Below, piece by piece: positions 1-64,000 of a stretch of 64,000 nucleotides of DNA. Numbering within the stretch: the stretch's first letter is position 1; each line of letters starts with the position of its first letter. Source of the DNA: Thalassospiraceae bacterium LMO-JJ14. Lineage in GTDB: Bacteria; Pseudomonadota; Alphaproteobacteria; Rhodospirillales; Casp-alpha2. The notes below the pieces were generated by a model. That model was not told the DNA's origin and ran no database searches. It worked only from the letters and a program-made list of their open reading frames with translations. Location of the stretch: contig CP134604.1 in the NCBI GenBank assembly GCA_021555105.2, positions 1,426,001-1,490,000 on the forward strand, given 5' to 3'. Made by a program: the position numbers and the translations under genes.

Positions 1-290
1 CGGACGGCGCGTTCGGTTTCATCGCCCGGTGTGAGATACACGTCGCCGGCTGTGGTTGAAGAGGTGCTCGTCAAGGTTTGCCGCGCATGTTGAATGGCGC
101 GGAAAATGACGGCGTGTGTTATCGCGGGGTTGGCATTTTTATCGAGCAAACCGGCCCTGGTCAGGGTCTGCGTAATAATATGCAAATCTTCGGGGGCATT
201 TGTGGCATTCGGACCGATGCCATGACGCAGCACCGAACGGACCTGCCGGGGCTCGCTTTTAGGTGTGGCATAGGCGTCAAAGTTTCCCAT
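1..290 (-). CDS. Partial protein, possibly peptidoglycan-binding-like module (N-terminal part)
   Basis: An open frame runs leftwards off the window edge from an ATG at 290, preceded by a good GGAAGGAGA ribosome binding site. About 96 residues are visible, starting MGNFDAYATPKSEP. The pattern of a short N-terminus, then RHGIGPNATNAPEDL, a helical stretch, and LTPGDETERAV near the cut edge loosely resembles alphaproteobacterial peptidoglycan-binding-like repeats of the form 'G..N.PeDV..v...L...G ... PG..T..A'. That resemblance is weak and by eye only. No signal peptide is seen in the visible part. Its promoter should lie in the AT-rich stretch 291-433. The existence of the gene is well supported by the ribosome binding site and open frame; the family is not. 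Confidence 0.6.
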   Translation of the reverse strand, partial: MGNFDAYATPKSEPRQVRSVLRHGIGPNATNAPEDLHIITQTLTRAGLLDKNANPAITHAVIFRAIQHARQTLTSTSSTTAGDVYLTPGDETERAV

Positions 291-341
291 GAAAGGTCTC
301 CTTCCCAGGCGGAGTCTTCAAGTAGCACGTGCCAATAACGG

Positions 342-356
342 ACACCTTTAAGGTGT
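342..356. promoter_or_regulatory. Perfect inverted repeat in AT-rich promoter region
   Basis: ACACCTT-T-AAGGTGT, two 7-base arms around one base, lies about 50 bases upstream of the start of the leftward partial gene. The surrounding stretch (330-430) is much more AT-rich than the genes on either side, as expected of a promoter. The repeat could be an operator for a dimeric regulator. The regulator is unknown. Confidence 0.3.
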
Positions 357-433
357 GTCTTATGTATATAAATCTACTTTATAGATATAAACATGAAAAG
401 TCGTATTTACATAAACATTCAGTTGTATGTACA

Positions 434-1261
434 TCACAGCTTGTATCCGGTTCGCTTGATATAGGCGGCAAATGCAAGCCGTTCCGTGTTCGCCGTCTGG
501 CGGGCCTTGTCGTCGGACCAGCCATAATTTTCCTTACTGCCATAACGGTCGGGATTGCGTTGCTTGCCATACGGGTTCGTCAGGCTGCGGCGGCGGTCAT
601 AGCTTTCGACTTCGGCTTCCAGATTGCTGTCGTCGTAGCTGTCCTTGTGTACGGTCAAGCGCATCGGCAGCCGCACGCTGATGGCCGGATCGTCCGCGGG
701 ATGACCGACACACAGACCGGCAAACGGAAAAACGCCCGCCGGCAGCCCAGCAAGTTCAGCAATTTCGTCGGTGACTTCGCGTGCAGCGCTGATCGGGCAG
801 CAACCAAGACCCTCGGCTTCGGCGGCGATGATGAAATTCTGCATGACGATGGCGGCGTCGGCGGCGGCATTCAAGAACGCGTCCAGCGGTTCGTGCGCAA
901 ACGATGTGCCGCGAAGCTCGCACACGCGCCGGATACGCCGCCCGTCGCCGCAAAACAGCAAAAATACCGGCGCCTGCTTGATCCACGGCATGGAAGGAAA
1001 CAGATCGGTGACCTTGTCCCGCTTGGATGCATCATTGAACTGGATAATCGCTACCTGTTGCAGATCGGACTTGGCCGGCGCTGACAGGGCACAGGCATAA
1101 ATAACATCGAGTACATCCTGTGAAACCGGGGTGTCCTTGTATCTGCGCCGTGAACGGTGCCTGAGTTGCAGGGCCTGCGTGCCTTCCGCAGGGCGATCCC
1201 CGCCGATCTCGGTGGGTTCGGCAAAGCGGGCGGCGATCAGATCACGTAGTGTCTCGGTCAT
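434..1261 (-). CDS. Nitroreductase family protein (NfsA/FRP-like oxidoreductase)
   Basis: A 275-residue protein of the FMN-dependent nitroreductase superfamily, cytoplasmic. The N-terminal RHRSRRRYKD (about residues 34-43) is the usual phosphate/FMN-binding arginine-rich motif. The central part with DAAIVMQNFIIAAEAEGLG and CCPISAAR is the typical second FMN contact helix and loop. The C-terminal 60 residues (YDRRRSLTNPYGKQRNP...) form the extended tail found in NfsA-like enzymes. The family transfers hydride from NAD(P)H to nitroaromatics, quinones or flavins; the physiological substrate cannot be told. The start ATG at 1261 has GGAGA nearby. The MFS exporter stop is only 10 bases upstream, so the two genes are almost certainly co-transcribed, which suggests a shared role in handling a xenobiotic or redox-active compound (inference). 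Confidence 0.85.
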   Translation of the reverse strand: MTETLRDLIAARFAEPTEIGGDRPAEGTQALQLRHRSRRRYKDTPVSQDVLDVIYACALSAPAKSDLQQVAIIQFNDASKRDKVTDLFPSMPWIKQAPVFLLFCGDGRRIRRVCELRGTSFAHEPLDAFLNAAADAAIVMQNFIIAAEAEGLGCCPISAAREVTDEIAELAGLPAGVFPFAGLCVGHPADDPAISVRLPMRLTVHKDSYDDSNLEAEVESYDRRRSLTNPYGKQRNPDRYGSKENYGWSDDKARQTANTERLAFAAYIKRTGYKL

Positions 1262-1271
1262 GGCGGGTCTC

Positions 1272-2489
1272 CTAGGGATTGAGTTCTCGATGCGAACGCC
1301 GGGCGTTCAGGGCGGCGGCGGCGGTCATGACGATCATGACGATGGGAAAGGCAATGCCGGGTATATCGGGAAACGCGGCGACCACGGCGCTGGCGCCGGC
1401 GCCGGCGGACATCTGCAACGCACCCAGAAGCGCCGTCGCGGTGCCGGCCCTGGCCTTGAACGGGCTGAGTGCGCCGGCGACACCCAGTGGCAGGATCGTC
1501 CCCAGGGCAAATCCGAAGATCACCATGAAGAACATGATCGTGACAACGCTGGCGAACCCGCTCATCGACAGCAACAACATGGCTGAGGCCGAGGCGCACA
1601 TGCCCAAGGCGCTGGCGATAACGACTTTGGAAGGCTCGGTGATACGTTCGCTGAAAACCGAAACGGCGGCGGCACCCAGCATATAGGCGCCGGAATGCAG
1701 GAACGCAAGAAAGCCGAATGAGGACGGGGTCAGGCCCAGTTGCCGGATCATCAACTCAGGACCGCCGGAGTGAAACGCATACAAGGACCCCAGTGCCAGC
1801 GCGTTGGTGACGGCGAAGCGCCTGAAGGTCGGGTCCTTGATGATCGACAGATAATTGAGCGCGACCTGCGGCACGGAAATGTCCTCGGATGACGGGGTGC
1901 CGGTCTCGGGCATGGCGAAAAAGCACAGGATCAGGACACCGGCGCCGAGCAGGGTTGTGATCGCCATGTTCGCTTGCCAACCGACGTAGTCCTGTGTGAA
2001 TCCGCCGATGATCGGTGCGATACCGGGGACGATGCCCATAGTCAGCGTCAATAGCCCGAAGATACGGACCAGTTCCGCGCCTTGAAATGAATCGCGCGCG
2101 ATTGCCCGGGCGGCGACAAATCCTGCCGCGGCGCCAAGCCCCTGCAACAGCCGCGCCGCCAGCAACCATTCGATGGACCCTGCAAGGGCGGCGATGCCAC
2201 CCAGCAGCGTATAAAGGATCAGGCCCGGAATCAGAATGCGGCGTCGCCCGAACCGATCGATGAGGGGGCCGACAATCAGTTGTCCACTGGCGAAACCGAT
2301 CAGGAACACCGATAGTACGAGCCGTTCGCCGCCCGGGATCACTTGCAGATCGGCGCCGATCGCCGGTAGCGAAGGTAATACGATGTTCAGGGCCATCTGC
2401 CCCAGCGTCCCAAGCACCATCAACAGTATGACGGCAAGTCGGCTCAGCGGCGCTGCGGGCTTCGGTTGATGGGGAGGGGATTGCGGCAA
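1272..2489 (-). CDS. MFS drug-resistance transporter, Bcr/CflA subfamily
   Basis: A 405-residue inner-membrane exporter with about 12 hydrophobic segments. The N-terminus LAVILLMVLGTLGQMALNI with LPSLPAIGADL, and the motif GPLIDRFGRRRILIPGL between TM2 and TM3 (MFS motif A), are typical of Bcr/CflA drug:proton antiporters, as is the length of about 400 residues. The frame stays open upstream to 2909, but that extension translates the tRNA-Ser gene and is spurious. I place the start at a TTG at 2489, preceded by GGAGAAG at 7-base spacing, giving MPQSPPHQPK. The downstream nitroreductase follows after 10 bases, in the same transcription unit. The substrate is unknown. Confidence 0.85.
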   Translation of the reverse strand: MPQSPPHQPKPAAPLSRLAVILLMVLGTLGQMALNIVLPSLPAIGADLQVIPGGERLVLSVFLIGFASGQLIVGPLIDRFGRRRILIPGLILYTLLGGIAALAGSIEWLLAARLLQGLGAAAGFVAARAIARDSFQGAELVRIFGLLTLTMGIVPGIAPIIGGFTQDYVGWQANMAITTLLGAGVLILCFFAMPETGTPSSEDISVPQVALNYLSIIKDPTFRRFAVTNALALGSLYAFHSGGPELMIRQLGLTPSSFGFLAFLHSGAYMLGAAAVSVFSERITEPSKVVIASALGMCASASAMLLLSMSGFASVVTIMFFMVIFGFALGTILPLGVAGALSPFKARAGTATALLGALQMSAGAGASAVVAAFPDIPGIAFPIVMIVMTAAAALNARRSHRELNP

Positions 2490-2681
2490 GCGTCTTCTCC
2501 GGGGCGGGTAGAGTCGGTTTGTATGATGATGCCGGGGGAAGGGTGCGGCAAGGCTTCCATGTGCCGGGTTTAATAGATTTGGGATCGTTTCAGCGTGGTT
2601 GACGCTGGCCGGTCCAGCCCGTACATTCCCGCCGTCTTTTCCGGCCATCCCGAGTTTCCGATTGGGGCGCCGGACCCGCGT

Positions 2682-2771
2682 GGAGGGGTGGCCGAGTGGC
2701 TGAAGGCGCTGGTTTGCTAAACCAGTATACGGGAAACTGTATCGAGGGTTCGAATCCCTTCCCCTCCGCCA
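2682..2771 (+). tRNA. tRNA-Ser (anticodon GCT)
   Basis: A complete cloverleaf is visible. The acceptor stem pairs GGAGGGG (2682-2688) with CCCCTCC (2761-2767). The anticodon stem is CTGGT/ACCAG with loop TTGCTAA and anticodon GCT at 2716-2718. A long variable arm marks it as a class II (serine) tRNA, and the T arm contains GGTTCGAATCCC. The discriminator is G, and CCA is encoded at 2769-2771. The gene borders an accessory segment to its right, and serine tRNA genes are common integration sites. I did not find a second copy of the tRNA 3' end that would mark an attachment site. Confidence 0.96.
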
Positions 2772-2915
2772 TTTATGCGTTCGCACGTGTTCACAGCCAT
2801 TCACTAAACTCTCTATACATGTTGAAATATAAGGGATTGAGCTCAGCTTATCGCTTGCGCCAACATCTGCGCATTCGAATCTCAACCCTGCGCGAGGAAT
2901 CGGAGCCAAAGAGCA
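2772..2915. other. Intergenic stretch after tRNA-Ser
   Basis: No gene, hairpin or repeat that I can support lies between the tRNA 3' end and the last stop of the degraded dehydratase frame. Composition is more AT-rich than the flanking core genes. If the accessory segment entered at the tRNA, the junction would lie here. Confidence 0.5.
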
Positions 2916-4322
2916 TTAGGCTCGCGCTCTGACATCGGTATCGAAGAATTCATTCAACACATCGATATGTTCTGCAAAGTCGATTTTGCGCAAATCCCGA
3001 ATATCCTAGATCGCCTGTTGCTTGGGTGACGTTCTCGATTCCGTCGTCTGAACGGCTCCGGTTTCATGTAAAACCCAGTTGTCGTTCGCGGTCACCCAAA
3101 AATACGGTATATCTCGCCGGTCCATATCATGAAGTTCCGCACGTAAAAGTTTTTGAGATACCGATTCCGTGAAGTGCCCCGCGCTTGCGAAACGACGAAA
3201 GACGCTTTCCCTCCAGGCCGGGTAAAGTTCTCCTGCTGGGATGTTCAGCATATGGGTGGTGATGCTGTATAGGCGGGTCTTTCTGACCAAATATCGAATA
3301 CGAAAATCTCCGGAAGCTATATCGTCAATGATGTCGGTAAGGAGGGCTGCATTGTTCGTCATCCAGCGCATCGCGTCGATGTATCCGCTCTTGAAGGTTG
3401 AGCGGAAATCGGCGGGGTCCCATTCGTTGCCGTTGTTGTTGACTATTCTGTTGTGAAACGTCGGTGACGGTTTTTTGTATGAGACTGCTTTGCCGCTTTT
3501 GATTTGCAACCCAATTTGGAAAAGCCTCGCATTCCCTTTACCGCCGCCGCGTAGCGCCGAGAGAAGTGCGTTGTGGCTAAGGAGGCCGGTGCTTAATAAG
3601 CGTTCCTACGTAGTAACGGGTGCGAAATTTGAAAATATACATTCGGGATCAATGATCACGGGACGCTGGCCGTGAATGACGATATTTTCCATATGCAGAC
3701 CGACGATCCGAAGGGCATAGGCGACAGCGGTCAAAATACCAACGGCGTACATGAACGGTTTCGGTTGATTGGTTGCGCGAGACGTTGTCGTTAAATACGG
3801 AATGAAATACCAGTCGTTAGACGGGGACGATATGATTTCCGGCATCCGTAAATCGGTTTGCAGGCCGGTCGATACCTGGCTGAGAATATCCGCCAAACAG
3901 CGGTATGGGCGGGGATCCGCATGCTTCAGGACAAGGGACGTCGCATCGCCGCTCAACAACAAAGGGCGTGCCCCACCTTGATGTGAGTCATCGGCAAGCG
4001 GTTTGAAACTCTTCAATGCAGGGAAGGAGGAAATACATGTCGCCTCAGTGCATGCGAGCGCAGATTTGCGTAGTGCCTTTCCTAAATCACAATACCGTCG
4101 CTCCACGACCTCGTTGAGGCACCCAAAATCCAATGTTAAGGGGCCGTTTCCAGTTTCGTTTATCGCCGTACCAGTCGGCGCATGCAATGTCGGCGCGACG
4201 ATAGATATCAAGTCGTTGCGGATAAAATCGCGTGTGTCCGTTTCGTTAAAGCCGCTAACTCTCAATTGGTATGGACACTGCCAACCCTCCGGAGTGATGG
4301 CTGTTGTATATCGCGCTCTCAT
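2916..4322 (-). pseudogene. LanM-type (DUF4135) lanthipeptide dehydratase-like gene with two in-frame TAG codons
   Basis: One reading frame of 468 codons carries the landmarks of the LanM dehydratase domain in order. DDSHQGGARP (codons 111-120) matches the GDxHxxGR motif. LVLKHADPR (130-138) matches the KPR strand. GLHMENIVI (208-216) with VIIDPE (222-227) matches DxHxEN...IDLE. VRKTRLY (346-352) and RRDIPYF (402-408) follow. The frame is broken by TAG at codon 239 (3606-3608) and codon 439 (3006-3008), and ends with TAA at 2916-2918. Family similarity continues across both TAGs. The Asp normally opening DxHxEN is Gly here. No LanC cyclase domain follows, so even the intact form would have been dehydratase-only. 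The start ATG overlaps the GNAT stop (ATGA) and has GGTGGAG upstream. Most likely a decaying pseudogene; readthrough or sequencing error are alternatives. Confidence 0.75.
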
Positions 4323-4783
4323 GAGCTGTTTTCTCCACCTCGATCCGCTATCGAAAGATTAGATGCGCGCCCGCAGACCGCCATTTGCGGGCGGGCGGGA
4401 ATGCCGCCTTTGACGAAAAACGGCTGTTGGCCCGTGAACGGTTGAACATAGAGATCGGTATGACCAAAACGTTCATTTACGGCCTTCAATATCGCGCTGC
4501 CGATGCCGCTTCCTTGCCGATCCGGCCGAACTGCAATTTCTGCAATCCAGGATACGGAGGTGTCGTCGCTATAGACCCGCGCCATTCCGATTAGATGTTG
4601 ATCTTGGTGAACGAAGAAACCGAACACGCCGTCGCCGAACATCCGTTCGACCATGTCCGTCAGATGCTCATAGTGGCGACGCTCGCCAAAACCCACGGAT
4701 ACGTATAGATCAATGAGTTCTTCCTTTGAGACGTTGTCTGTCGTTTGCAGGATCCTGTAATGATTGCTGTTATCTTGCTGCAT
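4319..4783 (-). CDS. GNAT family N-acetyltransferase
   Basis: A 154-residue acetyl-CoA-dependent acetyltransferase. The core VSWIAEIAVRPDRQGSGIG (beta4, then the R/Q-x-x-G-x-G pyrophosphate loop at about residues 85-105) and the helix that follows are classic GNAT motif A. The later TDLYVQPFTGQQPFFVKGGI matches motif B, where family members carry Y/F. I place the start at ATG 4783, preceded by AAGGGAAAACC. The frame is open further upstream to 5035, and an alternative ATG at 4975 has AGGA at close spacing; that version would add a seven-cysteine segment to the N-terminus. The stop overlaps the start of the LanM-like gene (ATGA), so the two were translationally coupled. An acetyltransferase beside a RiPP-type dehydratase suggests a tailoring or self-protection role, but this is inference. 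Confidence 0.8.
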   Translation of the reverse strand: MQQDNSNHYRILQTTDNVSKEELIDLYVSVGFGERRHYEHLTDMVERMFGDGVFGFFVHQDQHLIGMARVYSDDTSVSWIAEIAVRPDRQGSGIGSAILKAVNERFGHTDLYVQPFTGQQPFFVKGGIPARPQMAVCGRASNLSIADRGGENSS

Positions 4784-5058
4784 GGTTTTCCCTTCATGTT
4801 TTGATTGGGGTTCTGTATTCGTTTTCTCGTGCATCCGGTTCGCTCTCGCATACAACAAGACAACTGGTTTTTCGTAACAAACCCTGCATTGAGAGAAGCC
4901 GATACGGCATGTCGCGGCATAGCCGCATTCGCATAGCGGGCTTGGTTCTCGACAACCAGACACGCAAAAGCGCATCAGTTCCTGTCTAAAAGTATCTGCT
5001 CTGCTATGAGGCAAGTCGATAGAAGTAAGTTGCATAAAATAACTATAAAGTAGTATTG

Positions 5059-5688
5059 ATGGCGAAAGAGATATTCATAGATTCGGCTGTGCTCTAGGAT
5101 CTGTGCTTGTTCCTAGAGGCGATGCCGGAGTTGCAAGATCCCGACATAACGCCGATGACGTTTGCGGTCGTCCTGGACGCGAATATCGCAATCTCAGACC
5201 GTCTTCATAAATAAGAGCGCCTGCCATCAAGCAGACAGCATTGGAGGAGTGCGCAAGGGCGGGGGGTTCTCAAATTTCATGCGCCGCGTTGGTTAGACAA
5301 CGGAATGACTAACAGTACAATTCCACAAGTAGCCGAGAGAAAAGGGCTTAACGAGGCCGAACTTCGATTGGCATGGTCAGACTACAAAGAAATGCTCATT
5401 TGGGATGACGACTTGCAATATCCAGCAGATACGGATTTCGGTGAAATTGACCCTAAAGACAAACCGTATATTCAACTTCAAGAGAAGATTGATGCCATCG
5501 GTATATTAAGCCGAGACAAGCATAATAATGAATTAGGTGGCAATTCTCTGAAACTAGGTTTTGTTTTGTCTGCGAGGCAGTACGCGAGAGCGCTGTCAGT
5601 GCACATCAGCATCGAACTTGGCGGCGTGATCATTGGCACTGTAACCATAGATGCGCGGGTCCAAATTGATGTCCTCAATCCAAGTTGA
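5059..5688 (+). pseudogene. Degraded PIN-domain protein gene
   Basis: Pieces of one PIN-domain (VapC-like nuclease) protein lie in order on the plus strand. AVVLDANIAISD (near 5158-5193) is the first acidic strand. KQTALEECARAG is in a shifted frame. GVLKFHAPRWLDN, then EAELRLAWSDY, then DPKDKPYIQL with GILSRDKH (the last acidic motif) return to the first frame. The upstream part MAKEIFIDSAVL is separated by TAG at 5095-5097. Two changes in homopolymers explain the shifts: one A missing in AAA near 5209-5211, and one extra G in the G-run near 5257-5262. The 127-residue piece from 5305 to 5688 (MTNSTIPQVAERKG...) remains open and could be called as a hypothetical protein by gene finders. PIN proteins are usually metal-dependent RNases, often toxins; no antitoxin is visible. 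Confidence 0.65.
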
Positions 5689-5939
5689 TACCCTTCGTGC
5701 ATACTGTCGCGTTGAGATCGGTTTTTCCGGATGGCCGCGTCCAGGGAAGATATAGACTTGGTTTGCCGTCCTCATGCGGTTGAAAGACTGTTATTCTTAG
5801 CTAAACGACGGCCCCGAGGCCAAAGCAGACGCTCTAGCCACCACGGCGATGGCTGTTAATGACCCATATCAGACATCCACACCCAAATTTCCGAAGTGCG
5901 TTCCCTGATGGGGTGATGGGGCACTGCGACAGCTCATTC
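5689..5939. other. Intergenic stretch, right edge of accessory segment
   Basis: About 250 bases between the PIN remnant and the end of the HlyD gene. No ORF with recognisable content, no direct repeat of the tRNA 3' end and no transposase relic was seen. It would contain the right boundary of the accessory segment, if there is one. Confidence 0.4.
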
Positions 5940-7220
5940 CTATCTTTCCCTGAGCGCCGTTTGAATTGAGGTCAAAAACGGGTCGAGAATATAGGCCATG
6001 ACGGAACGCTGGCCGGTGCGGATCGCACAGGCGACCTGGACGCCCGGCAGCAGCGCATAGCGAAGTTGCGCGCTTTTGAAATAGGTCTGGTCGGTTTCGA
6101 CGCGCACCTTGTAGTAGGGAATGCCGTCGCGCGTTTCGATGGTGTCCGGGCTGACGTTGACGACCTCGCCGACAATCCGTCCAAAGCGGATCGCCTCGGA
6201 CGACGCCAGCGACACCTGAACGGGCTGTCCGGTCTGGACGTAACCGACGTCCCGGGTCGGCAGGCGCGCCTCGATGACCAGCTTGTCGCCTTGCGGCACG
6301 ACATCGACGACCGGATGGCCCGGTTGCACGACGCCGCCGATGGTCGCGACATGCAGCGTCTTGATGACGCCGGCGACCGGCGAGCGGAGAACGGTGCGTT
6401 TCAGTGCGTCTTCAAACTTACGGAGCCGCGCTGCCGTTTCGCCTGCGTCCCCCTTTGCCTTGGACAGAGCTTCACGCACGCCCTCAAGATATTCCGCGTC
6501 GATTTCTTCACGATCTGCTTCCGCTTCCTTCGCCGCGGAGCGCGCACGGGGCAACGCGGCCTGATCATCCCTGACGCGCGCCGCAAGCGCGGCTTCTTCC
6601 TTCAGAAGGTCCAGATGATTCATTCGGTTCGAAAGCTGATCTTCCATCAACCCTTCGGAAATCTTGATCTGCTCGCGCACCAGCTTGAGCCGGCCTTTGT
6701 TGCTGGCGATGCGGCCTTCGATCGCTTTGATTTCGTCGCGGCGTTGTGAAATTCGTTCATTCTGCGATTCGATCCGGTTCTCGATGCGCGCGCGGCGGCT
6801 GGCGAACAGTTCGCGGGCGCGGCTTGTCTGCTCGGGATAGGCCTCGGCGATGCCCCCCGGAAACGATATCCGGCCAGCACCCGCCGATTCCGCTTCCAGC
6901 CGGGCAATCTCGATCTTCAGATTGGTTAGTTGCACCGTCAGTTGCGCCACGTCTGCGTCGGACCGCACCGGGTCGAGCTCGATCAGCGGTTCGCCCGCAC
7001 CAACACGCTGGCCCTCGCGAACAAGGATGGCGCGGACGATCCCGCCTTCCAGATGCTGCACGCTTTTGACCTGTGTCGACGGCACAACCTCGCCCTGCGC
7101 CGTCGCCACGACGTCGAGCCGCCCGATCAGCGCCCAGGCAATACAAGCGGACACCAGCCCGACCATCAGCCAGAGCACAAGGTGGGGGGCAGCGCCTGAT
7201 TGCCTTTGTTCGGGACTCAT
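5940..7220 (-). CDS. HlyD-family membrane fusion protein of a type I secretion system
   Basis: A 426-residue periplasmic adaptor linking the ABC exporter to the TolC-like channel. There is a short cytoplasmic N-terminus and one membrane segment (LVLWLMVGLVSACIAWALIG, about residues 14-33). The lipoyl half-motif GEVVPSTQVKSVQHLEGGIV (about 43-62), with ILVREGQRVGAGEPLIEL, is characteristic of T1SS fusion proteins. A long alpha-helical hairpin (about 85-270, rich in E/K/R/A) follows, then the second lipoyl half (LRSPVAGVIKTLHV) and the beta-barrel region VIEARLPTRDVGYVQ. The length is typical of the family. The ATG overlaps the ABC exporter stop (ATGA at 7217-7220), so the pair is translationally coupled. 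It is the last gene of the leftward secretion operon. Confidence 0.92.
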   Translation of the reverse strand: MSPEQRQSGAAPHLVLWLMVGLVSACIAWALIGRLDVVATAQGEVVPSTQVKSVQHLEGGIVRAILVREGQRVGAGEPLIELDPVRSDADVAQLTVQLTNLKIEIARLEAESAGAGRISFPGGIAEAYPEQTSRARELFASRRARIENRIESQNERISQRRDEIKAIEGRIASNKGRLKLVREQIKISEGLMEDQLSNRMNHLDLLKEEAALAARVRDDQAALPRARSAAKEAEADREEIDAEYLEGVREALSKAKGDAGETAARLRKFEDALKRTVLRSPVAGVIKTLHVATIGGVVQPGHPVVDVVPQGDKLVIEARLPTRDVGYVQTGQPVQVSLASSEAIRFGRIVGEVVNVSPDTIETRDGIPYYKVRVETDQTYFKSAQLRYALLPGVQVACAIRTGQRSVMAYILDPFLTSIQTALRER

Positions 7221-8920
7221 TCGCCGGCCTCCGATACACGCGGTTGCGCGCCCGCGCCCATGTTCGTCGGGCGTGGCAATCGGGTGACGCGCGGCGACGG
7301 CTTGGAGGAAAGATCAATCACCCATTCCGCGCCCTTGATGATGTTGGGATCGAAGGAACAGGCGATGATCGTGCCGCCTTTTTGTGCGTGCGCGTTCATG
7401 GCGGCGTAGACAAGTGCGCGGCCTTCCTCGTCCAGTCCCTCGGTCGGCTCGTCGACGATCAGAATTTTTCCACCGACGGCCAACGCGCGCGCCAGCGCCA
7501 GACGCCGACGGATACCGAGTGCAAGGTGGTCGCCGCCGTTGCGAATTTCCATGTCGAGGCCTTCGGTGCTGGCATTGATAAACGGGCCGAGCCCGGCGGC
7601 GGCGATCAACGCGTTGAGACCGGCTTCGTCCAGAGCCGGGTTCGCGGCCAACAAATTCTCGCGCACCGTTCCCGGCAGGAATTTCGGTTCTTGCGGCAGG
7701 TATGAAATCTGTTGCCGCCACCAGGCGGGAGAGACCTGTTCGAGGTCCGTGCCGTCAATCAGGATATTGCCCCGGGTCGGCGTCCTGAGCCCGGTGATCA
7801 GTTGTGCGACCGTCGATTTTCCGCTGCCGTTCGGGCCGCTGACCGCCAGTGTCTGCCCCGGTGCGACATCGACACTTAAATGTTCGAATACCGGTGCGCG
7901 CTGTCCCTGATAGACGAAGGCCGTATCCTTAAGCGAGATGGCGCCGGTGTACCCGGGCAATTCGACGCCGCCCCGCCGTTCGGGTTGCACCGTCTCCAGT
8001 TCATCCAGAACAAGCCGGCTTTGTGCAGCGACGGCGAAGGCACGCTGAATGCCCGCGAGACGCCCGAGCGGCATGATCGCGCGCGCGGCCAGAATGTTCG
8101 CACCGATCAATGCGCCGACGTCCAACAGGCCCTGAACCACAAGGTATCCGCCGACGGCAATCATGGTGACGGTCAACAAAGACTGCAGCGTCTGCGTGAC
8201 CGTGCTGATGAAATCCTGATTGGATGCAAACGATGCCTGGGCGGTGTCGCTCTCGGCGCGGGACTGACGCCAGCGGCGTTCTATACATCCGGTTGCGTCA
8301 AAAAGCCGCAAGGTGTCGGCGGCGCGCATCGCCGATTGCGTCAGCTTCTGACGAATGGCGCCTGTACGCTCCAGCGTGCCGGCCGGCGCTTTCAGCATTG
8401 TCTGCCCAACAAAGCCCAGCAACAGAACGGCAACGGCGAAGCCGCTCGCAATCATGGCAAGGGTCGGGCTCAGAAGCGCCAGCACACCAATGAACAGCAG
8501 CGCAAACGGCACATCGAGCATGACCAGCATGTTTGCCGGTCCGTATGCGGCACGGATGGTGTCCGGCCCGCTTGCCGCCTGAAACCGCGCCCGGTCGGTA
8601 AACATCGAAAAAACGGCGAACGGTGTACGCAGCAAGGCGTTGCGCGCGGTCTCGGCGGTTTTGTCGTCAAACGGCTGCGCGGCGCGTTGCGCGAGCTTGA
8701 GGCGCACACGCCGGAAACCGAACTCGAACACGACGGCGATGACCGCGCCGGCGGTCAGCGTCGCGAGTGTGGTATCGACCCCGAACGCGACGTAACGGTT
8801 CAGCACCTGAATGACGAAGATCGGCGCCGCCAGCGCCAGGACGTTGGCGAACAACGTCGCAACCAGCAACTCGAAGCCGAGGCCGGGACGGGAAAACAGA
8901 CGGGCAAGGATCGCACGCAT
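7217..8920 (-). CDS. Type I secretion ABC exporter (permease/ATPase) with degenerate ATPase motifs
   Basis: A 567-residue half-transporter: six membrane segments in residues 1-310, then the nucleotide-binding domain. It has no N-terminal C39 peptidase or C39-like domain. Walker A is intact (SGPNGSGKST, 361-370), as are the Q-loop (YLPQEP, 407-412) and Walker B with D-loop (KILIVDEPTEGLDEEG, 485-500). The ABC signature normally reading LSGGQ is DHLALGI (464-470), and the H-loop position reads IIACSFDP (518-525) with no histidine. Such a domain may hydrolyse ATP poorly, or pair with an unlinked partner; within the T1SS family this is a recognisable divergence, not proof of inactivity. It sits between the FecR/RTX substrate gene and hlyD and should export that substrate. 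Confidence 0.9.
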   Translation of the reverse strand: MRAILARLFSRPGLGFELLVATLFANVLALAAPIFVIQVLNRYVAFGVDTTLATLTAGAVIAVVFEFGFRRVRLKLAQRAAQPFDDKTAETARNALLRTPFAVFSMFTDRARFQAASGPDTIRAAYGPANMLVMLDVPFALLFIGVLALLSPTLAMIASGFAVAVLLLGFVGQTMLKAPAGTLERTGAIRQKLTQSAMRAADTLRLFDATGCIERRWRQSRAESDTAQASFASNQDFISTVTQTLQSLLTVTMIAVGGYLVVQGLLDVGALIGANILAARAIMPLGRLAGIQRAFAVAAQSRLVLDELETVQPERRGGVELPGYTGAISLKDTAFVYQGQRAPVFEHLSVDVAPGQTLAVSGPNGSGKSTVAQLITGLRTPTRGNILIDGTDLEQVSPAWWRQQISYLPQEPKFLPGTVRENLLAANPALDEAGLNALIAAAGLGPFINASTEGLDMEIRNGGDHLALGIRRRLALARALAVGGKILIVDEPTEGLDEEGRALVYAAMNAHAQKGGTIIACSFDPNIIKGAEWVIDLSSKPSPRVTRLPRPTNMGAGAQPRVSEAGE

Positions 8921-8992
8921 GGGCTGACTATACTGAAAAGACGCGGATTTCGCGACCTGCAGGTTTCAACGCGGCATGCTGCTGCGGGCGGG

Positions 8993-11701
8993 TCAGGAGA
9001 AGCCGTCGAAGTTGGCGGCTGTCAGGTTGTCGTTGTTGACGCTCGACAGGTCGGCGACCTGGGAAAGTTCGCCGGACTCGACGGTGCCGTCCGCCGTGAC
9101 CTGACCGTCCGCCCAATACCACAACCGGCTATCCGTGCCGTCTCCGACGGCGAACAGCATCGTGTTTCCGGCGCTGAGGCCCGTGAGATTGTTGAGCGCG
9201 GTCGCGACCGTGCTGGCGGTCGTGTAGCCGGCCACGTCCGTCGTGTAACTGACGACTGCGGTATTGGCTTGGACCGTACCGCCCGTCGCCAGGGCCTCGA
9301 AAACATTGCTTGTCCCCCGGCTGACGCTGACATTGAAATCGATGACATCACCGCTGCCGCCCGCCGTGAAGGCTGAAATCGTATCGCCGAAATCGCCCGT
9401 CTGGTCATAGTTCAGGTGCTGACTGCCGGCCCCGAGCGTGATGTTGTCGGCGCCGCCGCCGCCCGTGATCGTATCGGCACCGCCGCCGGAAACGATGGTG
9501 TCGGTGTTCGACCCGGTCACGATGGTGTCGGCAGCGGAACTGCCGGTGACGTTGTTGGTGCCTGTGTTTGCACTCCCGGAATAGGAAAGGGCGTTCGTCA
9601 GCGACGAGCCGTCGAACGAAACCGTGGCGCTGGTGATGCCGGTGTTGAACCCGACGGCGATGCCGGAATTGTTGAAGCCGGTATCGAAGTTGCTGCCCGC
9701 CGTAATGCTGTAGGTTGCATCGGCACCGAACTGGAAACTTTCGAAATTACTGAAATTGGCAAAGTTCGCATCCGCCAGCGACGCGGCCGTCGTCAGGCGG
9801 AACGTATCCGTATCGGCGCCACCGTCGAACGTCGGCGCGCTGGACATCCCGTTGACGGCAAGCACGTCGTTGCCGGCGGCCAGACTTACCGAGGTCGTGC
9901 CGTCTGCGCTGTTGATGGAGACGGTGTCGGCGCCGGAACTGCCGGTGATGGATGCCCCACTCGACGAAGGGCTGAGGGTGAAGGTGTTCGTGCCGGCCGA
10001 CAGCAGCCAGGATTCGACATTGGCGGCGCTGGCGATCGTGTTCGTGCCGGCGGCAAGGGTGACGCTATCGGTTCCGCTGCCGAGGTCGATACTGGAATTT
10101 GATGCGTTGGTGGTGTTCATTTGGAAGCTGAGCGTCAGGTTCTGGTTCGTTGCATTCCCCAAAAATGCGAAGGGTGCGCGCGGCCCGGCCGTCGAGGCAT
10201 CCTGGTTGGCCATTGTCAGGTTGCCGGCCGTCTGCCATGTCAGCGATTGCACGTCGGAGATGTCGGACGTCGAGTTGTACGCCAACTGCAGCGTTTCGAC
10301 GTTGGAAAACGCCAGCGTATTCGTCGTCGAATTGAGAATGAGCGTGTCCGTTCCGTCGTCCAGATCGACGATATCGCCGCCACCGCCCTGGCTGGCGCCG
10401 CCGCCCATCAATGTGATCGTGTCTGTGCCGGTGCTCCCGGTGATAACGTCGTTGGCACCGTTCGTTAGTATCACCGTCTGTGTCCCGCTGACGCTATGGC
10501 CGATGGTTACCTCGGAAATGCTCACCAGCGGCACGTCATCCGTCGTATCGCCGACCGCAGCCAGAATCTGCTCGTTGATATTCTGGCCGATGGCGAGCGC
10601 CACCTGCTGCACGACTTGCTGAACGGCCTGATCGATCACCTCGTTCCCGGTTTGGGCGCCGATGAGCGCACTATACGTTGCCAGGCCACCGCCGGAAATA
10701 AGCGCCGTCGGATCACCGACAATCGTATTCGTAATGCCGCTGATGACGTCGTCGATGGCGTTTTGAACGGTAAACGTATCCAACTGCGTCGGATCGAGCC
10801 CGAAGCGCGATATTGTCAGTTCCGCCGTTTGCGCCGCGATCGCGAGGGCTGCGACCGGATCGACGCCGTCGGCAAGGGCCTGGGCGAACGCATCGGCCGC
10901 CGCCGCCTCGGCCTCGGCCTGGGCGCCGGCGCCCTCGGGGGCGTCCCCGGTCGTGAGGGTATCGCCGATATTCTCTCCGTCCTCTCCCGTGCCCTGCTGG
11001 GACGGCGGCGTCGGCAGCGCGGCGATTGAACTGCCGAAAACGGCCTGCAATGCGCTTGCGGGCAGTACGACGGGCGTGCTCGGCGGCACGAACGGGTTCG
11101 GCACGCTGGTGGTGGCGTTGACGCCGTTCAGTGTCTGCGAGCCCGTCGGCGTTGAAATGTTCATTTCCCCGGCCTGGCCGGTCACCGGATCGCGGAAGTT
11201 GGAAAATGTGCCGCTTGGCGGCAACGGCGAGTTCGGGTCGTCGGCCTGCGGGTTGATGACGCGGCCGCCGCCGGCAGTACCGCGGATGCCGATCGTCGCC
11301 GCCGACGTTTCAATCTTCATGGCATCGACGGATGATTTTGCAATCTCGCCGGATACGAACGTAAAGACCCCCTTGGCGACATTGAAAACCGAGGAACCCT
11401 CGTTCGTGGCCGGATCGTAGACCAGTTCGTCAATGGTCATGCGGCCGTCTTCGGCGAGGGAAAAAGTGGTGTCGTCGACGAAGATCAGCCCGACGGACCC
11501 CTCGCCGCTGGTTTGGACGACATCGCCCAGAAAGACCGGCGTGCCGGCTTCGGCGGTGACGGTCTCGCCGTCGGCGCGAATGATTACGGCATCGCCATTG
11601 GCCGTGTCGACCTGCCCGATCGGTTCACCTGTCACGGCTTGTGCGATCTCGATCAGATCAACTTCAGGAGCGTCGGGGCCGAACCGCGGATTGCCATCCA
11701 T
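8993..11701 (-). CDS. FecR-domain RTX-like protein, probable T1SS substrate
   Basis: A 902-residue secreted or surface protein, strongly acidic and poor in cysteine. Residues about 30-165 form a FecR-like domain (DGETVTAEAGTPVFLGDVV, FVDDTTFSLAEDGRMTID, TSAATIGIRGTAGGG). Similar N-terminal domains occur in giant T1SS adhesins and retention modules. An Ala/Pro/Gly-rich region follows, then many glycine/aspartate-rich calcium-binding-type repeats (GSTGTDTITLMGG, GSSGADTVSI, GGGGADNITLGAG). The C-terminal about 100 residues (FGDTISAFTAGGSGDVIDF... and the acidic end) look like an uncleaved C-terminal secretion signal. There is no Sec signal peptide, consistent with T1SS export. The ATG at 11701 has GGGAG at 9-base spacing. 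It is encoded directly between the TolC-like gene and the exporter pair, which supports substrate assignment. A function in adhesion or biofilm is inference. Confidence 0.85.
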   Translation of the reverse strand: MDGNPRFGPDAPEVDLIEIAQAVTGEPIGQVDTANGDAVIIRADGETVTAEAGTPVFLGDVVQTSGEGSVGLIFVDDTTFSLAEDGRMTIDELVYDPATNEGSSVFNVAKGVFTFVSGEIAKSSVDAMKIETSAATIGIRGTAGGGRVINPQADDPNSPLPPSGTFSNFRDPVTGQAGEMNISTPTGSQTLNGVNATTSVPNPFVPPSTPVVLPASALQAVFGSSIAALPTPPSQQGTGEDGENIGDTLTTGDAPEGAGAQAEAEAAAADAFAQALADGVDPVAALAIAAQTAELTISRFGLDPTQLDTFTVQNAIDDVISGITNTIVGDPTALISGGGLATYSALIGAQTGNEVIDQAVQQVVQQVALAIGQNINEQILAAVGDTTDDVPLVSISEVTIGHSVSGTQTVILTNGANDVITGSTGTDTITLMGGGASQGGGGDIVDLDDGTDTLILNSTTNTLAFSNVETLQLAYNSTSDISDVQSLTWQTAGNLTMANQDASTAGPRAPFAFLGNATNQNLTLSFQMNTTNASNSSIDLGSGTDSVTLAAGTNTIASAANVESWLLSAGTNTFTLSPSSSGASITGSSGADTVSINSADGTTSVSLAAGNDVLAVNGMSSAPTFDGGADTDTFRLTTAASLADANFANFSNFESFQFGADATYSITAGSNFDTGFNNSGIAVGFNTGITSATVSFDGSSLTNALSYSGSANTGTNNVTGSSAADTIVTGSNTDTIVSGGGADTITGGGGADNITLGAGSQHLNYDQTGDFGDTISAFTAGGSGDVIDFNVSVSRGTSNVFEALATGGTVQANTAVVSYTTDVAGYTTASTVATALNNLTGLSAGNTMLFAVGDGTDSRLWYWADGQVTADGTVESGELSQVADLSSVNNDNLTAANFDGFS

Positions 11702-11726
11702 TTACGCGGACTCCCTCATCGTAAAA

Positions 11727-13028
11727 CTATCCGTCTATCGCATCGGGCGTCAGACGGCCCATTGCGGACAACAGACGGTATGCTGCCTGCAGGACATCGA
11801 CCTCCGCCGACGCGGCGTCGCTGGTCGCATTGATCAGCGCGGTTTCACCGGCCAGCACGTCGATCAACGAGCGGTTGCCAAGCTGGCGTTCACGACGCGC
11901 CAGCTCAAGGAACTCGCTCGCGATATCCGTCTGATTGTTTAGTTGCTGGAAGCGAAGACGTGCCGTTTCAAGATCGGTCCAGGCATTGCGGACCCGTTCT
12001 TCAACCAGGTCGCGTTCCTCCTTGAAGCGGCTGATACCCGCGTCGTGCGTCAGCTCGGCGGCGCGCAATGTGTTCGTACCCGTCATACCGAGGTTGAGCG
12101 AATACGTCATTTCGACCTTGAACAGGGTTTCCTGCTTGCCGCCGACCGTGCCACCTTCGTCGCGCTTGAGGTTTTTTTCCGCCGTCGCGCTGATGGTCGG
12201 ATAGAACTCGTCGGCTTTCGTTTCAATAACGTTCTGCTTGGTAACCAGGGTCCCCAGATAGGTTGCCTTGAGCTGCGGGTTCTCCTCCAGCGCGGTGCTG
12301 ATCGCAGAATCCAGATCCTGCGGCAGCAGGTCTACCGGCACACGTGGCAGCGCTACAGCTTTGTTCTGTTCGGATACGGGCGGTTCGGTGTCGAATACCG
12401 CCCGATAACGGTTGATTGCATTCCGTAGCGCCCCCTTGATCCGGGTTTGCGTGGCTTCCAGGCCGGCAAGCTGGCTTTTTGCCTGCAAAACGTCGGTCGC
12501 CAGCCCTGAGCCGCGTTGCACGCGCGCGTCTTCTAGCTGCATCTGACGTTTGACGTTGGCGATCGAGCCCTGATTGAAGCGCAGCAACTTGCGCTGGCGC
12601 AGAACGTTCAGATGCGCGTTCAGCGCTTCCAGCGAAAGACCCTGCCGCGTTGATTCCAGCGTATGTGTTGCCTGCGTCACCTCAACGCGGCTGCGGTCGA
12701 TGGCCGCTTCAGTGGCGCCGAAATCGTAAATCAGCTGGGTCAGTGAAAGTTCAAGAACGCGGGGCGGCATCGCCGTGTCATCGGTGCCCTTGCCTTTATT
12801 CTGTTCTTCATAGCCGTAAGACGTGGTCGCGTCCAAAGTTGGATACCAGTCGCCCACGGCTGTTTTCGAACGTTGCTTTGCAGCTTCCAGGTCAGCCGCA
12901 GCGGCTGCGATCCGCTTGTGATCGTTCAAAAGTTGCTCAATCGTCGGTTTTAGCTCCGCAGCATGAGTGAACTGCGGCGAAGAAACCAAAGCGGCGATCA
13001 AAGCAGCACTGGCAGTTAATCGGAACAT
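11727..13028 (-). CDS. TolC-family outer-membrane channel protein
   Basis: A 433-residue outer-membrane efflux protein. I place the start at ATG 13028 because it gives a clean signal peptide (MFRLTASAALIAALV...THA, cleaved near residue 22-24); the frame is open further upstream. The mature protein has two tandem OEP repeats: TIEQLLNDHKRIAAAAADLE with GDWYPTLDAT in the first, and LEENPQLKATYLGTLVTKQN with ADEFYPTISATAEK in the second. This is typical of the TolC/LapE type used by type I secretion. The C-terminus has LIDVLAGETALINATSD, another usual TolC element. It is the first gene of the leftward secretion operon, 25 bases upstream of the FecR/RTX gene. It should form the outer-membrane exit for that system. 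Confidence 0.9.
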   Translation of the reverse strand: MFRLTASAALIAALVSSPQFTHAAELKPTIEQLLNDHKRIAAAAADLEAAKQRSKTAVGDWYPTLDATTSYGYEEQNKGKGTDDTAMPPRVLELSLTQLIYDFGATEAAIDRSRVEVTQATHTLESTRQGLSLEALNAHLNVLRQRKLLRFNQGSIANVKRQMQLEDARVQRGSGLATDVLQAKSQLAGLEATQTRIKGALRNAINRYRAVFDTEPPVSEQNKAVALPRVPVDLLPQDLDSAISTALEENPQLKATYLGTLVTKQNVIETKADEFYPTISATAEKNLKRDEGGTVGGKQETLFKVEMTYSLNLGMTGTNTLRAAELTHDAGISRFKEERDLVEERVRNAWTDLETARLRFQQLNNQTDIASEFLELARRERQLGNRSLIDVLAGETALINATSDAASAEVDVLQAAYRLLSAMGRLTPDAIDG

Positions 13029-13454
13029 TCTAACAGGCCCCCAATTTCTCTGCCCCGCCAAAGAATGTAAAAGCGATTGGAATCGCAATTTTATACTACT
13101 GTAGTATGTACAAAATATCACCATCCAAGGCAATACACTAAAGGTTGCATGCGCTGCTTGCGGCACCAAGCGGCCGGCATCAAATATTTGATTCAAGGAA
13201 AGCCCGCGATCCAAGGTTACAGCTTTCTTTTAAGTTGGGACGGCGACCCTGACCAATATCCAATGGCTGCAAACGGCTAGAAGCTGACCGGCTAGAGGCC
13301 GCGGCATCGCGTTTGTTTATGGTCTTTAAGCAGGCCTTTGGCGAGCGCCGACAAATTGGCAGCCAAGTGCTTGTCGGAGATACTGCCACCACTGCTTGTC
13401 ACGCCGGAATCCCGGCCTTCCTCAAACCAGAGGGGGAAACCTTCAAGCCTTCTG
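13029..13454. other. Intergenic region upstream of the secretion operon
   Basis: About 425 bases between the TolC-like start and the 3' end of the ureohydrolase gene. It must hold the promoter of the leftward secretion operon. The only clear structure is the inverted repeat at 13093-13107. The 7-base word GGCTAGA occurs twice near 13276-13300. I see no convincing gene and no U-tract terminator for the ureohydrolase gene. Confidence 0.5.
13093..13107. promoter_or_regulatory. Palindromic operator candidate upstream of the TolC-like gene
   Basis: ATACTAC-T-GTAGTAT, two perfect 7-base arms around one base, lies 65-80 bases upstream of the TolC-like start in an AT-rich patch. Position and symmetry fit an operator for a dimeric regulator controlling the type I secretion operon. 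The regulator is not encoded next to it. Confidence 0.4.
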
Positions 13455-14438
13455 CTAACCTGATTTTCCGGCCGCGATCAGCAGTGCCGTCATCTCGAAC
13501 AGAACCAGATTGGCCAGATAACAGGTCAGGTCACGGACGTCATAGGGGGGCGAGACCTCGGTCAGGTCACAGCCGACAATATCGAGTCCCTTCAGGGCGC
13601 TGAAGCACGCGAGGGCTTCTGCACTGGTCGGCCCACAGGGTTCCGGGCTGCCCGTTCCCGGCGCATGGGCCTGATCGACGAAGTCCATGTCGAAGGTCAC
13701 GTATACTTTATAACCTTCCAGGCGTCTTAACTGTTCGCTTAAGCCTGTGGGGCCCATTTCCTGCAAGTCTTCGACGCTGATGACCTGGATGCCGTGTTTG
13801 TCCTGAAAATCGAAATCCGTTCGGCTATACGTCTTGCGGATGCCGATCTGAACGAACTTATCCGGATGAATGAGCCCTTCTTCGACGGCATGGCGAAACA
13901 TCGTGCCATGGGTATAACCGCCTTCAAGGGTGTCTGAATGGGCATCGAAATGCACCACCGCAACTTTTCCGTGGACCCGGTGCATGGCATGCAGGATCGG
14001 GTAGGTGATGCCGTGATCGCCACCGACGGCAACAGGGGTAATCCCTGCCGCCAGAAGATCCGTAATTTCGTTGTCGATGGTCTGCAGAGCATCGGATACG
14101 CGCATCGGCGAAATCAGCATGTCACCGCAGTCGACAACCGAATTCTGCTCGGACAAGGCAACGTCGAGGTCCGGATGGTATTCGGGCGAACGCCAGCAGG
14201 CATTGCGGATACCCCGCGGACCGAAGCGTGTGCCCGGTGTGCGTGCAACCCCGCCATCATAAGGAACGCCGACAATACCGATCGTGGGCTTCTCGACGCT
14301 ATCGATCAACGGCAGGCGTAAAAATGTCGGAATGCCGACAAACCGTCGCAGATCGTTCGTGGTCACAAGGCCACGTTTTCTATATCGGCCCAGACTGTGG
14401 GGGGTATTCAGGTCGCCTGATTTGTCGTCCGAGTACAT
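13455..14438 (-). CDS. Ureohydrolase (agmatinase/arginase family)
   Basis: A 327-residue dimanganese hydrolase of the arginase/agmatinase superfamily that would cleave a guanidino compound to urea plus an amine. All metal-binding motifs are present in order: GGDHGITYP, VVHFDAHSDT and TFDMDFVDQAHAPGTGSPEP. The third normally reads DxDxxDP, so the VDQAHAPG variant is slightly unusual. The N-terminus (about 45 residues before PTIGIVGVPYDGG) is longer than in classic SpeB. The substrate could be agmatine, guanidinobutyrate, guanidinopropionate or another guanidine; a second, more typical agmatinase is encoded at 44148-45125. ATG 14438 is preceded by GGGGG at workable spacing. It stands alone, with no obvious operon partner. 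Confidence 0.85.
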   Translation of the reverse strand: MYSDDKSGDLNTPHSLGRYRKRGLVTTNDLRRFVGIPTFLRLPLIDSVEKPTIGIVGVPYDGGVARTPGTRFGPRGIRNACWRSPEYHPDLDVALSEQNSVVDCGDMLISPMRVSDALQTIDNEITDLLAAGITPVAVGGDHGITYPILHAMHRVHGKVAVVHFDAHSDTLEGGYTHGTMFRHAVEEGLIHPDKFVQIGIRKTYSRTDFDFQDKHGIQVISVEDLQEMGPTGLSEQLRRLEGYKVYVTFDMDFVDQAHAPGTGSPEPCGPTSAEALACFSALKGLDIVGCDLTEVSPPYDVRDLTCYLANLVLFEMTALLIAAGKSG

Positions 14439-14498
14439 GGAAATTGCCCCCTGCCTTCGCTGGGGACATCAATCCAAGCTCAGGTTTCCCCAATTAAG

Positions 14499-14657
14499 AT
14501 GGATGATGACATTAACAGCGACGCAGATACCCGTCATCCAGATTTCGTCCGCACTATCGACGGGTGTGCGGCCATGCTCAATGTCTGCACATGGCTAGAA
14601 GCAGACAAAATCCGCAGTCGTCAAGAACGTCCGCTTGTAGCCATGAGCGGAAACTAA
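14499..14657 (+). CDS. Possible small acidic protein, 52 residues
   Basis: ATG at 14499 opens a 52-codon frame (MDDDINSDADTRHPDF... ending VAMSGN, TAA). Its composition is protein-like, with an acidic start, a CAAMLNVCTW core and a basic RSRQER stretch. It occupies most of an otherwise gene-free interval between two leftward genes. There is no strong ribosome binding site (only AATTAAG before the ATG), and I recognise no family. It may be chance. Confidence 0.25.
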   Translation: MDDDINSDADTRHPDFVRTIDGCAAMLNVCTWLEADKIRSRQERPLVAMSGN

Positions 14658-14686
14658 GGTAAAGATTACGAAAACTATTGGTGGCC

Positions 14687-14723
14687 AAAAAAAGAGTAGG
14701 AAAAAGTTCGTTTCCCGCTCTTT
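14687..14723 (-). terminator. Rho-independent terminator of the alpha/beta hydrolase gene
   Basis: Read leftward, the hairpin has arms AAAGAG and CTCTTT plus an inner pair GGAAA/TTTCC, separated by a 2x2 internal mismatch, with a 7-base loop. It runs directly into seven T residues. It lies about 20 bases after the hydrolase stop at 14745, as expected for an intrinsic terminator. Confidence 0.75.
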
Positions 14724-14744
14724 CTGGTTCCTATGTTTTAATTG

Positions 14745-15587
14745 TCAAGCGGTTCGGTGAATGTGACCAGGGTCTCGCTTGGCAAATTGATCCTTCAGAT
14801 GTTCGGCTACGGCCACTGGATGCGTAATCGGCAGCATGTGTCCGGCATTGGCAATCGTGCGGTGTCGGGCGCACTTCAATTTCTCATTGAGAATTCGACT
14901 TATGCACCGGACCGATTTTGGAGACCGCGTGCCCGCGATTATCAAGGTCGGAATATCGATATCCTCAACCGACGTCACAAACGGCGGTTCGGCGCCCAAT
15001 GCCCCAAACTCCATCGCGACTTTCGTCATGGCAGCGCAAGTTGATTTCTGACGCTCAGTCGGCATTGCATCGAAGGTGCCGGTGCCGTTCCAATAGTCGA
15101 TAAAGCGTTGTGCCGCTGCGCGGTACAGCCGTGCTTCGACGGCTTCGGTGACGTCTTGGGCAAGGGCAAGTATCTCACTGTGATACTTGTTGTCATCTGC
15201 CGTCCCGCTAGCAAGAACGTTAAATGCGCTAGGCTCAATCAGCGTTAAAGTTTGCAGCAAACAAGGATTCGACTTGGCAATATGCATAGCCACGGCACCA
15301 CCGAAGGAATGTCCCACCAAGTGCGCGCGAATGCCAAGGCGATTGATCAACGCGATAACGTTGCGAGCTTCGTCAGCAATCCGCATGTGACCGGGACCGC
15401 TCCATGCAGAGCTGAAGCCATAACCCAATAAATTGGGTGCTATAACGCGATAGGTGTCTGGCAGGTGCTTGAAAACACCGTTCCATTGACCGGCGTTGCT
15501 GGCGGAACTGTGCAGAAAGACAATGGGCTCACCTTGTCCATGGTCATACACAGATATGATGGAATTGTTGATGTTAAAATGTCTCAT
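14745..15587 (-). CDS. Alpha/beta-fold hydrolase
   Basis: A 280-residue cytoplasmic hydrolase. HGQGEPIVFLHSSASNAGQW (about residues 15-34) is the oxyanion loop, normally HG. LVGHSFGGAVA (about 96-106) is the nucleophile elbow with Ser in GHSFG. The acid lies near TLIIAGTRSPKS, and the histidine is in NAGHMLPITHP near the C-terminus, so the catalytic triad looks complete. The start is ATG 15587 with GAGGA upstream; the frame is open to 15764 but that extension is not protein-like. The closest general classes are esterase/lipase or meta-cleavage-product hydrolase; the substrate is unknown. The OsmC-like gene lies 219 bases upstream in the same orientation, and a terminator follows at 14687-14723. 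Confidence 0.85.
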   Translation of the reverse strand: MRHFNINNSIISVYDHGQGEPIVFLHSSASNAGQWNGVFKHLPDTYRVIAPNLLGYGFSSAWSGPGHMRIADEARNVIALINRLGIRAHLVGHSFGGAVAMHIAKSNPCLLQTLTLIEPSAFNVLASGTADDNKYHSEILALAQDVTEAVEARLYRAAAQRFIDYWNGTGTFDAMPTERQKSTCAAMTKVAMEFGALGAEPPFVTSVEDIDIPTLIIAGTRSPKSVRCISRILNEKLKCARHRTIANAGHMLPITHPVAVAEHLKDQFAKRDPGHIHRTA

Positions 15588-15696
15588 GGCGGCAATCCTC
15601 TTTTCTAGTGTCGGTAAAGCAGCCCGGCGCGTCAGGCTCTTCGTTGCTGATGGCGATTGAAATTGCGGGCAAGCAGACGATTTCCTGGATCGGTTC

Positions 15697-15734
15697 GATA
15701 TCCCCGGAACCGCTAACAGGCTGCCGGGGATATC
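15697..15734. repeat. Perfect 11-base inverted repeat between OsmC and hydrolase genes
   Basis: GATATCCCCGG at 15697-15707 pairs exactly with CCGGGGATATC at 15724-15734 around a 16-base loop. It lies after the OsmC stop and before the hydrolase start. No T-run follows, so it is not a classical intrinsic terminator. It could be an mRNA-stabilising or processing hairpin, or an operator. Confidence 0.55.
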
Positions 15735-15806
15735 TACGGGTATGATGTCGGGTTGCAGAGGCAACCACGCCCATGACCCTGGTGATGTCCGATATCGCCG
15801 CCTGTA

Positions 15807-16391
15807 TTAGCTCTCGATCCGTTCGATGACCACGGGAACCGGTCGGCAAACGGTGTTGCAGACCGGCGAATGCTGCTTGGCATAGTTGAGAAGCTCATCA
15901 AGCTCCTGATCCGAACAGTTAGCCTGAACATGCAGGCGGATATTAATCTGCTCATATCCAGCCGGCACGGTTTCATCCAGTCCGAGAAGGCCCTGCAGGT
16001 CCATGTCACCTTCAAGTTCCGTTGACAATTCTTCGATTTCGATGCCACGGGCCATTGCGTGCAGGATGAAAGTCGTCGTTACGCAACCCGCGAGGGCATG
16101 GAGCAGAAATTCCACTGGATTGGCACCCTCATTGTTGCCGAGCAAAACGGGCGGTTCACCGTTGGTGAACTCAAATGGAACGGTGCGCGAGGTGTCTTCT
16201 TGCCCGGCACCATAGAAATCGCGGATCGAAGATCGATTCTGCCCACCGTTGATCCAGGTGTTGCGGGCGCGGAACTGAAATTTTGCAAGGCTGGGATCAG
16301 CCTTCAGTGCATTGATCGTGTCAGTGGCGGCTTGAATGTCTAAACCGTTCAAATGGGTCGCCTGTTGGGCGAGCGCGTTCTGTGTCGTCAT
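15807..16391 (-). CDS. OsmC family protein
   Basis: A 194-residue OsmC/Ohr-superfamily protein. GANPVEFLLHALAGCVTTTFILHAMARG (about residues 88-115) carries the first conserved cysteine in the long central helix. HSPVCNTVCRPVPV near the C-terminus carries the second (SPVxxT). These two cysteines are the peroxidatic and resolving residues used for organic hydroperoxide reduction in the family. The general OsmC subfamily fits better than Ohr because of the N-terminal extension and the GLLGLDETVPAG insert. The start is ATG 16391, with GGAG at 8-base spacing. A GlxA-type AraC regulator is divergently transcribed from 16528 and probably controls it. A hydrolase follows downstream. Confidence 0.88.
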   Translation of the reverse strand: MTTQNALAQQATHLNGLDIQAATDTINALKADPSLAKFQFRARNTWINGGQNRSSIRDFYGAGQEDTSRTVPFEFTNGEPPVLLGNNEGANPVEFLLHALAGCVTTTFILHAMARGIEIEELSTELEGDMDLQGLLGLDETVPAGYEQINIRLHVQANCSDQELDELLNYAKQHSPVCNTVCRPVPVVIERIES

Positions 16392-16491
16392 TGTCTTGAC
16401 TCCGTCTCTTGGGGTGATACTGGGCCGCTGGTCGACCCGGCTAATGGCGAGCAAGCTAAGGGCTGGAGGTGCATAATGTTAGTGTTCTATT

Positions 16492-16519
16492 TGCCAAAAA
16501 AGATCCATTTGTGCCAAAA
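16492..16519. promoter_or_regulatory. Tandem TGCCAAAA repeats in the OsmC/AraC divergent promoter
   Basis: TGCCAAAA occurs at 16492-16499 and again at 16512-16519, exactly 20 bases apart, just before the AraC-type gene start at 16528. Direct repeats two helical turns apart are typical of AraC-family binding sites. Autoregulation, and control of the divergent OsmC gene, are plausible. Confidence 0.4.
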
Positions 16520-16527
16520 TCGTATTT

Positions 16528-17556
16528 ATGAACAAATTGCTTGAACCGAAGCCCATTGAGGCGGTGATCCTGGCCCTTCCCGAAACGGCTGGTTCGGCTC
16601 TATACGGCATGGTCGATGTGCTGGCTTCAACCGGCACGCTCTGGCGGGAACTGGTCGGCGAGGACCCCGGTCCTCGCATGATTGAACCTCGAATTGTCTC
16701 GCGTGACCGCAAAACGTTCAAATGCGGGAATGGAATTCCGGTCACCCCCGATTTGACTATTGAGGAGATTCTAGCGCCTAAAATCCTGATCCTGCCGGAA
16801 TTATGGTTGTTGCCTACGGATGATATGAGGGATCGCTACGCTGACCTGAAAGAGTGGATTCGCGGCTGTTATGAGAACGGCAGCATGATTTATACTGCGT
16901 GTTCAGGCTCCGTTCTTCTCGCCGCTACGGGATTGCTGGACGGTCGCGAAGCGACATCGCACTGGGGCTATCAGGATTTGTTCCTCAAGAGTTTTCCTGA
17001 AGTCCATTTCAATCCAGTCCCAAACTTAGTTATTGCTGACCAAACGGCGCGGATAGTGACAGCCGGCGGCACGACTTCGTGGCACGATCTGGCACTCCAT
17101 ATAATCGCCCGTCATTGCAGCCCAGGGGAAGCCTTGCGGATCGCTAAGGTTTACCTGCTCAAGTGGCATAGCGAAGGACAGTTGCCATTCCAAAGTCTGA
17201 TCCGCCATCAGCCTCATGCAGACTCTATTGTGCGCAGTGCAGAAAATTGGCTCGCCGCCAATTTCCGTGAGCCCGATACTGTCTCAAAGGCAATTGCCGC
17301 CTTGTCGGTCCCGGAGCGTAGTCTGAAACGCCGTTTCAAAGTTGCGACCGGCTCTACTTTGATTGAACGGGTGCAAAACTTACGTGTTGAGGAAGCAAAG
17401 CGTTTGCTCGAAACCTGCAGCATTCCGGTGGACGATGTCGCCGCTGAGGTGGGATACGAAAATCAGGCGTTCTTCCGCCGCATCTTTAAGCGCTCCACTG
17501 GGCTGACACCAGCCGCCTACCGTAGAATGTTCAGCCTCCATGAAGGTGCTGAATAG
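16528..17556 (+). CDS. AraC-family regulator with DJ-1/PfpI (GlxA-like) N-terminal domain
   Basis: A 342-residue transcription factor. Residues about 8-200 form a class I glutamine amidotransferase-like (DJ-1/PfpI) domain with the nucleophile-elbow sequence ACSGSVLLAATGLLDGR; the Cys is retained. Residues about 235-338 form the double helix-turn-helix AraC DNA-binding domain (SVPERSLKRRFKVATG, then DVAAEVGYENQAFFRRIFKR and the TPAAYRR end). This is the GlxA layout, found in regulators of choline, betaine and amine-related genes and of others. It is divergent from the OsmC gene across 136 bases that contain tandem TGCCAAAA repeats. The ligand is unknown. Confidence 0.9.
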   Translation: MNKLLEPKPIEAVILALPETAGSALYGMVDVLASTGTLWRELVGEDPGPRMIEPRIVSRDRKTFKCGNGIPVTPDLTIEEILAPKILILPELWLLPTDDMRDRYADLKEWIRGCYENGSMIYTACSGSVLLAATGLLDGREATSHWGYQDLFLKSFPEVHFNPVPNLVIADQTARIVTAGGTTSWHDLALHIIARHCSPGEALRIAKVYLLKWHSEGQLPFQSLIRHQPHADSIVRSAENWLAANFREPDTVSKAIAALSVPERSLKRRFKVATGSTLIERVQNLRVEEAKRLLETCSIPVDDVAAEVGYENQAFFRRIFKRSTGLTPAAYRRMFSLHEGAE

Positions 17557-17730
17557 GTACGCTGTATGAGCTCGATAATAGGCAATATTTTAATCTACAC
17601 TCTTACAGCTAAGACCGCTCTGGGTCAGCAGCGGATAGTTTGCGTAACCAGCCAACTTGTCCGCTTTTGGGGACAAATCAGATGTATTGGGCGAACTCGT
17701 CTCGGTTTGCTGGCAGATCCGGCGCGTACG

Positions 17731-18741
17731 CTATCTGAGATGGCAGGAAACTTGATGCCCCGGTGCGACCTCTTTGAGCTGAGGCACATCTATTTTGCAT
17801 GAGGCCTTCGCGACCGGGCAACGAGTGTGAAACATGCATCCGGGCGGTGGTGACATAGGGCTGGGTATGTCGCCCTTGAGGATTGTCCTTTGAACTTTCT
17901 TTATGCTCGGGTCAGGGACGGGAACGGCAGAAAGCAGCGCTTGCGTATACGGATGCTGTGGGTTCGTAAACAGACTCTTACGGTCAGCAATTTCAACGAT
18001 GCGACCCAGATACATGACGGCGACTCGGTGGCTTAAGCGTTCGACGACGGAGAGGTCGTGGGCAATGAAAAGGAACGCAATACCAAATTCGTCCTGAAGG
18101 TCCATCAACAGGTTAATCACCTGCGCTTGGATCGAGACATCGAGAGCAGATACAGGTTCGTCTGCTATGATGAGCTTCGGTCCCAGGGCGAGCGCCCGGG
18201 CGATGCCGATCCTCTGGCGTTGACCGCCAGAAAATTCATGCGGGTATCTGTTGATCTGGTCCTTGCGCAAGCCGACGCGCTCGAATAAATCCGCGACACG
18301 GTCCCTGATCTCGGAGCCATTGGCGATGTTATGCACGCGTAACGGCTCGCCGACGATCTGGCCCGCAGTCATGCGCGGGTTGAGCGAGGAATAGGGGTCT
18401 TGGAAAATAATCTGCATTTGACGCCGAAACGATCGCAGATCTGCGCGGGGGGCGGCTGAAATATCTTGATTGTCTATAATGATCTGCCCTGCGGTTGGCT
18501 CTATGAGGCGCAGAATCGTGCGCCCCACAGTCGATTTCCCACAGCCGGACTCGCCAACGACCCCGAGCGTTTCACCGGTTTCAACATGAAAAGAAACGTC
18601 ATCGACGGCGTAAACGTAGTCTTTACTGCTGGGCAGAACACCGTTTTTGACCGCGAAATATTTCTTCAAGCCCCTAACATCGAGCAACGGTGTTCTGGAC
18701 TTGGCTTCGGCCACGGGTGCGGTTGAATCATGCTGTTCCAT
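17731..18741 (-). CDS. Oligopeptide/dipeptide ABC transporter ATP-binding protein (OppF/DppF-like)
   Basis: A 336-residue ATPase of the peptide/opine/nickel uptake family. Walker A is GESGCGKST (63-71), the signature is [15 protein letters not shown], Walker B is [15 protein letters not shown], and the H-loop is FIAHDLSVV. The C-terminal oligopeptide domain has [13 protein letters not shown] and GCMFHTRCP, typical of OppF/DppF. The chosen start, ATG 18741, has GGAG at 9-base spacing and lies 5 bases after the upstream OppD-like stop; a longer open frame to 18792 would overlap that gene. It forms a leftward operon with OppD and is divergent from the substrate-binding and permease genes at 20054-23422, which complete the importer. 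Confidence 0.93.
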
Positions 18742-18746
18742 GCGAA

Positions 18747-19814
18747 TCAACTCCGACCATTGGATGTAGTGTCCGTACTTGTATTCCAGCACGCGGCGCG
18801 GTGGCCTGCGGCCTTTTGCTCGAGTGGCGGGCGCTCTGCTTCACACCGTGCTGTTGCGGCGGCGCAACGGGGGCGGAATGCGCAACCGCTCGGCAGGTCC
18901 GACAAGGCGGGGACAGTGCCGGGAATGGTGCTCAGCCGTGAGCGGGCCTGACCGGGCAATTCCGCTTCGCCGAGGCGGGGCACTGCTTTCAGCAGGCCTT
19001 GAGTATAGGGGTGAAGGGGCGAGCTGAAAATCTCGTGAACCGGGGCTTCCTCGACGATCCGACCGGCATACATGACGACGACCCTGTCGGCCATCTCGGC
19101 GATAACCCCCAGATCGTGCGTGATCATGATGATCGCCGCCCCAAGAAGCCGCCGCATTTCCTGCAAAAGATCCATGATCTGCGCCTGGATGGTCACGTCG
19201 AGAGCCGTCGTCGGTTCGTCTGCAATCAAAATCTTCGGGTCACATGAAAGCGCCATTGCGATCATGATCCGCTGGCGCATGCCGCCGGACAATTCGTGCG
19301 GATAAGTGTCGATGCGTTTTTCCGGGGCAGGAATGTTGACGAGTTTCAACATTTCAAGGGCCCGTGCGCGGGCTTCGTCCTTCGGCAGTTTCTGGTGGAT
19401 GCGGATAGTTTCAATGATCTGATCCCCAACCGTCATTACGGGGTTCAAGGCTGTCATCGGCTCCTGAAAGATCATGGAAATCTCATTGCCGCGAATATCG
19501 CGCAATTCCTTCTCCCCCAGATTGAGCAAATCAACGTTGCCGTATTTGACCGATCCGCCGACGACCTTGCCCGCCCGGGGGGGGATTAGGCGAAGAATGG
19601 ACAGTGAGGTAACGCTTTTGCCACAACCCGATTCACCGACAAGACCGAGGATCTCACCCCGGCGCAATTCGAAAGAAACGCCGTCGACGGCAGGAAGCGT
19701 ACCCTGCTGGGTAAAAAAATGTGTCTGTAGATTGTCGACGGTCAGCACAATTTCGTCGGACGAAGGCTGCCGTTCCAATTGTTCGGAATTGTCGGATGAC
19801 TTGGAAGAATCCAT
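18747..19814 (-). CDS. Oligopeptide/dipeptide ABC transporter ATP-binding protein (OppD/DppD-like)
   Basis: A 355-residue partner ATPase to the OppF-like protein. Walker A is GESGCGKSV (60-68), where the usual final T is V in this motif but S is retained. The signature is ELSGGMRQRIMIAMA, Walker B is KILIADEPTTALDVT, and the H-loop is MITHDLGVI. The C-terminal oligopeptide-binding domain has PLHPYTQGLLKAVPR and GCAFRPRCAAA, with the usual cysteine cluster continuing into RCEAERPPL. ATG 19814 has GAGG just upstream. First gene of the two-gene leftward operon, 240 bases from the divergent substrate-binding protein start. Confidence 0.93.
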   Translation of the reverse strand: MDSSKSSDNSEQLERQPSSDEIVLTVDNLQTHFFTQQGTLPAVDGVSFELRRGEILGLVGESGCGKSVTSLSILRLIPPRAGKVVGGSVKYGNVDLLNLGEKELRDIRGNEISMIFQEPMTALNPVMTVGDQIIETIRIHQKLPKDEARARALEMLKLVNIPAPEKRIDTYPHELSGGMRQRIMIAMALSCDPKILIADEPTTALDVTIQAQIMDLLQEMRRLLGAAIIMITHDLGVIAEMADRVVVMYAGRIVEEAPVHEIFSSPLHPYTQGLLKAVPRLGEAELPGQARSRLSTIPGTVPALSDLPSGCAFRPRCAAATARCEAERPPLEQKAAGHRAACWNTSTDTTSNGRS

Positions 19815-19977
19815 CGGCCTCTGTTTCCTATCGGACGGCGTTTATTTTTTAATTATCAGCGCGGAGGTCATGCCTAGCCGAGCAATATTTACGCATCTTT
19901 GTCATTTCAGTTTTCACATCATGATGACAAAGATTGACAGCATCAAGCAAATTGTCACACAATTACCTCGAATAACG

Positions 19978-19984
19978 GTATCAA
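19978..19984. promoter_or_regulatory. GTATCAA half-site in the ABC importer promoter
   Basis: GTATCAA lies about 70 bases upstream of the substrate-binding protein start, in the divergent promoter region. The same word, or its complement TTGATAC, recurs at the SDR and second acyl-CoA dehydrogenase promoters. It is a candidate half-site for the MocR regulator encoded at 26425-27822. Confidence 0.3.
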
Positions 19985-20053
19985 TATATGGTTCCATTAA
20001 CTCAATGCCCGGTCACATTTAAGAATGATCGGGCGAACCTTTTGGGAGGTAAC

Positions 20054-21595
20054 ATGGTTATGCAGATGCTCAGAGCGGCGTCTGGCATCCTCGTGGTCGC
20101 AATATGCGCGTTCGCGAGCGTTGGCCAGGCAGCTGACAAAAATGAAATTGTGGTCGCACAACCGGTTCTGCGTCAGCAATTCGATCCGACGGCTCTTGTC
20201 GCAACAACCGACTTTATGCCCCAAGACATGATATATGACGGTCTGTTCAATCTGACCGAAGAGGGCATTACACCCGCGCTCGCCCTTAGTTGGGTCATAT
20301 CCGATGAGGGTAAGCAGATCGACTTCACCCTTCGCGAGGGAGTCACGTTCCATAATGGCGATCCGTTTACGGCGGAAGACGTCAAATTCACCCTGGATCG
20401 TGTGCGGGCAAGTGACAGCAAGCACGCGTATCGCAAGCCGTTCCAGGATGCGATCAAGGACATCGTCGTATTGGCGCCGAACAAGGTCCGCTTTATTCTG
20501 ACCGGCCCGTGGCCTGGCTACTTCACCGGCGTGCGAAACGCGACTGTCGGCATGGCGCCGAAAAGCTACTACGAAAAAGTTGGTCCCGAAGGTTTCCAGA
20601 AAGCTCCGATCGGCACCGGCCCGTTCAAGTTGAAAGGCTCGAAAGCAGGTGAGTGGACGGAGTTTAGTGCATTCGACAATTATTGGGGCGGCCGTCCTAA
20701 CGTCGACTTGGTCAAGAAGCTCCTCGTCAAGGAAGAGTTCACCCGCTACGCAATGCTGACTCGCGACGAAGCGGATATCGTGATGGGTATTTCCGGTCCG
20801 CTGTTGAATAAAATTCGTACCGATAACAAGGCACGGATCATATTCTCGAAGTACAGCGGCACGTCGGGATTTTACTTCAACAAGACGTCATTCCCGGAAT
20901 CGCAAGATCCCCGGGTGCGCTTGGCTATCGGTCATGCCATAGACCTGAAAGCCATTGCGAATGATATTTTGGGCGGCGTCTGTGAGCCCGCCTCGGGCAT
21001 TTTCACCCCGGCCACATTCGGCCATCTGCCCGGTCTCGATATTATTTCCTACGACCCGGCCAAGTCGAAGAAGCTTCTTGCCGAAGCAGGCATCAAACCC
21101 GGGATGGAACTCTCCGATGCCATTCACACCGCATCCTTCGGATCGCTGCCGAATGCTCCGGCCGTTCAAGAAGCCATCGCCGGTTATCTTGAGGCCGTCG
21201 GCTTTAAGATCAAGCGCGAGCCCTATGACACTGGTGCCTGGTTGAAGATGATGCGTGCCGGCAAACAACCGGACGTCTTCTACGGCCCGTCTTCAATTCC
21301 AGATGACGGTTCTGCAACGATGGAAAGCTGGTTCCTGAGTACGTCTCCATGGTCTTCGGGAAACATCAGTATTCCTAAGTATGATGAGATCTTCAAAAAG
21401 CAGCTGGTTGAAACCGATGTCGAGAAGCGCCGTGCGCTTCTGCAGGAGTTCGCGCGTGACGAACACGAGCGTCATGCCGGTCTGCCTCTATTCTGGTGCA
21501 ATACGCCGTTTGCTATTGGCCCGCGTGTAAAGGAATGGTCTACCAGTCTTGGCAGCGGTTACCAGATGAACCTCGACAAGTTGACACTCAAATAA
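20054..21595 (+). CDS. Peptide/nickel-type ABC transporter substrate-binding protein (SBP family 5)
   Basis: A periplasmic solute-binding protein of about 513 residues. The start lies after GGGAGGT at ATG 20054; a second ATG at 20060 has more usual spacing. The signal peptide (LRAASGILVVAICAFASVGQA) ends near residue 28. The family 5 signature region GITPALALSWVISDEGKQID...FTLREGV is present, with FHNGDPFTAEDVKFTLDR (split here at D) that every member carries. The C-terminal KEWSTSLGSGYQMNLDKLTLK is usual. The family binds peptides, nickel, opines or glycosides; nothing visible fixes the ligand. It starts the rightward importer operon with two permeases and a CoA ligase. Confidence 0.92.
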   Translation: MVMQMLRAASGILVVAICAFASVGQAADKNEIVVAQPVLRQQFDPTALVATTDFMPQDMIYDGLFNLTEEGITPALALSWVISDEGKQIDFTLREGVTFHNGDPFTAEDVKFTLDRVRASDSKHAYRKPFQDAIKDIVVLAPNKVRFILTGPWPGYFTGVRNATVGMAPKSYYEKVGPEGFQKAPIGTGPFKLKGSKAGEWTEFSAFDNYWGGRPNVDLVKKLLVKEEFTRYAMLTRDEADIVMGISGPLLNKIRTDNKARIIFSKYSGTSGFYFNKTSFPESQDPRVRLAIGHAIDLKAIANDILGGVCEPASGIFTPATFGHLPGLDIISYDPAKSKKLLAEAGIKPGMELSDAIHTASFGSLPNAPAVQEAIAGYLEAVGFKIKREPYDTGAWLKMMRAGKQPDVFYGPSSIPDDGSATMESWFLSTSPWSSGNISIPKYDEIFKKQLVETDVEKRRALLQEFARDEHERHAGLPLFWCNTPFAIGPRVKEWSTSLGSGYQMNLDKLTLK

Positions 21596-21638
21596 GTGTC
21601 GACATTAAGCAGAACGAATTGTTGGAAGCGTAATCATT

Positions 21639-22565
21639 ATGTCTAGTCGTTTCTTCTATCAGCGGTTTATTCAAACCGTTCTGACATTGGTTCTGCTAAG
21701 TATGGTTGTTTTCGGGTTGGCGCGATTATCAGGTGATCCTGTCCTGATAATGGCGCCCCCGGAGGCGACAGAAGCCCAACTCGAACAAATGCGGGCGGAT
21801 TATGGATTAGACCGTCCATTGCCGGTCCAGTATTGGCGGTTTGTTTCTCGTGTCGCTCAGGGTGATTTCGGGATGTCGATCAAGTGGAATGTACCGGCCG
21901 TCGATATCGTCATTGAGCGGTTCCCCGCGACATTGCTGTTAGCCACGACATCCATGATCTTCGGACTTCTTCTGGCATTGCCGGTCGGCATAATATCCGC
22001 GGTCAAACGGGATACATGGGTTGATAATTTCGGCAAGATTGTCGCATTAACCGGACAAAGCATGCCGACATTCTGGTTCGGTATTCTGCTTATTCTTGTA
22101 TTCGCGGTGTATGCCCGGATGCTGCCGACATCCGGATATGGAACGATTTACCATCTTATATTGCCAAGCATCACATTGGGGGGATTCGTCGCGGCGTCCA
22201 TCATGCGTGTCACGCGGTCCGCCATGCTTGATGCGCTGGAATCGGATTATATTCGCACAGCTCGCAGCAAGGGTGTCGCCGAATGGCGGGTAATCATGGT
22301 GCACGCTTTTAAAAACGGTGCCATCCCGATTCTCACCATCACGGCCTTGCAGGCGGCGACTATTTTGCGCGGCGCTGTCGTAACAGAGACCGTTTTTGTC
22401 TGGCCGGGTATCGGAAAGATCGCCGTCGATGCCGTCTATGCGCGGGATTTCCCGCTGGTTCAGGCGTCCGTTCTTGCGATGGGCGGCGTGTTCCTCGTGA
22501 TCAATCTGCTCGTGGATTTCATCTACGTCTACCTTGATCCTCGTATCAGCTATTTGAAGAAATAA
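21639..22565 (+). CDS. Peptide-type ABC transporter permease (DppB/OppB-like)
   Basis: A 308-residue inner-membrane permease with six membrane segments. The N-terminus FIQTVLTLVLLSMVVFGLARLSGDPV is the usual DppB entrance. QMRADYGLDRPLPVQYWRF follows in the first periplasmic loop. The EAA cytoplasmic loop reads DYIRTARSKGVAEWRVIMVHAFKNG (about residues 205-229). The C-terminus VDFIYVYLDPRISY is the family's standard ending. It lies 43 bases after the substrate-binding protein gene and 17 bases before the partner permease. Confidence 0.94.
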   Translation: MSSRFFYQRFIQTVLTLVLLSMVVFGLARLSGDPVLIMAPPEATEAQLEQMRADYGLDRPLPVQYWRFVSRVAQGDFGMSIKWNVPAVDIVIERFPATLLLATTSMIFGLLLALPVGIISAVKRDTWVDNFGKIVALTGQSMPTFWFGILLILVFAVYARMLPTSGYGTIYHLILPSITLGGFVAASIMRVTRSAMLDALESDYIRTARSKGVAEWRVIMVHAFKNGAIPILTITALQAATILRGAVVTETVFVWPGIGKIAVDAVYARDFPLVQASVLAMGGVFLVINLLVDFIYVYLDPRISYLKK

Positions 22566-22582
22566 TCGGGCAGAAGTCGATC

Positions 22583-23422
22583 ATGAACCTTAAGTCTATT
22601 CGTTCGTCCCGGTTGCTGGAATGGCGTGTTGCCGTTCCTGGGTTTTTCTTATTGACGGTTTTGTTCTGTGCGTTGTTCGCGGACTTTATTGCCCCGTATC
22701 ACCCGACAAAACAGAATCTCAGCATGTTCCTGACGCCGCCGAATGCGGATTACTGGCTTGGTACCGATGCTTTCGGGCGCGATATCCTGACGAGAATTCT
22801 GTATGGCGGGCGAGTTTCCTTGCTGGTGGGCATCAGTTCGGTTTCCCTGGCGATGGTAATCGGCGTCCTTCTGGGCATTACCTCGGCGATGATGGAAGGT
22901 TGGGTCGGTGAGGCGATTATGCGGCTAACGGATTTGTTCCTGTCGCTGCCCGCGGTTCTCATCGCATTGGCCGTTGCGGCGACGATCGGCCCGAGCCTGC
23001 TGAATGTCATCTTTATCATCGGCTTACTGTATTGGGCGCCTTTTGCCCGGATGGTGCGCGCGGAAGCGCTGTCGATCCGTGAACTCGACTATGTGCAAGC
23101 GGCGTATGCCATCGGCTGCAATCCGTTCCGGGTTCTTTTCCTGCATATCCTGCCGAATATCATTAATACGGTCATCGTCCTGGCGACCCTGCAAATCGCA
23201 GCCGCTATCCTTCTGGAATCCACGCTGTCGTTCCTTGGCGTCGGGGTGCCGCCGCCAACACCGACGTGGGGTATTATGGTGGCAGATGGACGGCAGTATG
23301 TTGAGCTTGGATGGTGGACCGTTACCTTCCCAGGTATGGCGATCATGTTGACGGTGTTGTCCATCAATCTGCTCGGCGATGCGCTTCGCGATTTTTTGGA
23401 TCCGAAGTTTTCCAAGCGCTGA
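22583..23422 (+). CDS. Peptide-type ABC transporter permease (DppC/OppC-like)
   Basis: A 279-residue partner permease. ADFIAPYHPTKQNLSMFL and YWLGTDAFGRDILTRILYGG (about residues 34-76) are the diagnostic N-terminal DppC sequence. The EAA loop is ELDYVQAAYAIGCNPFRVLF, and the C-terminus NLLGDALRDFLDPKF is standard. It forms the membrane channel with the DppB-like protein and is energised by the divergent OppD/OppF-like ATPases. The CoA ligase gene starts 15 bases after its stop, in the same operon. Confidence 0.94.
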   Translation: MNLKSIRSSRLLEWRVAVPGFFLLTVLFCALFADFIAPYHPTKQNLSMFLTPPNADYWLGTDAFGRDILTRILYGGRVSLLVGISSVSLAMVIGVLLGITSAMMEGWVGEAIMRLTDLFLSLPAVLIALAVAATIGPSLLNVIFIIGLLYWAPFARMVRAEALSIRELDYVQAAYAIGCNPFRVLFLHILPNIINTVIVLATLQIAAAILLESTLSFLGVGVPPPTPTWGIMVADGRQYVELGWWTVTFPGMAIMLTVLSINLLGDALRDFLDPKFSKR

Positions 23423-23437
23423 TCGGGGGTGGTGCAG

Positions 23438-25120
23438 ATGGCCGCACGCTCTTCCTCATCCCCGCTTGCGCTTGAACTGCGTGAAGGGACACTTCCAAAA
23501 ACCCTGATGTGGGCGGCATCCAGATACGCACCACAGGTTGCCGTCGTTGATGGTGACAGATCGCTGACGTATGCGGCGTTGCAGCAACGTGTGGCGCGGT
23601 TTGCGCATGGTCTGCGGTCGTTAGGTGTTCGGCACGGCGATCACGTTGCGCTGTGGATGACCGATTGCCTCGAATGGATGGTGGCCAGATGGGCCGTGCC
23701 GGCGATTGGCGCTATTTTGGTGCCGATCAACACCCGGCTGCGGGCTGAAGATATCAGTTACCTGCTGTCACAGTCGGATACGTCCGTGCTGATCATGGCA
23801 TCGACCTTCGAATCCGTCAGTTATCTCGATACACTAGAAAAACTGATCCCTGATTATCTGTCGCAGGATCGTCATGCCTGGAGAGCGAAGGACTTTCCCC
23901 ATCTTAGGAATGTGGTGATTTCCACCGCGGCCCAAGTGCCTGCGTCGATGCATGACTTTGCCGTGATCGAGGATACGGCTGCCCAAGCGGGGATCAACGG
24001 TGATGATTTGGCGACACTCAGCGCGGACGTCGGACCGGAAGATGTCGCACAACTGGTCTACACGTCGGGTACGACGTCGTTACCCAAGGGGGCCATGGTC
24101 TGCCACGGGGCGCTGGTGGAAAATAACTTCAATGCCGGCGAGATGACTGGGCTGACCCCCGACGACGCATTTCTGCTGACCGTCCCGTCCTTCAGCGCTT
24201 CGGGTGTAGCGGCGCATTGCCAGGGACTGACCCATGGATCGAAGCTTGTGCTGATGCCGCGGTTTGATGCGGAGGCCTTCTGCCGTGCCGTTCAAAAAGA
24301 ACGCATATCGTCGGCGTTTTTTGCGGATTCCATTGTTTACGACCTTCGGCATTTTCCGGACCGGGGCAAGTATGACCTGAGCTCGCTCAGAACCGGTTCA
24401 GGTGCGCCACTTTCCGAGGCATCATTCGATTTTCTGTTGAACGAAATGGCCGTGCCGCAGATCGTTCACAGTTATGGTATGTCCGAGACGACAAATGTCG
24501 TTTCACGTACCAGTTATCTGGAGCCCATGGAGGTGCGGCGACGCGCTACCGGAAGGCCGCTTCCGGGCGTACAGGTGTCCATTGTTTCGCCGGAGAGCGA
24601 AGAGGACCTGCCGGACGGTGAGGCCGGCGAGATCCGGGTTAGTGGCTACACGGTGATGCGGGGCTACTACAACAAACCAGATGAAACGGCTGCTGTCTTC
24701 GATGCTGCCGGGCGGTTCCGCACCGGGGATTTGGGATATCTGAACGAATTTGGCGAATTGGTCTATACGGGACGCATCAAGGAGATGCTGAAAGTCGGCG
24801 GGTTCAATGTCGCGCCTAGTGAGATTGAATCTTATCTTGCAACTCATGATGGAGTCTTGCGGGCTGCCGTTGTCGGGGTTTCCGATCCGCGTTTGGGCGA
24901 AGTGCCGTTCGCATACGTCGTCTGCCGCTCGGGCGAGCGGATACGTGCCGAAGACCTCGTTGGGCACTTCAAAACCGGGATCGCCGGTTACAAGCTACCA
25001 AAATATGTGTCATTCGACGGTGACTGGCCAATGACGGGCACACAAAAAGTTCAGAAAAAAAAGCTGCAGGAGCGCGCTCAGGCACTTGTAGATACGGGCG
25101 CTGTGCCGCGCCTCGATTGA
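23438..25120 (+). CDS. AMP-binding acyl-CoA synthetase/ligase
   Basis: A 560-residue ANL-superfamily enzyme that would adenylate a carboxylic acid and form its CoA thioester. Motifs in order: YTSGTTSLPKGAM (P-loop-like), SYGMSETT (A5-like), YTGRIKEMLKVGG (hinge and A8), and PMTGTQKVQKKKL with the C-terminal catalytic lysine. The frame opens with GTG codons at 23429, but ATG 23438 is the likelier start. It is the fourth gene of the importer operon, so the imported substrate, or a product derived from it, is probably activated as a CoA ester and passed to the acyl-CoA dehydrogenases and the SDR encoded downstream (inference from context). The substrate class is not visible. Confidence 0.9.
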   Translation: MAARSSSSPLALELREGTLPKTLMWAASRYAPQVAVVDGDRSLTYAALQQRVARFAHGLRSLGVRHGDHVALWMTDCLEWMVARWAVPAIGAILVPINTRLRAEDISYLLSQSDTSVLIMASTFESVSYLDTLEKLIPDYLSQDRHAWRAKDFPHLRNVVISTAAQVPASMHDFAVIEDTAAQAGINGDDLATLSADVGPEDVAQLVYTSGTTSLPKGAMVCHGALVENNFNAGEMTGLTPDDAFLLTVPSFSASGVAAHCQGLTHGSKLVLMPRFDAEAFCRAVQKERISSAFFADSIVYDLRHFPDRGKYDLSSLRTGSGAPLSEASFDFLLNEMAVPQIVHSYGMSETTNVVSRTSYLEPMEVRRRATGRPLPGVQVSIVSPESEEDLPDGEAGEIRVSGYTVMRGYYNKPDETAAVFDAAGRFRTGDLGYLNEFGELVYTGRIKEMLKVGGFNVAPSEIESYLATHDGVLRAAVVGVSDPRLGEVPFAYVVCRSGERIRAEDLVGHFKTGIAGYKLPKYVSFDGDWPMTGTQKVQKKKLQERAQALVDTGAVPRLD

Positions 25121-25147
25121 TTGATAGTGTATGACTTGATTGTTTGG

Positions 25148-25162
25148 GATACAATTTGTATC
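25148..25162. promoter_or_regulatory. Palindromic operator upstream of the first acyl-CoA dehydrogenase
   Basis: GATACAA-T-TTGTATC, a perfect 7-base inverted repeat, sits about 53-67 bases upstream of the acyl-CoA dehydrogenase start at 25215, in an AT-rich promoter. It resembles the TATCAA-A-TTGATA element at 28933-28945. A MocR/GntR protein encoded 1.2 kb away is the natural candidate to bind it. Confidence 0.45.
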
Positions 25163-25214
25163 TCTTATTGTAATAAATAATGTAACAATATGATCCTTAA
25201 AAAAGGGGCAAGAA

Positions 25215-26372
25215 ATGGCGCTGGATCCAGATACCTTTAAACAACTGATCGATACGATCAGGCGTTTCGTGGAAACCACCCTGATGCCGGCAGAAGCCTC
25301 CGTCGACGAGAACGACGAAGTCCCGGAACACATCATGGAGGGCATGCGCCAGCTTGGCATGTTCGGTCTGACGATCCCCGTCGAATATGGCGGGCTTGGC
25401 TTGAACTCCGAGGAAGAAGTTCAGGTCTGGTTTGAATTCAGCCGTGCCGCACCGGCGTTTCGGAGTGTCTGCAGCAGTAACAACGGCATTGGCAGCCAGG
25501 GGATTATCATCGATGGTTCCGAAGAACAGAAAAAACGCTATTTGCCGCTGATGGCGACAGGTGAGGTCGTCGGCAGTTTCTGCCTGACCGAACCCGGTTC
25601 CGGATCGGATGCGAAGTCCCTGCGGACGATCGCGCGTCGCGATGGCGGCGATTATGTGATCAACGGCTCAAAACGCTTCATCTCGAACGCGCCGTTTGCA
25701 AAAGTATTTACCGTCATGGCGCGGACGAACGCCGATGACGGCAGCGATGCCGGCGTTTCCGCCTTTTTTATAGATGCCGATACGCCGGGGATCACCCTCG
25801 GCGAACCGTATCGGAAAATGGGCCAAAGGGGCGCCAAGGCATGTGACGTATACTTCGATGACGTTCGCGTACCGGCCAGCACGTTGATTGGCGGGATCGA
25901 GGGGAGGGGCTTCAAGACCGCGATGAAGGTTCTCGATCGCGGTCGTCTTGGTATGGCTGCCGGGTGCGTCGGTGTGGCGCAGCGTCTGATTGAGGAATCG
26001 GTTCGCTACGCGACCGCAAGAAAACAATTCGGCAGCCCTATTGCTGATTTTCAACTGATCCAGGCGATGATTGCGGATTCCGTGACGGATCAATACGCGG
26101 CGCATTCGATGATCATGTCGGCGGCGGCGGCCCGGGATGCGGGGCAGCGGGTCACGAAGCAGGCCTCAATGTGTAAGTACTTCGCGTCGGAAATGGTTGG
26201 CAGGATTGCCGATCGCGCCGTGCAGATACACGGCGGGGCGGGATATATCAGCGAAAGCGCAGTGGAGCGCCTGTACAGGGATGTCCGCGTATTTCGTCTC
26301 TATGAAGGCACTTCGCAAATCCAGCAGTTGGTAATCGCCCGCGACACCTTGCGTGAAATGGTGGAATACTAA
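25215..26372 (+). CDS. Acyl-CoA dehydrogenase
   Basis: A 385-residue FAD-dependent acyl-CoA dehydrogenase. GSFCLTEPGSGSDAKSL (about residues 118-134) is the PS00072-type FAD/substrate motif. The C-terminal region has QIHGGAGYISESAVERLYRDVRVFRLYEGTSQ; the Glu of YEGTSQ is the catalytic base position of short-chain enzymes. Length is exactly typical. It would oxidise the alpha-beta bond of a CoA ester made by the upstream ligase, feeding ETF. It has its own promoter with a palindromic operator, and follows the importer/ligase operon after 94 bases. Confidence 0.93.
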   Translation: MALDPDTFKQLIDTIRRFVETTLMPAEASVDENDEVPEHIMEGMRQLGMFGLTIPVEYGGLGLNSEEEVQVWFEFSRAAPAFRSVCSSNNGIGSQGIIIDGSEEQKKRYLPLMATGEVVGSFCLTEPGSGSDAKSLRTIARRDGGDYVINGSKRFISNAPFAKVFTVMARTNADDGSDAGVSAFFIDADTPGITLGEPYRKMGQRGAKACDVYFDDVRVPASTLIGGIEGRGFKTAMKVLDRGRLGMAAGCVGVAQRLIEESVRYATARKQFGSPIADFQLIQAMIADSVTDQYAAHSMIMSAAAARDAGQRVTKQASMCKYFASEMVGRIADRAVQIHGGAGYISESAVERLYRDVRVFRLYEGTSQIQQLVIARDTLREMVEY

Positions 26373-26424
26373 AGCGCGGCAGGGCCACAGGCGTTGCGGT
26401 TGCGGCCCGGAAGTTTGGGCAGAC

Positions 26425-27822
26425 TCAGACGAAGATGTCTGGTTCGGAGTGTGATTGAAGCAGATTTTTCAGTCTTGTAAGGCTGGTACGCAGCACACTT
26501 TGATCGATGGCGCCATCGGTCACAACCCGCACCGCATTTTCCATTTTAGTCTTGCCAACACGGAAATAATCGCCGTCATTGACCAAGACACCGGCATTCA
26601 TGGCTGAAGAAACGAACCTATCGGATGACCAGTTCGCCGGTAGTTTTAACCAGCCGAAAAACGATCCCGGCCGCGTGCATAACTCGCTCTCGGTGAAATA
26701 TTCCTGTGCGATATTGTTGCGAATATTCGTTTCTTCCAGTGTCATCCGGACAATCCGGTCCGCTTCGCCCGATGTGATCAGGACCGACATTATGTCCGGA
26801 ATGAATGCCGGCGGACACAGAGCCAGGGACTGCAAGGCCCGTTCGACTCGCCCCAGATAAGGTTGCTGTGCAGCGATATACCCCAGCCTGAGAGCGGGAC
26901 TGATGCACTTCGAGACACTGTTCAAATACACCGTGTTTCTTGGCGCCAAAGAGGCAATGGGCGGCAGCCTGTCATGGATCATCCCGGCGGCGATATCGTC
27001 CTCGATGATCACCAGATCATATTTCTCGGCCATTTTCGCGATTTCCATCCGCCGTTCCAGCGGCATGCTCGATGCCGTCGGATTCTGGAGCGTCGGCTGG
27101 AGAACGATGATCTGCGAGATGCCCTTGCGCAGCGCCTCATCGAGGGCATCGGGGATGATACCGTGTTCGTCGGTTTCTATCCCCAGCAAGGAAACCCCCT
27201 GGCTCATGCCGAGCGCGCGTAATCCCGCATAAGTCAGATCCTCGGTCATCAAAACGCCGTCATCCGGGACGAGGGCCTGTACGATGGCGTTCAGCGCAAG
27301 CTGTCCACTGCCGCAAACGAGAACGTTTGCCCCCGCAACTTCGAGTTGATAACGAGACAGCCATTCCGCGCCTTCTTTCCTGTGCGAAAGCAGACCCGCG
27401 GTTGGCCGGAATTTTTGCAACGAGAAAACGGCGCCCCGGTTGACGACTTCCGCCGCGGCGTCGCTGATGATCTTGTCTACGCCATTCACCGGGATGCGGA
27501 AACAGGCGAGATTGGTCTTGTGGCTATAGGCGTTACGGGTTTCTTCGCGTCCTGTCGCTGGTGTTGATGGATTATTTAAGGCGCGGACGAAGGTTCCCCG
27601 GCCCACGGTACTGTCGACCAATTGCCTTTTTTTCAGAAGGTCATAGGCACGATTGATCGTGCCAACGGTCACGCCAAGACGTCGCGCGAGTTCCCGCTGC
27701 GGCAGCAACTGCGTGTAGGCCGGCGTTTCTCCGCTTTCGATCAGTTCGGCGAATGCATTGGCAATTGCCAGATAGATCGGCCCATCGACATTCTTCAGGT
27801 CAATGTCTAGCGCTACGTCCAT
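26425..27822 (-). CDS. MocR-family transcriptional regulator (GntR wHTH plus aminotransferase fold)
   Basis: A 465-residue fusion. Residues about 12-75 form a GntR winged helix (LLPQRELARRLGVTVGTINRAYDLLKKR). From about 110 onward comes a fold type I aminotransferase-like domain (LVCGSGQLALNAIVQAL, LQPTLQNPTASSMPLERR, IIEDDIAAGMI, YLNSVSKCISPALRLGYI). The PLP-binding lysine is present in SVSKCISP. Such proteins sense amino or PLP-reactive ligands and control neighbouring catabolic genes. ATG 27822 has GGGGG at 7-base spacing; a TTG two codons earlier also opens the frame. Shared GTATCAA/TTGATAC elements at the importer, SDR and dehydrogenase promoters make it the likely local regulator (inference). 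Confidence 0.92.
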   Translation of the reverse strand: MDVALDIDLKNVDGPIYLAIANAFAELIESGETPAYTQLLPQRELARRLGVTVGTINRAYDLLKKRQLVDSTVGRGTFVRALNNPSTPATGREETRNAYSHKTNLACFRIPVNGVDKIISDAAAEVVNRGAVFSLQKFRPTAGLLSHRKEGAEWLSRYQLEVAGANVLVCGSGQLALNAIVQALVPDDGVLMTEDLTYAGLRALGMSQGVSLLGIETDEHGIIPDALDEALRKGISQIIVLQPTLQNPTASSMPLERRMEIAKMAEKYDLVIIEDDIAAGMIHDRLPPIASLAPRNTVYLNSVSKCISPALRLGYIAAQQPYLGRVERALQSLALCPPAFIPDIMSVLITSGEADRIVRMTLEETNIRNNIAQEYFTESELCTRPGSFFGWLKLPANWSSDRFVSSAMNAGVLVNDGDYFRVGKTKMENAVRVVTDGAIDQSVLRTSLTRLKNLLQSHSEPDIFV

Positions 27823-28009
27823 TCTCAAGCCCCCTTATCTTTGAACATGCACTCAAAAAGGCGATGACATAAAGCCCTTTGGATTCACTGCAGAGCGGGA
27901 CGCCATGATCTGGCGTTCTGTCCAGGATTTCCAATTGCAACGGCGGTTCTGTATGCGGCAAGTTCCAGGGTTGGGGCGTTGAGAATATATCATTGTTTTA
28001 AAAGCGTTT

Positions 28010-28828
28010 TTAAGAATTTTCCAGGGTTTGCAGATACCCTGCGCCGCCGGACAGATACCTGCCGCCATCGACGGGAATGACCGTGCCTGTGACGAATGCG
28101 CATAATTCTGACGAAAGCGTCAGCGCCATGTTGGCAACATCCTGTTTTGTGCCGAATCGGCCCATGGGAATAACCGAAAGCATGTGTGATTTTGCCTCGG
28201 CTGTCGGCGCTATCCGTTCGAGTCCCTCCGTGCCTTCTATCGGCCCCGGCATGATTGAATTCACTCGAAGCCCTTCAGCGCCCCATTCAATTGCCAAAAC
28301 CCGGGTCAACATATCGACTCCGGCTTTCGCGGCGCAGACATGCGCCTGGTGACTGGTCGGGTTCACTGACTGAGGGGCGGAAACGTTGATGACCGAAGCA
28401 CCGGGGCGGCGTAAGAAACGATGCGCGAGCCGCAGAACATTGAAGCTGCCGATCAGGTCAATGTCGACAACAGCCTTGAAGGCATTAGTAGACATTCCGG
28501 TTGCGGTGGCAAAGAAGTTGCCCGCTGCACCCGATACAAGCACATCGATGTCGCCAAATTCTTTGTGGCTTGCTTGGAGAGCGGCCTCCACTGCCGCTGC
28601 ATCGCGCACGTCGGCCGCCACGCCGAACGCTTTTCCGCCATGCACCTGAAGTGCGTTGACGGCAGCATCAACCCGATCCTTGTTGCGGCTGATAAGGGCA
28701 ACGTCGGCACCGCACTTCGCGAACGCCTCGGCGATTCCGAAGTTAATTCCGGTGCTTCCTCCGGAAACAAAAACATGCCGCCCGGTAAAATCGAACAGCT
28801 CCTCGGCCGGTTCAGTGATCCTGTTCAT
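28010..28828 (-). CDS. SDR family oxidoreductase, 2,4-dienoyl-CoA reductase-like
   Basis: A 272-residue short-chain dehydrogenase. The cofactor loop VSGGSTGINFGIAEAF (about residues 20-35) is the GxxxGxG variant used with NADP(H). The usual YxxxK is replaced by HVCAAKAGVDMLTR with Lys but no Tyr, and VNSIMPGPIEGTEGLERI follows. Loss of the Tyr, the TEG motif and the PVDGGRYLSGG ending match the peroxisomal-type 2,4-dienoyl-CoA reductase group. That fits a set of CoA-ester oxidation genes. It is transcribed leftward from the AT-rich promoter region 28829-29140, which carries TTGATAC-type elements. Reduction of an unsaturated CoA intermediate is the likely role. Confidence 0.85.
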   Translation of the reverse strand: MNRITEPAEELFDFTGRHVFVSGGSTGINFGIAEAFAKCGADVALISRNKDRVDAAVNALQVHGGKAFGVAADVRDAAAVEAALQASHKEFGDIDVLVSGAAGNFFATATGMSTNAFKAVVDIDLIGSFNVLRLAHRFLRRPGASVINVSAPQSVNPTSHQAHVCAAKAGVDMLTRVLAIEWGAEGLRVNSIMPGPIEGTEGLERIAPTAEAKSHMLSVIPMGRFGTKQDVANMALTLSSELCAFVTGTVIPVDGGRYLSGGAGYLQTLENS

Positions 28829-28932
28829 TTCATTAATGTCTCCAGATACTTAGTGGCGGAGTACACATTTCAGGTGCCAAATGGCAAATAATGAATACTA
28901 GCACTCGGTTCAAAATGTATCACGATATAATA

Positions 28933-28945
28933 TATCAAATTGATA
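28933..28945. promoter_or_regulatory. Palindrome TATCAA-A-TTGATA between SDR and second acyl-CoA dehydrogenase
   Basis: Two perfect 6-base arms around one base in a very AT-rich divergent promoter, about 105 bases upstream of the leftward SDR gene. It is close in sequence to the operator at 25148-25162 and contains the TTGATAC word found elsewhere in the cluster. Candidate MocR operator. Confidence 0.45.
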
Positions 28946-29117
28946 CTGTATATTGGCTTTCTACGAAATGCCGATCTTGCAGGGATAGTACTCAGAATTC
29001 CTTGTCCAGGTGTCTATAAACAAGAAATATCCGGCTTAATAGCCAAATTGGAGGGGGAAACAGCTAAATTCATGTTCTGTAAAATTGTTCATTAAGCTAC
29101 AGTACATTAATAATAAA

Positions 29118-29124
29118 TTGATAC
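29118..29124. promoter_or_regulatory. TTGATAC half-site just upstream of the second acyl-CoA dehydrogenase
   Basis: TTGATAC lies 17-23 bases before the ATG at 29141, near the ribosome binding site GGAGG (29130-29134). It repeats the arm of the palindrome at 28933-28945 and could let a regulator block transcription. Confidence 0.3.
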
Positions 29125-29140
29125 CATTCGGAGGAAGCAA

Positions 29141-30304
29141 ATGATTGATCCGGTAGACGCGCTCAACAGCGATGAAATTCAAGAATTACACCAGATCGCG
29201 GTGCAGGAGTTCCGTCCCCGTGGCAGGGCGTATGATGAAAATGCGGATATGCCGATGGAGAATTTGCAAACCTTGTTTGAGCGGGGCTGGCTGATGGCCG
29301 TGGTACCCGAAGAACTGGGCGGCAGGGGCATGAATCTGACTACGGACGACCCTTCGACGTTTCTGCAAGCCGTTCGGGTTGTCGCCCGCGGCTGCAGCGG
29401 CACGGCGCATTGTTTTCAATTGCAAAATCATGCGCTGTGGCAGGTCGTTGAATTCGGCACACCCGACCAGATTGATCGATATGTCAGGCCGGGTAAGGAC
29501 AAGATGATGCTGGTTTCCGCGGTCGGGTCCGAAGCAAAGCGCAGGCACATGTATATGATGAACACGACAGCCAGAAAGGTCGATGGCGGTTTCATCGTGC
29601 ATGGGGAAAAGAACTACGCGACCAATGGCCCGACCATGTCCTACGCCATTATCTATGCCGCGCTAGAGGGGGTCGATGATTACCTGAAAAACCATCAGAT
29701 GTTCTTGATCGAACCCGACATGGAAGGGGTGAGCGTCGATCTGGATTGGTATCGTCCGGCTGGCATGCGTTGCGCTTCCAGCCCGATCATTACACTCGAT
29801 AATGTCTTTATCGAAGACCGCAACGTGCTTGGGGCGCCGGGAGATTATCCGAAGTCCCGGTTGCAGGGAAAATTCCATCTGGGTTTCGCCGCCAATTATC
29901 TGGGTACGGCGGAGGGGATGTATCAGTGGTATCTGGAATACGTCGGCGGGCGCGGCAAGGGTAAGGACGGCATTATCCAGATGCGCACAGGGGAAATGGC
30001 TATTTCTCTAATGGCGGCTGAGTCGCTGTTCCACGATGCTATCCGTGCGTGGAAAACCAAATCAGTCGCTGAAGCCGAGTTGATCTCCATTGCGGCCAAG
30101 TCCATGGCGGCACAAGTGGCATTTGAAATTTCACACAAAATTATCCACGCATCGGGATCGACGGCGATGTTCGACGAGTATCCCTTGAACCGATACATTC
30201 GCGATTTGGAAACACATGTTCTGCATGCTGGCCACGACCGTTCCGCACAAATCATCGGTCAGGCTGAATTTGGTGAGTCTTTCGACTCGACGCTACAACG
30301 ATGA
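29141..30304 (+). CDS. Acyl-CoA dehydrogenase-like flavoprotein
   Basis: A 387-residue protein with the acyl-CoA dehydrogenase three-domain layout: N-terminal helices (LHQIAVQEFRPRGRAYDEN), middle beta domain (VHGEKNYATNGPTMSYAIIYA), and C-terminal helices (SHKIIHASGSTAMFDEYPLNRYIRDLETHVLHAGHDRS split across two motifs). It is more divergent than the first dehydrogenase. The usual YEGT catalytic segment is absent, and the end DLETHVLHAGHD resembles DszC/HpaB-type flavin-dependent members. It may therefore act as an N- or C-monooxygenase-like or atypical dehydrogenase. GGAGG precedes ATG 29141. Its 3' end abuts an IS6-family remnant, so a downstream operon partner may have been lost. Confidence 0.85.
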   Translation: MIDPVDALNSDEIQELHQIAVQEFRPRGRAYDENADMPMENLQTLFERGWLMAVVPEELGGRGMNLTTDDPSTFLQAVRVVARGCSGTAHCFQLQNHALWQVVEFGTPDQIDRYVRPGKDKMMLVSAVGSEAKRRHMYMMNTTARKVDGGFIVHGEKNYATNGPTMSYAIIYAALEGVDDYLKNHQMFLIEPDMEGVSVDLDWYRPAGMRCASSPIITLDNVFIEDRNVLGAPGDYPKSRLQGKFHLGFAANYLGTAEGMYQWYLEYVGGRGKGKDGIIQMRTGEMAISLMAAESLFHDAIRAWKTKSVAEAELISIAAKSMAAQVAFEISHKIIHASGSTAMFDEYPLNRYIRDLETHVLHAGHDRSAQIIGQAEFGESFDSTLQR

Positions 30305-30325
30305 CTCGTTGGGACCGACTTATGC

Positions 30326-30436
30326 CACGAGATGGTACGATACTGGTGGAAACGGTTCGGTCCTGTTCTCGCGACGAAACATCGGGATCGCAAGGCGGCG
30401 CTGATGTTTTTGAAGCGCGCTATGAAGCGTTGTTGA
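30326..30436 (+). pseudogene. IS6-family transposase remnant with internal deletion
   Basis: One frame, from 22 bases after the dehydrogenase stop, reads HEMVRYWWKRFGPVLAT and then directly KHRDRKAALMFLKRAMKR before TGA. The first piece matches the N-terminal HExVRxWWxRFGP segment of IS6-family DDE transposases. The second matches the RDxKAALxFLKKxMKRYG segment that normally lies some 50-60 residues further on. The catalytic core between them is missing, as is everything after. No terminal inverted repeats were found. This is a scar of an old insertion and deletion; recognition is by eye. Confidence 0.6.
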
Positions 30437-30446
30437 AATAAAAAAG

Positions 30447-31322
30447 ATGGAGGTTCGCTGCATATCCGACCAAAGAGCGCTGCTTGGCGAAAGCCCAGTT
30501 TGGTCTGCTGCTGATAATGCTGTTTATTGGATTGATATTGTTTGCAAACGCCTTCACCGCACCACTTTTGAGAACGCAGAAACCTCTACATGGGAATTGC
30601 CGAGTCACCCAGGAATGATTGCTATGCGCCGTAAGGGCGGGTTGGTAATAGCGCTTGAGGATGGCCTATATGAATTTTCCCCAGAATCCGGGGAATGCCG
30701 GCTGATTGTCTCCATTGAGGCCAATATAGACGGCAATCGTCCAAATGACGGAAAATGTGACGTCGCCGGCAGGCTGTGGCTTGGGACCATGAATAAAGTG
30801 GATCCAAATCTTGAAACTGGAAGCTTATATCGGATTGATCCAGACTTAACGGTGACCAAAATCGCATCTCAATATCGGGTACCAAACGGCATAGCATGGT
30901 CGCCAAATAATGAGATTATGTATCATGCCGACACAAGAAAGAATGTGGTTTGGGCGTATGACTTTGATTTGCGATCGGGCCGGTTGTTAATGCAAAGGGT
31001 CCTCTTTCATTTCGACCGGGATTCAGAGGGTGGCGTCGATGGAGCGGCGATTGACAAGGAAGGGGGGTATTGGGCGGCAATGTATGGCGGGGGGCGGGTT
31101 ATTCGTAGGTTGCCCAACGGAAAAGCTGTACAGGTTATTCATTTGCCAGTTACTCAGCCGACTATGCCCGCATTTGGTGGCCCAGATATGACGACATTAT
31201 TCATAACTTCGGCACGCCAGAAACTCAGCGATCAAGTGTTATCCGAGCAACCTATGGCAGGGGGTTTGCTGGCCGTTTCGACAGGCATCAAGGGAAGCCC
31301 CGTGTATTCTTTCGGCGGCTAA
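30447..31322 (+). CDS. SMP-30/gluconolactonase/LRE family protein
   Basis: A 291-residue six-bladed beta-propeller of the SMP-30 family. LGESPVWSAADNAVYWIDI near the N-terminus carries the metal-binding Glu. RPNDGKCDVAGRLWLGTM (about residues 97-114) and YRVPNGIAWSPNNEIMYHADT (about 143-163) carry the conserved Asn residues. GGVDGAAIDKEGGYWAAMYGGG carries the metal-binding Asp. These enzymes hydrolyse sugar lactones (gluconolactonase, arabinonolactonase). Composition is more AT-rich than the flanking operons. It lies between an IS6 remnant and a LysE remnant, so it is probably part of a laterally acquired or rearranged piece. No strong ribosome binding site precedes ATG 30447. Confidence 0.88.
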   Translation: MEVRCISDQRALLGESPVWSAADNAVYWIDIVCKRLHRTTFENAETSTWELPSHPGMIAMRRKGGLVIALEDGLYEFSPESGECRLIVSIEANIDGNRPNDGKCDVAGRLWLGTMNKVDPNLETGSLYRIDPDLTVTKIASQYRVPNGIAWSPNNEIMYHADTRKNVVWAYDFDLRSGRLLMQRVLFHFDRDSEGGVDGAAIDKEGGYWAAMYGGGRVIRRLPNGKAVQVIHLPVTQPTMPAFGGPDMTTLFITSARQKLSDQVLSEQPMAGGLLAVSTGIKGSPVYSFGG

Positions 31323-31460
31323 TTATAGTCTGCTCAGGGTCATAAGCGGAAAAGTACGGATGGCCAAAGGTTCGGCTAGTTTTCGCGAGAAAGCGGACAT
31401 TTCCCGAGAACCGTGAGACGAGTTCTCATTTGTTTGCCAGCACTGCCATTTTAACGGCGT

Positions 31461-31690
31461 CTACTGAACTAGCGTGAAGAACGCGAAGCCATATACAATA
31501 AACGCCCAGCCAGTCGCCAGTTGTACCAGCTTCAACCCACGTTGTGACAAGATTTGACGGTGGAACAGTCGGACTATCACAACGATTATCATGTGGGCTA
31601 GATAACATAATACTGAAAATGTAAGCCCCATGACGGAGACTTGAGGCAGCATTGGTATGCCAGGGTCCAAGAACGGTGGAAATAGCGCGG
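31461..31690 (-). pseudogene. LysE-family exporter, C-terminal remnant
   Basis: The last 75 or so codons of a leftward LysE/RhtB exporter remain: ALFPPFLDPGIPMLPQ (normally AFLPQFVDP), a membrane segment through SVMGLTFSVLCYLAHMIIVV, and a final hydrophobic helix ending FAFFTLVQ. Homology stops abruptly near 31688. From about 31698 the opposite strand is coding sequence of a thiolase. The open frame continues to 32030, but that part is antisense to the thiolase and is not LysE-like. The two genes were joined by a deletion or recombination event. Confidence 0.6.
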
Positions 31691-31697
31691 CTACCCG

Positions 31698-32693
31698 ACT
31701 AGCGTCCCCGGTATTACGGTTAACAGACTTTGCGGTTCCGGTCTCGATGCGGTTGCGACGGCCGCTCGCGGGATTGCTGCCGAGGCCGTGGATCTTGTGA
31801 TCGCCGGCGGGGTCGAGAGCATGTCGCGCGCACCGTTTGTCATACCGAAAGCATCGGCCGCTTTTGAACGTAGTTGCGAAGTTCACGATACGACAATGGG
31901 GTGGCGGTTCGTCAACTCTTTGATGGCTGAACGCTATGGAACAGATGCCATGCCTGAAACCGCGGAAAATGTTGCCGAGGCATATGGAATTTCGAGAGAA
32001 GACCAAGATGCATATGCACTGCGCTCGCAACAGCGGGCGGCAGCGGCATATGAGTCCGGTGTACTTCGAGATGAGATTGTCCCGATTCTGGTGTCAAAGG
32101 GAAAAGGTGCTCAAGCCACAGTGGAAAATGATGAGCACTGCCGCCCACAAACGACCATAGAAGCCCTTGCCAAGTTGCCAACGCCATTCCGTGAAGGCGG
32201 GACAGTGACCGCCGGGAACGCTTCCGGTATGAACGATGGGGCCTGCGCGCTTGTCATTGCATCACAGACCATGATGCAACGCTGCAGGTTGACTCCACGT
32301 ACTCGCATTGTAGCTGCCACAGTAAGCGGAATAGAGCCACGGGTCATGGGTGTTGGGCCGGTTCCAGCGATCAGAAAGTTGCTCCAAAAAACCGGGCTTA
32401 AACTGGATCAAATCGATGTGATCGAGCTCAATGAGGCATTCGCGGCGCAGGTGCTTGCTTCGCTTAGGGAATTGGGGGTTGCTGATGATGCTTCTCACGT
32501 AAATCCAAACGGTGGTGCCATTGCTTTAGGGCATCCTTTGGGCATGAGCGGGGCACGCCTTGTTGCTACAGCCACGGCTCAACTTTGCAGGACAAACGGT
32601 CGCTTTGCTATTTGCGCGATGTGCATTGGGGTTGGGCAAGGGATCGCACTGTTGCTGGAGCGTGTTTCGTTAAAAGAATTAGCGACCCGGTAG
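31698..32693 (+). pseudogene. Acetyl-CoA acetyltransferase (thiolase), 5'-truncated
   Basis: The frame carries a thiolase from TSVPGITVNRLCGSGLDAV (containing the active-site Cys) to the C-terminus: GGVESMSRAPFV, VTAGNASGMNDGA, IELNEAFAAQ, NPNGGAIALGHPLGMSGAR and CAMCIGVGQGIALLLE. The catalytic His residues and the second Cys are present. About the first 80 residues of a normal 390-residue thiolase are missing, and an in-frame TAG lies at 31683-31685. Gene finders may call a 301-residue protein from ATG 31788, which would lack the active-site Cys. It is a truncated, most likely inactive degradative thiolase. Confidence 0.75.
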
Positions 32694-33366
32694 GAGCAGT
32701 CGACCTCCAAGGACCGAGAAATATCCTATTCATGAGCCCCCTTTGGTTCGCGCCGTCTGAAAGCCAGTTTGATTTGACTGCGACCATCTGCATTCGGTTC
32801 AAAATGATGGGCGGTTTGATGGGGTATGGTTGCGGCAGACCTGCAACTGTTGCTGCCGTGGGAGCTTCCCTTTCACCAGCGCCCTCTTAAGGCGCTGATA
32901 GAAAGGATAACCTCTTATCCAGTGGTTTAAAGTTTCTTCTCATACCCGAAAATGGAACACTGAGGAGATAGATGCGCGATAAACCCGGATACGCGGAAAT
33001 TCGTACAACATGAAATCGGGCAAATTCAATCTTAGTTAGGATGGTCCTTTCATCCCGAAGATGAGCGTTATGCAAAGCTGTTTATCTTGGCCCAATGAGG
33101 AGCAGTCGAACGAGATAGACGCAAGATAAAGAGATTCCGGGGGGATTTGCGTTTTGCTCGTTCGATCCCTTGTTCAAAGCCGTATTGGCAGGTGGTCCTG
33201 TCCCCGGGCTACCAATCTCAAAGTCTCCGACACTGGCGGAACTGGTCGACGAAAGCCCCAGGGGTGCATAGAGCAGGCCGCTCTATGTGCCGCAGGCAGC
33301 TTGCCTCGCGTTCAGATATATTGAAAAGTGCCGCGCTGGATCAAACAGAAATCGGAACGCAATAAC
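32694..33366. other. Gene-free stretch with possible coding relics
   Basis: No intact gene is supported. Two short frames look protein-like but unidentifiable: one ends at about 32931 with LLLPWELPFHQRPLKALIER, the other runs over about 33157-33273 with FDPLFKAVLAGGPVPGLPIS and ends in TAG. An imperfect 19-base direct repeat (GAGATAGAtGCgcGATAAA at 32965-32983; GAGATAGAcGCaaGATAAA at 33112-33130) is also present. The stretch reads as the debris of the rearrangement that truncated LysE and the thiolase. Confidence 0.5.
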
Positions 33367-34803
33367 ATGCCTGAATACCCTGACGTTAAATTGTACATCG
33401 CCGGCGAATGGCGCGACGGCAAAGAAGGCCGCACATTACCGGTCATTGATCCGGCGACGGAAGAGGAAATCGGGCGCCTTGCACACGCAACCGCACCCGA
33501 TCTGGACGACGCGCTCGCCGCTGCCGAGCGGGGGTTCCGGGTGTGGCGGGAAACGCCGGCGTTTGAACGTTACAAGGTGATGCGCCGCGCCGCGGACATC
33601 CTGCGTGAGCGCAAGGACGAAATCGCATGGCTGATGACGCGCGAGCAGGGCAAGCCGCTTGCGCAGTCGGCGCTTGAAGTTCTGGCCGGGGCGGATACCG
33701 TCGACTGGATTGCCGAAGAAGGCCGCCGGACCTACGGCCGTGTCATTCCGGCGCGCGCCGACGGCGTGACGCAAATGACGTTGAAGTTGCCGGTTGGCCC
33801 GGTCGCAGCCTTCTCACCGTGGAATTTTCCGGTCAACCAAATTGTCCGCAAGCTGTGTTCAGCGCTTGCCACCGGATGTTCGATCATCATCAAGGCCCCT
33901 GAGGAAACGCCGGCATCCCCGGCGGAACTGGTCCGTGCTTTTGCCGACGCGGGTGTGCCGTCTGACGTGATTAACCTGGTCTATGGCGTGCCGTCGGAGA
34001 TTTCCGAATACCTGATCCCGCATCCGGTCATCCGCAAGATATCGTTTACCGGCTCAACGCCCGTCGGCAAGCATCTCGCGGCGCTGGCCGGCCGCCATAT
34101 GAAGCGGGCGACCATGGAACTGGGCGGCCATGCGCCGGTATTGGTATTTGACGATGCCGACATCGACAAGGCGGTCGCGACGATGGCGTCGTTCAAGCTC
34201 CGCAATGCCGGGCAAGTCTGCATTTCGCCGACCCGGTTTCTGGTTCAAGACAAGATCGCGGACAAGTTCCTGGAAGGATTTTCCGGCGCGCTGCAAAGCG
34301 CCAGGGTCGGGAACGGCCTTGACGCGGACACGGACATGGGGCCGCTGGCGAACGAGCGCCGCATCCCGGCCATCGAAGCCATGATCAACGACGCCACATC
34401 AAAGGGCGCACGTCTGGTGAGCGGCGGCGAGCGGGTCGGCAACAAGGGCTATTTCTTTCAGCCGACGGTACTGAGCGATGTGCCTATCGATGCCGAGATT
34501 ATGAACGAGGAACCTTTTGGACCGGTGGCGGTGGTCAATCGTTTCAAAAGCTACGACGATGCCGTTCAGGAGGCCAACCGCCTGCCGTACGGTTTGGCGG
34601 CGTATGCCTTTACGGAGTCCGGCGAGACGGCCGACCGGCTGGGGCGCGAGGTCGAAAGCGGCATGCTCACGATCAACCATCTTGGGCTGGCACTCCCCGA
34701 GGTGCCGTTCGGCGGGATCAAGGACTCCGGCTATGGCACCGAAGGTGGGGCAGACGTGCTGGAAGCTTATCTCGAAACCCGGTTTGTCTCGACGCAGATG
34801 TAA
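33367..34803 (+). CDS. NAD-dependent aldehyde dehydrogenase (succinate-semialdehyde dehydrogenase-like)
   Basis: A 478-residue aldehyde dehydrogenase. The catalytic Glu lies in MELGGHAPVLVFDDAD (about residues 250-265) and the catalytic Cys in RNAGQVCISPTRFLVQ (about 280-295). The Asn of FSPWNFPVNQ (about 150-159) and the motif EEPFGPVAVV near the C-terminus complete the active site. The family type resembles GabD/succinate-semialdehyde and glutarate-semialdehyde dehydrogenases. In the context of the polyamine-type ABC importer, PuuB-like oxidase and ureohydrolase that follow, it could oxidise an aminoaldehyde derived from a polyamine or guanidino compound. ATG 33367 lies within an ORF open to 33328; only weak GGAA precedes it. 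Tandem hairpins follow the stop. Confidence 0.9.
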   Translation: MPEYPDVKLYIAGEWRDGKEGRTLPVIDPATEEEIGRLAHATAPDLDDALAAAERGFRVWRETPAFERYKVMRRAADILRERKDEIAWLMTREQGKPLAQSALEVLAGADTVDWIAEEGRRTYGRVIPARADGVTQMTLKLPVGPVAAFSPWNFPVNQIVRKLCSALATGCSIIIKAPEETPASPAELVRAFADAGVPSDVINLVYGVPSEISEYLIPHPVIRKISFTGSTPVGKHLAALAGRHMKRATMELGGHAPVLVFDDADIDKAVATMASFKLRNAGQVCISPTRFLVQDKIADKFLEGFSGALQSARVGNGLDADTDMGPLANERRIPAIEAMINDATSKGARLVSGGERVGNKGYFFQPTVLSDVPIDAEIMNEEPFGPVAVVNRFKSYDDAVQEANRLPYGLAAYAFTESGETADRLGREVESGMLTINHLGLALPEVPFGGIKDSGYGTEGGADVLEAYLETRFVSTQM

Positions 34804-34884
34804 TTCGCGTGCGTGCAGGCCGGCATTCCAGCCGTCCGGATTTCGCACCCGTTCGATAATATCTTTTTCCGGTTCCGCCGGGTC

Positions 34885-34936
34885 TCTGGCGACGGTGAAC
34901 ACCGCCGTCGCCAGAATGCCCGGTAGCGCCCGGGCA
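34885..34936 (+). terminator. Tandem hairpins downstream of the aldehyde dehydrogenase
   Basis: The first hairpin pairs TCTGGCGACGG (34885-34895) with CCGTCGCCAGA (34905-34915), a perfect 11-base stem. The second pairs TGCCCGG (34917-34923) with CCGGGCA (34930-34936) and is followed by GTGTTT. The T-run is weak, so termination efficiency is uncertain, but position after the stop and GC-rich stems fit a terminator. Confidence 0.5.
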
Positions 34937-35051
34937 GTGTTTGATCGATGAAAGCAGGGCGCGACGGAACGAGGCGGAGCGATTTGACAGGGACGGGCAG
35001 GCGGCAGCGGACCGTCGAATATAGATTAAATGCATGATGATTGAATTTTTT

Positions 35052-35067
35052 AATATTTGAATGAATG
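35052..35067. promoter_or_regulatory. AATATTTGA-NN-GAATG element upstream of the CaiC-like ligase
   Basis: The 16-base element AATATTTGA-AT-GAATG lies 50-65 bases before the ligase start. It matches AATATTTGA-CC-GAATG at 37820-37835, upstream of the ABC substrate-binding protein and the divergent LysR gene, at all 14 defined positions. Candidate LysR-type regulator site. Confidence 0.45.
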
Positions 35068-35116
35068 TTTTCAGCCGCGATGATGGAGCCACGTTGAACT
35101 TCATTTCGAGAAAACA

Positions 35117-36841
35117 ATGACGACACAACATCAAGACGGATTGCCGGCACGCACAGAAGACGGTGAAACGCCATCGATTCTGGAGATTCTCGGCAAGGGG
35201 CTTAAAGAATCCGATTTGATCGATGCGCACTTTCGTGACGCGCTCGCCCGTCAGCGCCAGATCGAGAGCGAACCGCTGCCCGTCAATATCGTACAGGTCC
35301 TGGATGACGTCGTGGCGGACGTCCCCGACCAGACGGCCTGGCATTTCTTCGAGGATGGCGTCTGCGAAACGTACCGTCAGATCCACGACAACGTAAACCG
35401 CCTGGCGCACGGCCTTCATAAGCTGGGCATCCGCAAAGGCAGCCATGTCGCCGTCATGATCGCCGGCAATGTGCCGGCATTCCCGACAACGTGGTTGGCG
35501 CTCGGGCGTCTCGGCGCGGTCATGGTGCCGGTCAACGACCGGTACTCCTCGCGTGAACTCGATTACATACTCAACGACAGCGATGCCGAATGGCTGGTGA
35601 TCGATATGCAGCTTTTGCCGTGTCTGGAAGGCATGCAGGAGCGCCCGGCAGTTCTGAGCGATCAACGCGTGATTACGGTCGGCGAGAGTGACGGCGACAA
35701 GCCGTATCATTGCCATGCGGACATCATGGCCGGCGGCGATGCCGCGTTCGTATACGACGATCCGCCCGGCCCCGAAGACATCATGAACATCCAGTACACA
35801 TCCGGCACCACGGGGTTCCCCAAGGGCTGTTTGCTGCGGCACAGCTACTGGACCGGCACCGCAAAGGTCGCGGCGCGGCGCGATGGACTGGTCTACAAGA
35901 ACATCCTCGCATCGACGCCGTACTATTATATGGACCCGCAATGGCTGACGCTCATGGCGTTTTATCAACGCGGTACCCTGTTCGTGGCGCGCCGCCAAAG
36001 TTCCAGCCGTTTCATGGAGTGGGTGCGCCGTTACGACATTCATTTTTGCCTGTTCAACGAGATGTTCTATCGCCAGCCGCCCCATCCCGAGGACCGCAAC
36101 AACGCGCTGCGCCGGGTCAATATTTACGGGCTGCGAAAAGAGATTCATCGCGATCTCCAGGACCGCTTCAACGTTCAGGCGCGCGAAGCCTTCGGCATGA
36201 CCGAAATCGGCGCTTCCATGTTCATGCCGCTCGAAGCGGTCGAGATGATCGGGTCCGGGTCATGCGGAATGCCGTGCGCGTTCCGCGAATGCAAGGTCGT
36301 CGACGAGCAAGGCAATGAAGTGCCCAACGGTGAAATCGGCGAGCTTGTGGTGCGCGGTCCGAATATCCTGCTGGGTTACTACAACAAACCCGAAGCGACA
36401 CGTGACGCGTTCTTCGGCGAGTGGTTCAGAACCGGCGACCTGTTTCGCCGCGATGCGCGCGGATTTTTCTACATCGTCGGGCGCATCAAGGACATGATCC
36501 GCCGCAACAGCGAAAACATCTCGGCCCGCGAGGTCGAGTCCGTCGCGGCGCAGGCGCCGGGCGTGCGCGATGTCGCCGCCGTACCCGTGCCGCATGAAAC
36601 GCGCGGCGAAGACGTGAAGATATATGTCATTGCCGAGCAGGCGGATGCACCGCCCCGTGCAGAAGACGTCATTGCCTTTTGCGAGAAAACCCTGGCCCCG
36701 TTCAAGGTGCCGCGATACGTGGAGTTTGTCGAAAAGTTTCCACGCACGCCTTCGGGCAAGATCTCCAAGAACGTCCTCAAGGCCGCGAAACCGGATCTGC
36801 GCGAAGGGTCGTGGGACGGCGAGGAAAAGCGCCAGCGCTAG
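35117..36841 (+). CDS. AMP-dependent CoA ligase, CaiC (crotonobetaine/carnitine-CoA ligase)-like
   Basis: A 574-residue ANL-superfamily ligase. YTSGTTGFPKGCLLRH (about residues 234-249) is the nucleotide loop; FGMTEIGASMFMPLE follows, then YNKPEATRDAFFGEWFRTGD and GRIKDMIRRNSENISAREVE (hinge/A8), and the catalytic lysine lies in PSGKISKN. The N-terminal about 60 residues and the ASTPYYYMDPQW region resemble CaiC-type and ATP-dependent acyl-CoA synthetases acting on small quaternary-amine or polar acids. The substrate is uncertain. It has its own AT-rich promoter with an element shared with the ABC importer promoter downstream. Convergent with the LysR gene, whose end is 13 bases away. Confidence 0.88.
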   Translation: MTTQHQDGLPARTEDGETPSILEILGKGLKESDLIDAHFRDALARQRQIESEPLPVNIVQVLDDVVADVPDQTAWHFFEDGVCETYRQIHDNVNRLAHGLHKLGIRKGSHVAVMIAGNVPAFPTTWLALGRLGAVMVPVNDRYSSRELDYILNDSDAEWLVIDMQLLPCLEGMQERPAVLSDQRVITVGESDGDKPYHCHADIMAGGDAAFVYDDPPGPEDIMNIQYTSGTTGFPKGCLLRHSYWTGTAKVAARRDGLVYKNILASTPYYYMDPQWLTLMAFYQRGTLFVARRQSSSRFMEWVRRYDIHFCLFNEMFYRQPPHPEDRNNALRRVNIYGLRKEIHRDLQDRFNVQAREAFGMTEIGASMFMPLEAVEMIGSGSCGMPCAFRECKVVDEQGNEVPNGEIGELVVRGPNILLGYYNKPEATRDAFFGEWFRTGDLFRRDARGFFYIVGRIKDMIRRNSENISAREVESVAAQAPGVRDVAAVPVPHETRGEDVKIYVIAEQADAPPRAEDVIAFCEKTLAPFKVPRYVEFVEKFPRTPSGKISKNVLKAAKPDLREGSWDGEEKRQR

Positions 36842-36853
36842 CCGAACATCCCG

Positions 36854-37780
36854 TCAGCCCTTCATTTTGCCGGGCAGCTTGTTTGCGCTCAGCTTCCGGC
36901 TTAGCTGCTCGCGGGTGTGTTCGACGAACCGATCGCACATCATGGATTTCGGGCGGTTGCGTGGCCGAAGCGTGCGGAGCGGCATGATAATGGCGGGCTC
37001 GAACCGGCGTGTGGCGAGAAGCCCGCGTGTTTCCAGTGTCTCGGCCGACAGCGGGTTCACCAGCGAAATGCCGCTACCGTACGAGACCATGGCACACAGG
37101 GATTCCGACATATAGGCTTCGACCGGACTGTTTACCGATATCCCGTACCGGTCGAGCATCGTATCGATGTTGTGACGCGTCCGGGTGTCGCGGCTGAAGC
37201 TCAGGAACGTCTCGTTTTCCAGGTCCGAAGGTTTGCAGACCTTGCGTTTCGTAAGCGGATGATCGACGGGCATTGCCAGCACCGCTTCCAGTTCGCACAG
37301 CGGCTGACTGCTGACCGCCGGATGGTCGATGCTGTTCCATCCGAAACCGACATCCGCCTGCTGTGCGATGATCCACTGAACAACGACACCGGCGTCGTGA
37401 ACGTGCAGCGAAATATTCGCGTTGGGATGATCGGAACGAAACGATCCGATGCAGTCGGGCAGCAGATTGAACCCCAGAACCGGCGACGCGACGATGCTGA
37501 CCTGACCGGTGGTGAGGGATTTCAGTTCCCGCGACATGCCGACGATACGCGTCAGGCTCAGGAACATTTTGTCGACTTCACCATAGAGCGTCATCGCTTC
37601 CGCCGTCGGATACAGACGGCGCCTGCGGCGTTCGAAAAGCTTCAGGCCAGTGGAGTGCTCGAGGAGCGAAATCGACTTGCTGACGCTTGGTTGCGACAAG
37701 CCCAGAGCATCGGCCGCGGCGGTCACGGTGCCGTAATCGATGACGGCGCGGAGTGCCTCTAACTGACGTACGGTAGCCAT
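36854..37780 (-). CDS. LysR-family transcriptional regulator
   Basis: A 308-residue LTTR. Residues 1-62 are the winged helix-turn-helix (QLEALRAVIDYGTVTAAADALGLSQPSVSKSISLLE), followed by a linker helix and a periplasmic-binding-protein-like effector domain (TTGQVSIVASPVLGFNLLP, then VGFGWNSID). The start is ATG 37780; the frame is open to 38446, but that part is antisense to the importer gene. It is divergent from the ABC substrate-binding protein gene. The AT-rich interval contains CAAAT-N6-ATTTG (37812-37827), a typical LTTR dyad, overlapping an element shared with the CoA ligase promoter. Likely controls both; the inducer is presumably the imported amine or its product. Confidence 0.92.
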   Translation of the reverse strand: MATVRQLEALRAVIDYGTVTAAADALGLSQPSVSKSISLLEHSTGLKLFERRRRRLYPTAEAMTLYGEVDKMFLSLTRIVGMSRELKSLTTGQVSIVASPVLGFNLLPDCIGSFRSDHPNANISLHVHDAGVVVQWIIAQQADVGFGWNSIDHPAVSSQPLCELEAVLAMPVDHPLTKRKVCKPSDLENETFLSFSRDTRTRHNIDTMLDRYGISVNSPVEAYMSESLCAMVSYGSGISLVNPLSAETLETRGLLATRRFEPAIIMPLRTLRPRNRPKSMMCDRFVEHTREQLSRKLSANKLPGKMKG

Positions 37781-37811
37781 AACAAACCATAGAATAAGGT
37801 TATGAACTTGG

Positions 37812-37835
37812 CAAATTTGAATATTTGACCGAATG
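37812..37835. promoter_or_regulatory. LysR-type dyad and shared promoter element
   Basis: CAAAT-TTGAAT-ATTTG (37812-37827) is an interrupted dyad of LTTR type in the LysR/importer divergent promoter. It overlaps AATATTTGA-CC-GAATG (37820-37835), which is repeated at 35052-35067 upstream of the CoA ligase. Confidence 0.5.
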
Positions 37836-37931
37836 AAGTCTCGCTGTTGTGATAATTCCACCATACGAACGACTGCTTCGCGGAACGGGCAGCACAGGTA
37901 TCCACAAGCTGAAACAGAGAGGTTTCTGAAA

Positions 37932-38996
37932 ATGATTAGAGCACTAACCATAGGCGCAGGGGCGCTGGCACTGAGCGGTCTTGTCGCGGCATCGCCGTTG
38001 CATGCAGCCGAAGTTTGTCCGGGCGAAAAACCGGACTCGATTGTCGTGAATGCATCCGGCGGCGCGATGGCGAACGCCATGCGTAAGGCCTTTAGCGCGG
38101 ACTTCGAAAAAATCCACGGGATCGAGGTGATTGACACCAGCCCGACCAACTTCGGCAAGCTGAAGGCGATGGTGACGTCGGGTAACGTCGAATGGACGGT
38201 CACGGAAATTGGCGGCCAGGACGTGCTGACGGCGGTCGATGAAGGTTTGCTGATGAAGATCGACCCGAAAATCGTCGACCGCTCACGCTTCCCGAAGGAA
38301 GCGCAGGAACTTGAAGACTGGTTCGCCAAGAGCGCGTACTCGACGGTGATGGCATATTCGACCAAAGCCTTCCCGAACGGCCACCCCACCACGTGGGCGG
38401 AATTCTGGGACGTGAAGAAATTCCCGGGACCGCGGTCGCTGCGCAATCATCCTGTCGACAATCTTGAATACGCATTGATGGCGGACGGTGTGGCGCCGGG
38501 GGATTTGTATCCGCTCGACGTTGACCGGGCCTTCAGGAAGATGGACGAAATCGCGCCGAATATTACGGTCTGGTGGAAGTCGGGTCAGCAGCCGGCGCAG
38601 CTTCTCCTGGACGGCGAAGTTGTGCTCGCATCCGGTTGGAACGGCCGTTTCTACAATCTGATCAAGGACGATGCGCCGATGGCGATCGAGTGGAACCAGG
38701 GCTTGATCAAACTCAGCGCCTACGGCATCCCGAAGGGCTCGCCGCATCCGTGTTGGGCGCAGCAGTATCTGGCGGTCATGACCGACCCGAAACGCCAGGC
38801 CGTATACGCCGAGGAAATCGGTTATCCGGGGCTGCATCTCGACTCGCCGAAGTACGTGAACGAGAAGCTGGCGAAGAACCTGCCGACCCATCCGGACAAC
38901 ATCTCCAAGCAGGTCTGGACGGATACGGTCTGGTGGCGCGATCATGGACAGGACGTTCATGAGCGCTGGAACAAGTGGATGCTGAAAAACCAGTAA
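37932..38996 (+). CDS. Extracellular solute-binding protein (spermidine/putrescine-type ABC importer)
   Basis: A 354-residue periplasmic binding protein. The signal peptide MIRALTIGAGALALSGLVAA...LHA is cleaved near residue 25. The mature start (PDSIVVNASGGAMANAMRKA) and the middle (TTWAEFWDVKKFPGPRSLRN) match the PotD/iron family-1-like proteins that serve polyamine-type ABC transporters. KGSPHPCWAQQYLAVMTDPKRQ, seen near the C-terminus, is typical as well. ATG 37932 has AGAGG at 9-base spacing. It is the first gene of a six-gene rightward set: binding protein, ATPase, two permeases, PuuB-like oxidase, amidohydrolase. Ligand is probably a polyamine or related amine (inference from family and neighbours). 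Confidence 0.9.
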   Translation: MIRALTIGAGALALSGLVAASPLHAAEVCPGEKPDSIVVNASGGAMANAMRKAFSADFEKIHGIEVIDTSPTNFGKLKAMVTSGNVEWTVTEIGGQDVLTAVDEGLLMKIDPKIVDRSRFPKEAQELEDWFAKSAYSTVMAYSTKAFPNGHPTTWAEFWDVKKFPGPRSLRNHPVDNLEYALMADGVAPGDLYPLDVDRAFRKMDEIAPNITVWWKSGQQPAQLLLDGEVVLASGWNGRFYNLIKDDAPMAIEWNQGLIKLSAYGIPKGSPHPCWAQQYLAVMTDPKRQAVYAEEIGYPGLHLDSPKYVNEKLAKNLPTHPDNISKQVWTDTVWWRDHGQDVHERWNKWMLKNQ

Positions 38997-39104
38997 GCAC
39001 CCGATTCGTCGACCCGGGGGGCGGCTATCAAGCGTGCCTCCCGGTCGATGACGGCTTTCCATGCCATGAGCACACGCCGCGACCACCTTTGACAGAGATC
39101 AGAA

Positions 39105-40196
39105 ATGACCAATGAGACCGATCTTCGCCTTGAACAGGCGCTGAAAACATTCGGCGACGTGACCGCGCTGGACCGGGTCGATTTATCGGTTCGCAATGGC
39201 GAGTTGCTGACCATCCTCGGCCCCAGTGGATCGGGCAAAACCACGTTGCTGCGTCTGGTTGCCGGCTTTGCGGAACCGGACGCCGGTCAAATCCTGTTGC
39301 AGGGCCGCGATATTACATATCTGCCGCCTGCGAAGCGCGATATCGGCATGGTGTTCCAGAACTATGCGCTGTTTCCGCATATGACGGTTGCCGAGAACGT
39401 CGCGTTTCCTCTCCGAATGCGTAAGACAGCCAAGGAGGATGTGGCGAAGCGGGTCAAGTGGGCGCTCGGCATTGTTGAACTTGGCGGGTATGAAGAACGA
39501 CTGCCCCGCCAGTTATCGGGCGGGCAGCAACAGCGCGTTGCGTTCGCCCGGGCCATCGTCTTCGATCCGCGCATTCTTCTTCTCGATGAGCCGTTCGGCG
39601 CACTGGACCGGAAACTGCGCGAACAGATTCAGCTCGAAGTCCGGCGTCTCCAGCAACAACTCAGCCTGACGTCCCTGTTCGTGACTCATGACCAGGAAGA
39701 AGCCCTCATCCTGTCGGATCGCATTGCTGTCATGAACAAGGGCCGGATCGAGCAGTTGGGAACCCCGCATGAAATTTACGAGAAACCCGCGAACCGGTTC
39801 GTTGCCGACTTTATCGGCATATCCAACCTCTTCTCGGGCCGTGTCGAGGGACGAGACAAACAGATAGCCGCGGTCCGGGACGAAGCGGGCCGGCTATTCC
39901 GTGTCGTCGGCGACGATATTCCCGATGCCGGCACCGACGCCGTGGTGCTTGTCCGGCCTGAACGGCTGCAACTCCTTGGGGAAGGCGAAGAGGCGGAGAA
40001 CAGCATCAGCGGCGAGGTCGCAGAGATCGTGTACCTGGGCCAGTCCGAGAAACTCCGTATCGAGACCGGTGCTGGCGAAGACGTGCTGATGCACCGCCAG
40101 ACGAGACTCGGCGAAGTGCGCCTGGATGTCGGGTCGCGCATCAATGTCGGGTGGTCGGCGGCGGATGCGCATTTGATTGTCGAGGCGAAGCCGTGA
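39105..40196 (+). CDS. ABC transporter ATP-binding protein (PotA/spermidine-putrescine type)
   Basis: A 363-residue importer ATPase. Walker A is GPSGSGKTT (39-47), the Q-loop is VFQNYALFPHMTVAENVAFP, the signature is QLSGGQQQRVAFARA, Walker B is ILLLDEPFGALDRKLR, and the H-loop is FVTHDQEEAL. A C-terminal TOBE domain follows (about 285-360), as in PotA. It is separated from the binding-protein gene by 108 bases. Its stop overlaps the first permease start (GTGA at 40193-40196), showing translational coupling. Confidence 0.94.
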   Translation: MTNETDLRLEQALKTFGDVTALDRVDLSVRNGELLTILGPSGSGKTTLLRLVAGFAEPDAGQILLQGRDITYLPPAKRDIGMVFQNYALFPHMTVAENVAFPLRMRKTAKEDVAKRVKWALGIVELGGYEERLPRQLSGGQQQRVAFARAIVFDPRILLLDEPFGALDRKLREQIQLEVRRLQQQLSLTSLFVTHDQEEALILSDRIAVMNKGRIEQLGTPHEIYEKPANRFVADFIGISNLFSGRVEGRDKQIAAVRDEAGRLFRVVGDDIPDAGTDAVVLVRPERLQLLGEGEEAENSISGEVAEIVYLGQSEKLRIETGAGEDVLMHRQTRLGEVRLDVGSRINVGWSAADAHLIVEAKP

Positions 40197-41050
40197 GCAC
40201 ATTGCTGACATGCTTCAGGCGAACCGGCGCGCTCCGCGAGCACGCGGGGCCGATAGCTCTCTCTTTGCCGGCGGTCATATTCCTTTTGATCCTGTTTGCG
40301 GTGCCCGTCGTGCAGTTGATGCTGCTGTCCGTGCAGTCGGGCAGTTTCGAGCACTACGAAAAAGCGTTCACCGACGAACTTTACGTCACGGTATTGCTGA
40401 ACACCTTCGAGATTGCATTGCTGGTCACCGTCATCTCGTTCCTGCTGGCGTACCCGCTCGCCTATTTTCTGACGGTGGCAACGCCCACGTGGCGGGCCAT
40501 CGGGATGTTCTGCCTGCTGATGCCGTTCTGGACCAGCATACTCGTGCGCACCTACGCGTGGATGGTGATCCTCGGCCGTCGCGGCATCATCAACGAAGCA
40601 CTGTTGTCGCTCGGGATCATCGATGCACCGGTGAGCCTGCTTTACAATACGCCGGCTGTGCTCGTCGGCATGGTCCACGTGTTAATGCCCTATATGGTGT
40701 TTCCGCTGTACGCCGTGATGCGGCGGGTGGATCCGAACCTGATGCAGGCGGCCTTCGGACTGGGGGCGCCGTCGTGGCGGGCGTTCGTGCATGTCTATTT
40801 TCCGATGACGATGCCGGGTGTGCTGGCCGGTGCGAGTCTGGTTTTCATCCTTTCGATGGGGTTCTTCATCACGCCTGTTCTGCTTGGCGGCGGCCGCGTA
40901 ACGATGATTGCCGTCCTGATCGAGCAGTTCGTGACCGAGTTCCTGGCCTGGGGGTTCGCGGGCGCGTTGTCGGTGGCGTTGTTGACGTTCACCCTCATCG
41001 TTTACGGCACATTCAAGTGGCTCATGAAGTCGGAGAGGAATCTGGCATGA
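40193..41050 (+). CDS. ABC transporter permease (PotB-like)
   Basis: A 285-residue inner-membrane permease with six membrane segments. The start is GTG 40193, overlapping the ATPase stop. The N-terminus PIALSLPAVIFLLILFAVPVVQL contains the first segment, and LLMPFWTSILVRTYAWMVILG matches the usual PotB second/third segment. The EAA loop reads PNLMQAAFGLGAPSWRAFVHVYFPMTMPG with the conserved central G. Its stop overlaps the partner permease start (ATGA, 41047-41050). Forms the channel with that partner. Confidence 0.93.
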   Translation: MSTLLTCFRRTGALREHAGPIALSLPAVIFLLILFAVPVVQLMLLSVQSGSFEHYEKAFTDELYVTVLLNTFEIALLVTVISFLLAYPLAYFLTVATPTWRAIGMFCLLMPFWTSILVRTYAWMVILGRRGIINEALLSLGIIDAPVSLLYNTPAVLVGMVHVLMPYMVFPLYAVMRRVDPNLMQAAFGLGAPSWRAFVHVYFPMTMPGVLAGASLVFILSMGFFITPVLLGGGRVTMIAVLIEQFVTEFLAWGFAGALSVALLTFTLIVYGTFKWLMKSERNLA

Positions 41051-41865
41051 CGCGAACGGATGAAAGGCGGCCACGCCGACGCAACTGGGGACGGATCGTT
41101 CTCGGTACGTACTGCGCTTTGGTGCTGATATTCCTGATGCTGCCGATTGTGGTCGTCTTTCCGCTGTCGTTCAGTTCGGCGAGTTATCTGCAGTTCCCGC
41201 CGCCGGGGTTTTCGCTGCAGTGGTACGAGGAGTACTTCAAGACGCCGTCCTGGATTAAAGCGACAATCGTCAGCCTGCAGGTGGGCGTGGGAACGACGAT
41301 CCTGGCCACGACCCTCGGCACGATGGTCGCCTTCAGTCTGGTGCGCGGCACATATCCGGGGAAGGCCTGGGTCGACCGCCTGGTGGCGGCGCCGATCGTC
41401 GTCCCCAATATTATCATCGCCGTCGCGATTTACGGTCTGTTCGCGGATCTGAGGCTGATCGGCAGTTGGTACGGCGTCATGGTCGGCCATACGGTGTACG
41501 CCATTCCGTTTGTCGTGCTGGTCGTCAGCGCGGCGCTGCGGAACTTCGACGTGTCGCAGGAGCACGCGGCCATGGGCCTCGGCGCCAGCCGCTTGCGCGC
41601 CGTGTTCACGGTCACGTTTCCGCAGATCAAGCCGGCCATTATTTCCGGCGCGTTTCTCGCCTTCATCACGTCGTTCGACGAGTTGATCATCGCGCTGTTC
41701 CTGAGCGGCTCCAACATGACGCTGCCGAAGAAAATGTTCGAAAACATCATCTCGGAGATCGATCCGACCATTTCGGCGGTTTCGGTTCTGCAAATCGTTT
41801 TGGTCGGCGTTGTTCTGTTTCTTGCACACAGACTGGGCGCCGGGGTTTCTCCCTTTAAATCGTAA
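41047..41865 (+). CDS. ABC transporter permease (PotC-like)
   Basis: A 272-residue partner permease beginning MTRTDERRPRRRNWGR, with six membrane segments. The first periplasmic loop has FSSASYLQFPPPGFSLQWYEEYF, the classic PotC motif. The EAA loop is EHAAMGLGASRLRAVFTVTFPQIKPA. The C-terminal FLSGSNMTLPKKMFENI is also family-typical. A longer rightward frame starting at 40177 runs through the first permease out of frame and should not be used. The PuuB-like oxidase begins 9 bases after its stop. Confidence 0.94.
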   Translation: MTRTDERRPRRRNWGRIVLGTYCALVLIFLMLPIVVVFPLSFSSASYLQFPPPGFSLQWYEEYFKTPSWIKATIVSLQVGVGTTILATTLGTMVAFSLVRGTYPGKAWVDRLVAAPIVVPNIIIAVAIYGLFADLRLIGSWYGVMVGHTVYAIPFVVLVVSAALRNFDVSQEHAAMGLGASRLRAVFTVTFPQIKPAIISGAFLAFITSFDELIIALFLSGSNMTLPKKMFENIISEIDPTISAVSVLQIVLVGVVLFLAHRLGAGVSPFKS

Positions 41866-41874
41866 GGCCGTATC

Positions 41875-43200
41875 ATGGACGACATTTTTCACCCCGACAT
41901 TTCGACGGATCCCTACTGGTGGCTCGCCGCCTCGCCGACGGCCGACGGATCTTCGCCGGTCCCCGACGAGACGGACGTCGCCATCGTCGGCAGCGGCTAC
42001 ACGGGACTCAACGCGGCGATCGAGCTGGCCGACCGCGGCTTCAAGGTAACCGTGTTGGAAGCGAAGGAATTCGGCCACGGGGCAAGTACGCGAAGCGGGG
42101 GTCACGTCAGCAGCGGGCTGAACCTGGGCAAAGGGCCGTCGGCGGCGAAGCCGTCACCGCTGATCTCGACGTTGGGTCAGGAACGTTACAACGGATTGCT
42201 CGACGAGGCATCGCAGTCGATGGACCGCATACAGATGATGGTGAAGCGGGAAAACATCGATTGTCATCTGACCATCGGCGGGCGTTTCGTCGCCGCCTTC
42301 ACGCGCGGCCATTACGACAGCCTCGCCGCCAAGATGCCGGTGCTCGATCACGACGGCAAAGCCGGATGCCGCATGGTCCCGCGCGAGCGCCAGCGCGAAG
42401 AAATCGGCACCGACTATTATCACGGCGGCATGGTCGTCGAACGTTCCGGGAAACTGCACCCGGCCCTGTACCACCGGGGTTTGCTCGACGCTTGCCGCCG
42501 TCGCCCGGGGATAACGCTCTGCGCGCATGCCCCGGTAACGTCGATCGAGCCGAACGGCAGCGGCTTTCGCGTCACGGCGGGCAAGACGGAACTGCGCGCC
42601 GCCGACGTGCTGCTGTCGACCAACGGTTATAGTCAGGAGCCCAGTCCGTGGCTGAAACGCCGGGTCATCCCGCTTGCCAGTTGCATCATCGCCACCGAGG
42701 AACTGGACCCGGAGCTGATCAAGCGCCTGATCGTCAACGACCGCAGCATCAACGACACCAAACGGGTGCTTACCTATTACCGGGCGTCGCCGGACGGCAA
42801 ACGCATCATTTTCGGCGGCCGCGAGACGTTCTTTACGCAAGACCCCCTGGAATCCGGGCGCAGACTGTATGCCCGCATGATCCGGCTGTACCCGGAACTG
42901 GCCAAGGTCCGCGTCACGCATTCGTGGACCGGCATGGTGGCCATGACCTTCGATCACCTGCCGCACATCGGCCGGGAAAACGGTATTTACTATGCCGCCG
43001 GGTGCAACGGCAGCGGTGTCGCCATGATGTCTTATCTGGGCTACCGGATCGGCGCCGCCATCGCCGGTGCCAACGAGAAAAGCGCGTTCGACGGCCTGCC
43101 GTTTCCAACCAAGCCGATGTACACCGGCAAGACCTGGTTCCTGCCGGCGGTTGGCGTGTACTTCAAAACCATGGATAAATGGGACCGGGCGTTCGGCTGA
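41875..43200 (+). CDS. FAD-dependent oxidoreductase, gamma-glutamylputrescine oxidase (PuuB)-like
   Basis: A 441-residue DAO-family flavoenzyme. The dinucleotide motif VAIVGSGYTGLNAAIELADRG (split at position 20) lies at about residues 34-54 and is followed by VTVLEAKEFGHGASTRSGGHV, the FAD-contacting and Gly-Ala-Ser motif. The C-terminus has HIGRENGIYYAAGCNGSGVA, the usual second FAD segment. The N-terminal YWWLAASP is typical of PuuB/OrdL-like enzymes that oxidise gamma-glutamylated or free amines. It is the fifth gene of the importer operon, so it likely oxidises the imported amine to an aldehyde, hydrogen peroxide and ammonia. Confidence 0.9.
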   Translation: MDDIFHPDISTDPYWWLAASPTADGSSPVPDETDVAIVGSGYTGLNAAIELADRGFKVTVLEAKEFGHGASTRSGGHVSSGLNLGKGPSAAKPSPLISTLGQERYNGLLDEASQSMDRIQMMVKRENIDCHLTIGGRFVAAFTRGHYDSLAAKMPVLDHDGKAGCRMVPRERQREEIGTDYYHGGMVVERSGKLHPALYHRGLLDACRRRPGITLCAHAPVTSIEPNGSGFRVTAGKTELRAADVLLSTNGYSQEPSPWLKRRVIPLASCIIATEELDPELIKRLIVNDRSINDTKRVLTYYRASPDGKRIIFGGRETFFTQDPLESGRRLYARMIRLYPELAKVRVTHSWTGMVAMTFDHLPHIGRENGIYYAAGCNGSGVAMMSYLGYRIGAAIAGANEKSAFDGLPFPTKPMYTGKTWFLPAVGVYFKTMDKWDRAFG

Positions 43201-43226
43201 CGCCGGTATTTCGGGAAGGGGATCAC

Positions 43227-44090
43227 ATGATCGATTACGGCAGTTCACCGCCGCTTGAAGCTTTCAACCCGCCGCAAAAGGCGCATCTGGAAAACTACCG
43301 GCGGATTTATGCAAGCAGCGAGAAGCGCGCGGGCCGCCATGATGCGGCACAGGGACCGGAAGCACTGGCCGAGTGGTTCGCCATGTATGACCGCGTCGGC
43401 GCGGAACATATCGTTATCAAGGCGCGCGATCTCGAAACCACGTTCGGCCTCAAGATCCGGAACGAAGATGTCGCGGCGTTCTGCGATCAACACGGCCCGC
43501 GTGTGATCGGTTTTGCCGGCGTCGATCCGAACAAGGGCATGGCAGCGATCCGCGAGCTGGAGTTTGCCGTCCGCGAGTTGGGGCTGCGGGGACTGAACCT
43601 GCAATGCTTCGAGCACAAATTATGTATTAACGACCCCAAGATGTACCCGCTTTACGCCAAGTGTATCGAGCTCGATATACCGGTGAATATCCATGCCAGC
43701 ATCAATTTCTCGTCGAGTACGGAAATGAAGTACGGCCATCCTATTCATCTCGACGAAGTGATGGTCCATTTCCCGGAACTGCGTGTTGTCGCATCGCCGC
43801 CGGGATTCCCGTGGATCAACGAACTGATCGGCGTCGCCTGGCGTCACGCCAATGTCTACATCGGCATCGTCGCGGTCCGGCCGAAATACCTGGGTGTCGC
43901 GCATTCGGGTTATGAGCCGTTGCTGCAATACGGGAATACGGTTCTCCAGGACAAGATGATCTTCGGTTCCGCCTATCCCATGCAGCCGGTGGAGCAGGCC
44001 GTTGCCGATGTCGATGCGCTGCCGCTCAAGGACGAAGTCCGCAAAAAGTGGATGGGGGGGAATGCGGCCCGCTTGCTGGGTCTGGACTAG
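43227..44090 (+). CDS. Amidohydrolase family protein (ACMSD-like TIM barrel)
   Basis: A 287-residue amidohydrolase-2 family protein. VIGFAGVDPNKGMAAIRELEF (across about residues 90-110) and GLRGLNLQCFEHK (about 117-129) are the family's central strands. PVNIHASINFSS carries the metal His of strand 5; a usual second His further on (normally CHxG) is replaced by VVASPPGFPW, and the end is MIFGSAYPMQPVEQ where members carry GSDxP. So some metal ligands seem altered. ATG 43227 has GGGAAGGGG upstream. It is the last gene of the importer set, 26 bases after the oxidase. Possible substrate: a cyclic amide or a decarboxylation intermediate; not determinable. Confidence 0.82.
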   Translation: MIDYGSSPPLEAFNPPQKAHLENYRRIYASSEKRAGRHDAAQGPEALAEWFAMYDRVGAEHIVIKARDLETTFGLKIRNEDVAAFCDQHGPRVIGFAGVDPNKGMAAIRELEFAVRELGLRGLNLQCFEHKLCINDPKMYPLYAKCIELDIPVNIHASINFSSSTEMKYGHPIHLDEVMVHFPELRVVASPPGFPWINELIGVAWRHANVYIGIVAVRPKYLGVAHSGYEPLLQYGNTVLQDKMIFGSAYPMQPVEQAVADVDALPLKDEVRKKWMGGNAARLLGLD

Positions 44091-44147
44091 AATAGAGAAC
44101 GGCGGGCAAATCTTCGGTTCAGAAGAAAATCCGGCCGGAAAAACCTG

Positions 44148-45125
44148 TCAGGCCAGGCGGCCTGTCGGATGGGCGTTGGCGCCTTTTTTAGCCGCGACGA
44201 CGCAAAGGATGTCATGGGCGATTGTTGCGGCGGCAATGGCGGTGATTTCCGAGACATCGTAGGCCGGCGACACTTCGACGACGTCGGCGCCGACGAGATC
44301 GAGACCGTCCAGTCCCCGCACGATGCCCAGGGCCTCCGCCGACGACAACCCGCCGGCCACCGGCGTGCCCGTACCGGGCGCGAAGGCCGGGTCCAGGCAA
44401 TCGATATCGAATGTCAGATAAACGGGGCCATCGCCGATACGCTCGCGCACGGCCGCGAGGGTGGCGTCGATCCCGTGCCGGTGCACCCAGGGCGCGCTCA
44501 GGATCTCAAACCCGTGATCGGAATCGTTGTGCGTGCGGATGCCGACCTGCACGGAGCGCGAAACATCGATCAGGCCCTCGTTCTTGGCGCGCAGAAACAT
44601 CGAGCCGTGGTCGAAGCGCTCACCGTCGTCGTCCCAGGTATCGCAATGGGCGTCGAAGTGCAGCAGCGCCACCGGACCGTGGGCTTCGGCGATGGCGCGC
44701 AGTATCGGATACGTCACGAAATGATCGCCGCCGAGACTGAGGGGCATCGCGCCCGCCGCCAGGATACCGGCGATGTGAGCGGTGATCGTCTCGACCACTG
44801 TCTCCGGATGATGCGGGTCGATGAAGCAATCGCCCATGTCGACCACGGCCAGCGTGTCGAAGGGATCGAAACCGAAGGGAAACGCCTTCAACTCGGCCAG
44901 TTGCACGGATGCGGCGCGAATAGCGCGCGGACCGAGCCGGGCGCCGGGGCGGTATGTGACGGCGCCGTCGAAAGGAATGCCGCTGACAGCGACGTCGGCG
45001 CCTGTTAAATCCCGGGTATAGCGGCGGCGCAGAAAACTGAGCGCACCGGCGTAGGTCATTTCCGCCGTGCGTCCCAACAAGGCGTCCTTGCGGAACGCCT
45101 GATCACCGTCGTCACCACTGCCCAT
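44148..45125 (-). CDS. speB: Agmatinase (agmatine ureohydrolase)
   Basis: A 325-residue ureohydrolase that converts agmatine to putrescine and urea. Motifs: SLGGDHFVTYPIL, LLHFDAHCDTWDDD, TFDIDCLDPAFAPGTGTPV, all metal ligands intact, and GGLSSAEALGIVRGL. The N-terminus (TYAGALSFLRRRYTRDL, then VAVSGIPFDGAVTYRPG) is typical SpeB. I chose ATG 45125 over a GTG at 45134 because of better spacing to GAG. It is divergent from arginine decarboxylase (speA, 45231), the enzyme that makes agmatine, so together they form the arginine to agmatine to putrescine route. Its end is convergent with the amidohydrolase gene; a CAGGCC/GGCCTG hairpin overlaps the stop at 44149-44164, followed leftward by a T-run. 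Confidence 0.92.
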   Translation of the reverse strand: MGSGDDGDQAFRKDALLGRTAEMTYAGALSFLRRRYTRDLTGADVAVSGIPFDGAVTYRPGARLGPRAIRAASVQLAELKAFPFGFDPFDTLAVVDMGDCFIDPHHPETVVETITAHIAGILAAGAMPLSLGGDHFVTYPILRAIAEAHGPVALLHFDAHCDTWDDDGERFDHGSMFLRAKNEGLIDVSRSVQVGIRTHNDSDHGFEILSAPWVHRHGIDATLAAVRERIGDGPVYLTFDIDCLDPAFAPGTGTPVAGGLSSAEALGIVRGLDGLDLVGADVVEVSPAYDVSEITAIAAATIAHDILCVVAAKKGANAHPTGRLA

Positions 45126-45230
45126 CAGAAGCACTCGATCGTGTAAATTTCACTGTTTCGTTATCGCATGCGGCTGGCATTCATACAACGCGCATGGGTA
45201 TAAAGGGCGAAGCAAAGGGAGATGCCATCC

Positions 45231-47162
45231 ATGACAGATTGGACTTCGGACAACGCCGAGGATCTATACCGGATCCAGCGCTGGAGCGACGGCTATTTCG
45301 GGGTCGGTGCCGACGGGCATTTGCGCATTCAGCCGACCGTCAATGACAAGGATGTCTCCATCTCTCTGGCGGACGTGGTCCAGGAATTGCGCGAACAGAA
45401 CGTCCAGTTCCCTGTCGTCATGCGCTTTCACGACATTCTGCGCAACCGGGTCAGCCAGCTGAATACGGCCTTTTCCGATGCCATCGAGGAAATGGAATAC
45501 GCTGCGCCGTATCGGGGCGTTTACCCGATAAAGGTTAACCAGATGCGCGAGGTGGTGGACGAAATCGTCGAAGCCGGCCGGCCGTATCATTACGGCCTGG
45601 AAGCAGGGTCGAAGCCGGAACTCATGGCGGTGCTGTCTTATGACACCGGGCCCGAGGCCCTGACCATCTGCAACGGATACAAGGATGAAGATTTCCTGCG
45701 GCTGGCTCTGCTCGGTCGCAAGCTGGGCCGCAAGGTTGTGGTCGTCATCGAGAAGTTCAGCGAGATCGGTCCCCTGCTTGATCTCGCCGACGAATTGAAC
45801 GTGGCGCCGATCATCGGCTTGCGGGTGAAGATGCGGGCCAAGGCGGAAGGCCGGTGGAGCGAATCCAGCGGTATGCGCGCCAAGTTCGGCCTGACCATCT
45901 CAGAAATCCTCAATGCGGTGAAGGTCATCCAGGAGCGCGGATACGCCGACAATATCGAACTGCTGCATTTCCATGCCGGCAGCCAGTTATCGGATATCCG
46001 CTTCGTGCGCGACGCCGTACAGGAAGCGGCGCGCATCTATGCGCGGCTGGTGAAGCGCGGCGTGCCGCTCAGATACCTGGACATCGGCGGCGGGCTTGCG
46101 GTGGACTATGACGGCACACGTTCCAGCGGGCATTCATCGATGAACTACACCATGGCGGACTATGCGCGCGGCGTGGTCTTCGCGGTGAAACAAATGTGCG
46201 AGCTGGAAGAGGTGGCGGAACCGATCCTGGTCAGTGAAAGCGGGCGCGCCGTTACCGCGCATCATTCCTGCGTCGTCATGCGCGTGGTCGGGGAAATCAC
46301 CAACGGCTCCAATCCCATCGGCACGGACCCGGTGGAAGGCGAGCACATCCTGATTGAGAACATGCGCGATCTGCTGGCGGACCTGAACGCCGACAAGAAC
46401 TACCAGGATGTCTATAACGAAGGCGTGGTCCTGATGGACGACATCCTGCACGGCTTTAAACTGGGGGTGCTGCGGCTCGAGGAACTGGCGCGCGGCGAAA
46501 GTCTGTATTGGCAGCTCATGCGCGCCGTCGCCGGGGGCATCAAGACCGAGGATTTCGTGTCGGAAGACCTGCGCGATGTGAACGGCATGCTGACGTCGCA
46601 GTACCTGTGCAACTTTTCCCTGTTTCAATCGGCGGCCGATAGCTGGGCAATCGAGCAGGTGCTGCCGGTGGCGCCGCTGTCGCGACTGAACGAGGAGCCG
46701 ACGCGCGCCTGTACGCTGGCGGACATCACGTGTGACAGCGACGGGAAGATCACCCGCTTCATCGGCGATGTCGGCAATCGCGACACGCTGCCCCTGCATA
46801 CGCTCACGCCGGGCGAAAATTACTACATCGGCCTGTTTCTCACCGGGGCGTACCAGGACGTCATGGGCGATATGCACAACCTGTTCGGCCGCCTGAACGA
46901 AGCGCATATCTTCGCCGACCCGGACGATCCTTCCGGCTTTTACATCGAGGAATTCGTGCGCGGCTCGTCCGCGGGTCAGGTCCTGTCCGTCATGCAATAC
47001 AGCCCGGACGCCATGGCGAAACGGGTCAAAGCCATGGTCGACGCCACCGTGGCGGCGGGCAAGCTGCGCTCGCGCGACGGCGTCAAGCTGGTCGACTTCT
47101 ACGAAGCCTGTCTCGACAGTTACACGTACCTGCGCCATCCGAAGCCGGGGTCGTCCGCGTAA
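45231..47162 (+). CDS. speA: Biosynthetic arginine decarboxylase
   Basis: A 643-residue PLP-dependent fold type III enzyme making agmatine from arginine. RGVYPIKVNQ (about residues 95-104) contains the PLP lysine at about 101. HFHAGSQLSDIR and LDIGGGLAVDYDGT are the phosphate-binding regions, and QYLCNFSLFQS and LCNFSL-like segments are typical. The start is ATG 45231: GGGAG lies 9 bases before it, whereas the ATG at 45222 directly abuts the ribosome binding site. Full length for the family. Divergent with speB and close to a polyamine-type importer and oxidase, so this part of the chromosome handles polyamine supply and turnover. Confidence 0.95.
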   Translation: MTDWTSDNAEDLYRIQRWSDGYFGVGADGHLRIQPTVNDKDVSISLADVVQELREQNVQFPVVMRFHDILRNRVSQLNTAFSDAIEEMEYAAPYRGVYPIKVNQMREVVDEIVEAGRPYHYGLEAGSKPELMAVLSYDTGPEALTICNGYKDEDFLRLALLGRKLGRKVVVVIEKFSEIGPLLDLADELNVAPIIGLRVKMRAKAEGRWSESSGMRAKFGLTISEILNAVKVIQERGYADNIELLHFHAGSQLSDIRFVRDAVQEAARIYARLVKRGVPLRYLDIGGGLAVDYDGTRSSGHSSMNYTMADYARGVVFAVKQMCELEEVAEPILVSESGRAVTAHHSCVVMRVVGEITNGSNPIGTDPVEGEHILIENMRDLLADLNADKNYQDVYNEGVVLMDDILHGFKLGVLRLEELARGESLYWQLMRAVAGGIKTEDFVSEDLRDVNGMLTSQYLCNFSLFQSAADSWAIEQVLPVAPLSRLNEEPTRACTLADITCDSDGKITRFIGDVGNRDTLPLHTLTPGENYYIGLFLTGAYQDVMGDMHNLFGRLNEAHIFADPDDPSGFYIEEFVRGSSAGQVLSVMQYSPDAMAKRVKAMVDATVAAGKLRSRDGVKLVDFYEACLDSYTYLRHPKPGSSA

Positions 47163-47177
47163 CCCCGCCGCGCGGGG
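47163..47177. terminator. GC-rich hairpin after speA
   Basis: CCCCGC-CGC-GCGGGG begins immediately after the speA stop, in the 50-base convergent gap with the ComA-like gene. No T-run follows, so it may act as a barrier or stabiliser more than as a strict intrinsic terminator. Confidence 0.4.
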
Positions 47178-47213
47178 CATGCCCCCGCCGGGGCGTCATG
47201 CGGCTGCAAGGGA

Positions 47214-48008
47214 TCAGGCGACCGCCGGCCCTTCGACGGACAAACCGCAACGGAACGCTTCCGTTTCGATGACGTCTGCGGGCATGACGTTGGCCAGGTT
47301 CACATCCGGGCCGAATTCGTGCACCAGAAACTTCTTCAGTTCGAAAACATCGTTGGGCGTCACATCCTTGATCCAGGGACCGGTCAGTTCCAGAAGCGTA
47401 TGTTCCAGGTCCAGACCGCTTTTCAGCGCCGTCATCATGCTTTCGTTGACCTTGCCCCCGGTGACCAGTTCGGCGCCTTCGACGAGCACGATATGGCAGC
47501 CGGCGTCGAAACAGACCTTCGTCTGATCGATCAGATCCTCAGGGGACTGATTGACGACCTTGGAGCCGACTTCGCCATGCACTTCCAGTCCTTCGCCAAT
47601 CGCAAGGCGGATCATCCTTGTGCGCTCCTGATCGTTGAGCGGGATGCAGTTGTCGGAAACCTCAAGGGCATCGAAACCGAGCCGGTTGGCTTCGGCAAAG
47701 AAACCCGGCATGGCGTCCCAGCCCTGTGTGGCATAGACATACTCGGAAAACTGCCCGCCAAGGAAAGTCATGACCCCTGCGTCCCTGTACATGGTCAGCT
47801 TCTTGATCAAATAGTCTTCGGGATAGAGACGCGCCGTCCCGACAACGATTTTCACCAGATCGACATAAGGGGCCAGCAGCCCCATGTAATCGCTCGCCTG
47901 ATGAAGCGGCAGGCCCCAATCCATCATCATGGTCAGGCCGGTCTTGCGCGGCTTCTTGGAGCGCGCCTGGGGCAGGGGCACCATGGAGAACGGCACGTTT
48001 GTGGTCAT
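47214..48008 (-). CDS. Phosphosulfolactate synthase (ComA)-like protein
   Basis: A 264-residue TIM-barrel of the ComA family, which joins phosphoenolpyruvate and sulfite to (R)-phosphosulfolactate. Order of motifs: KPRKTGLTMMMDWGLPLHQA, then YVDLVKIVVGTARLYP, TFLGGQFSEYV, GFDALEVSDNCIPL, VHGEVGSKV and VLVEGAELV. These mirror the family's DxGL, K-x-G-x-GT, GGT, EvSDG and EvGkK strands, though two Gly/Thr positions of the binding loops are replaced (VVGT, GGQ). It may therefore have drifted in substrate. ATG 48008 has GAGGA 5 bases upstream. It lies 180 bases downstream of the histidine kinase gene, same orientation. In bacteria the family serves sulfolactate or coenzyme M pathways; neither is otherwise visible here. 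Confidence 0.8.
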   Translation of the reverse strand: MTTNVPFSMVPLPQARSKKPRKTGLTMMMDWGLPLHQASDYMGLLAPYVDLVKIVVGTARLYPEDYLIKKLTMYRDAGVMTFLGGQFSEYVYATQGWDAMPGFFAEANRLGFDALEVSDNCIPLNDQERTRMIRLAIGEGLEVHGEVGSKVVNQSPEDLIDQTKVCFDAGCHIVLVEGAELVTGGKVNESMMTALKSGLDLEHTLLELTGPWIKDVTPNDVFELKKFLVHEFGPDVNLANVMPADVIETEAFRCGLSVEGPAVA

Positions 48009-48188
48009 TTGTTTCCTCATCGCCAATTGTTTTCGAACCAAGGTAAGGCACCGCAACCCTGTGAGAGACATAGATCGGGGCGGTGACGTGATTGTTCCAT
48101 CTCGTGTTGCAGGGGGAAAGCATTCATGCGCCACCGGCCCTTGATGATCTGGCCGCTTATCAGAAAGCCGCGATCAGGCCTGAACGCT

Positions 48189-49565
48189 TCACTTCTCCGC
48201 GGCCGGCGGTTTCGGAAAATGCAGGTGCACGATGGTGCCGACGCCGAGACGGCTTTCCAGTTCCAGCCTGCCGCCGCTCAGCTCCATGAGCTGCTTCGAC
48301 AGGGCAAGCCCGAGGCCGGTTCCCTCGTGGGTAAGGCCGCTGTTCTGACGCGACTGGCCGAACGGCTCAAGTACCAGTTCCATATCCGCCGCGGGGATGC
48401 CGATGCCCTGATCCGATACGCGGATATGAATGCCGCCGTCGGCGTTTTGTTCCGCATCCACGGTGATCGTCGTATCGTCGGCGGAATATTTAAGCGCGTT
48501 CGAAATAAGGTTGATCATAATCTGGCGCAGCGCGCGCGGGTCGGCGTATAGCTCCTTCAGTTCCTTTGGAATTTTCACGGCGATGCGGGCATGGTCCCCC
48601 CGGATGCCCGCCGGATCCACGATGCGCACCGCGTCGGTGATCGCGCTTCGCAGGTTGATGTGGGATTGTTCGACACTGAATTCGCCGGCTTCGATCTTCG
48701 ACAGATCGAGGATATCGTTGATCAGATTGAGAAGGTGGGTGCCGGAATGTTTGATGTCGCTGGAATATTCCAGGTACTTCTTGTCGCCGATCTGGCCGAA
48801 TGTCTCGTGGATGATCAGGTCCGAAAAGCCGATGATGGCATTCAGCGGCGTGCGCAGTTCGTGGCTGACCGAAGCCAGGAATTCCGATTTTGTCCTGTTG
48901 GCGAGGGACAGCTCTTCGGTGATGTTTTCCAGTTCCTGGTTTTGCCGCATCAATCGTTTCTGGCTGCGCCACAGCAGTAAGGCAAAGATGCTGCCAGCCA
49001 TGACAAGACCGCCGGTCGACACGATCAGCAACCATGTGGCCTGGGTGATGTCGCTGCGCCGTCCGTCACGGTAGCCCCACATGTTCTGAATGATATGACC
49101 GGCCAGCCGGTTTACCTGATCGCGCAGCCTGCCGAGCCTGTCCGCCGTGCCCTGCAAGACATGCGCGCCTTCGCTCGCCGCCGCGTCGAACAGTGGGGTT
49201 TCGGCGTCGATGGCTTCGAAAATGCGGTCCAGCCCCCGCAGGTCTTCAGGGAGCAGGGTGACATTGTAGGGCGGGCGTTTCGGCAGGCTTTTCAGGCGGT
49301 CGTAAAGGATATCGAACTGCAGCAGCGCCTCGTCAACGGCGGCATCCGGGCTTTCCAGCTCGAGGCCGCGCAGTTCCGACAACAGCAGACTGTAGTGCAG
49401 CCTGAGCTGCACGGCCGCGATCCCGCTGTTGTCGTAATTGGTATCGGAAAGCTGGCGCAATGCCGACAATGCACCGACCCCCGATGCCACACTGAGGGTC
49501 AGAAACACGAAGGCCAGAAGACTGAATATAACCCGAAGCCGTCGTTTGATCCTGTGTTGCGCCAA
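48189..49565 (-). CDS. Membrane sensor histidine kinase
   Basis: A 458-residue kinase. TM1 is at about residues 10-33 and TM2 at 178-199, enclosing a mostly helical periplasmic sensor of about 145 residues. A short coiled linker (RLMRQNQELENITEELSLANR) leads to HisKA (FLASVSHELRTPLNAI, His at 235). The HATPase domain has NLISNALKYS (N box), VSDQGIGIP (G1) and GTGLGLALSKQL (G2). No response regulator is fused or adjacent. The start is a TTG at 49565 with AGGA 8 bases upstream; no ATG gives a better N-terminus. The periplasmic molybdopterin-fold gene ends 29 bases upstream in the same orientation, so the pair is probably co-expressed. Confidence 0.92.
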   Translation of the reverse strand: MAQHRIKRRLRVIFSLLAFVFLTLSVASGVGALSALRQLSDTNYDNSGIAAVQLRLHYSLLLSELRGLELESPDAAVDEALLQFDILYDRLKSLPKRPPYNVTLLPEDLRGLDRIFEAIDAETPLFDAAASEGAHVLQGTADRLGRLRDQVNRLAGHIIQNMWGYRDGRRSDITQATWLLIVSTGGLVMAGSIFALLLWRSQKRLMRQNQELENITEELSLANRTKSEFLASVSHELRTPLNAIIGFSDLIIHETFGQIGDKKYLEYSSDIKHSGTHLLNLINDILDLSKIEAGEFSVEQSHINLRSAITDAVRIVDPAGIRGDHARIAVKIPKELKELYADPRALRQIMINLISNALKYSADDTTITVDAEQNADGGIHIRVSDQGIGIPAADMELVLEPFGQSRQNSGLTHEGTGLGLALSKQLMELSGGRLELESRLGVGTIVHLHFPKPPAAEK

Positions 49566-49594
49566 GCCGGTGATCCTGAATTCCTGAATGAATG

Positions 49595-50113
49595 CTATTG
49601 AACGACCAGCCGGCCCAGTTGCCAGATGCTGCGGGCGCTATATTTTTCGTCCTTCAGTTCATCGTACCGGTCAAGAGGATAAATCACCCAAATAGGCCCC
49701 TTGTTGCGCACGGTCATCTGTTTGCCGTTCCAGACGAGAGCCAGAAGCACTTCGTATTCCCGGGCGTCGCTGGCAGGGATTTCGACGGCGTATCCGTCCA
49801 GCGCAAAGGCGATCAGTTTGCTGCCCGTCGCGCCGACTTTGTCCAGCACATCGCGCAGCAAAACGCCTTCGAATTCATGGATGCCGGTCTCGAACGGGTT
49901 GGTGGTGCGCAGCTTGTGCATGCCGAGCGATTGCAGCATCGCGCGATCGAAAGCGGCTTCGTCGCCGGTGTTGTGCTGCGTAATGGCACCGCTTACGGTC
50001 AGGAGCACCTTTCCGGTCGGCTGTGGCAGTGTGGCGGCCTTTGCATCCGGCAGCATGAAGGCGGCGCTGAGAGCAATAAGAAATACGCTAACAAATTTTT
50101 TCAAGCGCGACAT
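49595..50113 (-). CDS. Periplasmic molybdopterin-binding-domain (SUOX-like) protein
   Basis: A 172-residue exported protein: signal peptide (LKKFVSVFLIALSAAFMLPDAKAA) followed by a single oxidoreductase molybdopterin-binding fold. The visible pattern is VLLTVSGAITQHN, MHKLRTTNPFETGIHEFEGVLLRDVL (in two parts) and IWVIYPLDRYDEL, which corresponds to 'LxV.G.I', 'F.GvlLrdll' and 'gP.wlvyP' of the family. The catalytic Cys that ligates Mo in sulfite oxidase is not present, and the length is that of the stand-alone group. It may thus be a binding or sensory protein. ATG 50113 has AGAGG upstream. It precedes the histidine kinase gene and could be its periplasmic sensory partner (inference). Confidence 0.8.
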   Translation of the reverse strand: MSRLKKFVSVFLIALSAAFMLPDAKAATLPQPTGKVLLTVSGAITQHNTGDEAAFDRAMLQSLGMHKLRTTNPFETGIHEFEGVLLRDVLDKVGATGSKLIAFALDGYAVEIPASDAREYEVLLALVWNGKQMTVRNKGPIWVIYPLDRYDELKDEKYSARSIWQLGRLVVQ

Positions 50114-50290
50114 GTGGCCTCTTGTCGGAAACGTTCGTCCCTGATTATTACGCTGCTCAGCGTCTCTTTGCCAGCGCAAGGCGCATTTCAGTTCATCGCC
50201 AAGCATATTCGTTCGACGGCCCGTTTGCCAGCAGCCTTGATCAAAGACGCCTTGCTGGCGCACCATTGAGCAGGGAAAAGGAGATGTCGG

Positions 50291-51106
50291 ATGCCACCCG
50301 TAAAACAGGACGCCCCGGTCAAGCTATCGGGAAAAAAGTATTACAAGGAGCTTCGCCGTCTTCAGGTTGAACTGATCAAGTTGCAGGAATGGGTCAGGCA
50401 TGAAGGCCTGAAGGTTGCTGTCCTGTTCGAGGGCAGGGACGGCGCCGGCAAGGGCGGCACGATCAAACGCATCACCGAACTGACCAATCCCCGGATTGTC
50501 CGGATCGAGGCGCTGGGCAGGCCGACCGAACGCGAGCGCAGCGAATGGTATTTCCAGCGTTATGTGGCGTGCCTGCCGGCGGCGGGCGAAGTCGTCCTGT
50601 TCGACCGCTCATGGTATAACCGGGCCGGTGTCGAGCGGGTCATGGGGTTCTGTTCCGATGAGGAATATTGGGAATTTCTTCGTGAAACCCCGCAATTCGA
50701 AAGCATGCTGATGCGCTCCGGAATCAAGCTCATCAAGTACTGGTTCTCGGTTTCGGCCGAAGAACAGGAGAGCCGCTTTCAGGCGCGGCGCAAGGATCCG
50801 ACGAAGTTCTGGAAGCTAAGCCCCATGGACCTCAAGGCGCGCACGATGTGGGGCGAATATTCGATCGCAAAGGATATCATGTTCGAACATACGGACGTCG
50901 ATGAAAGTCCCTGGTGGGTGGTGCCGTCCGATCATAAAAAGAGCGCCCGCCTGAACTGTATTTCACATTTACTGTCGCAGTTCGATTACGTCGACGTGAT
51001 TCCGGAACCGCCGCCGCTCGGCAAAAGGCCGAAGCACACCGACCCGCAGCGCCCGCCGATCGAGATGCAACGGATTGTCCCGCTCAGATACGATCGTGAC
51101 GGTTAA
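50291..51106 (+). CDS. ppk2: Polyphosphate kinase 2 (PPK2 family)
   Basis: A 271-residue PPK2 phosphotransferase that uses polyphosphate to phosphorylate nucleotides (typically GDP or ADP). Walker A is FEGRDGAGKGGTIKR (about 46-60), the Walker B region is VVLFDRSWYNRAGVERVMGF (about 103-122), and the lid module is RRKDPTKFWKLSPMD. The acidic and arginine residues of the family are present. AAGGAGA sits 6 bases before ATG 50291. It is divergent from the molybdopterin-fold gene. The stop overlaps by four bases the 3' end of the convergent CheY-like gene. Confidence 0.93.
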   Translation: MPPVKQDAPVKLSGKKYYKELRRLQVELIKLQEWVRHEGLKVAVLFEGRDGAGKGGTIKRITELTNPRIVRIEALGRPTERERSEWYFQRYVACLPAAGEVVLFDRSWYNRAGVERVMGFCSDEEYWEFLRETPQFESMLMRSGIKLIKYWFSVSAEEQESRFQARRKDPTKFWKLSPMDLKARTMWGEYSIAKDIMFEHTDVDESPWWVVPSDHKKSARLNCISHLLSQFDYVDVIPEPPPLGKRPKHTDPQRPPIEMQRIVPLRYDRDG

Positions 51107-51480
51107 ACGGCTTCCTTGATGCTTTGCAGAATGCCGGCGAGCTGTTCCGAATGCAGTGGCTTTGCGAGGGTGTAGTCGGCACCGATGCGCTCCGCCATTT
51201 TCAGATAATTGACCTTGCCATCGAGACCTTCGCTCGAGATTGCGAGAATGCAGACATCGTTACGGGCGCGGCGGATTTTGCGGATCGTTTCGATCCCGTC
51301 CTGGTTGGGCATGAAGATGTCGGTGACGATCAGATCGAAATCCTTCGATTCCATCACCGTCGAAGCAACGGCCCCGTCTTCCGCTTCGGTGACATCGCAC
51401 GCCAGATTTTCGAGCATGGCGCGAACGGCGTTGCGGGCAAAGGCATCGTCGTCGATCAGCAGTACATTCGGCATAAGCAT
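51103..51480 (-). CDS. Single-domain response regulator (CheY-like)
   Basis: A 125-residue REC-only protein. Acidic pocket DDD (about residues 10-12 in LLIDDDAFARNAV), phospho-Asp in LIVTDIFMPNQDG, Ser of the switch in LAISSE (normally T/S), and Lys in LAKPLHSEQL. There is no output domain. The start is one of two ATGs, 51480 or 51474. A perfect TGTGA-N6-TCACA palindrome lies about 140 bases upstream. It may work with the orphan histidine kinase at 48189-49565, but nothing in the sequence proves a pair. Confidence 0.9.
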   Translation of the reverse strand: MLMPNVLLIDDDAFARNAVRAMLENLACDVTEAEDGAVASTVMESKDFDLIVTDIFMPNQDGIETIRKIRRARNDVCILAISSEGLDGKVNYLKMAERIGADYTLAKPLHSEQLAGILQSIKEAV

Positions 51481-51619
51481 TCTTCGTCCCACAATCCCAT
51501 AAAACGCCCGCAGGCAGGGATGCCAACGTGCGTCGCGATCAAATTCGCAACTCACATAAAAAGGTAGGTTCATCGACCAACCTATTTCGCAATGTGTAAG
51601 TTGAAATGGGGGGCAATGC

Positions 51620-51635
51620 TGTGATTGGAATCACA
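51620..51635. promoter_or_regulatory. CRP-like palindrome TGTGA-N6-TCACA
   Basis: TGTGATT-GG-AATCACA is a perfect 16-base palindrome matching the TGTGA-N6-TCACA consensus of CRP-family regulators. It lies 140-155 bases upstream of the leftward CheY-like gene and downstream of the peroxiredoxin gene. The distance from the gene leaves the regulated promoter uncertain. Confidence 0.45.
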
Positions 51636-51660
51636 AGGCGGTAATTCGACAGAAAATTAT

Positions 51661-51701
51661 CCCCGTCAGGCGATGAATCGTCAGATTCTTCGCCATCGGG
51701 G
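51661..51701 (-). terminator. Terminator hairpin downstream of the peroxiredoxin-like gene
   Basis: Two nested stems, CCCCG/CGGGG outside and GGCGAtGAATC/GATTCtTCGCC inside, close a 4-base loop. Read leftward, the outer stem is followed by ATAATTTTCTG. It lies about 45 bases after the peroxiredoxin stop. Long stem plus T-rich tail supports intrinsic termination. Confidence 0.6.
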
Positions 51702-51747
51702 CAATGCAAGGATGTTTTATGATCAGGCCGCCTGGCCGTGCGCCGTA

Positions 51748-52284
51748 TTACACCGCGCCGGTGTATTCGCCACGTGCCGGATAGTTCTTTTCGATGGCGA
51801 AATCGAGGGCCGAGACCAGTTCCGAAAAGTGCGGACGCACGAACGGCATGGTCTGCACGGAACCATAGTATAGCGTGCCGTCCGGCTGCACCATGAACAG
51901 GCCGGGTTCCGAGAATAACGCCGGTTCCTCGATGCCGATCGAGGTCTTGCCGCGGCTGGTGGAAATATATAGCCCCCATTCCCTTGCATTGGCGAGCGTC
52001 AGGCCATAACCGAAACGCAGCGCCTCGGCGCCGACTTTTGTCTGCATGGCACGGGTGCGATCTTCGTCGTCGGAACTGACGGCGATGGTCTTGACGCCAC
52101 GCGCGGCAAAATCGGGGGTGCGCTTTTCAAGCTCGATCAGGTAATTCGCGCAGATCGGGCAGTGCAGGCCGCGATAGAAGCAGACGACCGTGCCTCTTTC
52201 CGAACCGTCGTTCAGGACATCGAACTTGCCGTGGTCGAGGGTCTGCAAGGCCAGGGCAGGGACGGGTTGGCGGGGGATCAGCAT
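51748..52284 (-). CDS. Peroxiredoxin-like (AhpC/TSA family) protein
   Basis: A 178-residue thioredoxin-fold protein. VVCFYRGLHCPICANYLIEL (about residues 32-51) carries the CPxC motif, with the peroxidatic Cys position replaced by a thioredoxin-like CPIC pair. TIAVSSDDEDRT and LFMVQPDGTLYYGSVQT continue the fold. This subgroup is called 'peroxiredoxin-like' and probably reduces peroxides or protein disulfides. ATG 52284 is preceded by AGGAG. An AraC regulator is divergent across about 100 AT-rich bases and is the likely controller. A hairpin terminator follows. Confidence 0.88.
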   Translation of the reverse strand: MLIPRQPVPALALQTLDHGKFDVLNDGSERGTVVCFYRGLHCPICANYLIELEKRTPDFAARGVKTIAVSSDDEDRTRAMQTKVGAEALRFGYGLTLANAREWGLYISTSRGKTSIGIEEPALFSEPGLFMVQPDGTLYYGSVQTMPFVRPHFSELVSALDFAIEKNYPARGEYTGAV

Positions 52285-52385
52285 GTTTAACTCCTGTATG
52301 TAGATCTATGTATGTCTGTTTGTCGAAGACAATATCAGGATATATAATCTGAAAATTATTAAATATCTGACCAGGACAACTGTAT

Positions 52386-53132
52386 ATGCGATTTGACCGC
52401 CTTTCGGCCCTGATTCAGCGATTTACCCTGCATGTCGAGCTGTGTGCCCCCGGCGAGGGGAACATGCGCGTGCTTGGCAGCGAAAGCGACGGCACACCGA
52501 CCCGTGTCGTGTTCTCGCCGACGGGCCGCGCTGTTGCCCAGCCGGTCGGCGAAAAGGTCCTTCTGGAAGCCGTTGTGGACTGGGGCGGGGCCGACAATCC
52601 GTTGCTCGCGGCCTTGCCGTCGACGTTGGCATTGCCCGTCGAAGATGCGGACACGGTGCCGTTGCTGCAGGTGTTTCTGGCCGAGGCCGCCGCCGCCAGG
52701 TGCGGTTCCGGTTCGGCATTGAGCCGCCTCGCCGAGGTCCTGGTGATCCGCATTCTGCGCGCCCAGATCGAACGCGGCACGACGGAGCCGGGCCTGATCG
52801 CCGGTCTCGCCAACCCGAAGATCAGCCGCGCCATTGTTGCCATGCATGACAACCCGGGCAATGCCTGGCGCAATGACGACCTGGCAGCCATCGCCGGCAT
52901 GTCACTGAGCCGGTTCTGCGATGTCTTTCGTGAACTGGTCGACCGCACACCGCAATCCTACCTGCGGCACTGGCGCATGACGCTGGCGCGTCAGGATCTG
53001 GACCGGGGTGTGCAGGTGCAGGCGGTGGCAAGACGCTACGGTTATACCAGTCCCGAGGCGCTGACCCGGGCTTTTCAACGCCAGTACGGGATCAGCCCGT
53101 CCGACCTAAAGCGCGCCGCCCGCGTTCACTGA
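52386..53132 (+). CDS. AraC-family regulator with cupin-type (Cupin_6) sensor domain
   Basis: A 248-residue regulator. The N-terminal about 120 residues start DRLSALIQRFTLHVEL and contain short beta strands, as in the AraC-binding Cupin_6 domain, though shortened. The C-terminal domain has two helix-turn-helix units: NDDLAAIAGMSLSRFCDVFRE with PQSYLRHWRMTLARQDL, then VARRYGYTSPEALTRAFQRQ and the conserved GISPSDLKR end. AGGA lies 9 bases before ATG 52386. Divergent from the peroxiredoxin-like gene, a common arrangement for redox-linked AraC regulators. Its 3' end overlaps the convergent EamA gene by 7 bases. Confidence 0.9.
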   Translation: MRFDRLSALIQRFTLHVELCAPGEGNMRVLGSESDGTPTRVVFSPTGRAVAQPVGEKVLLEAVVDWGGADNPLLAALPSTLALPVEDADTVPLLQVFLAEAAAARCGSGSALSRLAEVLVIRILRAQIERGTTEPGLIAGLANPKISRAIVAMHDNPGNAWRNDDLAAIAGMSLSRFCDVFRELVDRTPQSYLRHWRMTLARQDLDRGVQVQAVARRYGYTSPEALTRAFQRQYGISPSDLKRAARVH

Positions 53133-53980
53133 GCGGCACGGCGCTCCGCGGCGATATTAATGAAAATAGCCATGAAAATGACCGCGGCCCCGGCGAGCAC
53201 CCAGGGATCCAGCGCTTCGCCGTAGAACACCAGCCCCAGCATCGCCACCAGCGGCAAACGCAGAAAATCCATCGGCACGACGACCATGGCATCGGCATGG
53301 GCAAAGGCGCGCGCCATGCAGTAGTGCGCACTGAGCGCCGTTGCACCGACGATAAGCAGCCAGGGCAGCATGCTCATGCTGGGGGTGGTCCAATCGAGGA
53401 ACGACGGCACCGCGCCCATCGGCAACTGCATGACGGTCATATAGAAGATCACCGCCAGCGGCGTGTCGGTACGGGTGATCTTCTTGGTCAGAGTATGCGA
53501 CAGGGCATAGCCGATGGCCGCCATCAGGGCGCTGGCGGCACCGATTTCGAGCGGCACCATGCCGGGGCGGAGGATGATCAGGATGCCGGCGAAGCCGATC
53601 GCGATGACCACGAGACGCACCGGCGTCAGCCGTTCCGACAGCAGGAACGGCGCCAGTACGGCGGTCCAGATCGGAATCGTGAATTCAATGGCGAAGACCT
53701 GCGCCAGCGGAATGACGGAAATCGCAAAGAACCATCCGAACTGCCCGACATAGTGCGCTGTGTTGCGGATCAGATGCAGCCGCCAATCCCGGGTTTTGGC
53801 CTGATGCCATCCGAAGCGCCAGAGCAGCAGAGAGATGATCGCAAGCCCGATGAGGCTGCGAAAGAACAGGATCTGGAAGGTGTTCAGTTCCGCCGACAGT
53901 TCGCGCCCGGCGATCGCCATCGACAGGAACGAGAAAAGCGCCCCCACCATCCAAAGTGCTGCAATGACGATACCGCTCAT
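53126..53980 (-). CDS. DMT-superfamily transporter (EamA)
   Basis: A 284-residue inner-membrane protein with ten hydrophobic segments in two EamA repeats. The first repeat holds FFRSLIGLAIISLLLWR; the second holds LSAHYCMARAFAHADAMVVVPM with FLRLPLVAMLGLVFYGE, the hallmark of the second repeat. The start at ATG 53980 has GGGGGA 4 bases upstream and a good first segment (SGIVIAALWMVGALFSFLSM); the GTG at 54010 is less likely. Substrate class (metabolite or amino acid export) cannot be inferred. It lies 70 bases downstream of the TRAP large permease in the same orientation and may or may not belong to that operon. Confidence 0.9.
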   Translation of the reverse strand: MSGIVIAALWMVGALFSFLSMAIAGRELSAELNTFQILFFRSLIGLAIISLLLWRFGWHQAKTRDWRLHLIRNTAHYVGQFGWFFAISVIPLAQVFAIEFTIPIWTAVLAPFLLSERLTPVRLVVIAIGFAGILIILRPGMVPLEIGAASALMAAIGYALSHTLTKKITRTDTPLAVIFYMTVMQLPMGAVPSFLDWTTPSMSMLPWLLIVGATALSAHYCMARAFAHADAMVVVPMDFLRLPLVAMLGLVFYGEALDPWVLAGAAVIFMAIFINIAAERRAAQ

Positions 53981-54048
53981 GTGGTCCCCCACGGCAAGGC
54001 GGCAACGCACCCCGCCGGCCGCTTATTCTCGGCAGGGAGCGTTGCGGA

Positions 54049-56712
54049 TCAGAAACTCAGGGAAATATCCCGGTGGACGGACAGGCAGGACGCAATATCC
54101 TTGGCCTGCTCAGGGCTCAGGCGGTCTTGCAGACGCACGCCGATGGTATTGGCAATGGCGGCATCGTATTTCTGCAGGTCGTCGAGCATGTCTGACTTGG
54201 CCTGCTGACGCCAGGCGACTTCATTGTCGAAAGCGGGCAGGGCCTTCTCAAGTTCCTTGAGGGCAGCCTGCGGATCCGGGGTGTCGCCGCGCAGCTTGCG
54301 CCGGGCTTTGGAAACAGGGGATTTCACCTTGCTGGCACCCGGCACATTGCCGATTTTCTTTTCCACGATCTCGATCATGTCCATGGCTTTCTCAGGCGGA
54401 TTGCCGGTGATGACGCCGCTAAGCGCAGCGATTTCGTCCCTGAGCGGAATCAGTTGGTCGACGCTCACGATGATCTCGCGGATTTTCGGTAACTGCTCGT
54501 AGGCAGTGTCGACATTGCGCTGATACATACGCTCGGCGGTTTTGGCCGCTTTCTCAAGGTCCTGGTATTTTTTGCGAGCATCTTTCCAACCCACAGGGGT
54601 CTGACCCTCAAGCTCTTCCTTTTCGCGAACGAGAATTTCCATCTCGGCTTTCAGGTCTTCGGTATCCTGCGGATCGGCATTTTCAACGAATCGTAGCTCG
54701 TCGATTTCATCCTGTACTTTTTTGATGTCGCGCACGTGCGCCTCAAGCTCGACGCGGATCGCGCGGGCCTCGGCATGTTGCGGCAGGTACTGCGGTACGA
54801 AATCAAGGCGTGCCTGTTCTGCGGCGCGAACCTTGGCAATGTGGTCGAATGTCGCCGCCGCCGCATCGATGGAACTGACCAGCGAGGTCTTCAGATTGTC
54901 GGGCAGGGCCGACATGTTCATGTTGCGGGCCTCGTTGATGGACGCCATCAGCTCGTCCTTGCGCGCGTCATAGACCGGGAACAGGTAATCCTGCAGACAT
55001 GCCTGAAGACGCGGGTTGGCCGGTGGCGGTGCGGTTTCCGATGTCAGGTAGATACGCGACGGCAGATAGTTCACCAGCGGCGGATAGAAGCCGACGATGG
55101 CGAGGCCCATAAGCTGCAGCAGAATGAACGGTATCACGCCCTTGTACATGGAAATGGTGCGCACCTGAACCGGTGCGACGCCACGCAGATAGAAAAGCGC
55201 AAACCCGAACGGCGGTGTCAGGAACGAGGTCTGCATGTTGACGCCGATCATGACCCCGAGCCACACCGCGGTTACGTTGGCGGTCGGGTCGGCAAGCAGA
55301 AGCGGCGCGATGATCGGCACCACGACGACAGCGATTTCAATGAAGTCGAGGAAGAAACCGAGCACGAAAATCACCGTCATGACGACAACGAACTTGGTAA
55401 CGAAGCCGCCCGGCAGGCCGGACAGGAAATCCTTGACGATTTCCTCGCCGCCGAAGGCGCGGAACGATGCCGTCAGCATCGCGGCGCCCAGCAGAATGAT
55501 GAACACCAGGGACGTCGTTTTCGCGGTTTCGATCATCACACCGGTCAGGGTGCTGTCGATCTTGTTAACACGGACGGCGCTCCAGACGATCGAGCCGGTC
55601 ATGCCGAGCGCGCCGATACTGGCGATCCAGATGGCCAGAACGTCTTCGCTGGTCTGGATGTTCTTGACGTTGATGTCATAAGAGTTGACGGCAAATATCA
55701 GGACGCAGAACGAAACGATGGCCAGCATCGCCGGCAGGTACTGGTCCTTGCGGCCTTCGCACAACCGGTATCCGGCCATGATCAACGCACCGGCGGCACC
55801 GATGGCGCCGGCCTGGTTGACGGTGGCGATCCCCATGATGATCGAACCCAGCACGGCGAAAATCAGCGCCAGCGGCGGCACCAGAACCAGCGCCACTTTG
55901 ACCCAGAACTGGCGGTTGTATTCGCCCAGGTGCGGCGCCGGCGGCGCCATTTTCGGCCGGAAGAAGGCAATCACGAGGATGTAGACAATATAAAGTCCGA
56001 CAAGGACGAGCCCCGGCAGAAACGCGCCCAGGAACATGTCGCCGGCGCTGGTCGAGGTAATGCCGAATTCGGACGGCAGGGTGAACTGCCCGGTGCCGGC
56101 CTTGTAGTCGGCGGTACGTATCGCCAGTGCCTGATCGGTGGCGTTCGACAACTGGTCGGCAAGAATGATGAGCACGATCGACGGCGGAATGATCTGACCC
56201 AGGGTCCCCGACGCGGCAATGGTACCGGTTGCCAGTGCGTGGCTGTAATTGGCGCGCAGCATGACCGGCAGCGAGATCAGGCCCATGGCGACGACGGTCG
56301 CGCCGACAATACCGGTGGTTGCCGCCAGCAGGGCGCCGACGATGACCACCGAAATGCCGATGCCGCCCGGGATCGGGCCGAACAACTGGCCCATGGTGAC
56401 GAGCAGGTCTTCGGCGATCTTCGAGCGTTCGAGCATGATGCCCATGAAGATGAACAGCGGAATGGCGATCAGCGTGTCGCGTTCAGGTTCCCAGTAAATG
56501 CCCCTGAAGTTGGTGACGCCGGCGGTCAGCCATTGGCCCGGGTCGCCGTGCGCGAAATACGCGGCGACGTTGCCTTCAAAAAGATAGCCTGAGGCCGCCG
56601 CGAGCGAGATGGTGACGATCGCCGATCCGGGCAGCGCGAACGCCACGGGGAAGCCCGAACCGAGCGCCGAGATCATGATGATGATCAGAATTAAGAGAAA
56701 GAGCAGTTCCAT
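54049..56712 (-). CDS. TRAP transporter large permease (DctM) with long C-terminal coiled-coil tail
   Basis: An 887-residue protein. Residues 1 to about 575 are the DctM-type permease of 12 or so membrane segments (FMGIMLERSKIAEDLL, GIVGATVVAMGLISLPVMLR, GTLGQIIPPSIVLIILADQL, PIIAPLLLADPTAN, SFLTPPFGFALFYLRGVAP). DctM proteins are usually about 430 residues. Here there is an enlarged middle with extra segments, and after YPPLVNYLPSRIYL an additional ~310-residue hydrophilic, highly charged helical domain (VRDIKKVQDEIDELRF, LKAEMEILVREKEELEG, YQDLEKAAKTAERMYQR). This tail should be cytoplasmic or periplasmic coiled coil; its role is unknown. It is the third gene of the binding protein, small permease, large permease operon. 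Confidence 0.9.
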   Translation of the reverse strand: MELLFLLILIIIMISALGSGFPVAFALPGSAIVTISLAAASGYLFEGNVAAYFAHGDPGQWLTAGVTNFRGIYWEPERDTLIAIPLFIFMGIMLERSKIAEDLLVTMGQLFGPIPGGIGISVVIVGALLAATTGIVGATVVAMGLISLPVMLRANYSHALATGTIAASGTLGQIIPPSIVLIILADQLSNATDQALAIRTADYKAGTGQFTLPSEFGITSTSAGDMFLGAFLPGLVLVGLYIVYILVIAFFRPKMAPPAPHLGEYNRQFWVKVALVLVPPLALIFAVLGSIIMGIATVNQAGAIGAAGALIMAGYRLCEGRKDQYLPAMLAIVSFCVLIFAVNSYDINVKNIQTSEDVLAIWIASIGALGMTGSIVWSAVRVNKIDSTLTGVMIETAKTTSLVFIILLGAAMLTASFRAFGGEEIVKDFLSGLPGGFVTKFVVVMTVIFVLGFFLDFIEIAVVVVPIIAPLLLADPTANVTAVWLGVMIGVNMQTSFLTPPFGFALFYLRGVAPVQVRTISMYKGVIPFILLQLMGLAIVGFYPPLVNYLPSRIYLTSETAPPPANPRLQACLQDYLFPVYDARKDELMASINEARNMNMSALPDNLKTSLVSSIDAAAATFDHIAKVRAAEQARLDFVPQYLPQHAEARAIRVELEAHVRDIKKVQDEIDELRFVENADPQDTEDLKAEMEILVREKEELEGQTPVGWKDARKKYQDLEKAAKTAERMYQRNVDTAYEQLPKIREIIVSVDQLIPLRDEIAALSGVITGNPPEKAMDMIEIVEKKIGNVPGASKVKSPVSKARRKLRGDTPDPQAALKELEKALPAFDNEVAWRQQAKSDMLDDLQKYDAAIANTIGVRLQDRLSPEQAKDIASCLSVHRDISLSF

Positions 56713-56733
56713 GCCGGGTAATCCGCCTTGTTT

Positions 56734-57795
56734 CTATATCGCTGCGTGCTCTTCCAGGTCCTGTTCGTGACCCGGTTCGTGCAGCAGTGTGGCAACGTTG
56801 CTGAGCAGATAACTCATGAACTGCACCAGCATGGAGAGTGCAAAGATCAGCAGGAAGCCGGCCAACAGGTACTTGATGTAAAGCCCGTAGCCGCTTTGCG
56901 TGACCTCGAATGAAAGAAGCGGGCCATTGATGGTGTTGGCCTTGCCCCACATGCCCATGGTCAGGATCACCCAGCACAGAGGCATGCCGAGGAATATACA
57001 GCCGATTGTGTTGGCAAGCGCTTTACCCTGACGTGAAAACCCGGTGTAGAGGATATCGACCCGGACGTGGCCTTCCTTGATCAGCGTGTACGGGCTGGCG
57101 AACAGGAACAGCGCGCCATACCAGAACCGGACAAGGTCGGCCATGAAGGCCTGCTCATAGGAAAACACGAATCTGGCGATAACGATCAGCAGCTCTGCGG
57201 CGACGATCAGCACAGCCAGCCAGTGAAAGCCCAGGTTGCGGTTGAATTTTGCGATAATCAGCGACAAGACCATGATCGGGTAGTGAACCATCTGGCCGCG
57301 ATAGCTCGACCTGCCGAGATCCTCGGCCAGCTGTTCACCGAGCACGTTGCCGATAAAGCCCTCGACCCTGAGAAATGAAATGAACCCGTCGACGATGCCG
57401 ATCAGCAGCACCGACCAGAAAGCGGCACGTATGATGTATCCGGCGATTCCGCCGAGCATCTCGGAATCCGCGTGTAGCGTCCGGGTAGAGCTTTTCAGCA
57501 CGAAGAACGCAATCAGCAACAGCGATCCCGCATAGCTCATGAGCTGCAGCCATGCGCGCGGGTCGATGCCGTCGGCGGGGGCTGTGTTGCCGAACAGGCC
57601 CATGCTGCCATAAATGACGAGCGTGCTGGGCCAGTCGAACCAGAAATTCAGAATATTGTTGGCGATAAAGATTAAAGCCCATATCGCAATCACCAGTGCG
57701 AAGATGCGCGTGGCGGTGACGATCAATCCGTGCGATTCGGCGTTAACCTGTATCTCAGCGCTATTGCTTCCGCTTACCTGCGTCCCGTGTGACAT
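56734..57795 (-). CDS. TRAP transporter small permease (DctQ-like)
   Basis: A 353-residue membrane protein, about twice the usual DctQ size (150-200). The C-terminal half contains the four-segment DctQ module (VRFWYGALFLFASPYTLIKEGHVRVD, then SRQGKALANTIGCIFLGMPL). The N-terminal half adds extra hydrophobic segments, beginning LIVTATRIFALVIAIWALIF. Such large Q subunits accompany enlarged M subunits in 2-oxoacid and related TRAP systems. ATG 57795 has GGGGGACAG before it. A 28-base perfect palindrome lies between this gene and the upstream binding-protein gene. Confidence 0.88.
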   Translation of the reverse strand: MSHGTQVSGSNSAEIQVNAESHGLIVTATRIFALVIAIWALIFIANNILNFWFDWPSTLVIYGSMGLFGNTAPADGIDPRAWLQLMSYAGSLLLIAFFVLKSSTRTLHADSEMLGGIAGYIIRAAFWSVLLIGIVDGFISFLRVEGFIGNVLGEQLAEDLGRSSYRGQMVHYPIMVLSLIIAKFNRNLGFHWLAVLIVAAELLIVIARFVFSYEQAFMADLVRFWYGALFLFASPYTLIKEGHVRVDILYTGFSRQGKALANTIGCIFLGMPLCWVILTMGMWGKANTINGPLLSFEVTQSGYGLYIKYLLAGFLLIFALSMLVQFMSYLLSNVATLLHEPGHEQDLEEHAAI

Positions 57796-57876
57796 CTGTC
57801 CCCCAGAAGCCAGTCGTTACTGCCCCGCGATACTTTTTTCTGTATCTTGAAGGGCAAACATCCTCCCAACGAACCA

Positions 57877-57904
57877 GATGTGCGGGGCAATTGCCCCGCA
57901 CATC
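57877..57904. repeat. 28-base perfect palindrome between TRAP binding-protein and small-permease genes
   Basis: GATGTGCGGGGCAA followed directly by TTGCCCCGCACATC forms 14-base arms with no spacer. It sits 24 bases after the binding-protein stop. Such hairpins often protect the abundant binding-protein transcript and reduce readthrough into permease genes. No T-run follows, so it is not a simple terminator. Confidence 0.7.
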
Positions 57905-57928
57905 ACAGTGTCGTTTAACGCAACGAAA

Positions 57929-59026
57929 TCAGGCGCCGAGCACCCGGTTCCGCTGTGCCAGATAGGCTTGGTCGGAAATCTTCGTCCAACCGGACAGATC
58001 CTTCCGCGCAGCAACAAAGCTGGCGTCGACGCGTTTCGCGAGGTCGGAGTGCGCACGCACACCGGCGAATACGTCCTCGGCGGCTTCGCCGAAGCTGTCG
58101 TAGATTTCGTCGGAGAACTGACGCAACTGCACGCCCTGTTCCTTGACGAGCTTGGTCAGCGCCGCACCGGACTTCATGTTGAACTCGGCCATCATCATGT
58201 CGTTTTCGAGACCGGCAGCGGACTCGATAATGACCTGATCGTTCTTGGACAGGCCGTCCCAGAACTTCTTGTTCATGCCGAGAGCAAGCATCGAACCCGG
58301 CTCGTGCATGCCCGGATAGTAGTAGTACTTGGCGGCTTCATAGAACTTCATGAAGCTGTCGTTCCACGGGCCAACCCATTCGGTCGCATCGATGGCGCCG
58401 GAAACGAGGTTTTCGTAAATCTGACCGCCCGGGATCGAAACCGGCGAGGCGCCGAGTTTGGCCATGACGTCGCCGCCGAGGCCCGGAATACGCATTTTCA
58501 GACCTTTGAGGTCGTCAGCGGTGTTGATTTCCTTGCGGAACCAACCACCCATCTGGCAACCGGTCGATCCTGACATGACGCACTTGAGACCGAATTCGCC
58601 TGCCAGTTCGTCCCACAGTGCCTGACCGCCACCAAAGCGGATCCATGCGTTCATTTCGGTATAGGTGAAGCCGAACGGAACGGCCGTGAAGTATGCCCAG
58701 GCCGGGTGCTTGCCTTTCCAGTAGTAATCGGCGGCGTGATAAGCCTGGGCATTGCCCGATGCGACTTCATCGAAGGAGTCGAAGGCACCGACACGTTCGC
58801 CGGCGGCGAAGTATTCAACGCTGATACGGCCGTCGGTGGCGTCGTTGATGCGCTGTGCAACACGCTGTGCGCCGGTCCCCAGACCCGGGAAGTCACGTGG
58901 CCACGTCGAGACGACGACCATCTTCTTGAGGCCCTGAGAAATGGCCGGTGTCGAGAAAGTCGAAGCGACGGCTGCTGCACCGGCACCCGCGACGGCGGAT
59001 TTTTTCAGAAAATCACGTCTTTTCAT
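57929..59026 (-). CDS. TRAP transporter substrate-binding protein (DctP/TakP type)
   Basis: A 365-residue periplasmic protein. The N-terminus MKRRDFLKKSAVAGAGAAAV is a twin-arginine (Tat) signal, cleaved near AIS-QG. The mature protein has STWPRDFPGLGTGAQRVAQR and the central binding region WGPW-like EWVGPWNDSFMKFYEAAKYY (about residues 210-230), where TakP-type proteins contact 2-oxoacids; TWPRDFPGLGTGA is also a hallmark. So 2-oxoacids or related carboxylates are likely ligands, but this is family inference. ATG 59026 has GGGAG at 7-base spacing. First gene of the operon; an AT-rich divergent promoter region (59027-59339) lies upstream. Confidence 0.9.
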   Translation of the reverse strand: MKRRDFLKKSAVAGAGAAAVASTFSTPAISQGLKKMVVVSTWPRDFPGLGTGAQRVAQRINDATDGRISVEYFAAGERVGAFDSFDEVASGNAQAYHAADYYWKGKHPAWAYFTAVPFGFTYTEMNAWIRFGGGQALWDELAGEFGLKCVMSGSTGCQMGGWFRKEINTADDLKGLKMRIPGLGGDVMAKLGASPVSIPGGQIYENLVSGAIDATEWVGPWNDSFMKFYEAAKYYYYPGMHEPGSMLALGMNKKFWDGLSKNDQVIIESAAGLENDMMMAEFNMKSGAALTKLVKEQGVQLRQFSDEIYDSFGEAAEDVFAGVRAHSDLAKRVDASFVAARKDLSGWTKISDQAYLAQRNRVLGA

Positions 59027-59339
59027 TATGTATCTCCCTGTACTCTTTCTTGAAAGACTGTAGCTATTCACGCATGACTCTAGCTTTTTGAGGCTACAGT
59101 CATTTTCGAAACAATAGGATGCTGTCAATTTCAGCGAGATCAAGGAAAATCCTCTGTTTCAGGCACAACTTTCTTTACCAAAATGCATAGATGAAGGACG
59201 GGCTTTGAAGCAAAAACGGCCAAAAAACTCGTCTGAAGTGTTATTCGATATGGTTAGACTGACATATTCGTGCATAGGAATGTAGGCTTGAGTATAAAGC
59301 GGGCGTCGTCGTTCTGTATTATTCGAAAGCAGTTTCAGA
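59027..59339. other. Divergent promoter region between TRAP operon and PAS protein
   Basis: About 310 AT-rich bases with no supported gene. It must contain the promoter of the leftward TRAP operon and that of the rightward PAS-domain gene. I see no palindrome comparable to the other operators in the window. Confidence 0.45.
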
Positions 59340-59876
59340 ATGAAGATCAAGAGATCAGGGCCGTGGACGTATCGTGCCTATCCTGCCGACAAGCCTGGTT
59401 GCGATTTTGGCCCTCTTGCCTCATTCGTTGAGGTGTGGCGTGAAAAAAGCCCCGCACCGGGGGTGTTCCCCGCGTGGTCCGATTTCGACCTGATGGATTT
59501 CCAGGACTGGTGGGGAAAAATCTCGTTGGCCGAGTTGCACCACGAGCCGTTTAATCTGCGCTGGGTGCTTTGGGGGACCATCATCACCAATTGGTGGGGG
59601 GCCGATTACACCAATAAGTTCATCACCGATATTCCGGCGGTTCACGATGTCTGGGAAAATTATGAACGCGGCTATCTCGAACGCCTGGTACGTGAGCGGT
59701 TGATCGGGTTCGTGATGGGCTCCCTGTCGCCGCAAGGGCGTAAATTCTATTATGTTTGCGGGGTCGATCTGCCGCTTGAAAAGAACGGCACCATAACGCA
59801 CGTGTTGAGCGCGTATATGCTGTGCGAACCATCGGAAATGTTCCTGCCGGAAGGCAAGCCGGTTTTCAAGATATGA
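59340..59876 (+). CDS. PAS-domain-containing protein of unknown function
   Basis: A 178-residue soluble protein. From about residue 25 it resembles the alphaproteobacterial PAS_5-type domain: LASFVEVWREKSPAPGVFPAW, FDLMDFQDWWGKISLAEL and a long middle strand LRWVLWGTIITNWWGADYTNKFI. No output domain is attached. It is unusually rich in tryptophan (about ten). Stand-alone PAS_5 proteins often lie in pairs or near signalling genes and bind small ligands, but the function is unknown. It has its own promoter opposite the TRAP operon and may report the same substrate (inference). No strong ribosome binding site before ATG 59340. Confidence 0.75.
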   Translation: MKIKRSGPWTYRAYPADKPGCDFGPLASFVEVWREKSPAPGVFPAWSDFDLMDFQDWWGKISLAELHHEPFNLRWVLWGTIITNWWGADYTNKFITDIPAVHDVWENYERGYLERLVRERLIGFVMGSLSPQGRKFYYVCGVDLPLEKNGTITHVLSAYMLCEPSEMFLPEGKPVFKI

Positions 59877-59935
59877 AATAAGTCCACAAGCTGAAGGCCG
59901 GTAGACGCGCGGTTTTAGTTTGGGTAGCAACATAT

Positions 59936-60008
59936 TTTTTGATATCGATAATATCTTATCGATATCAAAAATAACTTACCTCATATAGCTTTAATGAAAT
60001 GCTATATG
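59936..60008. repeat. Two adjacent inverted repeats between PAS and sulfotransferase genes
   Basis: The first is a 16-base perfect inverted repeat with arms 59936-59951 and 59956-59971 (TTTTTGATATCGATAA and its complement) around TATC; its T-rich flanks in both directions make it a candidate bidirectional terminator. The second pairs CATATAGC (59982-59989) with GCTATATG (60001-60008) around an 11-base loop. The patch is markedly AT-rich against its surroundings. Confidence 0.65.
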
Positions 60009-60146
60009 GATTTGCGCTAGCCGCCCTTCGGCTTCGGAAAATCCAGATACATTGTTCTACGTATTTGGTGCCTGTAAATGCCGGTTCCCGTTTTGGGGCC
60101 GCTTTTTGCAGTTTGGTTTTCTGCGCTATTTATTATAGGACAGCAG

Positions 60147-61907
60147 TTGGTCAAGCGTAAACGTTGGGCAAAAGCAAAGAACAACAATAAAAAGCGTCCC
60201 GAAGGACTGCGCCGGGACGTAGAAGGCTTATCTGTAACTAATGCGTCCAAGACGGATGTGGCGCGTGCCCTGGACCTTGCTGTTCGTTACCATCAGGCGA
60301 AAAACCTGGAGCAGGCTGGCAACCTTTACGAACAAATCCTCGACGATTACCCGAACCAGGCTGATGCTTTGCATTTGCTGGGCATGGTTAGCTACCAGCG
60401 CGGTGATTTTAAGTCGGCTCTGGCCTTGCTTGAAAAGGCCGTTGCTGCGAATCCCGATAATGATGACGCATGGCGTAATATGGGGACAGTAAAACTGGAT
60501 GCCGGGGACGCCGCCGGCGCGGTCGCGTGCTGCCGCAAATCGATTGAACTCAACGCTGCGTCTTTCGAGTCATTCAACAATTATGGGAATGCTCTTGCCG
60601 GCACAGGCGACCATGCTGCGGCCGAGGTGGCTTACAGGCAGTCTTTGTCCATTGAGCCCAGGGCCTTTGAGGTTCTAAACAATCTCGCGGTGGCTCTGTG
60701 CGATCAAGTACGGCCCGAGGAAGCCATTTCGGCGTGCCAAAAAGCAGTCGAAATCAATCCACGTTACCCTGTCGTTTACAACACTTGGGGCAATGCTCTC
60801 GATATGCTCGGCAGGCTGGACGAAGCGGTTGAGAAATACCGGCAGGCAATTTCGATCCATCCGGATTTTGCCGAGCCACGATGGCACATCGCCCGCAGCA
60901 AGAAGTTTAGCGAACGAGATGAAGATATCGAGGCGATGGAAAGGCTGGTGGACCGGCGTGAAAGCACACCGGCACAGCGTATGCATCTGTCGTTCAGCCT
61001 GGCCAAGGCGTACGAGGATATTGGCGCTTATGACGACGCCTTTTGCAGTCTCGAAACAGCCAACCGGCTCAAACGCGGAACCTTTGAATACGATATCGAG
61101 ACAAGCGAAAAAAACTTCCAGGGCATAATGTCCAGATTTACCGAGCCGCTCTTCGAGCGGTTGCATGGAAGCGGACTGAAAGATCCGACGCCGATATTCA
61201 TCGTCGGCATGCCGCGTTCCGGCACGACACTCATCGAACAAATCCTCTCGTCGCATCCCGATGTTCATGGCGCCGGTGAACTCGACAACTTAGGCAAGAT
61301 CGTCAACAAGCACTTTGGGGGGGCGGCCGGCAATATGCCGGACGGTGCAAACCACCCGATTACGGCCGAAAAGATCACCGAAGCAGCGCAGGAATATCTT
61401 GACGTACTGCGCAGCCATTCTGCCGATGCCCGCTACATTACGGACAAGATGCCGCACAATTTTGAAAACATTGGAATGATCCGGTTGATGTTCCCAAATG
61501 CGAAAGTCGTCTTTTGCCGCCGCAACCCGATCGATAACTGCCTGTCGATTTACAAAATGCACTTCTCGTCAGGCGCATTGCAGTACGCCTATGACCAGAT
61601 CGAAGTTGCCAGGTTTTACAAGCTGCACGATGAACTGATGGCACATTGGGAACGGTTGTGGCCTGGGTCCATTATGGAAAACGAGTATGAGTACGTCGTC
61701 GAAAATCAGCGTGCTGCGACGGAAAAGCTCCTCGATTTCTGCGGTCTTGAGTGGGACGACGCCTGCATTGCTTTTAACAAGAACAAACGCGCGGTCAAAA
61801 CTGCCAGCTTCGCCCAGGTCCGAGTACCGATCTTTCGGACTTCCGTCGAGCTGTGGCGGTCATATGAGGATCATCTGCGCGGAATGATTGCCGAATTGCA
61901 TAAATAG
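60147..61907 (+). CDS. TPR-repeat sulfotransferase family protein
   Basis: A 586-residue protein (609 if the ATG at 60078 is used). I prefer a TTG at 60147 because AGGA lies 6 bases before it; the upstream ATG has no ribosome binding site but would add a hydrophobic stretch. Residues up to about 290 hold six to seven TPR units (NQADALHLLGMVSYQRGDF, NPDNDDAWRNMGTVKLDAGD and similar). From about 345 comes a sulfotransferase domain: PIFIVGMPRSGTTLIEQILS is the 5'-phosphosulfate loop for PAPS, and VVFCRRNPIDNCLSIY is the 3'-phosphate motif. Proteins of this layout sulfate protein or polysaccharide acceptors; the TPR part probably recruits the acceptor. Acceptor unknown. Confidence 0.9.
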   Translation: MVKRKRWAKAKNNNKKRPEGLRRDVEGLSVTNASKTDVARALDLAVRYHQAKNLEQAGNLYEQILDDYPNQADALHLLGMVSYQRGDFKSALALLEKAVAANPDNDDAWRNMGTVKLDAGDAAGAVACCRKSIELNAASFESFNNYGNALAGTGDHAAAEVAYRQSLSIEPRAFEVLNNLAVALCDQVRPEEAISACQKAVEINPRYPVVYNTWGNALDMLGRLDEAVEKYRQAISIHPDFAEPRWHIARSKKFSERDEDIEAMERLVDRRESTPAQRMHLSFSLAKAYEDIGAYDDAFCSLETANRLKRGTFEYDIETSEKNFQGIMSRFTEPLFERLHGSGLKDPTPIFIVGMPRSGTTLIEQILSSHPDVHGAGELDNLGKIVNKHFGGAAGNMPDGANHPITAEKITEAAQEYLDVLRSHSADARYITDKMPHNFENIGMIRLMFPNAKVVFCRRNPIDNCLSIYKMHFSSGALQYAYDQIEVARFYKLHDELMAHWERLWPGSIMENEYEYVVENQRAATEKLLDFCGLEWDDACIAFNKNKRAVKTASFAQVRVPIFRTSVELWRSYEDHLRGMIAELHK

Positions 61908-61930
61908 GCGGCGGAAGCCGCGCTGGTTGT

Positions 61931-62485
61931 TCAGCCTGCGTCCTTTTGAAACGTCTTGGACCGTTTGAGGCGCGGGGCATAAGGGGCAACGCCCTCGTTC
62001 GGGCGGGCGATGGTGTATGAAATCACGCCGCCGGTGATGCGCGCCAGATCGTTGAACGAGACCGCGAACACGCAGTGCGGATGCCCGGCGGCGGCATACA
62101 CCGTCTCGAAACGCTTCAGCGATGCATCGATGACCAGCGGCAGCGGGTGCGACAGGCCGACCGGTGCGACGCCGCCGATGGTGAAGCCGGTGACGCCTTT
62201 GACCTCGGAAGCCTGCGGCCGGCGCACCGCGCCTCTGAGCTTGAACGCGGTTGGAAGATTATCCTCGATACAGCTGTGATCGCCGGCGACCAGCGCCATG
62301 ACGAAGCGGTTGCCGACGCTGAACGCCAGCGATTTGACGATGGCGCCCAATTCGCAGCCGACGGCGGCGGCGGCGTCTTCGGCGGTGCGAGCGGTATCGG
62401 ACAGTTCGACCACTGTATCCGCAAGCCCGGCATCAAGCAGGGCATCGCGGACCCGTTTAACAGCCGGACGGTCGAGATTGCTCAT
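61931..62485 (-). CDS. YbaK/prolyl-tRNA deacylase-like protein
   Basis: A 184-residue protein of the YbaK/aminoacyl-tRNA editing superfamily. RTAEDAAAAVGCELGAIVKSLAF (two halves) contains the conserved Lys of IVKSL. MALVAGDHSC and GGVAPVGLSHPLPLVIDASL (GGVxPxG motif) are typical of the ProX/YbaK family that hydrolyses misacylated tRNA. The C-terminus HPHCVFAVSFNDLARITGGVI closes the fold. Cytoplasmic. It is convergent with the sulfotransferase gene and lies 27 bases after the GST gene start region, in the same orientation, so the GST and this gene may be co-transcribed. Confidence 0.9.
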   Translation of the reverse strand: MSNLDRPAVKRVRDALLDAGLADTVVELSDTARTAEDAAAAVGCELGAIVKSLAFSVGNRFVMALVAGDHSCIEDNLPTAFKLRGAVRRPQASEVKGVTGFTIGGVAPVGLSHPLPLVIDASLKRFETVYAAAGHPHCVFAVSFNDLARITGGVISYTIARPNEGVAPYAPRLKRSKTFQKDAG

Positions 62486-62512
62486 ATCGGTATCGCCTTT
62501 CTGTCGCTTTGC

Positions 62513-63142
62513 TCAATTCACGAACGGCACCGCCATACCGCGTTCGACCGCCGGGCGAGCTGACAACTGATCGAACCAGCGTTTGACGTTGGGAAAATCG
62601 TTGAGGTCGACCTGATGACGCTCGAACCGCGAAATCCATGGATAGCAGGCAATATCGGCGATCGAATATTCATTGCCGGCGATATATTCGTTGTTCGCGA
62701 GCTGGCGGTCCATCACGCCGTAAAGGCGTAGGGTCTCGTCGTGATAACGCTTCTGACCATATGGGACGACTTCCTTCGGGTTGAACAGGAAGTGGTGGGC
62801 CTGTCCGACCATCGGGCCAAGACCGCCCATCTGCCACATCAGCCACTGCATGACCTTGGCGCGCTTGACCGGGTCGCTCGGATACAGATCGGAGCCGGTT
62901 TTCTCCGCCAGATAAACCATGATGGCGCCGGTCTCGAACAAGCTCAGCGGCTCGCCGCCGGGACCGTCCTCGTCGACGATGGCGGGAATCCGGTTGTTGG
63001 GGGCGATGGCCAGGAAGTCGGGGTTGAACTGTTCGCCCTTGCCGATATTGACCTGATGCGCCTGATATTCGAGGCCCAGTTCCTCAAGCATGATCGACAC
63101 TTTGCGTCCGTTCGGCGTTCCCCATGTATAAAGTTGTATCAT
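62513..63142 (-). CDS. Glutathione S-transferase family protein (YfcG/Ure2p-like)
   Basis: A 209-residue GST. The N-terminal thioredoxin-like domain has TWGTPNGRKVSIMLEELGLEY (in two parts, residues 6-27) and NNRIPAIVDEDG with the cis-Pro, then LFETGAIMVYLAEK with the glutathione-binding E/S pair. TPNGRKVSI is the mark of the Nu-class YfcG/YghU disulfide-bond oxidoreductases. The C-terminal helical domain has YSIADIACYPWISRF, the N-capping box. AGGAG precedes ATG 63142. It is divergent from the response-regulator gene at 63305 and upstream of the YbaK-type gene. Confidence 0.92.
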   Translation of the reverse strand: MIQLYTWGTPNGRKVSIMLEELGLEYQAHQVNIGKGEQFNPDFLAIAPNNRIPAIVDEDGPGGEPLSLFETGAIMVYLAEKTGSDLYPSDPVKRAKVMQWLMWQMGGLGPMVGQAHHFLFNPKEVVPYGQKRYHDETLRLYGVMDRQLANNEYIAGNEYSIADIACYPWISRFERHQVDLNDFPNVKRWFDQLSARPAVERGMAVPFVN

Positions 63143-63304
63143 TTTTATTTTTCTCCTGCCGCGAAAGTAACGTCAGCGAAGCATAAGTGAATAACAATGG
63201 CGTGCAAGACCCGCGCTCTTGACGCAGAGTTCTGTGCGGCAATACTTAACCGCATATTGCTAATATTTACTGCGTACGCCTTTGACATATGACTGTCTGA
63301 TTTT

Positions 63305-63835
63305 ATGACCGAGTACAATATTGAGCGGCTGAATGTTCTTGTCGTCGATGATAACCGCCACATGCGGTTTCTGGTGCGGATGATTCTGAAATCGCTCGGT
63401 GTGCGCGACATCATGGAAGCGGAAGAAGGCGAATCCGCGCTCAAGACCCTGAGTAACTTCGACGCCGACATCGTGATCTGCGACTGGAACATGCAGCCGA
63501 TGGACGGTATCGAGTTCACCAAGATGATCCGCACCAGCGATGACAGCCCGAATGCGTATGTCCCGATCATCATGCTGACCGGCCATACCGAGGTCAGCCG
63601 GGTCGTGACGGCACGCGACGCCGGGGTGAACGAGTTCCTCGCCAAGCCTGTATCGGCACGGAAAATCTATCAGCGCATCAAGGTCATTCTTGACAATCCG
63701 CGGCAGTATATTCGCACGCCGACCTACTTCGGCCCTGACCGCCGCCGCCGTCATGATCCTGAGTACACGGGTGGGGAGCGCCGCAAACCGGCGACGGGCG
63801 ACGGCAGCGAAGAAAATCCAACCGCCGCGCACTAA
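63305..63835 (+). CDS. Response regulator with basic C-terminal tail
   Basis: A 176-residue protein. REC domain residues 8-125: acidic pair in VVDDNRH, phospho-Asp in DIVICDWNMQPMDG, Thr in IIMLTGHTE and Lys in LAKPVSARKIYQR. The remaining about 50 residues are a disordered, charged tail with YFGPDRRRRHDPEYTGGERR, a motif seen after REC domains in many alphaproteobacterial regulators (established by recollection, not by search). No DNA-binding domain. No histidine kinase is adjacent. Confidence 0.92.
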   Translation: MTEYNIERLNVLVVDDNRHMRFLVRMILKSLGVRDIMEAEEGESALKTLSNFDADIVICDWNMQPMDGIEFTKMIRTSDDSPNAYVPIIMLTGHTEVSRVVTARDAGVNEFLAKPVSARKIYQRIKVILDNPRQYIRTPTYFGPDRRRRHDPEYTGGERRKPATGDGSEENPTAAH

Positions 63836-63840
63836 CAGGG

Positions 63841-64000
63841 TCAGGACACCCAGAAGCCACGGGTGTCGATGACATCCTTGCCGCTCAGATCTTCATCCCG
63901 GACAGCCGAAAACGCCCTGTGATCCGTCAACAGGACCAGACAGGCGGCCGTTTTCAATGCGGCTTCGATGCTTGAGATACTGACCGCCGGCAGGCCCGCC
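63841..64000 (-). CDS. Partial nucleotide-sugar dehydrogenase, C-terminal end
   Basis: The last 52 codons of a leftward gene whose start lies beyond the right edge. They read AALKTAACLVLLTDHRAFSAV and later DVIDTRGFWVS, then TGA (stop at 63841-63843). The pattern 'aD.l.llTDH..F ... viDTRg' is the C-terminal UDP-binding domain ending of UDP-N-acetylmannosaminuronate/UDP-glucose dehydrogenases (WecC/TviB type). Role would be in surface polysaccharide sugar synthesis. Family is suggested by this motif only. Confidence 0.65.
   Translation of the reverse strand, partial: AGLPAVSISSIEAALKTAACLVLLTDHRAFSAVRDEDLSGKDVIDTRGFWVS

What the first reader, a model, noticed from the sequence alone, without database searches (positions are those of the whole stretch)
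2916..4322. Dehydratase-only LanM-like gene split by two in-frame amber codons
A DUF4135/LanM dehydratase signature (DxHxGG-R, KxxxPR, xLHxEN...IIDPE, VRKTR, DIPYF) is spread over one reading frame broken by TAG at 3606-3608 and 3006-3008. Family-like sequence continues across both stops. There is no LanC domain, and the first Asp of DxHxEN is Gly. Lanthipeptide-type dehydratases without a cyclase, coupled to a GNAT enzyme, would be an uncommon RiPP layout. Decay is the simplest explanation.
Basis: partly seen in the sequence, partly recalled or inferred. Interest (0 to 1): 0.65.

Follow-up and report, generated by a model that had tools for sequence, protein, structure and literature searches.

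The report
Broken dehydratase from overlooked peptide cassette
The gene is a decayed copy of an enzyme that, in a few related bacteria, is intact and sits beside acetyltransferases and a small protein with a near-constant C-terminal end (Cys-x-Ala-Thr-Gly-Thr-Cys), which together look like an undescribed pathway for making a chemically modified peptide without the usual ring-closing enzyme.

Summary
In detail: window 2916-4322(-) is a 468-codon DUF4135 (LanM dehydratase) frame with TAG at 3606-3608 and 3006-3008, catalytic Asp to Gly, no LanC, and a GNAT gene overlapping it by 4 nt. It is a pseudogene. Six genomes of the same order hold an intact, equally LanC-less homologue of about 460-490 aa (35-42% identity to the window); a seventh copy, cut by a contig edge, has one TAG. 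None of these eight genomes has any LANC_like protein. All seven relatives keep the order: small ORF, GNAT, dehydratase. The small ORF usually has a PG_binding_1-like N-terminal domain and ends in C-x-[AS]-T-G-T-(xx)-C. The intact enzymes keep every CylM phosphorylation and elimination residue that I mapped. Best reading: a RiPP cassette in which a stand-alone LanM dehydratase converts core Thr to dehydrobutyrine and the GNATs acylate the peptide. In the window the precursor is gone and the dehydratase is dead; only one GNAT is intact. Half of the cassettes lie within 700 bp of a tRNA gene. Published surveys that I read would miss the family, because they start from LanC or demand at least 500 aa. 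The same leader domain occurs beside radical SAM enzymes. The chemistry is inferred, not shown.

The parts
2916..4322 (-). Dehydratase pseudogene: stand-alone DUF4135 (LanM dehydratase domain) frame, 468 codons, two in-frame TAG, no LanC domain
3606..3608 (-). First in-frame amber stop (codon 239)
3006..3008 (-). Second in-frame amber stop (codon 439)
3699..3701 (-). Codon 208, Gly where all six intact homologues have Asp (CylM D347 equivalent)
   Evidence: PMC4550811
4319..4783 (-). Intact single GNAT gene, 4-nt overlap with the dehydratase start, acetyl-CoA P-loop QGSGIG kept; 50% identical to the single cassette GNAT of G082
4784..5304 (-). Stretch where the precursor gene and first GNAT domain lie in the relatives; no trace of either found
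2682..2771 (+). tRNA-Ser(GCT) next to the cassette; homology to what follows this tRNA in two same-genus genomes resumes only at about 48.2 kb

Best explanation
The window holds the remains of a small RiPP cassette. In intact form it encodes (1) a precursor of about 110-210 aa with a folded leader, usually a PG_binding_1-like domain, and a C-terminal core C-x-[AS]-T-G-T-(xx)-C; (2) one or more GNAT proteins, usually with two GNAT domains; (3) a stand-alone LanM-type dehydratase of about 470 aa. Proposed working: the dehydratase phosphorylates core Thr with ATP and eliminates phosphate to give dehydrobutyrine; a core Cys may then add to it without a dedicated cyclase, or the product stays dehydrated; the GNATs acylate the leader, the core, or the N-terminus after leader removal. 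Shown: the gene families, conserved order, near-invariant core, conserved catalytic residues, and absence of LanC. Inferred: dehydration, ring formation, acyl site, leader cleavage and biological role. The window copy is a pseudogene: two stops, catalytic Asp lost, precursor gone, one GNAT left.
For: Intact LanC-less homologues in G025, G050, G082, G122, G149 and G202, with copies in G129 (one TAG, contig edge) and the window. Order small ORF > GNAT > dehydratase in all seven relatives, although the small-ORF frame in G122 is broken. The core C-x-[AS]-T-G-T-(xx)-C ends the small ORF in 9 of 9 cassettes, including two without a full dehydratase, while the linker before it varies. PG_binding_1 in the leader above cut-off in four tested. 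CylM D252, H254, K274, D347, H349, N352, D364, R506 and T512 equivalents are all present in the intact enzymes (residue roles from PMC4550811). CylM 1-625 without its cyclase still dehydrates (PMC4550811). No LANC_like in eight genomes. For decay of the window copy.
Against: No product, mass or activity is known. The leader domain is common in this order and in a prophage-like region of this very genome, so the small ORF could be something other than a precursor. G316 has precursor and GNATs but no dehydratase, so the dehydratase is not always needed. No protease or transporter is part of the cassette. The two stops have not been checked against reads.
Confidence: 0.74

Rival explanations
1. 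The cassette is a peptide or protein kinase system, not a dehydratase system: the DUF4135 enzyme phosphorylates Thr of the C-terminal tail and the GNATs acetylate, for regulation.
For: The LanM dehydratase fold is a lipid-kinase fold (PMC4550811); there is no cyclase.
Against: The residues needed for phosphate elimination, R506 and T512 equivalents with D252 and H254, are invariant in the intact homologues; a pure kinase would have no obvious reason to keep them. Cys on both sides of the Thr pair fits lanthionine-type chemistry.
Confidence: 0.12
2. The small ORF is not a precursor but an effector or phage-derived peptidoglycan-binding protein with a cysteine tail, and the enzymes act on another substrate.
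For: PG_binding_1-like N-terminal domains are found in 81 of 317 genomes of the order, in proteins with very different C-terminal parts, some in a prophage-like region.
Against: In 9 of 9 cassettes the adjacent ORF ends in the same core, including G050, whose N-terminal part is unrelated to PG_binding_1. In radical SAM loci the same domain carries a different short Cys-containing tail, as in NHLP and Nif11 leader families.
Confidence: 0.12
3. The two TAG codons are read through (suppressor tRNA or recoding) or are sequencing errors, and the window gene is functional.
For: Family sequence continues through both stops; a second copy, G129, also has one in-frame TAG.
Against: The TAGs are at different places in the two genomes. 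TAG ends 12 of 44 long ORFs in the window, so it is an ordinary stop. The catalytic Asp is also lost, the precursor is missing, and the break rate at invariant sites is the highest of all copies compared. CylM D347A leaves the substrate unmodified (PMC4550811).
Confidence: 0.05

Closest known systems
Class II lanthipeptide synthetase LanM (TIGR03897; CylM, LicM2)
   Same: DUF4135 dehydratase domain with the phosphorylation and elimination residues
   Different: No C-terminal LanC cyclase in the protein or in the genome; about 460-490 aa instead of about 1000; below the LanM cut-off; precursor leader is usually a PG_binding_1-like domain
Selidamide-type lanthipeptides (nostolysamide NpuA/NpuM/NpuN; PMC13060382)
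   Same: Precursor, DUF4135-type enzyme and a tandem GNAT in one cluster; the GNAT may occur without the synthetase
   Different: NpuM is a class II lanthionine synthetase; leaders are NHLP or Nif11 type; the acylated Lys1 has no constant counterpart here (Lys directly precedes the core in only some cassettes)
Dehydrazoles, LanMbC CcaM (PMC10676384)
   Same: A DUF4135 dehydratase used outside normal lanthipeptide cyclization, with a large leader and Cys-containing core
   Different: CcaM needs a fused class III-type cyclase domain and YcaO-made azoles; neither is seen in these cassettes. That survey excluded DUF4135 proteins under 500 aa
Lachnospiraceae LahM (Huo et al. 2020, cited in PMC10676384; paper not held)
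   Same: DUF4135-type dehydratase in a RiPP cluster, named as prior work
   Different: Not compared here, as neither paper nor sequence was read
Class V lanthipeptides (lexapeptide, cacaoidin; review PMC12328550)
   Same: Some members close rings without a dedicated cyclase
   Different: Unrelated dehydration machinery (LanK, LanY, LanX), so far found in actinobacteria

Membership tests
Class II lanthipeptide synthetase (LanM) | DUF4135 dehydratase domain | tested here: met
   PF13575 E 8e-31 for the window frame, 1.8e-36 for the intact BH24 protein
Class II lanthipeptide synthetase (LanM) | C-terminal LanC cyclase domain | tested here: not met
   Absent from the protein; PF05147 has no match in any of 8 genomes
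Class II lanthipeptide synthetase (LanM) | TIGR03897 curated cut-off (304 bits) | tested here: not met
   108 bits (window), 128 bits (intact BH24)
Class II lanthipeptide synthetase (LanM) | Phosphorylation and elimination residues of CylM | tested here: met
   All present in six intact homologues by HMM and multiple alignment; in the window copy the D347 equivalent is Gly. The structure model was too poor to check the geometry
RiPP biosynthetic cluster | Precursor gene with conserved core next to the modifying enzymes | tested here: met
   9 of 9 relatives; not met in the window itself
RiPP biosynthetic cluster | Post-translational modification of the core | not testable with these tools
   Needs expression and mass spectrometry
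Selidamide-type cluster | Tandem GNAT together with a lanthionine synthetase | tested here: inconclusive
   Tandem GNAT present in most relatives, but the partner is a dehydratase only; acyl site unknown
Dehydrazole (LanMbC) | Class III-type cyclase domain fused to DUF4135, with YcaO | tested here: not met
   The protein ends after the DUF4135 region; no YcaO was noticed among the translated flanking ORFs, which were not all scanned with profiles
Pseudogene | In-frame stops plus loss of constraint | tested here: met
   Two TAG; 17-23% of positions invariant in intact homologues are broken, against 4-14% for intact members left out in turn; GC by codon position 51/45/57% against 58-69/41-42/56-72% in four intact members

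The most novel reading that the evidence does not exclude
A new RiPP superfamily in one order of bacteria (members named Rhodospirillaceae) that uses a peptidoglycan-binding-like folded domain as leader and passes it between maturases: a cyclase-free LanM dehydratase with tandem GNATs for cores of the type CRATGTC, and a radical SAM enzyme with another GNAT for cores of the type CxCxxxxDxPW. The thioether, if formed, would close without any LanC.
Probability: 0.5. Interest if true: 0.8.

Novelty: new variant of a known kind. Interest (0 to 1): 0.6.

Why it matters
If the intact cassettes work as proposed, a LanM dehydratase is used in nature without any LanC cyclase, on a core of only about seven residues, and with a folded PG_binding_1-like leader. 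That is a compact system for testing whether thioether rings can close without a cyclase and what tandem GNATs do in RiPP pathways. It also shows a blind spot: one large survey started from LanC domains (PMC7268733) and another required at least 500 aa for DUF4135 proteins (PMC10676384), so this family falls outside both.

Tried and rejected
AlphaFold models of the dehydratase (mean pLDDT 35) and the tandem GNAT (51), from two-sequence alignments, are too poor to use; no fold search was run on them. Three own-genome DNA matches to the core pattern are not at the end of an ORF and are taken as chance. A precursor in trans in the own genome: only PG_binding-domain proteins without the core, in a prophage-like region. 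Relatives on viral contigs or phages: none; on plasmids only weak matches, mostly annotated as LanM, and the Azospirillum B510 hit is an ordinary 1015-aa LanM-like protein. The family was not found in 385 class-wide and 398 phylum-wide sampled genomes beyond the window. The first genome-contig scan with the window protein found nothing. No att-like repeat of the tRNA 3' end was found in the window. Recoding of TAG was considered and rejected. Literature searches did not turn up a described system of this kind; most subscription papers are not held, so this is weak evidence of novelty.

Full report
Observation. The frame at 2916-4322(-) is as described: 468 codons with TAG at 3606-3608 and 3006-3008, DUF4135 at E 8e-31, with the two halves hitting separate parts of the profile. 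The LanM model matches at 108 bits, far below its cut-off of 304. The upstream neighbour is a GNAT gene, probably starting at 4783, which overlaps the dehydratase start by 4 nt. The genome is one contig of 3.89 Mb and holds no second copy.

Intact relatives. Whole-genome searches found the same stand-alone protein in seven other genomes of the order: G025, G050, G082, G122, G149, G202 and G129, the last cut by a contig edge and carrying one TAG. Two could be named: 'Rhodospirillaceae bacterium LM-1' (CACUVI010000023.1) and 'Rhodospirillaceae bacterium isolate BH24' (JAERTE010000148.1). The six intact proteins are about 460-490 aa long, 39-59% identical to each other and 35-42% to the window frame. 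None of 385 class-wide and 398 phylum-wide sampled genomes has the family apart from the window. PF05147 (LANC_like) has no match in any of the eight genomes, so the missing cyclase is a property of the family and not of the decay.

The cassette. In all seven relatives the dehydratase is preceded by GNAT genes and these by a small ORF (in G122 the small ORF is broken by an in-frame TGA or frameshift in the draft). The small ORF ends, in 9 of 9 cassettes found, in C-x-[AS]-T-G-T-(xx)-C followed by a few residues: KCRATGTCENIY, RCCATGTCDISW, KCRATGTCDIMP, KCRATGTCDITS, KCRSTGTCIAF, RCRATGTCDIFF, KCRATGTCDNMF, GCCATGTMDCERDAPV and QCCATGTSDCEND. The linker before this core varies in length and sequence, apart from a short L..xF motif about 20-30 residues upstream. 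The N-terminal part is a PG_binding_1 domain above the Pfam cut-off in L006, L007, L019 and L063, but in G050 it is unrelated and only the core and the L..xF motif are shared. This is the pattern of a RiPP precursor: conserved core, conserved recognition stretch, replaceable body. Most GNATs have two GNAT domains; the acetyl-CoA P-loop pattern is present at least once in every GNAT examined, and in the window's GNAT.

Two further cassettes came from a search with the precursor profile. G316 has precursor plus two GNAT genes and no dehydratase in its 81%-complete genome. G100 has precursor, GNAT and a dehydratase whose beginning and end remain but whose middle is deleted. With the window and G129, the dehydratase is broken or missing in four of ten cassettes, so it is lost repeatedly.

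Catalytic residues. In CylM, D347, H349, N352, D364 and K274 serve phosphorylation and D252, H254, R506 and T512 serve phosphate elimination; D347A and D364A leave the peptide unmodified, and residues 1-625 without the cyclase still dehydrate (PMC4550811). Mapping through the LicM2 and CylM alignments and the family alignment, all of these are present in the intact homologues (D111/H113, K132, D207, H209, N212, D224, R342 and T348 in the BH24 numbering). The window copy keeps the others but has Gly for D207. The mapping rests on sequence alignment, since the AlphaFold models were too poor to use.

Decay of the window copy. Besides the two stops and the lost Asp, it breaks 17-23% of positions invariant among the intact homologues, against 4-14% for each intact member left out in turn. 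GC by codon position is flattened (51/45/57%) compared with the window's own GNAT (61/40/57%) and four intact dehydratases (58-69/41-42/56-72%). TAG ends 12 of 44 long ORFs of the window, so there is no sign of recoding (ORFs picked mechanically). tblastn with five precursors finds no trace in 2600-6100, and only one GNAT domain remains, 50% identical to the single GNAT of G082. The core pattern elsewhere in the genome is not at any ORF end. Sequencing error cannot be excluded for each stop alone, but does not explain the rest.

Genomic setting. A tRNA gene lies within 700 bp in five of ten cassettes: window tRNA-Ser, G025 and G149 tRNA-Phe, G050 tRNA-Ala, G100 tRNA-Leu. At an assumed chance of about 2.6% per site this has a probability near 3e-6 (the chance per site is my estimate). 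The G082 cassette lies between two serine recombinase genes. In two same-genus genomes the sequence after the same tRNA-Ser matches the window only from about 48.2 kb on, so about 45 kb, including the cassette, lies in between here. The cassette behaves like exchangeable cargo, but no dedicated integrase was found.

A wider leader family. The PG_binding_1-like domain occurs in 81 of 317 genomes of the order. Some copies carry other short Cys-containing tails (GCSCTEWDDQPWKSY, MCACTASDDNPWGS..., GCHCGPEGDQPF...), and three of these loci have a radical SAM gene alongside (L092, L097, broken in L095) and a GNAT of a type also found downstream of the BH24 dehydratase. In the fourth, L096, no radical SAM gene was found. 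This resembles the way NHLP and Nif11 leaders serve several maturases, but it was not followed up in depth. Other copies are in large proteins, some in a prophage-like region of the window's own genome.

Comparison. The nearest described systems are class II LanM synthetases, GNAT-bearing selidamide clusters such as nostolysamide (tandem GNAT NpuN; PMC13060382) and dehydrazole LanMbC enzymes (PMC10676384). The family fails the LanC feature and the LanM cut-off, so I do not file it as LanM; it most likely works like the LanM dehydratase half. Surveys starting from LanC (PMC7268733) or requiring at least 500 aa (PMC10676384) would not list it. The literature searches found no description, but they cover open papers only.

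Verdict. The window gene is an ordinary pseudogene of an unusual, apparently undescribed cassette. What is shown is the gene content, order, core and residue conservation. Dehydration, ring closure and acylation are inferences that one co-expression experiment would settle.

Noticed in passing
L092:5209-7379 (G095), L097:6038-8258 (G141), L095:5892-7619 (G138): PG_binding_1-like leader with a short CxC-containing tail next to a radical SAM gene and a GNAT: possibly a second RiPP type with the same leader. The radical SAM gene in L095 looks broken.
   Followed up: partly
L096:6038-7064 (G148): Precursor-like ORF with tail MCACTASDDNPWGSGPDDDLRF and a GNAT, but no radical SAM gene found nearby, although nearly the same precursor in L097 has one.
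   Followed up: partly
own genome C1:287904-330476 (L051-L053): Prophage-like region with several proteins that carry the same PG_binding-like N-terminal domain joined to different C-terminal parts.
   Followed up: partly
window 2772-48200: About 45 kb lies here between tRNA-Ser and the sequence that follows this tRNA in G002 and G005; the HlyD/ABC secretion genes at 5940-8920 occur elsewhere in those genomes.
   Followed up: partly
L006:5001-6647 and 16328-17635 (G082): Two similar serine recombinase genes flank the stretch that holds the intact cassette.
   Followed up: partly
L016 (G202): The cassette lies between an FtsX-type permease gene and an ABC ATPase gene of the same orientation, possibly a split transporter operon.
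   Followed up: no
L090:6046-8253 (G316): Precursor with the CRATGTC core and two GNAT genes but no dehydratase in the genome: a GNAT-only version or a loss.
   Followed up: partly
L019:1-1067 (G129): A second family member with one in-frame TAG, at a place different from those in the window, cut by the contig edge.
   Followed up: partly
window 5305-5688: 127-aa ORF on the + strand between the cassette and the secretion operon with no Pfam match.
   Followed up: no
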